Shown: one piece after another, positions 1-45,335 of the stretch | Numbering within the stretch: position 1 is the stretch's first letter | How the letters are laid out: every line of letters begins with the position of its first letter | The notes under the pieces: model-generated | The model's database searches: none | Told to the model about the DNA's origin: nothing | What the model saw: only the letters and a program-made list of their open reading frames with translations | Made by a program: the position numbers and the translations under genes | Assembly: GCA_900316745.1 (NCBI GenBank) | Contig: ONEB01000015.1 | Coordinates: forward strand, 1 to 45,335 | From: an uncultured Eubacteriales bacterium | GTDB taxonomy: Bacteria; Bacillota; Clostridia; Oscillospirales; Oscillospiraceae | Direction of reading: 5' to 3' | Length of the DNA: 45,335 bases

Positions 1-32
1 TTTCATGACACTTACAGCTTAACGCAAAAAGG

Positions 33-76
33 AGCACCAGCCAAGTCCTTTTGGACCTAACTGGTGCTTTTCTTTT
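33..76. terminator. Bidirectional intrinsic terminator
   Basis: An 8-bp outer stem (AGCACCAG at 33-40, CTGGTGCT at 61-68) encloses an inner GTCC/GGAC hairpin with a TTTT loop. A T-rich tract follows on the plus strand, and a CTTTTT tract follows on the minus strand. It lies just past the stop of the minus-strand symporter at 121 and probably ends that transcript. It could also stop a plus-strand gene located left of the window. Confidence 0.85.
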
Positions 77-120
77 GCGCGCTATTTTGCAACGCGCCCA
101 TTTTTTGCTGATGATTCTGT

Positions 121-1485
121 TTACTTCCAGCCGAAGGTGGCGAGGCCGTAGATATACAGCGCGAGGATGCAGATGGGGACGAAGTATTTGAAGATGGGCT
201 TCATCCAGCCCTTGACCTTCATGCCCTTGCCGGCATTGGCCTCGGCGATGAAGTTGTCCCAGCCCCAGCCGATCTTATAGCAGCAGAAGATCGAGAAGAT
301 CAGCGCGCCGAGCGGCAGCAGGTTCGTGCTCACGATGAAGTCCCAGAAGTCCAGCCACGCGGTGCCCTCCGCGAACGGCTGGAAGTGGAACACGCTGTAA
401 CCGAGCGCGGTGGTCAGGGCGAGCAGCGTAATGCCGATCGCGCAGAAGAAGCAGCCCTTGGGACGGCTCCAGCCGGTGAGCTCACGGACGCAGGCGAGGA
501 TGTTTTCAAACACTGCAAGCTCGGTCGAGAACGCCGCGAACACCATGAACAGGAAGAACAGCGAGCCCCAGATGCGGCCGCCGGACATGTTGTTGAAGAC
601 GGTGGACATCGTATTGAAGAGCAGGCCGGGGCCGGCGGTGACCGGCGTGTCATAGGTGAAGCAGGCGGGGAACATGATGAAGCCCGCCATGATGGCGACG
701 AACGTATCGAGCAGGATGACGTTCACACTCTCGCCGAGGAGCGACCGCTCCTTGCCGATATAGCTGCCGAAGATCGCCATGGAGCCGATGCCGATCGAGA
801 GCGTGAAGAACGCCTGATTCATCGCCGCCACGACCACGGAGCCGTTGATCTTGGAGAAATCGGGCACCAGATAGAACGCCAGACCCTCTCCCGCGCCGGG
901 AAGCAGCGCGCTGTGGATCGCCAGAACCAGCATCAGGATGAACAGGGCGACCATCATATACTTTGTCACGCGCTCCAGACCGCTCTGCAGGTTGAAGCTC
1001 AGCACGCCGAAGCCGAGCGCGACCGCGATCACGAGATACAGCACGTTGACCGCGGGAGCGGTGATCATGTTGACAAACGGATTGTTGACGCCCTCAACGA
1101 ACGTCAGCGCCTCGGTGTTCCCGACGAGGAATCTCACGAAGTAGTACATCATCCAGCCCGTGACGACCGTGTAGAACGCCATCAGGGCGATGTTGCCGAG
1201 CAGCGCAAGCACGCCGTGGATGTGCCACTTCTGACCGGGCTTTTCGAGCTTCTGATACATCTTGACGGGGCTCGCCTGCGCGGCGCGGCCAATGGCAAAT
1301 TCCATGGTCATTGCAGGCAGACCCAGCAGCAGCAGGCACAGAACGTACACCAGCACGAATCCGCCGCCGCCGTTTTGACCGGTCATCCACGGGAACTTCC
1401 AGACGTTGCCGCAGCCGATCGCGCAGCCCGCGCTGAGCATGATAAAGCCCAGACGGCTGCCGAGTTTTTCTCTTTGATTATCCAT
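121..1485 (-). CDS. Neurotransmitter:sodium symporter (NSS/SNF) family amino-acid transporter
   Basis: This 454-residue membrane protein probably imports an amino acid together with sodium ions. The N-terminal signature is characteristic of the bacterial LeuT/MhsT/TnaT group: GSRLGFI, then an unwound first helix with GNVWKFPW and a run of glycines in NGGGGF, then GLPAMTMEFAIGR. About eleven hydrophobic segments follow, and the length fits bacterial members. An upstream in-frame ATG seven codons earlier exists, but GGAGGAGAG sits immediately before the chosen ATG at 1485, so this start is preferred. A divergent LysR gene begins at 1611 and is the likely regulator. The substrate cannot be read from the sequence; aromatic or branched amino acids are typical for the family. 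Confidence 0.9.
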   Translation of the reverse strand: MDNQREKLGSRLGFIMLSAGCAIGCGNVWKFPWMTGQNGGGGFVLVYVLCLLLLGLPAMTMEFAIGRAAQASPVKMYQKLEKPGQKWHIHGVLALLGNIALMAFYTVVTGWMMYYFVRFLVGNTEALTFVEGVNNPFVNMITAPAVNVLYLVIAVALGFGVLSFNLQSGLERVTKYMMVALFILMLVLAIHSALLPGAGEGLAFYLVPDFSKINGSVVVAAMNQAFFTLSIGIGSMAIFGSYIGKERSLLGESVNVILLDTFVAIMAGFIMFPACFTYDTPVTAGPGLLFNTMSTVFNNMSGGRIWGSLFFLFMVFAAFSTELAVFENILACVRELTGWSRPKGCFFCAIGITLLALTTALGYSVFHFQPFAEGTAWLDFWDFIVSTNLLPLGALIFSIFCCYKIGWGWDNFIAEANAGKGMKVKGWMKPIFKYFVPICILALYIYGLATFGWK

Positions 1486-1526
1486 TCTCTCTCCTCCATT
1501 GTTCACTTCAGATGTAGAACGTACTT

Positions 1527-1555
1527 ATTTTATACCCGGAAAAATGTTCTTGCAA
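1527..1555 (-). promoter_or_regulatory. Promoter of the NSS symporter
   Basis: On the minus strand TTGCAA (1555-1550) is followed after exactly 17 bp by TAAAAT (1532-1527). The predicted start of transcription is near 1520, about 35 bases before the start codon at 1485. Confidence 0.65.
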
Positions 1556-1578
1556 GCGCGTATTTTTTATATTAAAAT
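1550..1578 (+). promoter_or_regulatory. Promoter of the first LysR gene, sharing its -35 with the divergent promoter
   Basis: TTGCAA at 1550-1555 is followed after exactly 17 bp by TAAAAT at 1573-1578. TTGCAA is its own reverse complement, so the same six base pairs are also the -35 element of the opposite promoter. Confidence 0.65.
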
Positions 1579-1610
1579 AAGGAAAAGCTTATTTTGCAGG
1601 GAGTGTCACC

Positions 1611-2507
1611 ATGAATCAGACACAGCTGAAGGTCTTCACCGCGGCGGCGGAGAACCGGAGCTTCACGAAAACAGCCGAGCAGCTGTTCATCACGCAGGCC
1701 GCCGTGACGCAGCATATCCAGGCGCTGGAGGCGGCGATCGGCTGCGAGCTGTTCGACCGGCGCAAGCGCCCGATGCGGCTGACGCCGGCGGGAAAGACCT
1801 TTTATGCCGACGCCAAAAGTCTGCTCCGGCAGATGGATTCGGCGGTCATGCGCACCAAGGACGCCGCCTCCGGCGACAGCGGAAGTCTGCACATCGGCTT
1901 TCTGAAGGGCTATGAGCGCAGCGAGCTCTCCGTTGCGGCGCGCCGCTTTCGCGCAGCGCACCCGAACACCTTTCTGACGTTTGAGCGCAAGAGCTCCGAC
2001 CAGCTCGCCGCCGGACTCATGCAGGGCACCTATGACGTCATCTTCACCTGGGACAGCACGAATCTCCGGCAGAACCCGGAGGTCTCGTGGCTCCAGACCG
2101 ACCGCATCCGGCTCGTCGTCGCCATGTACAGCGCCCACCCGCTCTCGGGCCGCACGCAGCTGAGCCGCGCGGAGCTGCGCGGCGAGAACATTTTTTATAC
2201 GTCTCCCTCGGAGGACTTCGAGTCCTACGGCGACGCGGTCTTCATCCGGCTGTATCAGGAGTCGGGCTTCGTGCCGAACATCCTCTACCGCTCGTCCGAT
2301 CCGGAGGTGATCCTCACGATGGTCGCCGCGGAGGAGGGCATCTCGATCCTCCCGGAGTCCTTTACGAGCAAGCTCTCGGGCGCGGACAATCTCGTGTTCG
2401 TGCCGCTCACGGGCGAGAAGGAGCACGAGGAGATCGACGCGATCTGGAAAAAGGACAACCAGAATCCCCTCCTGCCCGCATGGGTCGACGCCCTGCGAAA
2501 GGGATAA
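1611..2507 (+). CDS. LysR-family transcriptional regulator
   Basis: This 298-residue protein has the standard LysR layout. An N-terminal winged helix-turn-helix covers about residues 5-60 (FTAAAENRSFTKTAEQL, then ITQAAVTQHIQALE), and an effector-binding domain of the periplasmic-binding type fills the rest. The start ATG at 1611 follows GCAGGGAGTG. The gene is divergent from the NSS symporter and their promoters overlap at the -35, so control of the symporter and of itself is likely. The effector is unknown; an amino acid carried by the neighbouring symporter is a natural guess. The gene stands alone, with a terminator hairpin after its stop. Confidence 0.92.
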   Translation: MNQTQLKVFTAAAENRSFTKTAEQLFITQAAVTQHIQALEAAIGCELFDRRKRPMRLTPAGKTFYADAKSLLRQMDSAVMRTKDAASGDSGSLHIGFLKGYERSELSVAARRFRAAHPNTFLTFERKSSDQLAAGLMQGTYDVIFTWDSTNLRQNPEVSWLQTDRIRLVVAMYSAHPLSGRTQLSRAELRGENIFYTSPSEDFESYGDAVFIRLYQESGFVPNILYRSSDPEVILTMVAAEEGISILPESFTSKLSGADNLVFVPLTGEKEHEEIDAIWKKDNQNPLLPAWVDALRKG

Positions 2508-2539
2508 AAAAACGGCGCGCTGCGAAATGCAGCGCGCCG
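2506..2539 (-). terminator. Intrinsic terminator between convergent LysR and hypA
   Basis: An 11-bp GC-rich stem (2513-2523 paired with 2529-2539) encloses a GAAAT loop. On the minus strand it is followed by a run of seven T, making it a strong terminator for hypA. On the plus strand the T tract is poor, so it is a weaker end for the LysR transcript. Confidence 0.85.
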
Positions 2540-2547
2540 CAACTGTT

Positions 2548-2898
2548 TTATTGGCTCTCCGCGATGCGGATCTCTCTGATCGTGCAGTCCCTGCCGGACA
2601 GGACGGTTTTGTTGAAGCTGCCGCAGTTGGGGCAGTAGCCCTTGTGCTCGACGACGTTGAAGATCTCGTCGCAGTCGTCACACTCGGCAAGGCCGGGCGT
2701 CTCGTTCACGATGAGCTCCGCGTGCTCCAGGATCGTGCCCTCGATGACGGCGGGGTAAATGTCCTTTAAGTACTTCGGGATCACGAGCGAGAGCTCGCCG
2801 CAGTCCACGACCACGGCATCCACGCGCTTCACATCGTGCTCTTTCGCAAAGTCCTCCACGGTGCGGACGATCTGTCTGACAATGCCGATCTCGTGCAT
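2548..2898 (-). CDS. hypA: HypA-like nickel metallochaperone
   Basis: This 116-residue protein matches HypA/HybF, which delivers nickel to [NiFe]-hydrogenase (and in some bacteria urease) during maturation. It begins MHEIGIV, retaining the His2/Glu3 nickel-binding N-terminus. The structural zinc site is present as two CxxC pairs near residues 74-77 and 89-92 (CDDC and CPNC). Its ATG overlaps the TGA of the upstream Fe-S flavoprotein by one base, so the two are translationally coupled. No hydrogenase or urease gene and no other hyp gene lies in the window. Either the client is encoded elsewhere, or this copy serves the neighbouring redox proteins. Family membership is secure; the client is not. 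Confidence 0.88.
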   Translation of the reverse strand: MHEIGIVRQIVRTVEDFAKEHDVKRVDAVVVDCGELSLVIPKYLKDIYPAVIEGTILEHAELIVNETPGLAECDDCDEIFNVVEHKGYCPNCGSFNKTVLSGRDCTIREIRIAESQ

Positions 2899-5531
2899 CA
2901 GCGGCCCAGCTTCCCGATGTGCTTCTGCGCGGTGGCGGCCATCTTGCCGGGCACGCTCGCCGCGATGCGGCCGAGGGTGTGGAAGTACTCTCTGTTGTCG
3001 GCGTCGGTGATCTTCTCCATGGAGATGGCGCCGAACTTGCAGTGCGTGGTGCAGACGGCGCAGCCGACGCACATGAACTCATCCACCACGGCGACGCCGC
3101 AGCCGAGGCAGCGGCCCGCTTCGGCGGTCGCCTGCTCGGGCGTGAACACGCCGCGCAGATCCTTGAAGGCGACGTTCTTCGCGCGGGAGGTCTTGTCCCC
3201 GGCGGCCTGACGCGGCGTGGCGCAGACGCGCTCGGGCGCAATGAGCGCCTCCTTGCGGTTGAGCGCCTTATAGTCGCGGTGGTCGCGGCCGAGCGTGAGG
3301 TGCTGACCCTCGTGGACGCAGCGGTGGATGGAGATCGCCGCCCGATGACCCGCGGCAATGGCGTTGACGGCATAGCGCGGTCCGGTGACGACGTCGCCGC
3401 CCGCGAAGACGTCCGGGATCTCGGTCTGGCAGGTCTCCGCGTCGGCGGTGACGAGCCCCTTGGCGTTGAGCGCGATGCCCAGCGCGCCGAGATCGACGAC
3501 GCGGCTCAGTGCGCCGACGACGGCGGAGGCCTTCAGCTCTGCGGTCTCGCCGCCGTGGAGATAGGTGACGGCGGACTCGGAGATCGAGAGCGCCTCGGCC
3601 TCAAAGACGAACTTCACGCCCGCGGCTCTGGCGGCTGCCATCTCTTCCTTAACATTGCTGAACGTACCGACCTTGCGCGGTGCGAGCACGGTGACGCGCT
3701 TGACACCCAGCCCCGCGGCGGTGCGCGCGGCGTCCATCACCATGTGGTTGGCGTTCACGCCGCCCGCGATGATCACGACGTCGTCGCCCAGCTTGGGCTT
3801 TCTGCCGGCGTTGACCTTTTCGAGCATGTCGAGCGCGGCGCAGACGTTTTTGCCGTCGGCTCCGGGGATGGTGAGCAGCTCCGGCTTCGATGCGCCGACG
3901 CCGAGGAAGAACGCCTTGTAGCCCTCGGCGCGGAGCGCGTCGAGCGTGACGTCCCTGCCGACCTCCACGCCGGTCTGGAACTCCACGCCCATCCGGCGCA
4001 GGACGTCGATCTCCGCGTTCAGCACGTCCTTCTCCAGACGGAACGCGGGAATGGCGCGCGCGGGCATGCCGCCGAGCGTCTTTTCCTTTTCAAAGACCGT
4101 GACGGGATAGCCCTTCTCGCGCAGATAGTATGCGCAGCTCAGACCCGCGGGGCCGGCGCCGATGACGGCGATCTTCTCCTCGAACGGGATGCCTCTGGGG
4201 TTGAGCATGGGCGGGATCCAGCGCTCGTCTGCGCTCAGATCCTGCTCGGCGATGAACTTCTTCAGATCGTCGATGGCGACGGCGGAGTCCACGGCATTGC
4301 GCATGCAGGCGGCCTCGCAGGGCTTGTTGCAGATGCGGCCGCAGATTGCCGGGAACGGGTTGTCCTTCTTGATGAGCTGGAGAGCTTCCAGATAGCGCCC
4401 CTCCTTGGCGAGGGCGATGTAGCCCTGCACGGAGACGTTCGCGGGGCAGGCGGCCTTGCAGGGCGCGGTGCCGGTCTCGGTGACGTCGGTGCGCGTCTCG
4501 CGGAAGTCCGGGGTGTGGCGGTTTCCGAGCCAGAGCATCGTGTTGCGCGGTGTCTCGTCCGGGCGCTTTTTCACCGTGGACGCGTTGGCGCACAGGCGCG
4601 AGCCGAGCTTCACGGCGTTGACCTGGCAGTTTTCGACGCACTCGCCGCAGGCAACGCACTTGTCCATGTCCACGCGGGCGACGTAGTTCGACTTCACGGC
4701 GTCGGGCGCCTGGAAGTAGGTCGCGATGCGCAGGGCGAAGCAGCCGCAGCCGCAGCAGTTGCAGATGGCGGTCGCGTCCTCATAGCCGGGTGCGACGTTC
4801 AGCTCGTGGACGAGGCCGTTGCGCTCCGCGCGCTCGAGGATCTCGTACGCCTCCGCCTTGTCGATGCGGCGATGGGAGCCCATCTTGGAGTAGTTCACGG
4901 CGTTGTCGTTGAGGTAGATGCACATATCGTCCTCAAGATGTCCGCAGCCCTCGCCCATCAGGCGGCGCGAACGGCGGCAGGAGCACGGGCCGACGGAGAT
5001 CGCCCACGCGTTCTCGACGAGATTTCTGACCTCGTCATAGCTCGCCTTGCGGGTGTTGTTCTCTACGGCGCTCTGCACGGGGATGACGCGCATCATGTTC
5101 GAGCCGGCGTCCATGAACGGCGCAAGCAGGGAGACGCGGCGGCGGGTATACTCCTCGAAGCACTCGCCGAGGACCGGATACTTGTCGCACTGCTCGCGGT
5201 TTGCCATGATGCCCTCCATGATGCCGGGCACCCAGATGGGATAGAAGTAATAGGTCACGCCGTCGCGGACGCGGGTGCGCACGGCGCCGGTGAGACATAG
5301 CTTGTCCAGCTGCTCCTGCGTAAACTCGACGGTCTTCTTCGCGCGCTTTGCGATGTCCTCCACGCTGCGGCTGGCCTCGAGGCGCATGTGCATCATGATC
5401 TGGCACATCTCATCATCGATGATCGGCTCCAGGATGCGGTATTCGGGATCGTTGTAGGTGATGCCGGTGTAGGTCAGACTTTCCAGACTGATCTTGGTCG
5501 CCAGCTTCAGGATATTCGGTCTGTGTGCCAT
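2898..5531 (-). CDS. Multidomain Fe-S flavoprotein: cysteine-rich domain, GltD-like NAD(P)H oxidoreductase and ferredoxin domain
   Basis: This 877-residue cytoplasmic redox protein has several recognisable parts. Residues 1-110 look helical and resemble a winged-helix domain. Residues 178-205 carry a GPCSCRRS cysteine motif, and residues 257-264 a dense CNCCGCGC motif. A ferredoxin cluster (CVACGECVENC) sits at 292-302. Residues 355-440 resemble the Fe-S region of glutamate synthase small subunit (CKAACPAN, CGRICNKPCEAAC). A Rossmann FAD motif VIGAGPAGLSCAYYL lies at 456-470, an NAD(P) region near 587-610, and the FAD-closing motif FAGGDVVTG at 709-717. A last ferredoxin cluster is at 808-831. 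Electron transfer between NAD(P)H and ferredoxin-like partners is inferred; the real substrate is unknown. The ATG at 5531 has GGGGGAAC upstream. It is coupled to hypA. The N-terminal 310 residues parallel the Fe-S protein at 6440-7429, suggesting paralogy. Confidence 0.85.
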   Translation of the reverse strand: MAHRPNILKLATKISLESLTYTGITYNDPEYRILEPIIDDEMCQIMMHMRLEASRSVEDIAKRAKKTVEFTQEQLDKLCLTGAVRTRVRDGVTYYFYPIWVPGIMEGIMANREQCDKYPVLGECFEEYTRRRVSLLAPFMDAGSNMMRVIPVQSAVENNTRKASYDEVRNLVENAWAISVGPCSCRRSRRLMGEGCGHLEDDMCIYLNDNAVNYSKMGSHRRIDKAEAYEILERAERNGLVHELNVAPGYEDATAICNCCGCGCFALRIATYFQAPDAVKSNYVARVDMDKCVACGECVENCQVNAVKLGSRLCANASTVKKRPDETPRNTMLWLGNRHTPDFRETRTDVTETGTAPCKAACPANVSVQGYIALAKEGRYLEALQLIKKDNPFPAICGRICNKPCEAACMRNAVDSAVAIDDLKKFIAEQDLSADERWIPPMLNPRGIPFEEKIAVIGAGPAGLSCAYYLREKGYPVTVFEKEKTLGGMPARAIPAFRLEKDVLNAEIDVLRRMGVEFQTGVEVGRDVTLDALRAEGYKAFFLGVGASKPELLTIPGADGKNVCAALDMLEKVNAGRKPKLGDDVVIIAGGVNANHMVMDAARTAAGLGVKRVTVLAPRKVGTFSNVKEEMAAARAAGVKFVFEAEALSISESAVTYLHGGETAELKASAVVGALSRVVDLGALGIALNAKGLVTADAETCQTEIPDVFAGGDVVTGPRYAVNAIAAGHRAAISIHRCVHEGQHLTLGRDHRDYKALNRKEALIAPERVCATPRQAAGDKTSRAKNVAFKDLRGVFTPEQATAEAGRCLGCGVAVVDEFMCVGCAVCTTHCKFGAISMEKITDADNREYFHTLGRIAASVPGKMAATAQKHIGKLGR

Positions 5532-5568
5532 GCGATGTTCCCCCTTTTTGTATCTCAAACATTTCAAC

Positions 5569-5609
5569 AAAAAACTGCATGCTTATCAATAGTATAGCAT
5601 GCAGTTTTT
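5569..5609 (-). terminator. Intrinsic terminator between DUF92 gene and Fe-S flavoprotein gene
   Basis: A 14-bp stem (5570-5583 with 5596-5609, AAAACTGCATGCT and its complement) ends in T runs on both strands. On the minus strand it lies after the DUF92 stop at 5616 and before the flavoprotein start at 5531. No clear promoter fits in the remaining 38 bases, so the flavoprotein and hypA may depend on read-through. Confidence 0.8.
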
Positions 5610-5615
5610 TTCCTT

Positions 5616-6407
5616 TCAACACTTTGTTGCGGCAAACAGCGTGAGCGCTGCGGCAAGCGAAAACGCGTTGCTCATCAGATTCACCGCGTCGTTCGTGACC
5701 CATCCGATTCCGCTGACACGCAGCGTGGGTTCCCCGCAGTGCGTCTCGCGCTCCGTGACCGTGCCGCAGACGCGGCAGCGGAGCTTTACCTGCGCGCGCG
5801 AGCCGAGCACGCTGTCGAACACCGCGCCGAGAAAGCCCGCCGCGAGCACGACGGCGAAAAGCCGCGCGCTGTTATATCCCGCGGCGCTCACGGCCGCGAC
5901 CGCCGCCGCGCCAAAGAGCTCGGAGAGCGTGCCGAGCGGCGTCACGCCGCCGGAGAGCCCCGTGTGCACCGGCTTTCCGGTGCAGATGTCGCGCGGCTGC
6001 GCCTTTGCGAGCGGGCCTAATTTGGACGCGAGACTGTCCGCGAGCGACTCTGCCATCACAGCGCAGAAGCCCGCGCGGAAAGCGGCGTTCCCCGTCACAC
6101 CGAACAGCCCCATCGCGCACGCCGCGACGCCGACGTTGCACGCCACGCGCGCGGCATCCCGGCTGCCCGATTTGCGGCGGACGGCAAGGGGATCTGCGCG
6201 TCCGCCGGCAAACCGGTCTGCGGCGACGGTTCCAAGCAGCGTCACCGCCAGAACGGCAAAGGCCGTCCCGCCGCCGAGGGCGGTGATCGCGACGCACAGC
6301 GCCCACGCGAGCGCCGTGCCTCCGGGCGTCAGCGCGCGCCGCCAGAGCGCCGCTGCCGCCAGTACCGAGCTGAGCAGGAGGGCGGAAAGAAACTGCATAG
6401 GGGGCAT
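5616..6407 (-). CDS. DUF92/TMEM19-family integral membrane protein
   Basis: This protein of about 263 residues is strongly hydrophobic, with six or seven membrane segments. It carries the family's conserved features: an acidic stretch in the middle (AESLADSLASKLG) and later the glycine-rich GLSGGVTPLGT segment. The plant family member VTE6 is a phytyl-phosphate kinase, so a prenyl- or lipid-phosphate kinase role is possible but not shown here. Two starts are possible. The first ATG (6407) lies only two or three bases from GGAGG, while the fourth codon (ATG at 6398) has about eleven bases of spacing. It follows the Fe-S protein gene by 32 bases with no terminator between them, so the two are probably co-transcribed. 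Confidence 0.82.
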   Translation of the reverse strand: MPPMQFLSALLLSSVLAAAALWRRALTPGGTALAWALCVAITALGGGTAFAVLAVTLLGTVAADRFAGGRADPLAVRRKSGSRDAARVACNVGVAACAMGLFGVTGNAAFRAGFCAVMAESLADSLASKLGPLAKAQPRDICTGKPVHTGLSGGVTPLGTLSELFGAAAVAAVSAAGYNSARLFAVVLAAGFLGAVFDSVLGSRAQVKLRCRVCGTVTERETHCGEPTLRVSGIGWVTNDAVNLMSNAFSLAAALTLFAATKC

Positions 6408-6439
6408 GCCCTCCTTTCAAATAAGAATGGGTTGAGTTG

Positions 6440-7429
6440 TCAGCGCTCGGCGTATTGTTCGCCGCCGTGGATGTATCCCGGCTGCTTGGTGGAGATGATA
6501 TCCGTCTCGCGCGGGTCGGAGTCCATCAGGTGCATCATGCTGCCCTTGAAGGTCTTGTAGAACCACACGCCGGGCGTGAAGATGAGCTTGACATACAGCA
6601 CGCTCAGCCACACACGGAAGCGGCTGGGCTCCGTGACCTTCTGCACGCGGCTTTCGGTGTAGACCATCTTGCCGATGTGCTTGGGGCAGTTCGATTCGCA
6701 GATGCCGCAGCCGAGGCACTTGTCGAGGTCGACAACATGATGACCGTTTTCATCAAAGCTGAGCGCGCCGACAGGGCAGGCCTTGACGCACTTCTGGCAG
6801 TGGACGCACTGGGTCTCGTCGAACTCCGGCAGATACGGGCCGTTGTAGTTCACGAACGGAACGTGGAACTTGGTTTTCAGCGTCAGCGGCATGCAGCAGC
6901 AGGGGCAGCAGAAGCAGAGGTTGTCCTGATACGGCTGGACGCAGCTCTCGACGACGGCGATCAGATTGCGCTCGTGCGCCATCTCCGCCACGGCGAGACA
7001 TTCCTCGATGCTCACGGGGCGCTCGCCCGCCTTTTTCTTCAGCTGGCCGTAGAAGTTCAGGCCGAAGCAGGTGTTGATCGGGTTGTCGCAGTTTCCGCGC
7101 ACCGTGCGGCACACGCAGGGGCTCACGGCGATATCCGTGGTGTTGCGGATGATGTCCTTCGCCACCTCGATCGGGACGACGACGGAATTCGTGTGGATGT
7201 AGCGATAGTGCAGCTCCAGGCTCTTGCGGATCATCGGCCCGATGATCGGCTTGACCGCGAGCTGGCCCATCATGTACGAAAAGCGCACGACGTCCACGGT
7301 GTTTTTCAGGTGCTTTTTCAGGAAGTTTGCGCGGAAGCGCGCGTCGCTGTCATACAGCGTGATGCCGTCGACCTCCACCTTGCGGGAGGTGTAGCGGTTG
7401 CTGCTTTTCACTTCAGTCGCCATGGTCAT
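6440..7429 (-). CDS. Cysteine-rich double [4Fe-4S] ferredoxin-type protein
   Basis: This 329-residue protein probably carries several iron-sulfur clusters. Two ferredoxin motifs are plain: CVHCQKCVKACP at 208-219 and CLGCGICESNCP at 238-249. Upstream are a VSPCVCR motif with further cysteines (102-121) and an unusually dense cluster CFCCPCCC at 172-179. The same order (PCxCR, an acidic IEEC region, a dense CC motif, then ferredoxin clusters) occurs in the N-terminal third of the Fe-S flavoprotein at 2898-5531, so the two are probably paralogues working together. The C-terminal 60 residues include a hydrophobic stretch (SVLYVKLIFTPGVWF) that may touch the membrane. The start at 7429 follows AAAGGGGAAAC; the ATG at 7423 is an alternative. 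Its function is unknown beyond electron transfer. Confidence 0.85.
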   Translation of the reverse strand: MTMATEVKSSNRYTSRKVEVDGITLYDSDARFRANFLKKHLKNTVDVVRFSYMMGQLAVKPIIGPMIRKSLELHYRYIHTNSVVVPIEVAKDIIRNTTDIAVSPCVCRTVRGNCDNPINTCFGLNFYGQLKKKAGERPVSIEECLAVAEMAHERNLIAVVESCVQPYQDNLCFCCPCCCMPLTLKTKFHVPFVNYNGPYLPEFDETQCVHCQKCVKACPVGALSFDENGHHVVDLDKCLGCGICESNCPKHIGKMVYTESRVQKVTEPSRFRVWLSVLYVKLIFTPGVWFYKTFKGSMMHLMDSDPRETDIISTKQPGYIHGGEQYAER

Positions 7430-7521
7430 GTTTCCCCTTTCAAAATACATCAGACCGGTTATTTTTCCTTGCAATTTCAATGTAGCACAGCAGGCGGAAA
7501 AAAGATAATATTTTGTCAAAA

Positions 7522-7551
7522 AATGTTTATAACCACAGGGTTATCAACATT
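7522..7551. promoter_or_regulatory. 30-bp operator-like dyad in the divergent Fe-S/LysR promoter region
   Basis: Two 13-bp arms (7522-7534 and 7539-7551) are inverted repeats that match at 12 of 13 positions, reading AATGTT-n-ATAACC and GGTTAT-n-AACATT around a 4-bp spacer ACAG. The right arm overlaps the -35 element of the LysR gene. Size and position fit a LysR-type binding site with autoregulation. Confidence 0.7.
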
Positions 7552-7578
7552 GACTTCTCAACATCACGGCGGTAAAAT
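7550..7578 (+). promoter_or_regulatory. Promoter of the second LysR gene
   Basis: TTGACT at 7550-7555 is followed after 17 bp by TAAAAT at 7573-7578. The start codon is at 7604. The -35 overlaps the right arm of the operator-like dyad by two bases. Confidence 0.7.
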
Positions 7579-7603
7579 GGTAAAAAAGCAAGGAGGTCGA
7601 GAC

Positions 7604-8512
7604 ATGGAGCTGCGGGATCTGCGATTTTTCTGCCTGACGGCGGAGCTGGGGAGCGTGACGCGCGCGGCGGAGGAGCTGGGCGTGTCGCAGCCGTTCGTAA
7701 CCAAGGTGATCCACCAGCTGGAGGAGGAGCTCGGCACGAAGCTCTTTGACATCGAGCGCCGCCGCATCGTCTTAAACGAAAACGGCAGCTACTTCTACCG
7801 CGAGGCGCGCGACATTCTCGACCGCACCGACCGGCTGACGGAGAACATGGCCGTCAAGCAGGAGGAGGCCGCGTTCAAGACAAAGCTGCTGTACAACAAC
7901 GCGGGCTATCTGAGCGCGCTGAACAACGCCTTCATGGAGCAGTACCCCAAGGGCGTCCTGTCCGAGACCTATGCCCCCCGAAAGGACATCATTGATCTGC
8001 TGAACACGAACAAGGCGGACTTTGCCATCACGCTGCCGCCGATCACGGGCGAGGAATCGCGCATGATCGAGACGATCACGGTCTTAAAAGACACCGGCAG
8101 CATCATGGTGCCGCCGGATCATCCGCTGTATCAGAAAGAATTCGTCACGCTCGAGGACATCGCGCCCTGCCCCATCGTGATCGCGCCCAAGGGCAGCGGC
8201 ATGCGCGACACGATCGACGGCATCTTTGCCAGACACGGGCTCGTGCCGAACGTGGTGTATGAGACGCCGGACATGGACCTGCAGCAGCGTATGGTGCTCG
8301 TGAACAAGCGCGGCATCTGCTTCATGTCCATCATCCACACGCGCGACCCGCTCATCGGGCAGTACTGCCGCAAGACCGTGACGGATCAGGCGTTTGGTAC
8401 GGTGGGTCTGAGCTACAACAAGTTCCGCCCCCAGACCGCCGGGATGCTCGCGTTCCGCCGCTTCGCGGTCAGCTTCTTTGGCGCACTGCAGGCCATGGCG
8501 GACGAGATCTGA
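7604..8512 (+). CDS. LysR-family transcriptional regulator of the Fe-S cluster
   Basis: This 302-residue protein begins MELRDLRFFCLTAELG, with the LysR helix-turn-helix at about residues 15-40 (SVTRAAEELGVSQPFVTKVIHQLEEELG) and a C-terminal effector domain. The reading frame stays open far upstream, but an ideal AAGGAGGTCGAGAC precedes the ATG at 7604, which fixes the start. The gene is divergent from the Fe-S protein at 7429. A 30-bp inverted repeat between them is the probable operator, so it likely controls the redox cluster and itself. Confidence 0.92.
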   Translation: MELRDLRFFCLTAELGSVTRAAEELGVSQPFVTKVIHQLEEELGTKLFDIERRRIVLNENGSYFYREARDILDRTDRLTENMAVKQEEAAFKTKLLYNNAGYLSALNNAFMEQYPKGVLSETYAPRKDIIDLLNTNKADFAITLPPITGEESRMIETITVLKDTGSIMVPPDHPLYQKEFVTLEDIAPCPIVIAPKGSGMRDTIDGIFARHGLVPNVVYETPDMDLQQRMVLVNKRGICFMSIIHTRDPLIGQYCRKTVTDQAFGTVGLSYNKFRPQTAGMLAFRRFAVSFFGALQAMADEI

Positions 8513-8524
8513 ACCATAGAAGCG

Positions 8525-8558
8525 CAAAAAGACCATGCCGAAAGGCATGGTCTTTTTG
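8525..8558. terminator. Bidirectional intrinsic terminator
   Basis: A perfect 15-bp stem (8525-8539 with 8544-8558) is closed by a GAAA tetraloop and has T runs on both strands. It ends the plus-strand LysR gene, and the convergent 39-codon gene that stops at 8577. Confidence 0.92.
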
Positions 8559-8576
8559 ATTGGTTTTTTGCTGCGC

Positions 8577-8696
8577 TCAGGACACGAACAGCGCGTTGGC
8601 GTCCATCGCCGCTGCGTTGAGCGCGAAAGCCGGGATCAGCGAAATGACCATCAGCAGGACGAGCAGGAGGCTCATTGTGCGTTTTTTCATACTCAT
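8577..8696 (-). CDS. Putative 39-residue secreted peptide precursor
   Basis: This short frame has an ATG at 8696 preceded by AAAGGAAGC and a stop just before the bidirectional terminator. The product starts MSMKKRT and continues with a long Leu/Val/Ile core (LLLVLLMVISL), then an IPAFALNAAA stretch that contains possible signal-peptidase sites (AFA or NAAA). This leaves only about 9-14 residues after cleavage. It may be a secreted peptide or signal, or the truncated remnant of a larger exported protein. A TATATA stretch around 8745-8755 could serve as a -10 element. The small size limits confidence. Confidence 0.5.
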   Translation of the reverse strand: MSMKKRTMSLLLVLLMVISLIPAFALNAAAMDANALFVS

Positions 8697-9123
8697 GCTT
8701 CCTTTCTTCTTTCGTCGGCGCAGTGAAAGCGCGTGCGCCGCAGTGATATATATTTTTATGTGCAGCGAGAAGTGCGTTTCCCGCCCCGTGTCCGGTCTCG
8801 CCTGATCCGGGACGCTGCGGTAAGCCCGCGGCAGCGGTTGCGGCGCCGCCGCGGACAATGAGGAAATTGACCGCTCAGACCGGTTGCGGCGGTCCGCGCG
8901 GATTGATTCCTCTTCCGCGCAAAACAGAGGAGGCAGACGATGCGCCGGTCGGCGCAGGGTCTGTGAAGCACCGCCGCCGTTTTTTGCTGGAAACGATGGC
9001 GGATACTGCACAACATGTTGGGGGAAAAAGGTATACCTTTTTCCCCACTCTTTTCAGCATGCGGAGGCGTTGATACGTCGTGTTTTCAGCATTTTTTCGG
9101 CGCACCGCAGCAGATCAAACAGC
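8697..9123. other. Non-coding gap with a 26-bp perfect palindrome
   Basis: No convincing gene is seen between the small peptide gene and the terminator near 9125. Frames that are open here lack SD sites and look random. The only distinct structure is a perfect palindrome at 9021-9046, described separately. Confidence 0.6.
9021..9046. repeat. Perfect 26-bp palindrome
   Basis: GGGGAAAAAGGTA at 9021-9033 is followed directly by its exact reverse complement to 9046, with no loop. It is not followed by a long T run, so it is a poor terminator. It may be a protein-binding site or part of a dispersed repeat. Confidence 0.7.
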
Positions 9124-9152
9124 AAAAACCGGACGCTCCCGCGTCCGGTTTT
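9124..9152. terminator. Intrinsic terminator after the acyltransferase gene
   Basis: A 12-bp stem (9125-9136 with 9141-9152, AAAACCGGACGC and its complement) has a TCCC loop. On the minus strand it is followed by a five-T run and lies 94 bases after the acyltransferase stop at 9247. Confidence 0.8.
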
Positions 9153-9246
9153 GGTGTTATTTTCGGTTGAAAACGCGAAAATTTAAGATTTAGATAATCA
9201 AAAATAACGCAAAAAGTGTCTATTTTCGAACGATTTGAAAGAGCCG

Positions 9247-11046
9247 TCAATCGACGACGCCGATCGCCCTGGAGACAAAGTCGGCATATCCCTGCTGCCC
9301 CGCCTGCTGGAGGTGGATGCCGTCGGAGTAGAACCACTCAGGGTGGCTCGGCGCGACGCCAGCCCAGTCGATGAGCGTGACATTGTCGTTGGCGTCGACG
9401 ACGGCGCGGATGACGCTGTTGGACTCCTCCTGCCAGCGCAGCGTGGCGCCGTAGGCGGTGACCCAGTAGATCTGCCGGTCGGGGCCCAGCCAGTCGATGA
9501 CGGACTGGCCGAAGCTCTGCGAGAACGGGCCGTTCGTGCCGAGGGCGATGACGACAACGCTGCCGAGTCTGCCCTGCGCCTGGAGGTTTTGCAGAACGCC
9601 GAGGACGTCCGCGACCTGGCGGGACTCCTTCGCGTCCACGACGCAGCCGGGCATCATCTGCTGCAGCGCGGGAAGCGCGCCGAGCATCACCGAGTCGCCC
9701 ACGCAGGTGACGGTTGCGGGATCGGTATGCGTGTCGGGCGGCGTCGCCTCGGGCCATGCCTCGCCGTCGGCGTCGAACATGCCGTCCCAGTCGCCCGTGG
9801 GCGTCGGCGCGGTCTCGCCGGAGAGAGCGGCGTTCTGCTCCAGCTCCTCCCGGAGCTGGTCGAGATCGTCCGCGGCGGCAGGCGCGTGCCAGAGCGCGAC
9901 GGCACCGGCGGCAACCGCAGCCGCCATGAGCCACGGCGCAGCGCGCAAAAGCAGCGTCCATCTGCTCCTGCCTCTTTTCACGCGCAGCATCGCCGGACGC
10001 ACCGCCAGATGCAGCAGCGCCGCCAGAACGAGCATGACGCCCGCCTCGATCAGCGCGAGATACACGGCGTTGTCCACCGGACGCCAGCGCTGGATGAAGT
10101 AAATCGTCGGATACATGATGAGATACAGCTCATAGCTGATCTGCCCCAGCCACTTCACGGGCCGAACTTCCAGCCATCTGCCAAAGGGCAGCTTCGGATC
10201 GGCGACCAGTCCGATCAGCAGCGTGAACGCGAGCGCCGACGCCGCGATAAGCCCCTCGTAGGCCGCGGGCTCCTCGCCGTTGACCATGACGAACAGCACC
10301 ATAATCAGCGGGATGCACAGTCCGAACAGCAGCCAGCCCGTGCTCTCCGGAACGCCGTCCTCCGCCTCGTCGAGCCGCAGCAGGCCGAGGGCGCTGCCCA
10401 GCAGCAGCGCATGCACGCGCGTGTCCGTGCCAAAATAGACGCGGGACGGATCGCCGCCCGGCAGATAGATCGCGCCCATCTCCGTGATCGACGCCATCGC
10501 CAGCACGAACAGCACCAGCGCGCCGACGCCCTTATGGCGCTTCTCCAGCCGCGCGCTGACGAAAAACAGGATCGGCCAGACGAGATAATACTGCAGCTCG
10601 ATCGCCGTGGACCACAGGTGCGTGAACGGCGAGGAGTTGGCGATGCGCGTGAAATAGGACATGTTCAGCGCGATCTGGCGCCAGTTGTTATAGCCGAGGA
10701 GGATGCTCAGCACCTCGCCGCGCAGTCCCCGCAGCGACGCGGGATAAAACCGCCAGAGCAAAAACAGCGTCGCCCCGACAACGACCAGCAGCGCGGGATA
10801 GATGCGTCGGATGCGCTTGAGATAGAATTGCCCGACGCTGTATGTACGCAGCTCAAACGCGCGCATGCTCGTCACGGCGAGCAGATAGCCCGACAGGACG
10901 AAGAACAGCGACACGCCGAGATAGCCGCCGCGCATCGTCTCCGGGAACATGTGATACAGAATGATCACGACGATCGCGAGCGCGCGCAGGCCGTCCAGTC
11001 CCGGGATGTGCGTGCGGCGGGCAGATTGTTTCGATTGCTGACCCAT
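9247..11046 (-). CDS. Membrane O-acyltransferase with C-terminal SGNH domain (OatA-like)
   Basis: This 599-residue protein combines an acyltransferase-3 membrane domain (about residues 1-350, ten or so hydrophobic segments) with an extracytoplasmic SGNH hydrolase-type domain. The N-terminus (HIPGLDGLRALAI, then YHMFP, then FFVLSGYLL) is typical of OafA/OatA proteins. The SGNH domain shows GDSVMLG with the predicted nucleophile Ser452, a GTNG block at 503-506 and DGIH with Asp575 and His578. OatA proteins move acetyl groups across the membrane onto peptidoglycan muramic acid; other members decorate surface glycans, so the acceptor is uncertain. ATG at 11046 follows AAAGGAGTCACC. A small hairpin with four U lies directly before this SD. 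Confidence 0.9.
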   Translation of the reverse strand: MGQQSKQSARRTHIPGLDGLRALAIVVIILYHMFPETMRGGYLGVSLFFVLSGYLLAVTSMRAFELRTYSVGQFYLKRIRRIYPALLVVVGATLFLLWRFYPASLRGLRGEVLSILLGYNNWRQIALNMSYFTRIANSSPFTHLWSTAIELQYYLVWPILFFVSARLEKRHKGVGALVLFVLAMASITEMGAIYLPGGDPSRVYFGTDTRVHALLLGSALGLLRLDEAEDGVPESTGWLLFGLCIPLIMVLFVMVNGEEPAAYEGLIAASALAFTLLIGLVADPKLPFGRWLEVRPVKWLGQISYELYLIMYPTIYFIQRWRPVDNAVYLALIEAGVMLVLAALLHLAVRPAMLRVKRGRSRWTLLLRAAPWLMAAAVAAGAVALWHAPAAADDLDQLREELEQNAALSGETAPTPTGDWDGMFDADGEAWPEATPPDTHTDPATVTCVGDSVMLGALPALQQMMPGCVVDAKESRQVADVLGVLQNLQAQGRLGSVVVIALGTNGPFSQSFGQSVIDWLGPDRQIYWVTAYGATLRWQEESNSVIRAVVDANDNVTLIDWAGVAPSHPEWFYSDGIHLQQAGQQGYADFVSRAIGVVD

Positions 11047-11058
11047 GGTGACTCCTTT

Positions 11059-11082
11059 AAAACGCGCCGAACAGGCGGCGCG
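11059..11082 (-). promoter_or_regulatory. Leader hairpin (possible attenuator) before the OatA-like gene
   Basis: On the minus strand, a 7-bp CGCGCCG/CGGCGCG stem (11082-11076 with 11069-11063) is followed by TTTT and then at once by AAAGGAG, the ribosome-binding site. The arrangement resembles a weak terminator or an occluding hairpin in the 5' leader. Confidence 0.45.
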
Positions 11083-11107
11083 GATACCTTAAAATTGCGT
11101 AAATGTT

Positions 11108-11136
11108 ATTTTACCCCATACAGGGCAAAAAAGCAA
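11108..11136 (-). promoter_or_regulatory. Promoter of the OatA-like gene
   Basis: On the minus strand TTGCTT (11136-11131) is followed after 17 bp by TAAAAT (11113-11108). Its -35 lies two bases from the -35 of the divergent promoter. Confidence 0.6.
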
Positions 11137-11138
11137 GG

Positions 11139-11166
11139 TTGCGCGGATGGGTTTCCGTGGTATAAT
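11139..11166 (+). promoter_or_regulatory. Promoter of the PlsC-like gene
   Basis: TTGCGC at 11139-11144 is followed after 16 bp by a consensus TATAAT at 11161-11166. The start codon is 33 bases downstream. Confidence 0.65.
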
Positions 11167-11198
11167 AGGTCATATCTGATCGAAATGGGGGATGAACC

Positions 11199-11999
11199 GT
11201 GCTCTTTTATATCCTGCTGGCGCTCGGCGCCGCGCTGACGGCGCTGGTGTTTGTGCTTGCGCCCAGTCTGAGTCTCTGGTGGGCGATCCCGATCGCGCTG
11301 GGGATGATCGTGCTGCTCAACGGGCTGTATCTGCTCGCGGTCTGGATCTACTGCAAAAGCATCGACATGGACCGCGAATATGACACGATCGACCCCGTTG
11401 CGCATCGCTGGACGATGACCTTCATCCGGTGGCTGCTCGCGGTGTGCCGCGTGAAGATCCGCACCGTGAACCTGGACATCGTTCCGCGCGAGGGCGAGTT
11501 TCTGCTCGTGGGCAACCACCGCTCGGCGTTCGATCCCCTGACGACCTTTGTCGCCATGAAGGACTGGCCGCTCGCGTTTATCTCCAAGCCCGAGAACATC
11601 TACAAGCTCTTTCTCGGCCCGGCTCCGTACAAGTGCTGCTTCCTCCCGATCGACCGCGAAAACCCGCGCAACGCGCTCAAAACCATCAACGCCGCCGCCG
11701 CGCGCATGAAAGCGCACGCTTGCAGCTACGGCATCTATCCCGAGGGCACGCGCACGCGCACCGGCAAGCTGCTGGAATTCAAGCCCGGCGCGTTCAAGGC
11801 CGCGCAGAAGGCGCACGTCCCCGTTGTGGTCGTCGCCGCAGAGGGCGGCGAGCAGGTGTTAAAGCGCGCCCCGCTGCGCTCCACGACCGTGACGCTCACC
11901 TTCCTCGCCGTGATCGACGCCGACACCGTCAAGGCCAAGCACACGCACGAGCTCGCCGACGAGGTAAAGGGAATGCTTCAGGAGCACCTCGGCGAATAA
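11199..11999 (+). CDS. 1-acyl-sn-glycerol-3-phosphate acyltransferase family protein (PlsC-like)
   Basis: This 266-residue protein probably transfers an acyl chain to lysophosphatidic acid or a related lipid at the inner membrane. Two hydrophobic segments occupy residues 1-52. The catalytic block NHRSAFD (HX4D, His107 and Asp112) and the substrate-binding block PEGTRTR (181-187) are in the right order and spacing. The start is GTG at 11199, with GGGGGA six bases upstream and a TATAAT promoter before it. It is divergent from the OatA-like gene and is followed by its own terminator. Bacteria often carry several PlsC paralogues, so whether this is the main phosphatidate-forming enzyme is unknown. 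Confidence 0.88.
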   Translation: MLFYILLALGAALTALVFVLAPSLSLWWAIPIALGMIVLLNGLYLLAVWIYCKSIDMDREYDTIDPVAHRWTMTFIRWLLAVCRVKIRTVNLDIVPREGEFLLVGNHRSAFDPLTTFVAMKDWPLAFISKPENIYKLFLGPAPYKCCFLPIDRENPRNALKTINAAAARMKAHACSYGIYPEGTRTRTGKLLEFKPGAFKAAQKAHVPVVVVAAEGGEQVLKRAPLRSTTVTLTFLAVIDADTVKAKHTHELADEVKGMLQEHLGE

Positions 12000-12007
12000 G
12001 CTGCATA

Positions 12008-12036
12008 TTGACTTTATATGCCATTTGTGTTAATAA
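12008..12036 (+). promoter_or_regulatory. Possible promoter before the EamA transporter gene
   Basis: TTGACT at 12008-12013 is followed after 17 bp by TAATAA at 12031-12036. A transcript would begin near 12043, only about nine bases before a terminator hairpin, so its productive use is uncertain. Confidence 0.45.
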
Positions 12037-12051
12037 TAGTACGTTATTTTG

Positions 12052-12078
12052 AAAGCCGCCGAATTGGCGGCTTTTTTA
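12052..12078 (+). terminator. Intrinsic terminator after the PlsC-like gene
   Basis: A 9-bp AAGCCGCC-type stem (12052-12060 with 12066-12074) has a GAATT loop and is followed by a T run. It lies 52 bases after the plsC-like stop and 22 bases before the next start codon. Confidence 0.85.
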
Positions 12079-12100
12079 TAGAGTTTTGGAGGAGTTTGCA

Positions 12101-13006
12101 ATGTGGTTTGTACTCGCGCTGGTCGCGCTGCTGTGCTGGTCGGGGTCGGATCTCTTTTCCAAGATCGGCTGCCGCGAACCGGACGACAAACTGGCGCATC
12201 TGAAAATGGTCATGGCCGTGGGTCTCGTCATGGGTCTGCACGCGGCATACGAGATCTTTGTCGGCGGCGTCGCCATCTCCTGGCACGTCATCTGGACCTA
12301 TCTGCCGGTGTCGCTGCTGTACATCGGGTCGATGACGCTGGGCTACGTCGGTCTGCGCTACATCGAGCTGAGCATCTCCAGCCCCATCTGCAACGCCTCC
12401 GGCGCGCTCGTGGCGCTGCTGTGGTTCATCACCGGCGATGTGGAGACGACGCCTGCCGCGGTCGCGGCGGTAATCCTGGTCTCTGCGGGCGTGATCGGGC
12501 TCGGCATTGTGGAGTCGCGCGAGGATGAGCAGCTGCGCGCAGCGCGTCAGGAGCTGTCCAACTACAAGTACGCCAAGAGCTGGATCGCGCTGGCGCTGCC
12601 GATCGCCTACATGCTGCTCGACGCCGCCGGCACCTTTGCCGACACGCTGGTGCTCCGCTCGCTCAACGAGGACAGCGCCAACTGCGCATACGAGCTGACG
12701 TTCTTTGCCGCGGCCGTCGTGTGCTTTGTCTATGTCGTGCTGATCCGCAGGGACAGGCTCGTCCCGAAGCTGGAAGCGCCGAAGTACATCGGCGCCGTGT
12801 TCGAGACGGCAGGTCAGTTTGCCTACATCTACGCCATCGCCGACGAGGCGCACGTCATGTATTCCGCGCCGATCATCTCCGCCTACTGCGTCGCCTCCGT
12901 GCTCTGGAGCCGCGTGTTCCTGCGCGAGAAGCTTTCGGGGAAGCATTATCTCATGATCCTGCTCGTCGTGATCGGCATCGTGATCCTCGGCATCCTGGAT
13001 CTGTAA
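12101..13006 (+). CDS. EamA/DMT-superfamily transporter
   Basis: This 301-residue membrane protein has about ten hydrophobic segments arranged as two repeats of five, separated by a charged loop near residues 140-165 (ESREDEQLRAARQEL). It fits the drug/metabolite transporter superfamily, which moves small metabolites across the membrane. The second half contains SAPIISAYCVASVLWSR followed by FLREKLS, a pattern common at the end of EamA repeats. The start ATG at 12101 has TTGGAGGAG eight bases upstream and is preferred over one five codons earlier. The substrate cannot be inferred. Confidence 0.85.
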   Translation: MWFVLALVALLCWSGSDLFSKIGCREPDDKLAHLKMVMAVGLVMGLHAAYEIFVGGVAISWHVIWTYLPVSLLYIGSMTLGYVGLRYIELSISSPICNASGALVALLWFITGDVETTPAAVAAVILVSAGVIGLGIVESREDEQLRAARQELSNYKYAKSWIALALPIAYMLLDAAGTFADTLVLRSLNEDSANCAYELTFFAAAVVCFVYVVLIRRDRLVPKLEAPKYIGAVFETAGQFAYIYAIADEAHVMYSAPIISAYCVASVLWSRVFLREKLSGKHYLMILLVVIGIVILGILDL

Positions 13007-13021
13007 AAGCAAAAACAGCAG

Positions 13022-13059
13022 AAAAAGCCGCTTTGACCTTCCGTCAAAGCGGCTTTTTT
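13022..13059. terminator. Bidirectional terminator between EamA gene and atpC
   Basis: A perfect 16-bp stem (13022-13037 with 13043-13058) has a CTTCC loop and T runs on both strands. It ends the convergent EamA and ATP synthase transcripts. Confidence 0.93.
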
Positions 13060-13068
13060 CGTGATGCG

Positions 13069-13488
13069 TTATCTGTGCTTTCTTGCAAAGCGGGCGGCGT
13101 CCTGTCGGGCGATCGCGCGATGGAGGGCGGCCTCGGCGCGGGCGACGTCGATATCCGCCGTCCGGTGCGCCAGACGCTCGCGGGCGCGGCGCTCGGCCGC
13201 CTCGGCGCGGGCAAGGTCGATGTCTTCGCCCTTTTCCGCGGCGCGCACCAGCAGCGTCACCTCGTTGTCCACCACGTTCAGTACGCCGATGCCGACGGCG
13301 ATGCCCGTCTCGCGCCCGTCGGAATAGGTGCAGCGCACGACGCCGTCCGTCACGGCGCCGAGCAGCGGCGCGTGGTTGGCAAGGATGCCGATGCTCGCCC
13401 CGTCCACGGGAACGTTCAGCTCCGCGACATGGTCATCGAACACCGTGCCGCCGGAGGTGAGGATCTGGATGTGGATCTTGTCCGCCAT
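13069..13488 (-). CDS. atpC: F1Fo ATP synthase subunit epsilon
   Basis: This 139-residue protein is the epsilon subunit of the F1 central stalk, which couples rotation and can inhibit ATP hydrolysis. The N-terminal beta-sandwich is recognisable by GTVFDDHVAELNVPVDGASIGILANHAPLLGA, broken here around its conserved NHAPLL motif at about 38-43. A helical C-terminal domain rich in Arg, Ala and Glu follows (about 88-139). The ATG lies three bases after the atpD stop; GAGGTG at the end of atpD is its SD. It is the last gene of the operon, before a strong terminator. Confidence 0.95.
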   Translation of the reverse strand: MADKIHIQILTSGGTVFDDHVAELNVPVDGASIGILANHAPLLGAVTDGVVRCTYSDGRETGIAVGIGVLNVVDNEVTLLVRAAEKGEDIDLARAEAAERRARERLAHRTADIDVARAEAALHRAIARQDAARFARKHR

Positions 13489-13491
13489 GGC

Positions 13492-14901
<1,410 letters not shown>

Positions 14902-15777
14902 TTACTTCTTCTTCTTGTTCTTGCTCAGTTTCAAAGCGTTCGCGCCGCCGACGATCTCGGAGATCTCGGTGGTGATCGCCGCCTGGCGCGCGCGGTTGAG
15001 ATGCAGCTGCAGGGTGCCGATGAGCTCGGCGGTGGAATCTGTCGCGGCGCTCATGGCGGTCATGCGCGAGGCATGCTCGCCGACCTTCGCCTCCAGCATG
15101 GTGGCGTAGACGGTGTTGTTCACATAGAGCTGCACCACGTTCTCGAGGATCGACGCGCGGTCGGGCTCGAAGAGATAGTCATGCGCCGTCTCGCCCTGCA
15201 CGCCTGCCGAGGCGGGCAGCAGGCACAGATCCGTCGGCTCCTGCGCGAGCATGCTGCGAAAGTGCTGATACACGAGGTGCACCTCGTCCGCCTCACCGGA
15301 GAGATACAGCCGCTTGAGCTCTTCCGCGAGCTCGAGCGCCTGATCCATCGTGGGCGTGTCGGATACCTCCTGACAGGTGCGCACAACAGGAAGCTCCATC
15401 TGCTTGATCAGATCGCGCCCCCAGCGCCCGAACACGATGACGGACGCCTCGCGCGTCTCCTGTTCCAGCGTGCGCTGCAAAAAGCGCAGCAGCGCGTGGT
15501 TATACATGCCGCACAGACCGCGGTTGCCCACGAACAGGACATAGCAGACCCTGCGGTTCTCCCTGTGCGGCGTGAGCAGCGGCGCGTCAAACGTCTCGCC
15601 GCCTGCCAGCACCGTATCGAGCAGCGACTGTGTTTTCTCGGCAAAGGCGCGCATGCCGCCCATACCGGACTGGGTCCGGCGCAGATTCGCCGCCGCGACC
15701 ATTTTCATGGTCTTGGTGATCTGCTGGGTATTCTGAACGCTCTTGATCCGGGTTCGGATCGCGCGCATGTTTGCCAC
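14902..15777 (-). CDS. atpG: F1Fo ATP synthase subunit gamma
   Basis: This 291-residue protein forms the rotating shaft of F1. The N-terminal helix RAIRTRIKSVQNTQQITKTM followed by KMVAAANLRR is diagnostic, and the C-terminal helix (LNRARQAAITTEISEIVGGA) is also conserved. The likely start is GTG at 15777, giving MANMRAI, with AAAAAGGAG ten bases upstream; an in-frame ATG three codons later is a fallback. The C-terminus ends in a run of lysines. It lies between the fused alpha gene and atpD, as in standard operons. Confidence 0.95.
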   Translation of the reverse strand: MANMRAIRTRIKSVQNTQQITKTMKMVAAANLRRTQSGMGGMRAFAEKTQSLLDTVLAGGETFDAPLLTPHRENRRVCYVLFVGNRGLCGMYNHALLRFLQRTLEQETREASVIVFGRWGRDLIKQMELPVVRTCQEVSDTPTMDQALELAEELKRLYLSGEADEVHLVYQHFRSMLAQEPTDLCLLPASAGVQGETAHDYLFEPDRASILENVVQLYVNNTVYATMLEAKVGEHASRMTAMSAATDSTAELIGTLQLHLNRARQAAITTEISEIVGGANALKLSKNKKKK

Positions 15778-15840
15778 CGATGCTCAACTCCTTTTTCCTT
15801 GATCCGGGAAGCGCACGGCGGCGCTCCCCGTAAATCGTCA

Positions 15841-18075
15841 TCAGAACGTTTTCTTGAATTCCTCGATCACGCCGCGCAGCTGCGTCAGCCGCTCGGGCTT
15901 GAGCTTCTTGCCGGAGCGGATCTCGTCGGCAAGCTCGGGGATCGCGCGGTGCACGGTCTCGACGAGCTCGGATTCGAAGCGCGCCATGTTCTCCATGGCG
16001 ATCTCGTCGGTGTAGCCCTCGGCGGCGGCGAAGATGCCGATGACCTGATCCGCCGCGTCCAGGGGCGAATACTGCGGCTGCTTCAAAAGCTCCGTCATGT
16101 GCGCGCCGCGGTCGAGCGTCTGGCGCGTCGCCTTGTCGAGGTCGGAGCCGAACTGCGCGAAGCTCGCCAGCTCCCGGTACTGCGCCAGATCCATGCGCAG
16201 GCGGCCGGCGACCTGCTTCATCGCGCCGAGCTGCGCAGCGCCGCCGACACGCGAGACCGAAAGACCCACGTTGATGGCAGGACGCACGCCGGAGTGGAAC
16301 AGATCCGTCTCAAGGAAGATCTGACCGTCCGTGATGGAGATGACGTTCGTCGGGATATAGGCGGAGATATCGCCCGCCTGCGTCTCGATGATGGGCAGCG
16401 CCGTCATGCTGCCGCCGCCCAGCTCGTCGGAAAGACGGGCCGCGCGCTCGAGAAGCCGGGAGTGCAGATAGAACACGTCGCCGGGGTACGCCTCGCGTCC
16501 GGGCGGGCGCTGCAGGAGCAGGGAAATCTCACGGTAGGCGACCGCCTGCTTGGAGAGGTCGTCATACACGATCAGGACGTCCTTGCCCGCATACATGAAC
16601 GCCTCGCCGATGGCGGCGCCGGCGTACGGCGCGATATAGAGCATCGGCGCGGGCTCCGACGCGTGCGCGCAGACGACGGTGGTATAGTCCATGGCGCCGT
16701 GGCTGCGCAGGGTCTCCACAACGCTCGCGACGGTGGATTCCTTCTGGCCGATGGCGACATAGATGCAGATCACGTCCTTGCCCTTCTGGTTCAGGATCGT
16801 GTCGATGGCGATGGCGGTTTTGCCGGTCTGGCGGTCGCCGATGATCAGCTCACGCTGACCGCGGCCGATCGGCACGAGCGCGTCGATGGCCTTGATGCCG
16901 GTCTGGAGCGGCACGGAGACGCTCTTGCGGTTGAGGACGCTCGGCGCGGGGCTTTCGATGGCGCGGTGCTCGACGGCGTTGATCGGGCCCTGTCCGTCCA
17001 CGGGACGTCCCAGCGCGTCCACGACGCGGCCGATCATGCAGTCGCCCACGGGCACCTCGATGATGCGGCCCGTACGGCGCACCGACATGCCCTCCTGCAC
17101 GTGCTCGTAGTTGCCGAGCAGGACCACGCCGACGTTTTCCGAGTCGAGGTCCATGACCATGCCGCGCAGGTCGCCCGGGAAGTCGAGCATTTCGCCCGCC
17201 ATGACGTCGGCAAGACCGGAGACGCGGCAGATGCCGTCCGACACGCTGATGACCTCGCCCGTCTGGAAGACGTCGATGTCGGTGTCTACGGCGGTGAGCT
17301 TCCGGCGGATGGATTCCGCGACCGTTTGCGTCTCGGCATCGGAGCGGAGCGAGTTGCGCTCCACGTCCTGCGTCAGGCGGTCGAGCTGGTGGGAGAGCGT
17401 GCCGTCATAGACCGTATCGCCGACGCGCATGCGCACGCCGCCGATGAGGTCCTTGTCCACCTCGTTGCGGCAGGAGATGAACGTCTCACACAGGATCTGC
17501 GTGAGCTTCTTCATCTCCTCGTCGGAGAGGGGCTCGGCGCTCGATATGGAAATATCCAGTTTCTTCAGTTCGTTCATATTCAAAATATCACTCGGCATTG
17601 CAGCCACAAGGTCCTTGATCTGTTGGATGAAGCTGTCTGTGAGTCCCTGACGGGCTTCGCTGTACTCATCGCCGCGGAGGATCTGCGCTGCCTCGTCCGC
17701 CACGAGGCGGATCGTGTGCGAGGCGACGCGGTTTTCCATGTCGGCGCGCAGCTGCGCCTCGGACTGGGCGGCGTTCAAGCGCACCTGCTCGGTCTCCTGC
17801 GCGCGCGCGTCGGCGGCGGCTTCGCTGTTTTCGGCTGCGCGGTCGTGCGCCTGCCGCAGCTGCGCCTCGTTTTCAGCGGCGGCTTTGGCGTTCGCGTCGG
17901 CGATATCCGCGCTCAGGCGCTCAGCTTCGCGCTCGGAGTCGGCGGCAGTCTGCAGGTCATCCGCGATCCGGTCTCGGCGCCCTGAGAACATGCGCCTGAT
18001 CATCTTGCGCGTGAGGAAAAACAGCACGCCGAACAGGATGAGGAAGTTGATGAGGCTAAACAAAAATTCTTTCAT
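15841..18075 (-). CDS. ATP synthase b'-delta-alpha fusion protein
   Basis: This single 744-residue frame joins three subunits. Residues 1-156 are a complete b-type stalk subunit: a membrane helix at 4-24 ([18 protein letters not shown]), a long Ala/Glu/Arg coiled coil, and a b-like end (VADEAAQIL to FIQQIKDL). Residues about 171-240 match the C-terminal domain of delta, ending [15 protein letters not shown] then [12 protein letters not shown]. The six-helix N-terminal domain of delta is not visible. Residues about 245-744 are a full-length alpha subunit with [10 protein letters not shown], Walker A GDRQTGKT at 413-420, and [16 protein letters not shown] at 18075 follows GGGAGG. There is no stop or frameshift within. 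No separate atpH or atpA is present. Mycobacterial b-delta fusions are a precedent for part of this, but fusion to alpha is unusual because F1 has three alpha and one delta. Confidence 0.93.
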
Positions 18076-18085
18076 AGGGCCTCCC

Positions 18086-18514
18086 TCATTCCTGCTCGCG
18101 GTGCAGCAGCGCACCGGCCAGCATATTCGCAAGCTCCGGCACTTCCTGCTTTAGCGTCTCGGCAGCGGCAGTCTCCTCGTCACGCAGGGCAGCGCGCATG
18201 TCCTTCATGGACTGCGCAGCCTCCTGACGCGCCTGTTGGAGCGCGGCATTGCGCGCCTGCTCATCGCGGGCATGTCCCTCGGCGAGGATGGCGGCAGCGG
18301 CGGCGTTGTTCGCCTTGCGCCCCTCCAAAATGGAGGCGTCGTTTTCCTCGCGCTTTGCGCGGGCGTCGGCGCCCGCCTTTTTGCCGCGGGCGATCTTCCC
18401 GTCGCGCTGCTCCATAAACGTGAGCAGCGGATCAAACAGGAGCTTTTTGAGCACAAACAGCAGCACGACAAAGCAGATCACAGTCCAGATCAGTTCTGAA
18501 GCATAGATCGTCAA
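18086..18514 (-). CDS. atpF: F1Fo ATP synthase subunit b
   Basis: This 142-residue protein is the free b subunit of the peripheral stalk. A membrane helix occupies about 8-25 ([20 protein letters not shown]), split by family-typical charged residues, and is followed by an Arg/Glu/Ala coiled coil. The C-terminus [17 protein letters not shown] matches b subunits. The start appears to be TTG at 18514, with AGGAAGG eight bases upstream; no in-frame ATG or GTG fits the expected N-terminus. A TTG start could lower its output. The stop is ten bases before the fusion gene, whose N-terminus supplies a second, b'-like stalk helix. Confidence 0.9.
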
Positions 18515-18549
18515 AACGTGTGCCTTCCTTTCTTACTGTTGCGTCCGGA

Positions 18550-18777
18550 TCAGAGCTTGCCGACGATCATGAACGCGATGACGAGACCGTAGATCGTGAG
18601 CGCCTCCATCATGGCGAGGGCGACGATCATGTTCGTACGGATCGTACCGGCGGCCTCCGGCTGGCGGGCAATGGCTTCCATAGCCTTTGCGGCAGTCAGG
18701 CCCTGACCGATGGCGGGGCCGATGGTGCTGAGCGCGATGGCAAGCGCGGCAGCCAGTGCGTAGATTGCAGTTCCCAT
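18550..18777 (-). CDS. atpE: F1Fo ATP synthase subunit c
   Basis: This 75-residue hairpin of two membrane helices forms the rotor ring. The polar loop ARQPEA (37-42) and the ion-binding Glu58 in [10 protein letters not shown] are plain, and Gln25 in GPAIGQG is also present. The segment [10 protein letters not shown] is the same as in cyanobacterial and chloroplast c subunits. Sodium-type rings usually have Ser or Thr right after the Glu, whereas Ala59 is found here, so proton coupling is predicted. AGGAGG lies ten bases upstream of the ATG. Confidence 0.96.
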
Positions 18778-18835
18778 AGTGATTGTTCCTCCTATAGTTG
18801 TGTTTGGTGTATTCTAAAATAATTTTAGACAGGTG

Positions 18836-19495
18836 TTATTCCTCTTCGCCGATGGCCTCGGTGATATAAATGGAGATCAGCATCGTGAAAACCATGGCCT
18901 GAATGAGGCAGAAGAGCAGACTCAGAACGTGCATGACGATCGGCAGGCCGATGCCCGCGAGGTGACCGAGCTGCTCGGCGGCCAGCTCCTCGCCGTAGAG
19001 GTTGCCGTAGAGTCGCAGCGCGAGGGACACGGGATGCACGAACTGCTCGATGAGGTTCAGCGGCAGCATCAAAAAACACAGGAACATCGGCTGCAGAAAG
19101 CTTTTTCCATAGCCGCCGAGGCCCTGATGGCGCACCCCCTCAACCTGCGTGACGAGAAAGCCGATGATCGCGAGTCCCGCCGTGACGGAAAGGCTCGTCG
19201 TCGGCACGGCAAAGACGCTGCCGGCGCCGGGCAGGAGGCTGGAGTAGTTCGACACGACGATGAAGATGAAAAATGTCGCCATCAAGGGGAAATAGCGCTT
19301 GACATTGCTCTTGCCGAGGATGCCCTCGAAGAAGCCGTACAGCGCGCGCACCGCCATTTCGGCGATGTTTTGCAGCACGCCGGGCTTTTCTTTTAAATTG
19401 CGCGTGGCGAGGAAACTCAGCAGCGCGATCACCGCCACGATCACCCACATCGTAATGACGGGCTTTGTGATCCACGGGCCCATCTCAAATTTCAT
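18836..19495 (-). CDS. atpB: F1Fo ATP synthase subunit a
   Basis: This 219-residue membrane protein forms the ion half-channels against the c ring. The essential Arg161 sits in SLALRLYGNLYGEEL, and NYSSLLPG and PLNLIEQFVHP are conserved family segments. The ATG at 19495 has GGAGGTG nine bases upstream, which favours it over a GTG four codons earlier. The start overlaps the end of atpI by 11 bases, so the genes are translationally linked. Confidence 0.95.
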   Translation of the reverse strand: MKFEMGPWITKPVITMWVIVAVIALLSFLATRNLKEKPGVLQNIAEMAVRALYGFFEGILGKSNVKRYFPLMATFFIFIVVSNYSSLLPGAGSVFAVPTTSLSVTAGLAIIGFLVTQVEGVRHQGLGGYGKSFLQPMFLCFLMLPLNLIEQFVHPVSLALRLYGNLYGEELAAEQLGHLAGIGLPIVMHVLSLLFCLIQAMVFTMLISIYITEAIGEEE

Positions 19496-19850
19496 TGCTG
19501 GAAGCACCTCCGCTCTCGTTTTCGCCGTCCGCGCGCTTTTCGCTTTCGGCCAAGGCTGACTCCGACCACTGCCGGCTCAGCCGAACGATGAAATAAATGT
19601 TGCCGACGGACAGGCCGACCGCCGCGCCCAGCAGCGTGCCGACAAATCCCAGCGGCGAGACCTTTCGCAGGAGGAAAATGACGAGCAGCACGGCGAAGTT
19701 GATGAGCATGCGGATCATGTTTGTCGCCATGATGGCGGTCGCGGCGTCCTTGCGCATGGCGCGCTTGGTGATGCGCATGTTGCCATAGCCCACCGCAACA
19801 CCCACCGCCGCGCCGACCAGCGCGCCGATGAGCTCCGTTCCGAGCGCCAT
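19485..19850 (-). CDS. atpI: AtpI-like accessory protein of ATP synthase
   Basis: This 121-residue protein has four hydrophobic segments and a charged C-terminal tail. Position as the first gene of the atp operon, size and the glycine-rich segments (GALVGAAVGVAVGYGN and LLGAAVGLSVGNIYF) fit AtpI, an assembly factor that helps build the c ring. The family is weakly conserved, so the call rests largely on context. GGGAGGTGACGG precedes the ATG. It overlaps atpB by 11 bases. Confidence 0.78.
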   Translation of the reverse strand: MALGTELIGALVGAAVGVAVGYGNMRITKRAMRKDAATAIMATNMIRMLINFAVLLVIFLLRKVSPLGFVGTLLGAAVGLSVGNIYFIVRLSRQWSESALAESEKRADGENESGGASSNEI

Positions 19851-19910
19851 TTTCCGTCACCTCCCACAAAAACTCGACTTTTCGGTTGGAAAACATGTTC
19901 ATTCATCTTA

Positions 19911-19939
19911 GTATAACATGCGCGCCGTGCCCTTGTCAA
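19911..19939 (-). promoter_or_regulatory. Promoter of the ATP synthase operon
   Basis: On the minus strand a perfect TTGACA (19939-19934) is followed after 17 bp by TTATAC (19916-19911), with TATACT available at 18 bp. The start of transcription would be near 19903, leaving a 53-base leader before atpI. Confidence 0.75.
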
Positions 19940-19992
19940 AGCTTTGCTAAGATTTCTCGGAACGCATTTGCTTTTTGTGACCTCCGCACCAC

Positions 19993-20021
19993 TTCACAAA
20001 ACGGTTTTTTTCAGGTATACT
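19993..20021 (+). promoter_or_regulatory. Promoter of ispE
   Basis: TTCACA at 19993-19998 is followed after 17 bp by TATACT at 20016-20021. The ispE start codon is 35 bases downstream. Confidence 0.65.
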
Positions 20022-20055
20022 GGTTCAAACACGACCGTTCCCCGGAGGTGGGTAT

Positions 20056-20931
20056 ATGGAAATCCTGCGCGCCAAGGCGCATGCAAAACTGAATCTCTCG
20101 CTGGACGTGCTCTCGGGGCGCGAAGACGGCTACCACGATCTGTGCATGATCATGCAGAGCGTCGCCCTGCACGACGATCTGGCGATCCATCTGAACCGCA
20201 CGGGTGAGTTTGCCGCGCAGACGAACCGCGCCTATCTCCCGAACGACGAGCGCAACATTGCCCTGAAGGCGGCGAAGGTGTTCCTGCGCGAGACGGGGAA
20301 CGAGGGCTACGGTGCCTTCATCGCCATGCGCAAGCGCATTCCCGTGTGCGCGGGTCTCGGCGGCGGGTCGTCGGACGCGGCGGCGGTGCTGCGCGCGCTG
20401 AACCGCTATTTCAAGACCGGCCTGACGCAGCTCGAGCTCGAACAGATGGGCCTGCAGCTCGGCAGCGACGTGCCCTACTGCATCGCCGGCGGCACGATGC
20501 TCGCCGAGGGGCGCGGCGAGATTTTAACGCCCCTCGCCCAGCTCACGGAGACGGACGTCGTGATCTGCAAGCCGAACTTCCCCATCTCGACGCCGGAGCT
20601 CTTCGGGCGCATCGACAGCCGCACCTCCCGCTGCCGTCCGGACACCGTCGGCATCGCGAGCGCCATCGCGGCGGACGACAAGCGCGCGCTCGGCCAGCGG
20701 CTGTACAACGTGTTCGAGGACGTGCTCGACCGCCGCGCCAGAGACATCAACGCCATCAAAAGTACGCTCCTCTCCTGCGGCGCCTACGGCGCGTGCATGA
20801 GCGGCACGGGCTCGGCGGTGTTCGGCATCTTCCCGGACAGCGTCACCGCCCGCAGCGCGGCAAACACCCTCGCCCAGCTCCACCGCGAGACCTTCCTGAC
20901 GAAAACCATCGGCGCGCTGACGCACATGTGA
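20056..20931 (+). CDS. ispE: 4-diphosphocytidyl-2-C-methyl-D-erythritol kinase
   Basis: This 291-residue GHMP kinase phosphorylates CDP-methylerythritol in the MEP route to isoprenoids. The N-terminal AKAHAKLNLSLDV is typical of IspE, and the ATP-binding loop PVCAGLGGGSSDAAA is at 96-110. A C-terminal GACMSGTGSAVFGIF segment matches the third GHMP motif. Length is normal. CCGGAGGTGGG lies upstream of the ATG. A terminator hairpin follows the stop, and spoIIR begins immediately after its T run. Confidence 0.96.
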   Translation: MEILRAKAHAKLNLSLDVLSGREDGYHDLCMIMQSVALHDDLAIHLNRTGEFAAQTNRAYLPNDERNIALKAAKVFLRETGNEGYGAFIAMRKRIPVCAGLGGGSSDAAAVLRALNRYFKTGLTQLELEQMGLQLGSDVPYCIAGGTMLAEGRGEILTPLAQLTETDVVICKPNFPISTPELFGRIDSRTSRCRPDTVGIASAIAADDKRALGQRLYNVFEDVLDRRARDINAIKSTLLSCGAYGACMSGTGSAVFGIFPDSVTARSAANTLAQLHRETFLTKTIGALTHM

Positions 20932-20947
20932 CCGCCCGGTTTAAAAC

Positions 20948-20994
20948 ATTCCCGATCTGTCAACGATTACGACAGATCGGGAATTTTTCTTTTT
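20948..20994 (+). terminator. Terminator between ispE and spoIIR, abutting the spoIIR SD
   Basis: A 14-bp stem (20948-20961 with 20971-20984) is followed by TTTTT, C, TTTTT and then at once by GGAGG (20995-20999), the spoIIR ribosome-binding site. There is no room for a separate promoter downstream of it. Confidence 0.88.
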
Positions 20995-21006
20995 GGAGGC
21001 ATCAAC

Positions 21007-21606
21007 ATGGACGAAAACCGGACCTTACATCCCTGGGAGCTGGCGCTGCTGCTGAGCGTGTGCCTGACGCTCGTGGTCGGCGCGTGGGCGGGCGCGCGGC
21101 AGGAGGGGCTTTCGGACAGCCTCGTGCGGCTGCATGTGATCGCGGCTTCCGACTCAGCGGCCGATCAGGCCGAAAAGCTGCGCGTGCGCGACGCGGTGCT
21201 CTCCTATCTCGCGCCGAAGCTGGAGGCTGCGGAGTCGATCTCGGACGCCCGCGCCATCCTGCGCGCTGAGCAGGCAGGCATCCGGAAAGCGGCGCGGTCG
21301 GTGACGAGGCAGAACGTGACCGTGACGTTCACGCGCGAGCACTACCCCACGCGCGACTACGGCAGCTTCGCCCTGCCGGCGGGGACGTACCCCTCCCTGC
21401 GCGTGATCCTCGGGTCGGGGCAGGGGCACAACTGGTGGTGCGTGGTGTTCCCGCCGCTGTGCACGGCGGAGACGCTCGAAAACGCCGCGGTGGAAGCCCT
21501 TTCAGACGACGACGTCCGCCTCATCACGGCGGACGGGACGGACGTTGTGATCAAATTTCGCGTGCTGGAATGGTACGACGCGCTGAAAGAAGCGCTGACA
21601 AAATAA
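21007..21606 (+). CDS. spoIIR: Stage II sporulation protein R
   Basis: This 199-residue protein is the signal that, made in the forespore, activates processing of pro-sigma-E in the mother cell. It has an N-terminal membrane or signal segment (about 12-28), the conserved LVRLHVIAASDSAADQ followed by LRVRDAVL, and the hallmark HNWWCVVFPPLC near residues 140-151. It is the best marker in the window that the organism forms endospores. GGAGG is eight bases upstream of the ATG, directly after the T run of the ispE terminator. Forespore expression in other species uses sigma-F; no clear sigma-F site was found because the hairpin fills the gap. Confidence 0.93.
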   Translation: MDENRTLHPWELALLLSVCLTLVVGAWAGARQEGLSDSLVRLHVIAASDSAADQAEKLRVRDAVLSYLAPKLEAAESISDARAILRAEQAGIRKAARSVTRQNVTVTFTREHYPTRDYGSFALPAGTYPSLRVILGSGQGHNWWCVVFPPLCTAETLENAAVEALSDDDVRLITADGTDVVIKFRVLEWYDALKEALTK

Positions 21607-21750
21607 GCGGGCGGCAGATTGCCGTCCGCTACAATTAAATCTGATTTTTCGGCGACATGTGCGGCGAAAAATCTCCCTGAGGCGCGCGCTGCGCGCGCCC
21701 TCGCGCCGACCAACTGAGGCCCAGCCGAAGGCGATGGAGCGCGAGCAACT
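21606..21750. repeat. Hairpin-rich intergenic block
   Basis: Three inverted repeats follow the spoIIR stop. The first is an 11-bp stem (21606-21616 with 21620-21630) containing one G-U pair. The second has perfect 9-bp arms GATTTTTCG (21643-21651) and CGAAAAATC (21665-21673). The third is a GC-only palindrome around 21682-21700. No gene is seen. It may be a dispersed intergenic element or a structured RNA tail. Confidence 0.5.
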
Positions 21751-21785
21751 CAAAAGAGAGTCCGCGCTGCGGACTCTCTTTTGAA
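21751..21785. terminator. Bidirectional terminator, spoIIR / MBL-fold hydrolase
   Basis: A perfect 16-bp stem (21751-21766 with 21770-21785) has a GCT loop and AAAA/TTTT ends that give T tracts on both strands. It separates convergent spoIIR and the hydrolase gene. Confidence 0.85.
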
Positions 21786-21788
21786 GTC

Positions 21789-22406
21789 TTAATATCCTCT
21801 TCTCTGCAGCGCGGTCAGGTACGGATTGAATCGGCGCTCAAAGCTGAGCGTAGAGCTGTCCATGTGACCGGGGTAGACCTCAAAATCGCCGTCGAGCGCG
21901 GCGATCTTCGCCAGAGAGCGCAGCTCCTGCTCCATGTCGCCGCCGGGCATGTCCGTGCGGCCGCAGGAGCCGTTGAAGAGCGTATCGCCCGTAAAGAGCG
22001 CGTCCTCGACTCGGAGCGTGACGCCGCCGGGCGTGTGACCCGGGGTCTCCATGACGTGAAAGACGAGCGAGCCGACCGTGACGGTGTCGCCCTCTTTATA
22101 ATGCACGCTGCCCTCGGGGGCGGTGTAGGCAAAGCCGTCAAAGGTCAGGGCGGCGCCGTCGTCCATCTCGTGGATGTAGACCGGCGCGCCGGTCTCCTCG
22201 TGCAGCACGTCCACGGCGCCGACGTGGTCATAGTGCCCGTGCGTGAGCAGAATCGCGCGGCAGGTGAGGCGGTTGTCCTCCAGATACCAGAGGATCGTGT
22301 TCGACTCGTCGCCGGGATCGACCACGGCGCATTCGAGCGTCTTTTCGTCCGTGACGATGTAGCAGTTCGTCATCAGGTGCCCGACGGGCAAGCATTTAAT
22401 GAGCAT
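21789..22406 (-). CDS. MBL-fold metallo-hydrolase (glyoxalase II-like)
   Basis: This 205-residue protein has the metallo-beta-lactamase metal motif THGHYDHVGAVD, followed by the later histidine in ETPGHTPGGV, the aspartate in FTGDTLFNGSCGR and a final YPGHMD. These fit the hydroxyacylglutathione-hydrolase-like branch, which hydrolyses thioesters, but the exact substrate of such short members is usually unknown. The ATG at 22406 has GAGGAG seven bases upstream. It follows dtd by 11 bases, so the two form an operon, an arrangement common in Firmicutes near rel. Confidence 0.88.
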   Translation of the reverse strand: MLIKCLPVGHLMTNCYIVTDEKTLECAVVDPGDESNTILWYLEDNRLTCRAILLTHGHYDHVGAVDVLHEETGAPVYIHEMDDGAALTFDGFAYTAPEGSVHYKEGDTVTVGSLVFHVMETPGHTPGGVTLRVEDALFTGDTLFNGSCGRTDMPGGDMEQELRSLAKIAALDGDFEVYPGHMDSSTLSFERRFNPYLTALQRRGY

Positions 22407-22417
22407 AGAGATTCTCC

Positions 22418-22861
22418 TCAAAGATTATCGGTATCCAAAAGGATGGTAACCGGGCCGTCGTTCTGGGAATCGACGAGCATTTCCGCGCCGAACTCGCCCG
22501 TGCCGACGGTAAACCCGCGCTCGCGGCACTTTTCCACCACCCGCTCATACAGCGGGATGGCCGTCTCCGGGCGGGCGGCGTTCGTGAAGCCGGGGCGGCG
22601 GGACTTGCAGTCGGCAAAGAGCGTAAACTGGCTCACGATCAGAAGCTCGGCGCCCGCGTCGGCGGGATTGACGTTCATCTTCCCCTGCTCGTCCTCAAAG
22701 ATGCGCAGGCCGCAGATCTTGTCGGCGATCTTGTCCGCCTGCGCCTCAGTATCCTCTCTGTGGACGCCGAGCAGGACAAGGAAGCCCTTGCCGATTTTTG
22801 CTTTCACTTCGCCGCTGATCGTGACGGAGGCGTGATTCACGCGTGTCAGAACTGCGCGCAT
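22418..22861 (-). CDS. dtd: D-aminoacyl-tRNA deacylase
   Basis: This 147-residue enzyme removes D-amino acids (and glycine mischarged on tRNA-Ala) from tRNA. It starts MRAVLTRVNHASV, holds the catalytic-site motif SQFTL (about residues 77-81) and the C-terminal substrate-gate motif NDGPVT near 134-139. Length matches the family. AAAGGGTGAC precedes the ATG. The gene lies downstream of rel in the same direction, separated by a structured 219-base gap. Confidence 0.95.
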   Translation of the reverse strand: MRAVLTRVNHASVTISGEVKAKIGKGFLVLLGVHREDTEAQADKIADKICGLRIFEDEQGKMNVNPADAGAELLIVSQFTLFADCKSRRPGFTNAARPETAIPLYERVVEKCRERGFTVGTGEFGAEMLVDSQNDGPVTILLDTDNL

Positions 22862-22893
22862 ATTCAGTCACCCTTTCGGTCGTGTTTTATGAA

Positions 22894-23101
22894 TGTTATA
22901 ATCGACACATCGCACTCCCGCAACAGAGCAGCGGGGGAGCTCGAGGGGACAAAGGCCCGCCTCGAGTTCAATCCATCGTCGCCGCAAATAATGAAAAAAC
23001 AACGGCTTTTCCATTATTTGCCGATTGCGAAGCAATCATATCGGCGACTACGCAGTTTGCCAAATAAGCTCCTGACGAGCTTATTGGGCAAGCTGGTTTT
23101 T
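22894..23101 (+). ncRNA. Candidate small structured RNA, antisense to the 3' end of rel
   Basis: An extended -10 promoter (TGTTATAAT at 22894-22902, no good -35) points right. It is followed by inverted repeats CTCCCGC/GCGGGGGAG near 22914-22939 and CTCGAGG/CCTCGAG (22940-22946, 22960-22966). Next comes a predicted three-way junction closed by GTCGCCG (22978-22984) and CGGCGAC (23042-23048), containing stems 22985-22993/23012-23020 and 23023-23028/23032-23037. A final 19-bp hairpin (23053-23071 with 23077-23095, one mismatch and one G-U) precedes TTTTT at 23097-23101, as in an intrinsic terminator. The hairpin overlaps the rel stop on the other strand. A transcript would be about 190 bases. 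It could instead be a dispersed intergenic repeat. Confidence 0.45.
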
Positions 23102-25330
23102 GTCGTAATCCGCTTTTGCCTCCGCGCTGCCGACACGGGCGACGCGGTAGACGCCGTGGATGGCGGAAAGGCGGTTGATGATCAGGCGCAGCTCGCTCAG
23201 AGAGTGCACCTCCACGGTGATCGTGGCGGTGGAGCGGTTGTTCTCGACGTCGCGCGCCGTGAGCGTGCGCACCTTGGCGTTCAGGGAATTGAGCACCGTC
23301 GCCACATCCATGACGAGGGCGGAGCGCTGCGTGCTCACGAGCACCAGCGTGGTGGTGTATTCATCCGTGATGCGGTCGGCCCAGCCGACGGCGATCCAGC
23401 GTCCCTTGTTCTCGGCGGGGGAATTGCGGTAGTTCTCGCAGTCCTTGCGGTGGATGCTGACGCCCGCGCCGCGCGTGATGAAGCCGATGATGTCGTCGCC
23501 CGGCACCGGCGTGCAGCAGCGGGAGAATTTGATGAGGCAGTTGTCCAGCCCCTCGACCAGCACGCCGTGCACGGCGTGGCGCTGGCGCTTGTTGCGGCGC
23601 TCCGCCTGCTCGGTGATCTTGTCGTAGGCGGTCTTCTGCCCGTCTGACTGATGGCGCTGGAGCTCATCCTTGATGCGGTTGACGGTGCGTGTCGCGGTGA
23701 CGCCGCCGTAGCCGATGGCGGCATAGAGATCGTCGATGTGCTGGAACGCGAGGCGCTTTAAGATGAGCGGGAGAATGTCGTCCGCCATGATGTCCGACGG
23801 GGCGATGTTGTTCGCGCGCAGCTCGCGCTCGAACATCTCGCGGCCGTTCATGACGTTTTCCTCGCGGCGCTCTTTTTTCAGCCACTGCTTGATCTTCGTT
23901 CTCGCCGAGCCGCTCTTTGCCAGCGCCAGCCAGTCGCGGCTGGGTCCGGGGGCGTTCTTGCTCGTGCGGATATCCACGATATCGCCGTTTTGCAGGACGT
24001 GGTCGAAGTTCACGATGCGGCCGTTGACCTTCGCGCCGACCATGGAGTTGCCGATGGCAGAGTGGATGCTGTAAGCAAAGTCGATGGGCGTCGCCCCGGC
24101 GGGCAGGTTGATCACGTCGCCCTTCGGGGAGAACACGAACACCTCGTCGGCAAACATGTCGATTTTCAGGTTCGACAAAAAGTCCGAGGCGTCGGACTCC
24201 TGCTGCGTTTCGAGCAGGCGGCGCACCCAGGCGAACTTCTCCTCGTCGCCGGGCTTGACGCCGTTGGTGCCGGATTTATACTTCCAGTGCGCCGCGACGC
24301 CGTATTCCGCCGTGACGTGCATCTCCCAGGTGCGGATCTGCACCTCGAACGGGATGCCCTCGGAGCCGATGACCGTGGTGTGCACGCTGCGGTAGTTGTT
24401 CGGCTTCGGCGTGGAGATATAGTCCTTGATGCGCCCGGGCATGGGCTTGAACATATCATGCACGATGCCGAGCACGGCGTAGCAGTCGGAGATGTCGTCC
24501 ACGATGACGCGGAACGCGCACAGGTCGAAGATGCCGTTGATGTCGAGCTTCTGCGCATACATCTTGCGGTAAATGCTGTAAACATGCTTGATGCGCGAGG
24601 AGATCGTGCACTGAATGCCCTCGGCGTCGAGGCGGCTCTGGAGCTTGCCCTTGATATCCGCCATGAACGTTTCGAGCGTGTCCATGCGCTCGTTGAGATA
24701 GTTCGTGATCGCCTTGTAGCCGGAGGGATCGAGATACTGCAGCGACAGGTCCTCGAGCTCCCACTTCATCTTCTGCATGCCGAGGCGGTGGGCAATGGGG
24801 GCATAGACCTCCATCGTCTCGAGGGACTTGATGCGCTGCTTGACCTCGCTCTGGTAGGCCATCGTGCGCATGTTGTGCAGACGGTCCGCCATCTTGATGA
24901 GGATGACGCGGATATCCTTTGCCATAGCGAGCAGCATCTTGCGCAGGTTTTCCACCTGCTGCTCCTCGACGCTGGTATACTGCACGCGCGTCAGCTTCGT
25001 GACGCCCTCGACGATGTCCGCGACGGCGGTGCCGAAGTTGCGGGCAATGTCCTCGTGCGTGAGGCTCGTGTCCTCGATGCAGTCGTGCAGGAGCGCGGCG
25101 ATGATGGCGTCCTCGTCAAGGCCCATCTCCGCCGTGATGATCGCCGCGGCAATGCAGTGGGAGACATAGGGCGTGCCGTCCTTGCGCTTCTGCCCCGCGT
25201 GGGAGCGGTCGGCCAGCTCAAAGGCCGCGCGCACGCGCCCCAGCTCCACCGGGAGATTGGCGGCGGTGATGGTCTTTTCCAGCTGGGCGTAGTGCTCCTC
25301 CAGATCATATTGTTTTTTCTGTTCTTCCAT
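23081..25330 (-). CDS. rel: Bifunctional (p)ppGpp synthetase/hydrolase (Rel)
   Basis: This 749-residue protein makes and degrades the stringent-response alarmone (p)ppGpp. The N-terminal HD domain is intact (His58 and HDCIED at 82-87), so hydrolase activity is expected. The synthetase domain includes YRSVHTTVIG and FEVQIRTWEMHVTAEYGVAAHW. A TGS domain (DVINLPAGATPIDFAYSIH), a Zn-finger/helical region with SRCCTPVPGDDIIG and a C-terminal ACT domain follow. The ATG at 25330 has AGAGGAAAC upstream and is preferred to a GTG six codons earlier. It begins 21 bases after recJ, so the two are probably one operon. Its stop codon lies inside a stem-loop. Confidence 0.95.
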   Translation of the reverse strand: MEEQKKQYDLEEHYAQLEKTITAANLPVELGRVRAAFELADRSHAGQKRKDGTPYVSHCIAAAIITAEMGLDEDAIIAALLHDCIEDTSLTHEDIARNFGTAVADIVEGVTKLTRVQYTSVEEQQVENLRKMLLAMAKDIRVILIKMADRLHNMRTMAYQSEVKQRIKSLETMEVYAPIAHRLGMQKMKWELEDLSLQYLDPSGYKAITNYLNERMDTLETFMADIKGKLQSRLDAEGIQCTISSRIKHVYSIYRKMYAQKLDINGIFDLCAFRVIVDDISDCYAVLGIVHDMFKPMPGRIKDYISTPKPNNYRSVHTTVIGSEGIPFEVQIRTWEMHVTAEYGVAAHWKYKSGTNGVKPGDEEKFAWVRRLLETQQESDASDFLSNLKIDMFADEVFVFSPKGDVINLPAGATPIDFAYSIHSAIGNSMVGAKVNGRIVNFDHVLQNGDIVDIRTSKNAPGPSRDWLALAKSGSARTKIKQWLKKERREENVMNGREMFERELRANNIAPSDIMADDILPLILKRLAFQHIDDLYAAIGYGGVTATRTVNRIKDELQRHQSDGQKTAYDKITEQAERRNKRQRHAVHGVLVEGLDNCLIKFSRCCTPVPGDDIIGFITRGAGVSIHRKDCENYRNSPAENKGRWIAVGWADRITDEYTTTLVLVSTQRSALVMDVATVLNSLNAKVRTLTARDVENNRSTATITVEVHSLSELRLIINRLSAIHGVYRVARVGSAEAKADYDKNQLAQ

Positions 25331-25351
25331 ATCGGTTTCCTCTAACACAGG

Positions 25352-27376
25352 TCAGTCCATGCCGCGCTCGCGGCGCTCGCGGTGCAGGCGCACGAGCAGC
25401 ACGGATTTTGAGAGATCCGTTTTGGCGCAGCCGTCCACGGGCGAGGCCGTGAGCGTCTCGCCGTCGAAGGCATAGCGCACGAGCTGCAGCTCCTCCAGCA
25501 CGCGCAAGCAGATGCACGCCGTGGCGGGGTGCAGCGTCGGCGGAAGCGCGCGCGCAAGCTGGGAGAGCGTCACGGAAATGCCGCCGCGCAGGGACTTGTA
25601 AATCTTCACGAAATCCTGCCGCGCCGGGCAGAGGTCCACCGTGTCCCAGGCGGCGGTCGTCTCCCGGTTCAGGATGGCGGCGCAGAGACGGGGCGTATCG
25701 CTGCGGCGAAGATCCGAAATGAGCAGCTGCACGGAGCTGCGGCCGCGGAAGGAATTGATCTGCGGGCAGAACGCCGCGTCCACCCACTCGCCGGGACGCA
25801 CCGGGAGCGCGTCCAGCGTGCAGGAGAAGAACACGCAGTCGAACATGTGCCCCGCCTTTTGCAGCGTGAGGCGCAGATGCTTGCCGCCGCCGATGGGCGT
25901 GACGCTCTGCAGCCGCGCCGCCGTCATGGCCAGCAGCGGCCGGGGATTCGCCGTGCCGCAGGGCTCCAGAAGCTGCAGCGCCGCGACATTCTCCATCGAC
26001 AGGAGGCTCGGATCGCTGATGCGCAGGTCGCAGTCGAGCGCGGGCAGCTCCGTGGCGGGGTTTTCGCGGTAGTATTCGGCAAAGGCGCGCCGGAACGCCG
26101 CGATGTTCTCGCGCCGGATCGTGAGTCCCGCGGCGAGCGCGTGTCCGCCGAAGCCCTCCAGAAACTCCGAGCAGGCGGCGAGCGCCTGATAGAGGTTGAA
26201 GCCCCCGAAGCTGCGGCACGAGCCCTTGCCCCGGTCGCCGTCGAAGCGGATCATGACCGTGGGCAGGTGAAACGCCTCCGACAAACGCGAGGCCGCGATG
26301 CCGATGACACCCTGGTGCCACTTGTCGCTTTCGAGCACGAGCGGCTGCGTCAGATCGAACACCTCCGCGCGCTCAGACGCCTCGTCCCAGATCTGCTGCT
26401 CGAGCGCCTGCCGGCGGCGGTTTAAGTCGCAGAGGGCGCGCGCGTAATACGCCGCCTCCGCGGTATCCTCTGTCAGAAGCAGCTTTGCCGCGATCTTGGT
26501 CTCGCCGAGCCGGCCGGCGGCATTGATGCGCGGCGCGAGCGTAAAGCCGATCGTCGTCGCCGTGACGGGGCGGCCCGAAGCGCCGCTTTCCTCCAGCAGC
26601 GCCTGGATGCCGGGGCGCGGGCAGGTGTTGATGCGGCGCAGTCCCTCCGAGACGAGAAAGCGGTTTTCGCCCGCGAGCGGCATCACGTCCGCCACCGTGC
26701 CGATGGCAACGAGGTCCCCGTAGCGCCGGAGCATCTCGGCGCAGCCGCCCTCGAGCGCGCACAGGAGCTTGAACGCCACGCCCACGCCCGCAAGCCCGGG
26801 GTTCGGGTAGGTGCACTCCGGCTGCTTCGGGTCGACGACCGCGACCGCCTCCGGCACGAGATGACCGCCGCACTCATGGTGGTCGGTGATGATGACGTCC
26901 ATGCCGAGGGTGTTGGCAAGGCGCGTCTCCTCGATGGCGGTGATGCCGCAGTCCACCGAAACGATGAGCGTGACGCCGAGGCGGTGGAGATGGCGCACTG
27001 CGTCGGGATTCAGGCCATAGCCCTCCGAAATGCGGTCGGGGATGTAGGCGCGCACCTGCAGGCCCCGGCTGCGCAGATAGTCTGTCAAAACGCAGGTGGA
27101 CGTGATGCCGTCCACGTCATAGTCCCCGAAGACGGCGACTTCCTCGCCCGTCTCAATGGCGCGGCGCAGCCGCTCCACGGCCCTGTCCATGCCGCGCAGC
27201 TGCATGGGGTCGTGCAGCTGTGTCGCGTCGCCGTACAGAAACGCCTTCGCCTGCTCGGCAGTGTCGATGCCGCGCACATGCAGCATCGCCGCGAGCAGCG
27301 GCGCATACCCCGCCGCGGTGAGCGTCTCGGGGATCTCCGGCTGCGTATATGGTATTTTCCAATCCTGAACTCTCAT
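25352..27376 (-). CDS. recJ: Single-stranded-DNA-specific exonuclease RecJ
   Basis: This 674-residue enzyme degrades single-stranded DNA 5' to 3' in recombination and mismatch or base-excision repair. Phosphoesterase motifs are clear: FGDYDVDGITST with DYDVDG at 85-90, VDCGI at 141-145 and TDHHECGG with DHH at 165-167. A DHHA1 region (GFGGHALAAGLTI) and an OB-like C-terminal part follow. The tail is about 100 residues longer than the minimal RecJ core, as in other Firmicutes. The SD is weak (ACGGAA next to the ATG). The promoter is shared in a divergent region with the zinc-ribbon gene. Confidence 0.95.
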   Translation of the reverse strand: MRVQDWKIPYTQPEIPETLTAAGYAPLLAAMLHVRGIDTAEQAKAFLYGDATQLHDPMQLRGMDRAVERLRRAIETGEEVAVFGDYDVDGITSTCVLTDYLRSRGLQVRAYIPDRISEGYGLNPDAVRHLHRLGVTLIVSVDCGITAIEETRLANTLGMDVIITDHHECGGHLVPEAVAVVDPKQPECTYPNPGLAGVGVAFKLLCALEGGCAEMLRRYGDLVAIGTVADVMPLAGENRFLVSEGLRRINTCPRPGIQALLEESGASGRPVTATTIGFTLAPRINAAGRLGETKIAAKLLLTEDTAEAAYYARALCDLNRRRQALEQQIWDEASERAEVFDLTQPLVLESDKWHQGVIGIAASRLSEAFHLPTVMIRFDGDRGKGSCRSFGGFNLYQALAACSEFLEGFGGHALAAGLTIRRENIAAFRRAFAEYYRENPATELPALDCDLRISDPSLLSMENVAALQLLEPCGTANPRPLLAMTAARLQSVTPIGGGKHLRLTLQKAGHMFDCVFFSCTLDALPVRPGEWVDAAFCPQINSFRGRSSVQLLISDLRRSDTPRLCAAILNRETTAAWDTVDLCPARQDFVKIYKSLRGGISVTLSQLARALPPTLHPATACICLRVLEELQLVRYAFDGETLTASPVDGCAKTDLSKSVLLVRLHRERRERGMD

Positions 27377-27423
27377 TTCCGTTACTCAAACTCGATTCCA
27401 TGCTATTTTCTTTATATCATATT

Positions 27424-27452
27424 ATATTATCAAAATCCCGGCGAGTGCGCAA
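27424..27452 (-). promoter_or_regulatory. Probable promoter of recJ-rel
   Basis: On the minus strand TTGCGC (27452-27447) is followed after 17 bp by TAATAT (27429-27424), in an AT-rich stretch. The start codon is 48 bases further. Confidence 0.5.
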
Positions 27453-27480
27453 CTGGTAATTTCCGCGCTTCTTTCTCCCG

Positions 27481-27509
27481 TTGCAAATTGCACAGCCCTC
27501 CGATATAAT
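27481..27509 (+). promoter_or_regulatory. Promoter of the zinc-ribbon/ABC operon
   Basis: TTGCAA at 27481-27486 is followed after 17 bp by a consensus TATAAT at 27504-27509. The GTG start is at 27560. Confidence 0.75.
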
Positions 27510-27559
27510 ATCTATCGGAAGAAAAACGGCTTGCGTTCCGGCTTTGGGAGGGATCGGCT

Positions 27560-29140
27560 GTGATTTGTAAATACTGCGGAGCGGACAATCCGCTCGACGC
27601 GCGCGTCTGCGGCGCATGCGGCAGGGCGATTGATCCGCCCGCGCCGTTTTCGGATTCCGATCCGGTGCCGGGCGCGGGCAAACCGAGACGCCCCGGGCGC
27701 GGCGGCAGGATCGTTCTGATCGTGCTCGCGGTGCTGGCGCTGGCGGCGGGCGTTGTGTTCCGGCGCACGGTCGCGGAGACCTTCATCCGCGCGTTTTCCT
27801 CGCCGGAGGCGTACTATCACCACGTCGAGCGCCGGGCGATCGACGACTTCGCCGGACGCGCCGGAGACGCCTACGCCGCCGTGTTCGGCGCCGACGGCAG
27901 GGGCAAAAGCCGCGCGCTGCGCACCGAGATCTCGCCCGTCCTGGAGGACATGGACTGGCTCAAAACGCTGACGCTCACAAGCAAAACGCACACAGACGGC
28001 GGGGCGCTGCGCTCCGACGCCGCGCTCACCGTAAACGGCAAAGACATTCTCTCGGCCTCGCTGTACAACGACGCCGAGATCACGGCGCTCAACGTGCCGG
28101 TGCTGAGCAAGGACGATCTGAAGCTGGAATCAGACTTCGCAGCCGCGCTCGGCGCGCTGCGAGCGGCAGGTCTCTCGCGCGCGGAGGTCGAGACGCTCAT
28201 CCGAACGCTGCTCACCGACGCCTCGGAGCAGATCCATGACGTCGCGCGCAGCCGCGCTTCGCTCACAGCCGGAGAGATCTCCCAGCGCTGCACGCTCCTG
28301 ACCGTGACGATGGATAAAAAAGACGCCGAGGCGATCCGCGCCTCTCTCGCGGACACGCTCCGGCACAGCAGCGCCGCGAAAGAGCTCCTTGCCGTTCTCT
28401 CCGAGGCGTCGGGCAAAGAGCAGGACGCGCTGGTCGAAGCGCTCACCGGCGCGGTCCTGAACAGTGTCACGGACGGCGACATCGCCGAAATGCGCCTCTA
28501 TGTCGGCGCTGACGGCAGCGTGCGCGGCCGCGATCTCGCGCTGCCGGACGAAAGCGGGCTGCACTTCGCCCTCCCGAGCGCGCTTCTGAAAGGCGCGGCG
28601 GGGCTGGAATGCAGCGTGCAGACGCCGGATGGCGAGGTCTATGCCCTCGCGGGCACGCTCCGCGCCGGGGACGGCACGATCCGGGCAACCGGGAAGCTGG
28701 ACGGCAGGGAGCAGCGCCTCCTGACGCTCGATTACAGCGATCTGACGCTGAAAAAGGACGCGCGCGCCGCGTCGTTCACGCTCACGTGCGAGCGCGGCCT
28801 TGCCGGGCGCATGGGCAGTCCCTTTGCCGCGCGGCTGGCGGAAACCCTGTCCGCCGAGGGCAGCTTCAGCCAGCGCGGCGATACGCTCCGATGCGAATAT
28901 GATCTCGCGCTCGACGGCGAGCGCCTTGCGGCGGTGCGCACCGAGCAGACGCCCCTCGACGACGCCGACATCCAGCCCCCGACGGATGCGCTGCCGCGAT
29001 TGGCGTGGCTGCGCACGGTCCGCGTCCTGCCTGCGATCGGCGAGCTGACAAAGGCGCTCAAGGACGCGGGCATGCCCGCGGACATCCTGCGGACGCTGCT
29101 CTCTAAGCTGGCGGAGCAGGTGTTCGGCTCTGCGGCGTGA
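27560..29140 (+). CDS. Zinc-ribbon membrane-anchored protein of unknown function
   Basis: This 526-residue protein starts at GTG with GGGAGG eight bases upstream. Residues 3-20 form a zinc ribbon (Cys3, Cys6, Cys17, Cys20). A proline- and arginine-rich linker and one membrane helix (about 50-66) follow. The remaining 450 residues should be outside the cell and look like repeated beta-rich modules, with many short strands such as LTLTSKTHTDGGALRSDAALT, here quoted only in part. I do not recognise the external domain. It is the first gene of a four-gene operon with an ABC exporter; its stop is followed by the ATPase SD within a few bases. A role as a sensor or accessory of that exporter is inferred from position only. 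Confidence 0.75.
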   Translation: MICKYCGADNPLDARVCGACGRAIDPPAPFSDSDPVPGAGKPRRPGRGGRIVLIVLAVLALAAGVVFRRTVAETFIRAFSSPEAYYHHVERRAIDDFAGRAGDAYAAVFGADGRGKSRALRTEISPVLEDMDWLKTLTLTSKTHTDGGALRSDAALTVNGKDILSASLYNDAEITALNVPVLSKDDLKLESDFAAALGALRAAGLSRAEVETLIRTLLTDASEQIHDVARSRASLTAGEISQRCTLLTVTMDKKDAEAIRASLADTLRHSSAAKELLAVLSEASGKEQDALVEALTGAVLNSVTDGDIAEMRLYVGADGSVRGRDLALPDESGLHFALPSALLKGAAGLECSVQTPDGEVYALAGTLRAGDGTIRATGKLDGREQRLLTLDYSDLTLKKDARAASFTLTCERGLAGRMGSPFAARLAETLSAEGSFSQRGDTLRCEYDLALDGERLAAVRTEQTPLDDADIQPPTDALPRLAWLRTVRVLPAIGELTKALKDAGMPADILRTLLSKLAEQVFGSAA

Positions 29141-29151
29141 AAGGAGAACGC

Positions 29152-29829
29152 ATGGCGACCATCACAGTACAAAACATCCAAAAGGGCTACCGAAACAAGC
29201 CCGTTCTGCGCGGCGTCTCGTTCACGGCGCAAAACGGCGACTGCGTCGGCGTGCTCGGCGGCAACGGCACGGGCAAATCCACGCTGCTGCGCACGCTCGC
29301 GGGCGTGCTGCGCGCGGACGGCGGGCAGTTTCTGTGGAATGAATTCGATCTGCTGCGCGACGAAAAGCGGCGCGAGGCGTTCGTGGGCTATGTGCCGCAG
29401 GGCACGCCGCTGATGCAGGAGCTCTCGGCGCGCGACAACCTCCGCCTGTGGTATGACGGCAGGGCGCTCGAGCAGTCGCTCGACAGCGGCGTTCTGCGCA
29501 TGCTGGGCATCGATCGCTTCCTCAAAACTCCGGTCTATAAGATGTCCGGCGGCATGAAAAAGCGGCTGTCCATCGGCTGCGCCGTGGCGCACGACCCGCG
29601 CATATTGCTCCTGGACGAGCCCTCGACGGCGCTCGACCTCGTGTGTAAGGAGCAGATTCTGCAGTATCTCGCGGCGTTCCGGCGGCGCGGCGGCGTCGTG
29701 ATCCTCTCGACGCACGATGTGCAGGAGATCGGCGTGTGCTCATCCCGATACATGCTGCGCGGCGGCGTGGCGGAGCCCTACGCCTACGACGGCGACGTGC
29801 GCAGGCTGGTGGAGGATCTGCAGTCGTGA
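29152..29829 (+). CDS. ABC transporter ATP-binding protein
   Basis: This 225-residue ATPase shows Walker A GGNGTGKST (36-44), the signature MSGGMKKR (131-138), Walker B ILLLDEPST (151-159) and the H-loop STHD. It is short and lacks an extended C-terminus, as in ATPases of ABC-2 type exporters. AAAGGAGAACGC precedes the ATG at 29152. Its TGA overlaps the GTG start of the first permease, showing translational coupling. It should power the two membrane proteins encoded next. Confidence 0.93.
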   Translation: MATITVQNIQKGYRNKPVLRGVSFTAQNGDCVGVLGGNGTGKSTLLRTLAGVLRADGGQFLWNEFDLLRDEKRREAFVGYVPQGTPLMQELSARDNLRLWYDGRALEQSLDSGVLRMLGIDRFLKTPVYKMSGGMKKRLSIGCAVAHDPRILLLDEPSTALDLVCKEQILQYLAAFRRRGGVVILSTHDVQEIGVCSSRYMLRGGVAEPYAYDGDVRRLVEDLQS

Positions 29830-31073
29830 AGCCGCGGTTCTGGTCTTATTTTGCGCTGCAGCTCAGGCGCATGCTGCGCCAGCTGCCGGCGACGCTGCTC
29901 GTGACGGTGCTGCTGCTCATGAGCGCGGGGCTTCTCGCAAACGCCATGCTGGAGAAAAACCGCGCCGACGCGCCGGTGCAGCCGCTCAAGCTCGGCATGA
30001 TCGGAGACTTTGACAACGAATATCTCCGCTTCGGGTTGTTCGCGATCCAGCATCTCGACCCGTCGCGCTATTCCGCGGACATTCTCGTGTTCGACACCGA
30101 GGACGAGGCGCGCTCAGAGCTGCTGCTCGGGCGGATCAACGCCTATTTTCGCATCCCGGACACGTTCGTGGAGAGCATCCAGCGCGGCGAGATCGAGCCC
30201 ATCCGCTATGTGGCGACGAGCGGCTCGGTGAGTCTCGGCTCGGCGCTCACGGATGAGATCGTCGCCGCCGTCGGCGAGCTTCTCTCCGCGACGCAGGACG
30301 CCGTTTACGGCACGCAGCATCTCGTGGAGGACAGGCTCCCGAAGATGAAGTCCTGGCAGGCGGGCGACGCGCTGGGGCAGCTTTACATCGAACAGGTGCT
30401 CGACCGCGCCGCGATGTTTGAAACGGAGATCCTCGACGCTCCGGCGGGGATGGATCTTGCGCAGTCGATGCTCTGCGGCGTGCTGGTGCTGTTTCTGATG
30501 CTCTGGGGCATCACGGCAGGCGGCGTGTTCGCGCGGCGCGAGCCGGAGCTTGCCCAGCTGCTCCACGCCCGCGGCATGGGCGCGGCGCGGCAGACGGCGG
30601 CGGAGCTCGGCGCGTATCTGGCGCTGCTGCTTCTGACGCTCGTGCTGATCGCCGTACCGCTGCTGATCGGCATCAGAAAGCTCGATCTCGAAGCGCTGGG
30701 GCTGAGCCTGCGCAGCGCGGCATTCACGCGGCTTTCCCTGCGCATGATGGGCGCGGCGCTCATGGCGGGCGCGCTGCAGTTTTTGCTGTATGAGCTCTCG
30801 CAGGGCGTCATCCAGAGCGTGCTGCTGCAGTTTCTCACGGCGATGGCGCTGGGCTATGTCTCGGGTTGCCTCTATCCGATCCGCTTTTTCCCCGAGTGGA
30901 TGCAGCAGGCCGCCCAGTGGCTCCCGACAGGCTGCGCCGTGACCTTTCTCGGCGCAGGTCTGACGCGCCGCGCAGCGCCGGCGGCGGCGCTGGGACTTGC
31001 GCTCTACACGGCGCTCTTCGCCGCGGCGGCGATCTGGCTGCGGCGCAGACGGCTTGCACAGTCAGGAGGGTGA
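29826..31073 (+). CDS. ABC-2 type permease, first subunit
   Basis: This 415-residue membrane protein starts at a GTG that overlaps the ATPase stop (GTGA). GGAGG lies ten bases upstream. A first membrane helix at about 18-40 is followed by an extracytoplasmic domain of about 180 residues, and then five or six further helices from about residue 215. That pattern is typical of ABC-2 permeases of the YhgE/Pip or NatB kind, which export drugs, lipids or peptides. It pairs with the next gene, which has the same layout but little visible sequence similarity. The substrate is unknown. Confidence 0.85.
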   Translation: MKPRFWSYFALQLRRMLRQLPATLLVTVLLLMSAGLLANAMLEKNRADAPVQPLKLGMIGDFDNEYLRFGLFAIQHLDPSRYSADILVFDTEDEARSELLLGRINAYFRIPDTFVESIQRGEIEPIRYVATSGSVSLGSALTDEIVAAVGELLSATQDAVYGTQHLVEDRLPKMKSWQAGDALGQLYIEQVLDRAAMFETEILDAPAGMDLAQSMLCGVLVLFLMLWGITAGGVFARREPELAQLLHARGMGAARQTAAELGAYLALLLLTLVLIAVPLLIGIRKLDLEALGLSLRSAAFTRLSLRMMGAALMAGALQFLLYELSQGVIQSVLLQFLTAMALGYVSGCLYPIRFFPEWMQQAAQWLPTGCAVTFLGAGLTRRAAPAAALGLALYTALFAAAAIWLRRRRLAQSGG

Positions 31074-31077
31074 GACG

Positions 31078-32211
31078 ATGAAACGTGTTTTTATCTGGTT
31101 TGCCCTTCTCAACAAGCGCCTGTTCCGGCGCGTCAGCTTCTGGCTGATCCTCGCGGCGGTGCCGCTGCTCGTTCTGTCGCTGCGTCTGCTCTCGGAGCAG
31201 GAGAGCGGCGTCACGACGGTCGCGCTCTATGCCGAGGACGCGGAGGACCCGGCAGCCGGGGCGGCGCTCGACCGGCTCACGACGCAAAAGAGCGTGATGC
31301 GGTATATCCTCTGCGACAGCGAGCGGGCTGCAAAATCCCTCGTCGCGTCGGGCCGTGCCGACATGGCGTGGGTTTTCCCCGCCGATCTCTCGGCGCGCAT
31401 CGATCAGCGCGGCGGCGGCGAGAGCGCCCGGCTGGCGCGCATCTATACCTGCGAGGGCGGCGGCATTCTGCAGTCGCTGACGCGCGAAAAGCTCTTCGCG
31501 GCGGTCTACCCGGAGCTGGCCTACTCCGTCTACACGCACTATGTGCGCGACACGCTCCGTCCCCGCCCCGCGCTCTCGGACGCGGAGCTGGAGGACTACT
31601 ACCACAGCATCGAGCGGCGCGACCGGCTCATTGAGCTGAAGCATCTCGACAGCTCCGGCGGCGAGGACACCGGCTATCTTCTGATGCCGGCAAGGGGACT
31701 GCTGGCGCTACTCGTGATGATGGCGGCGCTCGCCTCGGCGCTGTACTACCTGCACGACGAGGCGCTCGACAGCTTCGTGTGGGTCTCGCGGCGGCGGCGC
31801 AGGCTGCTGCCATACCTCTGCCACCTGATCCCCGTGCTGGACACGGCGGCGGTCGCGGTCGTGACGCTGCTGATCTCCGGGCTCGGCGGCGCGTGGTACC
31901 GGGAGCTTGCGCTCATGGCGCTCTATGCGCTCGCCTGCGTCGGGTTTGCAGAGCTGATGCGCCGGCTCGCAGGGGACACGGCGCGCCTCGGCGTCGCGAT
32001 CCCGATTCTGACGCTCGCGATGCTCGCGCTCGCGCCGATCTTTTTCGATTTGAGAAAGTGGCGCGCGCTGCAGCTGCTCTTCCCGCCGTTTTACTATCTC
32101 AACGGCGTGCACAACCCGATGTATTTCGGCTTTCTCGCGGCATACACGCTCGCCGTGTTCGCGCTGAGCTGCGCCGTCGGCAGGGTGCGCGAGCACATTG
32201 CGCGCCAATAA
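31078..32211 (+). CDS. ABC-2 type permease, second subunit
   Basis: This 377-residue membrane protein begins four bases after the first permease, with AGGAGGG upstream of the ATG. It has one N-terminal helix (about 20-38), an external domain of some 160 residues and then six helices from about 205 to the end. The second helix group begins GYLLMPARGLLALLVMMAAL. With the ATPase and first permease it would make a heterodimeric exporter. The transcript ends at a strong terminator directly at the stop codon. Confidence 0.85.
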   Translation: MKRVFIWFALLNKRLFRRVSFWLILAAVPLLVLSLRLLSEQESGVTTVALYAEDAEDPAAGAALDRLTTQKSVMRYILCDSERAAKSLVASGRADMAWVFPADLSARIDQRGGGESARLARIYTCEGGGILQSLTREKLFAAVYPELAYSVYTHYVRDTLRPRPALSDAELEDYYHSIERRDRLIELKHLDSSGGEDTGYLLMPARGLLALLVMMAALASALYYLHDEALDSFVWVSRRRRRLLPYLCHLIPVLDTAAVAVVTLLISGLGGAWYRELALMALYALACVGFAELMRRLAGDTARLGVAIPILTLAMLALAPIFFDLRKWRALQLLFPPFYYLNGVHNPMYFGFLAAYTLAVFALSCAVGRVREHIARQ

Positions 32212-32240
32212 AAAAATCCTCCCGAACGGGAGGATTTTTT
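32211..32240. terminator. Bidirectional terminator, ABC operon / GPH symporter
   Basis: A 14-bp stem (32211-32224 with 32227-32240) is AAAAAATCCTCCCG paired with its complement. It starts within the ABC permease stop codon and gives T6 tracts on both strands. Confidence 0.9.
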
Positions 32241-32251
32241 GTGTCTGGCAG

Positions 32252-33646
32252 TTACTTCTGCTCTGCCTTGAGCTTTTCGATCTTGGCGAGGATGGCCTTC
32301 TCCTGATACAGGAGGAAGAGGCTCGCGCCGATGAGGCAGGTGACGGTCGCGATGATCGCCGTGGCGCGGTACTGCGAGGGCAGGACGGTCTCGACGCCGT
32401 TTACGACCTTCTTGACCGTGACGGACGTGAACACGACCATGGCGATGGCCTGACCCATCTTGAACGCGAAGGTGCGCGCGGCGAAGAACATGCCGCTGCG
32501 GTCCTCGCCGGACTCCAGACGGTCGAGCTCCGCAACGTCGGCGACGCAGGCCTGCGGCAGGATGCCGAGGATCGCCATCGGGACGGCGGCGCACACGGCG
32601 ATCAGGAAGCCCCAGAACAGGCCCTTGCCGCAGATGCTCGTGATGAAGAACACAAACGCGTAGGCAAAAAAGCCCGTGACGATGAGCTTTTTCTTGCCGA
32701 GCTTCGGCGCGAGCTTGTTCACGACGGGGTAGAGCAACACGCTGATGAGCGTCATCGTGGCAGTGAGGGGGAACGTCCAGGTCTCGGGGATCTCCATCAG
32801 TCTCGTCTCATAGAAGGCCAGGCCGGTCTGGAACAGCGTGAGGGCAAAGAAGTAGATCACGTCGCTGTACACGAAGCGGCGGAACTGCCCGTTGCCGAAG
32901 GTCTTGATAAGGGACTTGAACGCCTTCGTCTGGCTGGGCTTGGAATCGATGTAATCGCGCTCTTTGATATAGAACGAGGGGATGAGCATGGCAACGCAGG
33001 CGATGGCGGCCATGATGGCGACGGCGAGCTTAATCGAGCCTGCGGCAGAGCCCGCGACGCCCTCGAGCATGCCGGCGAGGTTCGGCAGCATGAACGAAAG
33101 GCTCTGGCCGACGATAAACGTAAAGGAAATGTAGGTCGAGACGTTGATGCGGTGCTCCTGCGTGTCGCCGAGCTCGGCGATGAGCGCGTTATACGGCGTG
33201 CAGAAGATCGTCATAAAGAGATAGAACGTCATGATGAGCACGAACAGCAGCGTATCGTTCAATCCGAGGCTCGCGGTCTGCGGCACCACAAAGATGCCCA
33301 GCGTGACGAGCGCGAACGGGATCGCGATCGCACGCATGAACGGGATGCGGCGGCCGCCCTTGTAGGCGCTGCGGTCCGACCAGCCCGCGATCAGCGGGTC
33401 TGTGACGGCGTCGAAGATGCGCCCGATCGCCATGACGAGGCCGAACAGCGTAAACGTCAGGAAAATGGGGTTTTGCGTGATGGACGAGGCGAAGATGCCG
33501 GTGTTGGGGCTCTCCGCCGTCGGAACGCCGGTGTAATAGAACACCATCCAGTTTGTGATGACGCCCGACAGCAGGCTCCAGCCGAACTGGCCGATGGCGA
33601 AGATCCACAGGAGCTTGTTGGTGATGGGCTTTAATTGCTTGCTCAT
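32252..33646 (-). CDS. GPH-family (glycoside-pentoside-hexuronide) symporter
   Basis: This 464-residue membrane protein has about twelve helices. The GPH/MelB signature is visible in the first half: GRIFDAVTDPLIAGWSDRS near residues 75-93, with the paired aspartates used for cation coupling in MelB. The later segment MFFAARTFAFKMGQAI is also typical. Such proteins import sugars or glycosides with H+ or Na+. CGGAGGAAC precedes the ATG. It is divergent from a second, distinct GPH protein; no glycosidase or sugar regulator is nearby, so the substrate is open. Confidence 0.88.
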   Translation of the reverse strand: MSKQLKPITNKLLWIFAIGQFGWSLLSGVITNWMVFYYTGVPTAESPNTGIFASSITQNPIFLTFTLFGLVMAIGRIFDAVTDPLIAGWSDRSAYKGGRRIPFMRAIAIPFALVTLGIFVVPQTASLGLNDTLLFVLIMTFYLFMTIFCTPYNALIAELGDTQEHRINVSTYISFTFIVGQSLSFMLPNLAGMLEGVAGSAAGSIKLAVAIMAAIACVAMLIPSFYIKERDYIDSKPSQTKAFKSLIKTFGNGQFRRFVYSDVIYFFALTLFQTGLAFYETRLMEIPETWTFPLTATMTLISVLLYPVVNKLAPKLGKKKLIVTGFFAYAFVFFITSICGKGLFWGFLIAVCAAVPMAILGILPQACVADVAELDRLESGEDRSGMFFAARTFAFKMGQAIAMVVFTSVTVKKVVNGVETVLPSQYRATAIIATVTCLIGASLFLLYQEKAILAKIEKLKAEQK

Positions 33647-33687
33647 TTTGTTCCTCCGTTTTCTCTCATGTTTCGGGTTCTGTCTGA

Positions 33688-33716
33688 ATTTTACTGGAGC
33701 GGCGCGAAAATGTCAA
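33688..33716 (-). promoter_or_regulatory. Promoter of the minus-strand GPH symporter
   Basis: On the minus strand a perfect TTGACA (33716-33711) is followed after 17 bp by TAAAAT (33693-33688). The start codon is 42 bases downstream. Confidence 0.75.
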
Positions 33717-33734
33717 CGGTGTATCAAAAAGCGC

Positions 33735-33763
33735 TTTAAATCTTCGTCGCTTTATTGTACAAT
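33735..33763 (+). promoter_or_regulatory. Probable promoter of the plus-strand GPH symporter
   Basis: TTTAAA at 33735-33740 is followed after 17 bp by TACAAT at 33758-33763. An AAAGCGCTTT palindrome at 33728-33737 overlaps the -35 and could be an operator half. Confidence 0.5.
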
Positions 33764-33811
33764 TCAATATACGCATGTTCCGCAGAGAAAACTGAGTAAG
33801 GAGATTGTTTC

Positions 33812-35248
33812 ATGGACAACAACTACGCACTGTCCGGCCGCTCCAAGCTGTCCTACGCGCTTGGCGCCGTCGGCAAGGACATGGTCTACATGCTCTCGGC
33901 GAGCTATGTCCTGTATTACTTCCAGGATCTTCTGGGCGTGAGCGCGATCGCGATGGGCGTCATTCTGATGGCCGCACGCGTGTTTGACGCGTTCAACGAT
34001 CCGATCATGGGCGTCATCGTTGCAAAGACCAAGACGCGCTGGGGCAAGTTCCGCCCGTGGCTGCTGATCGGCACGGTGACGAACGCGCTCATTCTGTTTT
34101 TGATGTTCGCAGCGCCCCCGAAGCTCTCCGGCAGCGGGCTTGTGGCGTACGCCGCGGTATTCTACATTCTCTGGGGCGTCACCTACACGATGATGGACAT
34201 TCCCTACTGGTCCATGATCCCCGCCTTCACGCAGGGCGGCAAGGAGCGCGAAAATCTCACGACGCTGGCGCGCACCTGCGCGGGCGTCGGCAGCGCGATC
34301 ATCACGATCGCGACGATGGCCGTCGTCCCGATGCTGGGCAAGATGCTCGGCGGCGTGGAAGGCAACGCCGGCGAGATCATCGGCTTTAAGTTCTTCTCGC
34401 TGATCGTGGCGGCGCTGTTCGTGCTGTTCACGCTTCTGATGTGCATCAACATCAAGGAGAAATCCACCGTCGAGATGGAGACCGTCTCCGTCGGCCAGAT
34501 GTTCAAGGCGCTCGTGCAGAACGATCAGGCCATGACCGTGACGCTCACGATCGTCCTCATTAACACCGCGATCTACATCACCTCCAACCTCGTCATCTAT
34601 TTCTTTAAGTACGACTTCGGCGGCACGGGCTGGAACGACGCCTACGTCCTGTTCAACATGTTCGGCGGCGCGATCCAGGTGCTGAGCATGATGGCGTTCT
34701 ATCCGCTGCTGCGCCGGAAGTTCACGAGCCTGCAGATCTTCTATATCTGCCTTGCGATGGCGATCATCGGCTACGCGGTGCTGCTGCTGCTCGCGTTCAC
34801 GAACATGTCGAGCGTCTATGTGCTCTTCATCCCGGCGTTCTTCATCTTCGCCGCCAACGGCATGCTCACCGTCATCACGACCGTCTTCCTCGCCAACACC
34901 GTCGACTACGGCGAGCTGAAAAACGGCCGCCGCGACGAGAGCGTCATCTTTTCCATGCAGACCTTCGTCGTCAAGCTCGCCTCCGGCGTCGCGGCGCTCG
35001 CGGCCTCCATCTGCCTGAGCCTGACGCACCTGCAGAGCGGCACGGACGTCAGCGCCGCCGACGCGGTGACGGACTTCTCCGCCGCCGTGACACTCAGCCA
35101 GAAGACCGGCCTGCGCATGACGATGGCGGTCATCCCCATCGCCGGACTCGTGATCGCGTTCTTCTGGTTTAAGAAGAAATTCATCCTCGACGAGGCCAAG
35201 GTCGCCGAGATCACCGAGGCCGTCAAGGCCAGACACGCGGAAGTATAA
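33812..35248 (+). CDS. GPH-family sugar:cation symporter (MelB/XynP-like)
   Basis: This 478-residue protein shows the classical GPH start: SKLSYALGAVGKDMVYML, then ARVFDAFNDPIMG near residues 50-62 with the cation-site aspartates, then KTRWGKFRPWLL. About twelve helices follow, and NTVDYGELKNGRR lies in the second half as in MelB-like proteins. AAGGAGATTG precedes the ATG. Compared with the divergent GPH protein it is closer to the textbook MelB/xyloside group. A sodium- or proton-driven uptake of a di- or oligosaccharide is likely. A terminator follows at once. Confidence 0.92.
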   Translation: MDNNYALSGRSKLSYALGAVGKDMVYMLSASYVLYYFQDLLGVSAIAMGVILMAARVFDAFNDPIMGVIVAKTKTRWGKFRPWLLIGTVTNALILFLMFAAPPKLSGSGLVAYAAVFYILWGVTYTMMDIPYWSMIPAFTQGGKERENLTTLARTCAGVGSAIITIATMAVVPMLGKMLGGVEGNAGEIIGFKFFSLIVAALFVLFTLLMCINIKEKSTVEMETVSVGQMFKALVQNDQAMTVTLTIVLINTAIYITSNLVIYFFKYDFGGTGWNDAYVLFNMFGGAIQVLSMMAFYPLLRRKFTSLQIFYICLAMAIIGYAVLLLLAFTNMSSVYVLFIPAFFIFAANGMLTVITTVFLANTVDYGELKNGRRDESVIFSMQTFVVKLASGVAALAASICLSLTHLQSGTDVSAADAVTDFSAAVTLSQKTGLRMTMAVIPIAGLVIAFFWFKKKFILDEAKVAEITEAVKARHAEV

Positions 35249-35259
35249 ATCAAATCCCC

Positions 35260-35294
35260 GGACTGCGAAGCAGACTGCTTCGCAGTCCTTTTTT
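35260..35294 (+). terminator. Intrinsic terminator after the GPH symporter
   Basis: A perfect 13-bp stem (35260-35272 with 35276-35288) has a GAC loop and is followed by six T. Confidence 0.93.
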
Positions 35295-35302
35295 ATTCGC
35301 TC

Positions 35303-35331
35303 TTGCAATTCGACCCCTGATATGGTAAACT
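35303..35331 (+). promoter_or_regulatory. Promoter of the SPT-like/SDR operon
   Basis: TTGCAA at 35303-35308 is followed after 17 bp by TAAACT at 35326-35331, 58 bases before the start codon. Confidence 0.6.
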
Positions 35332-35388
35332 GTTTCAAAAACTTGAATTATTTGAAGTTTTAATTTGAGAGAAAGAAGTGTAACACCT

Positions 35389-36573
35389 ATGATCGACCTG
35401 TTTGACAAAGCCGAACAGCGCTCCCAGGTAGACGAGATCCGCGACGCGGGCATCTATCCCTATTTCCACGCCCTGGAATCCCGGCAGGATGTGGAAGTCA
35501 TCATGGAGGGCAAGCGCCGCATCATGCTCGGCTCGAACAACTATCTCGGCATGACCACGGACGAAGAGGTCATTGAGGCGGGCATCGCCGCTTTCAAGCA
35601 GTACGGCTCCGGCTGCTCCGGCTCGCGCTTTCTCAACGGCACGCTGGAGATGCACCTGGAGCTCGAGGCGGAGCTCGCGAAGTTCCTGCGCAAGGACGCC
35701 GTCGTGACGTTCTCCACGGGCTTTCAGTCCAACCTCGGCATCATCTCCGCCGTCGTGGGCCGCAACGACTATGTGATCTGCGACCGCGAGAACCACGCCA
35801 GCATCTATGACGGCTGCCGTCTCTCGTTCGGCAAGATGCTCCGCTACAAGCACAACGACATGGCCGATCTCGAAAAGCAGCTGCAGAAGGTGCCCGAGAC
35901 GGCGGGCGCGCTGATCGTCACGGACGGCGTGTTCTCCATGGGCGGCGACATCGCCAATCTCCCGGAGATTGTCCGCCTCGCCAAGCAGTACGGCGCGCGC
36001 GTGATGGTCGACGACGCGCACGGTCTCGGCGTTGTGGGCGAGGGCGGCCGCGGCACCGCGAGCCACTTTGGTCTGGAGGATGAGGTCGATATCTACATGG
36101 GCACGTTCTCCAAGACGCTCGCCTCCCTCGGCGGCTACATGGCGGCAAGCGCGCGCGTGGCGGACTACGTGCGCCACAATTCGCGCCCGTTCATCTTCTC
36201 GGCCTCGATCACCCCGGCGAGCTGCGCCACGGCGCTCACGGCGCTGAAAAAGCTCGAGGCGCACCCCGAGCTCGTGGACCGTCTGCGCAGTCTGAGCCAG
36301 TACGCCCGCGACGGCTTCCGGGCGCGCGGCGTGCGCATGCGCGAGTCCGTCGCCGACGTCGCGACGCCGATCATCCCGCTCTACACGAACGATGTGGAAA
36401 ACACGCTGCGCACCTCCAAGCGCATCTATGACGCGGGTGTGTACGTCAACCCCGTCCTGCCGCCCGCCACGCCCGCGTCCGACTGCCTGCTGCGCACCAG
36501 CTACATGGCGACGCACACCGAGGCGCTGCTCGACGAGGCTATGGATATCATCGCGGCAAACATTGAGGGATAA
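35389..36573 (+). CDS. Serine-palmitoyltransferase-like alpha-oxoamine synthase (PLP enzyme)
   Basis: This 394-residue PLP enzyme belongs to the family of KBL, AONS, ALAS and SPT, which condense an amino acid with an acyl-CoA or acyl-ACP. Several segments resemble bacterial SPT more than the others: GSGCSGSRFLNGTLEMH (73-89), HASIYDGCRL with the PLP-stacking His136, VDDAHG (Asp208, His211), GTFSKTLASLGGY with Lys242, and a C-terminal PPATP (358-362) followed by LLRTSYMATHT. The expected reaction is serine plus a long acyl thioester to a 3-keto long-chain base, but glycine or another amino acid cannot be excluded. The ATG at 35389 has AAAGAAGTG upstream. It is followed after three bases by an SDR, the usual next step in sphingoid-base synthesis. 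Confidence 0.85.
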   Translation: MIDLFDKAEQRSQVDEIRDAGIYPYFHALESRQDVEVIMEGKRRIMLGSNNYLGMTTDEEVIEAGIAAFKQYGSGCSGSRFLNGTLEMHLELEAELAKFLRKDAVVTFSTGFQSNLGIISAVVGRNDYVICDRENHASIYDGCRLSFGKMLRYKHNDMADLEKQLQKVPETAGALIVTDGVFSMGGDIANLPEIVRLAKQYGARVMVDDAHGLGVVGEGGRGTASHFGLEDEVDIYMGTFSKTLASLGGYMAASARVADYVRHNSRPFIFSASITPASCATALTALKKLEAHPELVDRLRSLSQYARDGFRARGVRMRESVADVATPIIPLYTNDVENTLRTSKRIYDAGVYVNPVLPPATPASDCLLRTSYMATHTEALLDEAMDIIAANIEG

Positions 36574-36576
36574 TTT

Positions 36577-37371
36577 ATGAGTAAAGTAGTAGTCATTACC
36601 GGCGGCACCAGCGGCATCGGGCTGGAGACCGCCAAGGCGCTTCAGGCGCAGGGCTGCACCGTCTATGAGCTCAGCCGCCGCGACAAGGGCGCCGCTCCGG
36701 GCGTGCGCCACATCACCGCCGACGTCACGGATGAGCAGCAGGTGGACGCCGCCATCGAGCAGATTGTCGCCGAGGCCGGGCGCATCGACGTGCTCATCAA
36801 CAACGCGGGCTTCGGCATCTCCGGCGCGATCGAATTTACCGAGACCGCGGAGGCGCAGCGCCAGTTCGACGTGAACTTCTTCGGCATGGTGCGCATGAAC
36901 CACGCCGTGCTCCCCGTCATGCGCAGACAGGGCGGCGGGCGCATCATCAGCATGTCGAGCGTGGCGGCGCCGATCGCGATCCCGTTCCAGGCGTATTACT
37001 CCGCCTCGAAGGCTGCCGTGCGCACCTATATGCTCGCCCTCGCGAGCGAGGTAAAGCCCTACGGCATCGAGACCTGCGCGATCATGCCCGGCGACATCGC
37101 CACGGGCTTTACCGCCGCCAGACGCAAAAATCCCGCGGGCGACGACGTGTACGGCGGCCGCATCAGCCGCAGCGTCGCCGTGATGGAGCACGATGAGCAG
37201 ACCGGCATCACCGCCGCGGAGGCCGGCGCCTTTGTGGCCAGGAAGGCCCTGCAGAAGCGCGTGCCCGTCCTGTGCACGCTCGGCGGGAAGTACAAGATCT
37301 TCGTCTTCCTCACGCGCCTGCTCCCGTATCGCCTGATGGTCTGGCTCGTGGGTCTGATCTACGCAAAATAA
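36577..37371 (+). CDS. Short-chain dehydrogenase/reductase, possible 3-keto-long-chain-base reductase
   Basis: This 264-residue SDR has the cofactor loop TGGTSGIG (8-15), NNAG (75-78), a catalytic Ser near 127-128 and the YSASK motif with Tyr141 and Lys145. An Arg-Arg pair after the second strand (SRRDK) suggests NADPH. The last 25 residues are hydrophobic (FVFLTRLLPYRLMVWLV), so the enzyme may sit on the membrane, as eukaryotic 3-ketodihydrosphingosine reductase does. It starts three bases after the SPT-like gene and is clearly co-transcribed. Reduction of that enzyme's keto product is the most economical role, but this is inference; SDRs are very diverse. Confidence 0.85.
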   Translation: MSKVVVITGGTSGIGLETAKALQAQGCTVYELSRRDKGAAPGVRHITADVTDEQQVDAAIEQIVAEAGRIDVLINNAGFGISGAIEFTETAEAQRQFDVNFFGMVRMNHAVLPVMRRQGGGRIISMSSVAAPIAIPFQAYYSASKAAVRTYMLALASEVKPYGIETCAIMPGDIATGFTAARRKNPAGDDVYGGRISRSVAVMEHDEQTGITAAEAGAFVARKALQKRVPVLCTLGGKYKIFVFLTRLLPYRLMVWLVGLIYAK

Positions 37372-37410
37372 AAATGATTGTTTCGCTCATGCTTCTTCCC
37401 TGAAACGGGG

Positions 37411-37447
37411 TCCCCGTCCCACCGCGAGGTGGGGCGGGGATTATTTT
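37411..37447 (+). terminator. Intrinsic terminator after the SDR
   Basis: A 13-bp GC-rich stem (37411-37423 with 37428-37440, one G-U pair) has a GCGA loop and is followed by TTATTTTTAT. Confidence 0.85.
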
Positions 37448-37658
37448 TATATTCTGTAAATCACACGGAACTTTTTCCCGCCGCGCTCGTCAGAATCCAT
37501 ACCGGTCGTGCACCCGGAAGCAGCGCCGGGAGACGCACTTTTTCGACCGTGTGTGCAGAAAAATGTCCCGCCTTTTTCTTAAATCTATGTTAAGAATCTC
37601 TTTTGTTATTTTTGCGATATTTTTTTATCCAAAATGCAATTTTTTATGATTGCAATTA
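37448..37658. other. AT-rich gap upstream of the surface-protein promoter
   Basis: No gene is visible. The last 60 bases before the promoter are very rich in A and T, with runs of T and a repeated TGCAAT word, which could act as an UP element. A short CTTAA/TTAAG dyad lies at about 37577-37593. Confidence 0.6.
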
Positions 37659-37687
37659 TTGACAGCTGCGCTCGAAATGCGTATAAT
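37659..37687 (+). promoter_or_regulatory. Full-consensus promoter of the surface-protein gene
   Basis: TTGACA at 37659-37664 and TATAAT at 37682-37687 are both perfect and are spaced by exactly 17 bp. It is the best promoter in the window and implies very high expression. The leader contains a hairpin (37706-37712 with 37732-37738). Confidence 0.88.
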
Positions 37688-37773
37688 ACTGTTCAGTACA
37701 CGATAGGATCCCATAAGTCTTTCCATCTTTCGGGATCTTTGAAAGTTACATTCTAAAAACGGAGGAAGAAGCA

Positions 37774-39180
37774 ATGCAGAAAACACGCAAACTGTCCAAG
37801 TGGCTTGTGCTTCCCCTGCTTGTGATGTTCGTTGCCACACTTCTGGTGTGCTCGCTGCCGACGAACGCGCACGCGGAGAATGGCTACACGCATCTGGACA
37901 TCTACACCAACGGTGTTCTGGACAATGGTTCCTACACCGTCGTTGCTGTGGGAGTTCTCCCGGTCGGCTTTGAAGCCGGCCACTGGAACATCCCGATGGG
38001 CGTTCCCGTCACGGTCATCGCCAAAGACGGCGTTGCCCGCAACTGGAGCCTGAACGGCGGCGTTTGGGAGTCCACCCCGGTCGCTGGCAACGCCACCGCG
38101 GTTACATTCGTTAAGGACATCTTCAGCGGCACGCACGTTGTGGTCCTGAACGCCTCCGCCGACGGCGTCGATCCCGCCGGCTCTGACGTAAATCCCGCCG
38201 GCTCCGCCTTTGACGGCAGCGGCAACAGCGGCTCCGGCAACTCCGGCAGCGGCAACAGCGCTTCCGGCAATTCCGGCAGCGGCAACAACGCTTCCGGCAA
38301 CTCCGGCAGCGGACTGCCCGGCAGCGGCAGCAGCGGCTCCGGCAACTCCGGCAGCGGTAACTCCGGCTCTGGCAACTCCGGCAGCGGCAACAGCGGCTCC
38401 GGTTTCAATCCCCTGAATCCCGGCGGCTCCGGCTGGAGCGGCAGCGGCAGCAACGGCTCCGGTAAGTCCGGCTCCGGCAGCAACGCCAGCGGCAACTCCG
38501 GCTCCGGTCTGCCTGGCTCCGGCAGCAACGCCAGCGGCAACTCCGGCTCCGGTATCCCCGGCTCCGGCGGCAGCGGCTCCGGTCTGCCTGGCTCCGGCGG
38601 CAGCGGCTCCGGTCTGCCTGGCTCCGGCGGCTCCGGCTCCGGTCTGCCTGGCTCCGGCGGCAGCGGCTCCGGTCTGCCCGGCTCCGGCGGCAGCGGCTCC
38701 GGTCTGCCTGGCTCCGGCGGCTCCGGCTCCGGCCTGCCCGGCTCCGGCGGCTCCGGCTCCGGTCTGCCTGGCTCCGGCGGCAGCGGCTCCGGTCTGCCTG
38801 GCTCCGGCGGCTCCGGCTCCGGCCTGCCCGGCTCCGGCGGCGAAGGCTCCGGTATCCCCGGCTCCGGCAGCAACGGTTCCGGTAAGGGCGGTTCCGGCAT
38901 CCCCGGTTCCGGCGGCAACGGCTCCGGCATCCCCGGCTCCGGCGGCGAAGGCTCCGGCAAGAAGGACGATCCGGGCTCCAAGGACATCCCGACCCCGATC
39001 CCGTCTCCGAATCCGGATGACACCAAGACCGATCCCGTGCCCGGCGGCCCCTCTGGCGGTCCCTCCGGCGGCACGCCCAGAACTGGCGAGGCCAACCTCG
39101 TCCTGTGGGTTGTGATCGTTGCGGCGCTCAGCGCGGTCGTGTTCGTGCTGACCTTTGCCAAGCGCAAGAAAGCGGAATAA
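37774..39180 (+). CDS. Cell-wall-anchored surface protein with Gly/Ser-rich LPGSG repeat stalk
   Basis: This 468-residue exported protein has a signal peptide (1-34, cleavage after AHA), an N-terminal globular domain of about 95 residues with beta-strand character (THLDIYTNGVLDNGSYTVV in part), and then about 270 residues of Gly/Ser-rich repeats. The C-terminus carries a sortase signal: TPRTG at 434-438, a hydrophobic helix (442-462) and a KRKK tail. This fits the (x)PxTG type used by clostridial class B sortases. The repeat contains LPGSG eleven times and IPGSG four times. A proline-rich spacer separates repeat and anchor. ACGGAGGAAG precedes the ATG. The next gene is a class B sortase, the probable anchoring enzyme. 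The function of the N-terminal domain is unknown. Confidence 0.88.
   Translation: MQKTRKLSKWLVLPLLVMFVATLLVCSLPTNAHAENGYTHLDIYTNGVLDNGSYTVVAVGVLPVGFEAGHWNIPMGVPVTVIAKDGVARNWSLNGGVWESTPVAGNATAVTFVKDIFSGTHVVVLNASADGVDPAGSDVNPAGSAFDGSGNSGSGNSGSGNSASGNSGSGNNASGNSGSGLPGSGSSGSGNSGSGNSGSGNSGSGNSGSGFNPLNPGGSGWSGSGSNGSGKSGSGSNASGNSGSGLPGSGSNASGNSGSGIPGSGGSGSGLPGSGGSGSGLPGSGGSGSGLPGSGGSGSGLPGSGGSGSGLPGSGGSGSGLPGSGGSGSGLPGSGGSGSGLPGSGGSGSGLPGSGGEGSGIPGSGSNGSGKGGSGIPGSGGNGSGIPGSGGEGSGKKDDPGSKDIPTPIPSPNPDDTKTDPVPGGPSGGPSGGTPRTGEANLVLWVVIVAALSAVVFVLTFAKRKKAE
38551..38880 (+). repeat. Eleven tandem 30-bp units encoding G(L/I)PGSG(G/S) decapeptides
   Basis: Eleven in-frame 30-bp units run from 38551 to 38880. 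Nine central units (38581-38850) encode GLPGSGG-type decapeptides, flanked by IPGSG units. Copies differ by synonymous changes (ggt/ggc, cct/ccc, agc/tcc), with alternation of two subtypes, which suggests duplication of unit pairs. Looser variants of the repeat extend on both sides from about 38210 to 38960. Confidence 0.93.
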
Positions 39181-39198
39181 TCCCAAGTAATATCCCGG

Positions 39199-39238
39199 CG
39201 CCGACAAAGTTCTTGTGAGCTTTGTCGGCGTCTTTTTT
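39199..39238 (+). terminator. Terminator between surface protein and sortase, abutting the sortase SD
   Basis: An 11-bp stem (39199-39209 with 39220-39230, CGCCGACAAAG and its complement) is followed by TCTTTTTT and at once by GGAGG, the sortase ribosome-binding site. No promoter fits in between, so the sortase should depend on read-through. Confidence 0.88.
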
Positions 39239-39250
39239 GGAGGCTTACGC

Positions 39251-39991
39251 ATGAAAATGGACTGGCGTTTGACCGTGCGCGTGATCAGCGCGTTCGTGTT
39301 TGCGCTCGCGCTGGGCGTGCTCTCGTGGCTGCTGTATCAGAGCTGGGAGAACCGCCAGCTCAACCGCGAGCTGCAGTCGCACCGCCCCGGGGAAACCGCC
39401 GACATCGGCACGGACGGGATCCTGAATTCCTTCCGCGATCTGCTCAGCCAGAACAGCGACACGATCGGCTGGCTCACGATCGACGGCACGACCATCGACT
39501 ACGTCGTCATGCACGCGCCGGACGAGCCCGACAAATACCTCCACCGCGACTTTTACGGCAACGAGTCCCGCTATGGCACGCTGTTCGTGGCGGAGGAATG
39601 CGACGTTCAGACCTCGGACAACATCATCATCTATGGGCACCACATGCGCGACGGCAGCATGTTCGGCGCGCTGGCGCAGTATGAGAGCGCCGATTTCTGC
39701 GCCGAGCACCCGAATGTGCGGTTCGACACGATCTACGGCCCCGGTCAGTACGAGGTCGTCGCCGTCGTGCGCACCGATGTGACCGAGGGCTCGTCCGCGT
39801 TCCCCTATTTCAGCTATACGCAGGCGAATGATCCCGAAGCGCTCGCGGAGTACGCGGACTATCTCACGCAAAACCGCATCTACGACACCGGCCGCAGCCT
39901 CCGCGCGGGCGACAGGGTGCTCACGCTCTCCACCTGCAACTACCACACGGCAAACGGCAGACTGATCGTCGTGTGCCGGAAAACCGCATAA
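39251..39991 (+). CDS. Class B sortase
   Basis: This 246-residue transpeptidase has an N-terminal membrane anchor (about 8-29) and an extracellular sortase domain. Class B features are present: DTIGWLTIDGTTIDYVVM (in part, 70-87), IIIYGHHMRDGSMF with catalytic His130, TLSTCNY with catalytic Cys229 and NGRLIVVCR with Arg237. It should cleave the TPRTG signal of the preceding surface protein and attach it to the cell wall. The ATG at 39251 follows GGAGGCTTACGC. Position after a terminator suggests it is made at lower levels than its substrate. A terminator follows. Confidence 0.93.
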   Translation: MKMDWRLTVRVISAFVFALALGVLSWLLYQSWENRQLNRELQSHRPGETADIGTDGILNSFRDLLSQNSDTIGWLTIDGTTIDYVVMHAPDEPDKYLHRDFYGNESRYGTLFVAEECDVQTSDNIIIYGHHMRDGSMFGALAQYESADFCAEHPNVRFDTIYGPGQYEVVAVVRTDVTEGSSAFPYFSYTQANDPEALAEYADYLTQNRIYDTGRSLRAGDRVLTLSTCNYHTANGRLIVVCRKTA

Positions 39992-40003
39992 AAACAGCAA
40001 AAG

Positions 40004-40030
40004 AAAAAGCAGCCTTTCGGCTGCTTTTTT
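40004..40030. terminator. Bidirectional terminator after the sortase
   Basis: An 11-bp stem (40004-40014 with 40019-40029, AAAAAGCAGCC and its complement) has a TTTC loop and T runs on both strands. It separates the sortase from the convergent zinc-ribbon gene. Confidence 0.9.
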
Positions 40031-40031
40031 G

Positions 40032-40736
40032 TTATATAAAAAACTTCTTATGCAGCGACGCGCGCAGGGGCGCGGAGATCGCAATGACGATCAGCATCAG
40101 CCCCAGCAGCGTGAGCACCACAAGGGGATACAGCGACCACCACCGCATCGCAATGCCGAAGCTGACGCGCAGCAGAAACTCCACCAGCACGCACAGCGCC
40201 CCCAGCGCGATCGACGCGCCGCCGAGGATGTACAGCACCCGGTGCCGCCGCTCGCCCACGGCATAGCGCAGCAGCACGATCACGGTCTCGACGAGCAGAC
40301 AGACCGCGCCGCCCACCGGAAAGGCAAACGGCAAAAACCAGCTCCCGCCCGTCTTCAGGCACACATACAGCGCCAGCAGAAGCCCCGCCGCCATCGTGAT
40401 CGGGAAGAACACAACGGGATTGCGCCGCTGAAACCACAGCGGCAGGCACACCGCGATATACGCCGCGCACACGCCGAGCGAGACATAGCCGCTCCACGTC
40501 ACGCCGCCTGAGAGCCTGAGATCCACCATCAGGCAGATGATGATCGGCAGGGCGAAGAGGAAGCTCAAAATCAGCAGCAGCCCGCCCGGCCGCACGCGCT
40601 CGCCTCCTCCGGCAAACGCCGGATAGGGACGCGGCTCCGGCGTCTCCCGCACCTCCGGATGACAGACGCGCAGACCGCACAGCGGGCACTTTTCCGCCCC
40701 CGCCTGCAGCTCCACGCCGCATTGTACACAATACAT
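40032..40736 (-). CDS. Zinc-ribbon polytopic membrane protein (DUF6320-like)
   Basis: This 234-residue protein has an N-terminal zinc ribbon (Cys3, Cys6, Cys17, Cys20) followed by a proline-rich linker and six hydrophobic segments from about residue 52. The layout resembles proteins I recall as DUF6320, which often follow an acetyltransferase-like gene; that family name is from memory and not verified. AAGGAGC precedes the ATG. It starts nine bases after the condensation-type enzyme upstream, so both are in one transcript and probably act together. No catalytic motif is seen. Confidence 0.7.
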   Translation of the reverse strand: MYCVQCGVELQAGAEKCPLCGLRVCHPEVRETPEPRPYPAFAGGGERVRPGGLLLILSFLFALPIIICLMVDLRLSGGVTWSGYVSLGVCAAYIAVCLPLWFQRRNPVVFFPITMAAGLLLALYVCLKTGGSWFLPFAFPVGGAVCLLVETVIVLLRYAVGERRHRVLYILGGASIALGALCVLVEFLLRVSFGIAMRWWSLYPLVVLTLLGLMLIVIAISAPLRASLHKKFFI

Positions 40737-40745
40737 AGTAGCTCC

Positions 40746-42038
40746 TTATGATCTGTCGTTGCTTTCGATCTTCACGTGAAAGCCCATCTGCACGAGCGCG
40801 GTGAAAAACGCCCGCTCGAGCCGGGGCTCGACGCTGTTGCGCACGATGCTGATATAGGTCCTGCCCTGCCAGCTCGTGACGCTGCAGTTATAGGGCGCAG
40901 TCGCCTGCGCGCCGAGCACGAACTCCACGCGCGTGACATAGGGCGCCATCGCCTCCGGCAGACGTACCTCGCCGAGGTTGGAGAGCGACAGGCTTGCCAC
41001 GCGCTCGCCGACGGCGTCGAACACCATGCGCATCACGATGTTTTTCAGTCCCAGCGGCACGAGCTTCAGGAGTCGGTTGCGCTCATCGTTCACGTTCGGC
41101 GTGAAAATGGCGCGCATGTTTTTCTCCGTGATCGCAAGCCCCATCTGGTGGTGCACGCTCTGCACGAGCTCGTCAAACGTATAGTCCCCGAGCCGGGGAT
41201 CGACGCCGACGTTCGCCACCGCGACAAAGTTTCGCATCGTCTCGCCGCCGTAGAGCCGGCGCAGATTCACGGGGATCTGCACCTTTACGGGGCTGCGATG
41301 CGCTCTGCGCGGCTCGTCCGCGGCCTGCATCTGCATAAGGCTCTGGAGCAGCAGCGCCGTGAGATACGCCGTCACGGTCACGCCGCGCGCCTTGGACTCG
41401 CGCAGAAGCTGCGCGGAATCCAGAATGCCCGTCGTCACATGCAGAAAGCGGTCGGCCTCCCTCTCGCCCTTTGCGCGGTAGACGTTCCGGTCGTCGCGCG
41501 GCGCGGCAAGCGGTCCCGCGTTTTCCTGAAAGCAGTCGGCAAACTCCGCCTCCCGCGGCGACTCGTCCGGGTCCTTGACGCCGTCGGTGCAGGGGACGGA
41601 GACACCGTACCGCTCGCGCACATACTCCGCGGCGAGGGACTTGGCAAACACCATGCCGCCCGTGCCGTCCGTGACGGCGTGGAAAAACTCCACCGCCATG
41701 CGGTCGCGGTAGTAGAGCACGCGGATCGCGCAGCGGCGCACGTCCGCGCCCGTCATGCTCACCAGCGGCTGCCAGCTGTCCGCCTGCACGGCGGGCGGAG
41801 CTTTGAGCTCCTCCAGATAGTGCCAGAAGAGCCCGCGCCGCAGCCGCACGACCACCGACGGAAAGCGCGGCGCGATGCGCCCGAGCGCGCGCTGCAGCAC
41901 ATCGGGATCAACGGGATCTGTAAACGAAAACGAAATGCGAAAGGCGTTGCTCCAGTGGCGGCGCTGTGCCGCCGGGAAGATCAGCGCGGCGTTGTCCAGC
42001 CGCATCCACCGCAGGGTGCGGGGCTGTTGTTCCTGCAT
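40746..42038 (-). CDS. Condensation-type acyltransferase (alcohol acetyltransferase/PapA-like)
   Basis: This 430-residue protein has the catalytic HxxxDG motif of the CoA-dependent acyltransferase superfamily as HAVTDG (His120, Asp124). The N-terminus MRLDNAALIFPAA and the later VNLRRLYGGETMRNF fit alcohol-acetyltransferase-like or PapA-like enzymes, which join an acyl group to a hydroxyl or amine. There is no carrier or adenylation domain nearby, so a free-standing lipid or glycolipid acyltransferase is more likely than a peptide synthetase part. AAAGGAGGCGACG precedes the ATG. It is paired with a zinc-ribbon membrane protein downstream. The substrate is unknown. Confidence 0.8.
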   Translation of the reverse strand: MQEQQPRTLRWMRLDNAALIFPAAQRRHWSNAFRISFSFTDPVDPDVLQRALGRIAPRFPSVVVRLRRGLFWHYLEELKAPPAVQADSWQPLVSMTGADVRRCAIRVLYYRDRMAVEFFHAVTDGTGGMVFAKSLAAEYVRERYGVSVPCTDGVKDPDESPREAEFADCFQENAGPLAAPRDDRNVYRAKGEREADRFLHVTTGILDSAQLLRESKARGVTVTAYLTALLLQSLMQMQAADEPRRAHRSPVKVQIPVNLRRLYGGETMRNFVAVANVGVDPRLGDYTFDELVQSVHHQMGLAITEKNMRAIFTPNVNDERNRLLKLVPLGLKNIVMRMVFDAVGERVASLSLSNLGEVRLPEAMAPYVTRVEFVLGAQATAPYNCSVTSWQGRTYISIVRNSVEPRLERAFFTALVQMGFHVKIESNDRS

Positions 42039-42085
42039 CGCGTCGCCTCCTTTCGCACGTTTTTATCTGTCTGTCCGCGATGGAA

Positions 42086-42122
42086 CGTCCTTTGCCGGAG
42101 TGGCTCGCTCCGGCAAAGGACG
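42086..42122. repeat. 15-bp perfect inverted repeat between lipoprotein and acyltransferase genes
   Basis: CGTCCTTTGCCGGAG (42086-42100) pairs perfectly with 42108-42122 around a 7-base loop. On the minus strand there is no T run, so it is not a standard terminator for the lipoprotein; on the plus strand five T follow only after a gap. It may be a leader structure of the acyltransferase. Confidence 0.6.
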
Positions 42123-42183
42123 CTGTGTTTTTCAAATGTTTCACACCGGTCGGCTGACCCGGCGATGTCTTATGCAGGTGCCA

Positions 42184-42852
42184 TCATTCCGCTTCAAAAA
42201 CGGCGATGTATTCCGCGTGCCCCTCCTCGAGCTCCACGGTGATCTGCGCGTCGGTGGAATAATCCGCTCCGTTCTTGGTCCATTTTACAAACTTCCAGCC
42301 CTCGTCCGCCTTTGCGGCGAACTGATAGGTCGCGGGCCCCTCCAGATTCAGCACGGCGGACTGCGCCGGGAACTCCTCGTCAAACTGCGGCTCTTCGCCC
42401 TCCTGGGCGTAAGCAATCTGCCCCATGCCCTCTATATTGACATTGACGAACACGGTCGCATCCGGAATGTCCATCGGCGTGAAGTGATACGTCTCGCCGT
42501 CCGCGGTTTCCAGCAGCAGACCGTCCTCACCCTCCTCGGAGATCGTGACGATAAACTCCTCGGAATCCTCGTAGATCAGATCGCCGTGCAGGGTTTTGCC
42601 CTCCTGCTGAATGATCCAGCCGAGCGGCTCTTCGCCCTTCATGAATGTGACGGCCCAGCCCTCATAGCCCGGTTCCTCAGACTTCGTGATCAAAAGGTGA
42701 TTCTCATTTCCGTCCTCAAAGGAGCCCTCGCGGGTCCAGACGAAATCCGCATCGTCGTTCTTGGCGTCATCGTTTTTGGCGCCGCCGCTGCAGCCCGCCA
42801 GCAGCGAAAGGAGCAGGATGCCGGCCAAAAGGAGCGCTGTCATTTTCTTCAT
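42184..42852 (-). CDS. Lipoprotein with C-terminal InlB-type repeat
   Basis: This 222-residue protein has a lipoprotein signal peptide with lipobox LLAGC (Cys21) and should be attached to the outside of the membrane. A negatively charged linker and an acidic domain of unknown type (about 35-130) follow. The C-terminal 85 residues resemble an InlB B-repeat or Listeria-type repeat: GWKFVKWTKNGADYS, then ITVELEEGHAEYIAVFE. The ATG at 42852 has AGGAGGAAAA upstream. It has its own promoter and is probably a single gene. The function is unknown; adhesion-related repeats suggest surface contact. Confidence 0.8.
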   Translation of the reverse strand: MKKMTALLLAGILLLSLLAGCSGGAKNDDAKNDDADFVWTREGSFEDGNENHLLITKSEEPGYEGWAVTFMKGEEPLGWIIQQEGKTLHGDLIYEDSEEFIVTISEEGEDGLLLETADGETYHFTPMDIPDATVFVNVNIEGMGQIAYAQEGEEPQFDEEFPAQSAVLNLEGPATYQFAAKADEGWKFVKWTKNGADYSTDAQITVELEEGHAEYIAVFEAE

Positions 42853-42937
42853 TCCGTTTTCCTCCTGATATACGGGTCCAAAAAAACTTCTTCGTCTTCT
42901 GTCCGCAGCCTTCGGATGTTTTGCTGCTTTAAGTATC

Positions 42938-42966
42938 AATATATCATATTTCGCTGTTTCAGGCAA
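42938..42966 (-). promoter_or_regulatory. Promoter of the InlB-repeat lipoprotein
   Basis: On the minus strand TTGCCT (42966-42961) is followed after 17 bp by TATATT (42943-42938). Confidence 0.6.
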
Positions 42967-42989
42967 CAATCAAACCCGTTTCTGTCGTT

Positions 42990-43883
42990 TTATGTCTGTT
43001 CCGGATGCAGCTCCGCCTGCAGCGCTTCCAGAAACAGCTTTGCCGCCCTGGAGAAGATCCGGTGCTTTTTCCAGACCAGTCTCAGCTGTCCGCGCACCGG
43101 CGGATCCAGCGCTCGAAAGCACAGGTCGCCCCGGCTGGTGTCCGCCAGCCCGTCGATGCACAGCGCCGCGCCGAGCCCCGCCTCCACGAGATAGACGGCG
43201 TTGTGCAGCAGGTTATAGCTCGCCGCCACGTTCATCTCCTCGGTCTTTTTTCCGAGCCAGCCGGTGAGCTCGTTGTTTTGCAGCGCCTGCCGGGAGACGA
43301 TGAGCGTTTCCGACCAGAGATCCTTTGGCCGCACGCACTCCTTTTTCGCCAGCGGATCGTCGGCGCGAACCAGCACGCCCCAGACGTCGGACGCCGGAAG
43401 CGAGAGATAGTCATACTTTTGCAGCGCCGACTCTCCCACCAGCACGCCGAAGTCCAGCAGGCCCTGATCCAGCCGCTCTGTGACATCCTCGGCGATGCCG
43501 CTGTACAGATGAAAGCGCACGCGCGGGTACCGCTTTCGCAGCCGGGATGCCGCATTCGCCAGCAGACGCATCCCCTCGGTCTCGCCGGCGCCGAGATACA
43601 CGACGCCGGAGACGTCCGCATCCTGCTCGGAGAATTCCTCCGCCGTGCGGTCCGCCAGTGCGATCATCTCCTCGGCACGCAGGCGCAGGCGCTTGCCCTC
43701 CTCCGTGAGCTCCACCGGGCGCCCCCGGCTGCCGCGGATGAGCAGCCTGACGCCCAGCTCCCGCTCCAGCTCCATGAGCTGCCGGGACAGCGCCGGCTGC
43801 GTGATGTGCAGGGCGTTCGCCGCGCCGGAGATGCTCTGCTCCCGCGCGACCGCCAGAAAGTATCGTAAAACGCGAAGCTCCAT
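42990..43883 (-). CDS. LysR-family transcriptional regulator
   Basis: This 297-residue protein begins MELRVLRYFLAVAREQSIS, with the helix-turn-helix at about residues 18-37 (AANALHITQPALSRQLMEL) and a full effector domain. GGGAGGGACAG precedes the ATG. It is divergent from the remnant/flavoprotein operon at 44021 and likely regulates it. Similar LysR genes often control neighbouring flavin reductases or dehydrogenases, but the effector is unknown. Confidence 0.92.
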   Translation of the reverse strand: MELRVLRYFLAVAREQSISGAANALHITQPALSRQLMELERELGVRLLIRGSRGRPVELTEEGKRLRLRAEEMIALADRTAEEFSEQDADVSGVVYLGAGETEGMRLLANAASRLRKRYPRVRFHLYSGIAEDVTERLDQGLLDFGVLVGESALQKYDYLSLPASDVWGVLVRADDPLAKKECVRPKDLWSETLIVSRQALQNNELTGWLGKKTEEMNVAASYNLLHNAVYLVEAGLGAALCIDGLADTSRGDLCFRALDPPVRGQLRLVWKKHRIFSRAAKLFLEALQAELHPEQT

Positions 43884-43903
43884 GATCTGTCCCTCCCGCT
43901 TCG

Positions 43904-43932
43904 ATTATAATCCATAATTCCATGCCCGTAAA
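43904..43932 (-). promoter_or_regulatory. Promoter of the third LysR gene
   Basis: On the minus strand TTTACG (43932-43927) is followed after 17 bp by TATAAT (43909-43904). The transcript would have a very short leader before the ATG at 43883. Confidence 0.55.
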
Positions 43933-43959
43933 GCATATAATCGGATAAAATATAAGCAT

Positions 43960-43988
43960 TTGATTCATACGCTCCGGGTCTGTATACT
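43960..43988 (+). promoter_or_regulatory. Promoter of the flavoprotein/lipoprotein operon
   Basis: TTGATT at 43960-43965 is followed after 17 bp by TATACT at 43983-43988. An imperfect GCATATA/TATAAGC dyad at 43933-43957, next to the -35, is a possible LysR site. Confidence 0.6.
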
Positions 43989-44020
43989 GGAGTCAGAAAA
44001 CAATGCAGGAGGACGCTCTC

Positions 44021-44183
44021 ATGAAAGAAAAAAATGCTGGAGTACAGCAAGCACTTCGTCTACTTCCCCGGGCCGGAGTGTGACCCGATGGATCAGGCCA
44101 ACGCCTGCCTGTTCCTCGCCTCCGATCTCGGCAGACATGTCAAGGGACAGGTCATCCAGGTCTGCAACGGCGCATTCCTTTAA
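44021..44183 (+). pseudogene. Remnant of a short-chain dehydrogenase, C-terminal part only
   Basis: An ATG at 44021 has a good AGGAGG upstream, but its frame (MKEKNAGVQ) soon closes. In the next frame from 44034, 49 residues read as the end of an SDR: FPGPECDPMDQANACLFLA followed by SDLGRHVKGQVIQV and CNGAFL, ending in TAA at 44183. Removing one A from the seven-A run at about 44028-44034 would join the strong start to this frame as MKEKMLEYSKHF. So the gene has lost most of its body and probably also suffered a frameshift. Promoter and SD are still intact and now serve the flavoprotein just downstream. The 49-codon frame could also be made from its own ATG, but without an SD. Confidence 0.6.
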
Positions 44184-44196
44184 GGAGGAGCATCAC

Positions 44197-44733
44197 ATGA
44201 AAAAGATCCTTATTATTTCCACAAGTCCCCGCAGGGGCAGCAACTCCGAGGCGCTGGCGGAAGCGTTCGCTTCCGGCGCGCGGGAAGCCGGGCACGAGGT
44301 CGAGCTGGTCTCGCTGCGCGGCAAGGACGTGCAGTTCTGCCGGGGCTGCTTCGTCTGTCAGGAGACGCAGCGCTGCGTGATCCACGACGACGCGGACACG
44401 CTCCGTCAAAAGGCGCTGGAGGCGGACGTGCTCGTGTTCGCAACGCCGATCTATTATTATGAAATGTCCGGGCAGCTGAAAACGCTGCTCGACCGCTTCA
44501 ATCCCCTGTTCCCCAGCGACTATGCCTTCCGCGATGTGTATCTCATGACCGCAGCGGCAGAGGACGAGGACTTCGTGCCGCAGCGCGCCCTGAACGGTCT
44601 GGAGGGCTGGGTCGAGTGCTTTGAGCGCGCGAAGCTCGCGGGTCACGTTTTCATGGGCGGCGTCACGGAGGCGGGCGAAAATCCCGAGCACCCGGCGCTC
44701 CGCCAGGCGCGCAGCATGGGTCGAAACGCATGA
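44197..44733 (+). CDS. NADPH-dependent FMN reductase / iron-sulfur-flavoprotein-like protein
   Basis: This 178-residue protein has a flavodoxin-like fold. The FMN phosphate loop is STSPRRGSNSEAL (8-20). A cysteine cluster Cys48, Cys51, Cys54 and Cys60 (CRGCFVCQETQRC) resembles iron-sulfur flavoproteins of anaerobes, and ATPIYYYEMSGQLKTLLDR is the conserved flavin-contact segment. It probably transfers electrons from NAD(P)H or ferredoxin to small acceptors such as quinones or oxygen. AAGGAGGAG is six bases upstream of the ATG. Its stop overlaps the next start by four bases (ATGA), so the lipoprotein is translationally coupled. Confidence 0.88.
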   Translation: MKKILIISTSPRRGSNSEALAEAFASGAREAGHEVELVSLRGKDVQFCRGCFVCQETQRCVIHDDADTLRQKALEADVLVFATPIYYYEMSGQLKTLLDRFNPLFPSDYAFRDVYLMTAAAEDEDFVPQRALNGLEGWVECFERAKLAGHVFMGGVTEAGENPEHPALRQARSMGRNA

Positions 44734-45203
44734 GACGCAGCCTGACCGCCCTCGCCGTCCTGCTGTGCATGCTGCTTGCCGCCTGCGGCAGAGCGGCAGA
44801 GCCGGAAGCGACAGCGCAGCCCGCCACACAAACAGAAGCATCTGCGGAGGAAACCGGTATGAAACCTTTTATCAACGAAACAGAAGTGCCCGTCACATGG
44901 GAGCAGAACGATTCCGTGACCGCGCTGCGCGCGCTTGCGACCGGCGACGGGCTCACGATCTCCATGTCCATGTACGGCGGGTTTGAGCAGGTCGGCCCCA
45001 TCGGGCAGCGCATCACGCGCGATGACCGGCAGACAACGACAAGCGCCGGGGACATCGTCCTCTATTCCGGCAATCAGATCGTTGTGTTCTACGGCTCCAA
45101 TTCGTGGGCCTACACCCGCCTGGGTCATATCGACCTGTCCCGCGCGGAGCTGACTGAGCTGCTCGGAAACGGCGACGTCACGATCCGCATTGCGGAGGGA
45201 TGA
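44730..45203 (+). CDS. Lipoprotein with cyclophilin-like domain
   Basis: This 157-residue exported protein has a lipobox LLAAC (Cys19), a Thr/Ala/Glu-rich linker (20-43) and a C-terminal domain of about 115 residues. The domain pattern (VPVTWEQNDSVTALRAL, GGFEQVGPIGQ, TTTSAGDIVLYSGNQIVVFYG in part, YTRLGHI) fits the bacterial cyclophilin-like fold family, which often accompanies flavodoxins and reductases. Its enzymatic role is not established. The ATG overlaps the reductase stop. No terminator is seen in the last 130 bases of the window. Confidence 0.82.
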   Translation: MRRSLTALAVLLCMLLAACGRAAEPEATAQPATQTEASAEETGMKPFINETEVPVTWEQNDSVTALRALATGDGLTISMSMYGGFEQVGPIGQRITRDDRQTTTSAGDIVLYSGNQIVVFYGSNSWAYTRLGHIDLSRAELTELLGNGDVTIRIAEG

Positions 45204-45335
45204 GGCATAAATCCCGAATGCCCTATAACGAGAGAACAAACCAGCGCCAAATGTGGAAAATGCAGTTATGTTTCGGCTACGCAGCCCCAATTTCAGACAA
45301 ATGTGTTCGCAATCGCCCTTTATCCCGTTTCATCC

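Follow-up and report, generated by a model that had tools for sequence, protein, structure and literature searches.

V-ATPases carry three EG stalks, and the F-type enzymes of mycobacteria and Gordonia have a complete delta subunit and one b-delta chain per enzyme. A fused b-delta protein in Gordonia and Mycobacterium is described in PMC5709465, excerpts of which also give the N-ATPase operon order (beta-epsilon-...-a-c-b-alpha-gamma) and report Clostridia transcription units without delta; some of these units could, at a guess, hold unrecognised fusions. One of the closest described systems is an engineered one: according to excerpts of Ueno et al. (Nat Commun 2025; PMC12229609), residues 2-104 of delta were removed from Bacillus PS3 FoF1 and the rest was fused to alpha, the reason for fusing being that the truncated delta might not stay on F1. 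As many as three peripheral stalks formed on the resulting enzyme, every one with an a subunit, and its H+/ATP ratio was 5.8 versus 3.0; three stalks were rare (1.26 stalks per molecule by cryo-EM and about 2 by SDS-PAGE), and the stalks that were seen always bore an a subunit. The same excerpts argue that the delta N-terminal domain, lying on the three-fold axis, restricts stalks to one, state that every ATP synthase so far has a single a subunit, and name a stably bound multi-stalk FoF1 as what is needed to test H+ stoichiometry against a-subunit number. They also describe, from Acidaminococcus fermentans, a natural delta-CTD-alpha chain (the delta C-terminal domain, CTD, fused to alpha) that has no N-terminal domain, mention two UniProt entries with comparable features, and voice the suspicion that the engineered solution also exists in nature. 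No b'-delta-alpha chain came up in the open-access literature searched, the excerpts of these two papers included.

The window analysed here, a stretch of 45,335 nucleotides from an uncultured Eubacteriales bacterium of the gut, holds an ATP synthase operon in which one minus-strand frame (18075-15841) translates into 744 residues and a stop without internal stops (Table 1). The chain consists of a b' stalk with its membrane helix, the C-terminal domain of delta and a complete alpha subunit. The INFxIL...RK-like start of the b' helix is also seen in the relatives inspected. OSCP was matched at residues 168-236 and aligned to profile positions 98-170 of 172 only, so the N-terminal domain of delta is absent; PDB matches to this part are the delta chain 6n2y_I and the delta-alpha chain 9jc1_I. 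The alpha part comprises barrel (272-336), nucleotide-binding (393-608) and C domains (615-740), scores 798.9 bits against TIGR00962 (cut-off 484.45) and thus belongs to the atpA family. The first-pass annotation of this DNA had described a 744-residue triple fusion with an intact Walker A at 413-420 and a free b gene just upstream; translation and Pfam domains bear out the fusion, GDRQTGKT starts at residue 413, and the b gene was recovered as a PF00430 match at 18086-18514. Around the fusion, the genes for a small membrane protein, a, c and b lie upstream and those for gamma, beta and epsilon downstream, as in an FoF1 operon. Counterparts of the small membrane protein occupy the same place in many related loci. 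P-loops are present, together with the motifs generally assigned to the beta catalytic glutamate, the alpha arginine finger and the a-subunit arginine.

Table 1. Coordinates of the ATP synthase genes in the window and of the parts of the fused chain
Feature	Position	Strand	Evidence
Fused gene b'-delta(CTD)-alpha, 744 aa	15841..18075	(-)	Translation and Pfam; architecture repeated in relatives
b' membrane helix, residues 1-30	17986..18075	(-)	Sequence by eye; dN/dS 0.08 within genus
b' stalk, residues 31-158, sequence variable	17602..17985	(-)	Pfam ATP-synt_B, residues 4-118 of the chain; dN/dS 0.39
delta C-terminal domain, residues 162-240	17356..17592	(-)	Pfam OSCP; dN/dS 0.11; PDB 6n2y_I, 9jc1_I
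Junction and former alpha N-terminal segment, residues 241-266	17278..17355	(-)	Free sequence, length nearly fixed
Complete alpha, residues 267-744 and stop	15841..17277	(-)	TIGR00962; P-loop and Arg-finger motifs present
Free subunit b, 142 aa, TTG start	18086..18514	(-)	Pfam PF00430, 2.9e-14
Subunit c, 75 aa	18550..18777	(-)	Pfam PF00137
Subunit a, 223 aa, arginine motif LALRLYGN	18836..19507	(-)	Pfam PF00119
Small membrane protein, perhaps AtpI-like	19485..19850	(-)	PF03899 weak, 0.0016, below cut-off
Subunit gamma	14902..15777	(-)	Pfam PF00231, 1.8e-88
Subunit beta, P-loop and catalytic-Glu motifs intact	13492..14874	(-)	TIGR01039, 810 bits
Subunit epsilon	13069..13488	(-)	Pfam PF02823/PF00401

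The host genome (2.44 Mb, 39 contigs, 92.5% complete, so that a missing copy stays possible) was searched with profiles. OSCP gave one match at E <= 10, the C-terminal domain inside the fused chain; PF00430 gave two, free b and fused b'; PF00006 gave four, namely the fused alpha, its beta, and the A and B subunits of a V/A-type ATPase; and one a-subunit gene was counted. A second F-type alpha or a second delta was not found in this 92.5% complete genome, in agreement with the earlier statement that separate atpH and atpA genes are lacking, and only the V/A-type A and B accompany the F-type alpha and beta. Because no separate, complete delta was found in its genome, the enzyme was filed as an F-type variant. 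The V/A-type ATPase forms another locus (G000:C31, L237; subunits I, A, B and D scored), and a V/A-type identity for the window locus was rejected, the A and B subunits belonging to C31. An RnfCDGEAB cluster was located at G000:C21 (L247).

Compared with the engineered PS3 enzyme, the chain likewise has a delta without its N-terminal domain joined to the alpha N-terminus, but the PS3 b is a separate homodimer, whereas here b' belongs to the fused chain and another b is free; instead of separate b dimers binding the delta domain, there is a covalent b' and only one free b gene. The A. fermentans chain is also a delta fused to alpha with the N-terminal domain missing, although no b' is mentioned for it in the excerpts of PMC12229609. 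With the mycobacterial and Gordonia fusion (7jg5_d) the window chain shares a b' joined to delta and a separate b; there delta is complete and alpha is separate, unlike here, where delta is truncated and alpha is in the same chain. N-ATPases also lack a separate delta gene, but identity with or origin from an N-ATPase was rejected, the alpha part scoring 655.5 against the TIGR03324 cut-off of 750.5 and fitting TIGR00962 instead, and operon order does not match either, as the window operon closes with gamma-beta-epsilon. With V-ATPases the enzyme would have a three-stalk design in common, although the stalk subunits of the two are unrelated. The triple fusion goes one step beyond the engineered and natural delta-alpha chains, in that one b' is tied to every alpha.

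The first-pass annotation had proposed a proteome search for the architecture. Within the genus, the triple-fusion frame was present in six of nine other genomes (751-757 residues), was cut by a contig end in two and had no match in one. Fusions in the order were then counted among the rows listed, as matches starting at position <=12 with an open frame of >=575, and the counts are lower bounds. At least 67 rows in at least 66 of 394 genomes have a frame running from the delta CTD to alpha without a stop (an F-type alpha was found in 206 of the 394 at E 1e-100), and delta-alpha fusion in general is common in the order. The search discriminates, since neighbours with separate genes show a stop between the parts or a match that begins in alpha. 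The triple fusion was found in at least 17 of the 394 genomes (frames of 736-784, match from position 2, all 17 read), including members of other families. The other 50 rows, sorted partly by frame length only, comprise delta-CTD-alpha chains (579-641; a longer open frame in G082), six full delta-alpha chains (open frames of 670-706) and one tandem chain. In the tandem case (L025; L214:3541-5568, G024), two delta CTDs stand ahead of alpha in 675 residues (open frame 681). The full delta-alpha loci (L184-L188 and L030, corresponding to G363, G178, G396, G330, G234 and G016) keep the delta N-terminal domain; since three complete deltas on one F1 might collide at the axis, processing or an internal start may be more plausible for these chains.

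Of the 391 genomes sampled from the class, 30 gave a match reaching 1e-262, with 24 rows fused without a stop, five with stops and one starting in alpha; judged by frame length, none of these 30 rows is a triple fusion besides the window's own (G000). None besides the window's own was seen among the rows listed for the phylum sample (348 genomes) either, where G962, G861, G818 and G877 look like delta-CTD-alpha. In the phylum sample, the open frame of one alpha (G1012:C12:17889-19370; 729 residues) extends far upstream with no match to b' or delta. Among named genomes, the best 80 of 573 loci comprise 51 triple fusions, one delta-CTD-alpha (L100) and 28 unfused gammaproteobacterial loci. All 51 are MAGs or uncultured by title: 48 are titled Clostridia, Clostridiales, Eubacteriales, Oscillospiraceae, Ruminococcaceae and the like, many from ruminants, and three (L133, L152 and L167, one named Flexilinea) are Chloroflexota MAGs, the cases found outside the order. 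Candidate fusions in Pseudomonas, Microbulbifer and Halorhodospira were rejected: delta and alpha are separate in L165 and L128 when read through, and all 28 loci were scored as unfused by script. The P-loop of six triple fusions (L112, L120, L121, L125, L137 and L141) deviates from GDRQTGKS/T (for example GDRQSGKS, GDRSTGKS or GDRQCGKT). The architecture therefore recurs, and its delta-CTD-alpha part is neither unique nor unpublished; new, as far as can be told, are the triple fusion itself, its single clade, its presence in Chloroflexota, its origin separate from the delta-CTD-alpha clade, and the junction statistics given below.

For descent, a tree of 125 alphas was built by a quick method with midpoint rooting (SH-aLRT 95-98 for the branches that matter here). 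Chains identical over their last 350 residues entered only once, and a fragment (L015), three cut loci (L096, L124 and L140) and the six triple fusions with a P-loop off the search pattern, whose fused frame is whole, were left out. All 58 placed triple-fusion alphas fall in one clade (support 95), together with L100. A second clade (98) holds 30 of the 31 delta-CTD-alpha chains, six full delta-alpha chains, the tandem chain and five unfused alphas, so that most delta-CTD-alpha chains lie apart from the triple fusions in this tree, which was drawn without A. fermentans itself. If the tree is right, alpha and delta would have been joined at least twice, given that the fusions fall in two clades; a single origin for all delta-alpha fusions is unsupported. 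The Chloroflexota triple fusions are nested inside the Clostridia clade, which suggests that lateral transfer into these MAGs is likely. In L100, a b' gene closing with two degenerate delta-CTD-like repeats, as judged by eye (4483-5442), adjoins a delta-CTD-alpha gene (5448-7193), giving three delta-CTD-like domains in the operon; L100 is apparently a secondary split of the triple fusion.

Whether the chain is used whole was approached through gene copies, selection and the junction. In 14 of the 17 triple-fusion genomes of the order, alpha (E <= 1e-100) and OSCP (E <= 0.01) were each matched once, the position of the OSCP match being known for only some of them; with completeness at 62-87% in four of the 14, a copy may have been missed there. 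The other three (G413, G407 and G125) carry a second F-ATPase. Each of the 50 triple-fusion loci scored (48 distinct) has a single free b and lacks a delta ORF. Among six sequences of the genus (14-15 pairs, median dS 0.56-0.99), dN/dS was 0.08 for the membrane helix, 0.11 for the delta domain, 0.12 for alpha, 0.39 for the fast-evolving b' stalk and 0.41 for the junction; the delta domain and the membrane helix are under purifying selection. The length from membrane helix to delta domain is 129-166 residues (median 141), comparable to that of an ordinary b such as the 156-residue one of P. fluorescens. The junction has a mean identity of 16% and a length of 28-34 residues (residue 236 to 269 in the window chain). 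Of 57 natural chains, 37 have a spacing of 54 between GDxxYD and GxV and 13 have one of 50 (range 49-55); these two values differ by about one helical turn, and 9jc1 has 53. A profile of 13 natural junctions found 9jc1_I as its best PDB match, in a single alignment spanning both domains (111.9 bits, E 2.9e-31), and the next matches covered alpha only (63 bits). 9jc1_I is a 580-residue chain named 'ATP synthase delta subunit, ATP synthase subunit alpha' and, by this name and length, is presumably the enzyme of Ueno et al. As the alignment runs into the alpha N-terminal segment of 9jc1 with one single-residue gap, this segment is kept in the fusions.

These observations bear on four accounts other than a chain that is made and used whole. 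An assembly error or a decayed gene might be suspected in a genome of 39 contigs that is 92.5% complete, but the intact frame recurs in many separate assemblies and holds the sole F-type alpha found in its genome, with dN/dS well below 1 and catalytic motifs intact, and we consider this account hardly credible. Internal translation initiation would yield free alpha, leaving b'-delta on a minority of alphas. An SD-like signal before an in-frame start, scored at a chosen threshold within 60 junction codons, was present in 31% of 58 triple-fusion genes and in 32% of 1102 control windows from inside the same alphas, as against 86% of 28 unfused alphas; no start-codon position recurs in more than 13 of the 58, and three have no start codon in the 60 codons. 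An internal start was accordingly rejected for the triple fusions, matching the earlier remark that no SD-preceded start was visible. The other fusions (delta-CTD-, tandem- and full-delta-alpha) are less clear, with a signal in 45% of 38 junctions and 31% of 728 controls, and this weak excess is what speaks for an account that we rate as very unlikely.

Cleavage of the junction by a protease after synthesis would give one b'-delta and free alpha, and hence a normal enzyme of the single-stalk kind, which wants one b'-delta per three alphas; the poorly conserved junction may also be exposed. Its near-fixed length and spacing (54 or 50 in 50 of 57 chains) argue otherwise, although part of that stretch is the alpha N-terminal segment: a cut chain would not need a near-fixed junction, an argument rather than a proof that favours the intact chain. 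A delta truncated at its N-terminus might moreover fall off F1 once loose, a concern that the engineers voice in the excerpts of PMC12229609, and we consider cleavage improbable. Alternatively, the chain may stay whole and provide three arms, of which only one b/b' pair is assembled with one a subunit, two b' remaining as idle membrane tethers and coupling staying ordinary. The single genes for a and for free b, the ordinary operon order and the loss of stalks from the engineered enzyme (PMC12229609, in excerpt) are compatible with this; yet a single gene can supply several copies, the engineered stalks seen always bore an a subunit (same excerpts), and purifying selection acts on the membrane helix and the delta domain, so that idle tethers seem to us an unlikely outcome.

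We think it fairly probable that the locus encodes a naturally occurring F-ATPase with several hard-wired stalks, suited to low ion-motive force, in which we infer an uncut chain, three stalks, more than one a subunit and a benefit at low force. The gene would make the intact 744-residue chain, and three such chains would enter each F1 head. With the delta N-terminal domain lost from the three-fold axis, where it normally limits stalks to one, the uncut chains would present three b' arms per F1, each in need of one free b; up to three b/b' stalks could form, and each may be able to hold an a subunit. The benefit would be ATP synthesis at low ion-motive force, as the engineered enzyme and the Rnf cluster in the genome suggest. 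In a more far-reaching version, which we regard as possible but somewhat doubtful, three covalent b/b' stalks would each have their own a subunit, the ions per ATP would equal the c-subunit number (three times the usual), and the enzyme would act as a 'low gear' making ATP at some tens of millivolts, fed by Rnf, with pumping at the expense of ATP left to the V/A-type enzyme.

The first-pass annotation had held that the cell must avoid three arms, which is unsupported. Of its four ways out, an internal start and a second alpha gene are disfavoured by the data, and a different stator has as a precedent the engineered delta-alpha enzyme with its up to three stalks (excerpts of PMC12229609). Its suggestion that covalent linkage stands in for the delta N-terminal domain gains support. 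Several findings count against a multi-stalk enzyme: b' lies apart from alpha in L100, so the b' link is not indispensable; six full delta-alpha chains retain the N-terminal domain, which shows that a fusion can occur without losing it; the sequence of the b' stalk changes quickly; three of 17 genomes have a second F-ATPase; the records are MAGs or uncultured; and three stalks are rare even when engineered. With b' unable to leave alpha, the family looks, on paper, like a stably stalked multi-stalk FoF1. If the multi-stalk reading is true, the known range of ion-to-ATP ratios would be wider, there would be a hint as to the way in which fermenting gut bacteria gain ATP when the ion-motive force is low, and structural biologists would have a natural multi-stalk enzyme to purify.

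Two features of the membrane subunits were recorded. The a subunits of triple-fusion operons seem short, with a median of 226 residues versus 270 and 248 in the other two classes, where start sites are uncurated, classes were assigned by length only and the class of 270 includes the cut locus L124. The c subunits in seven delta-CTD-alpha operons (L189-L194 and L214) carry an N-terminal extension of about 40 residues that resembles a signal peptide; those of the triple-fusion operons inspected (the window, L176 and L152) are without it.
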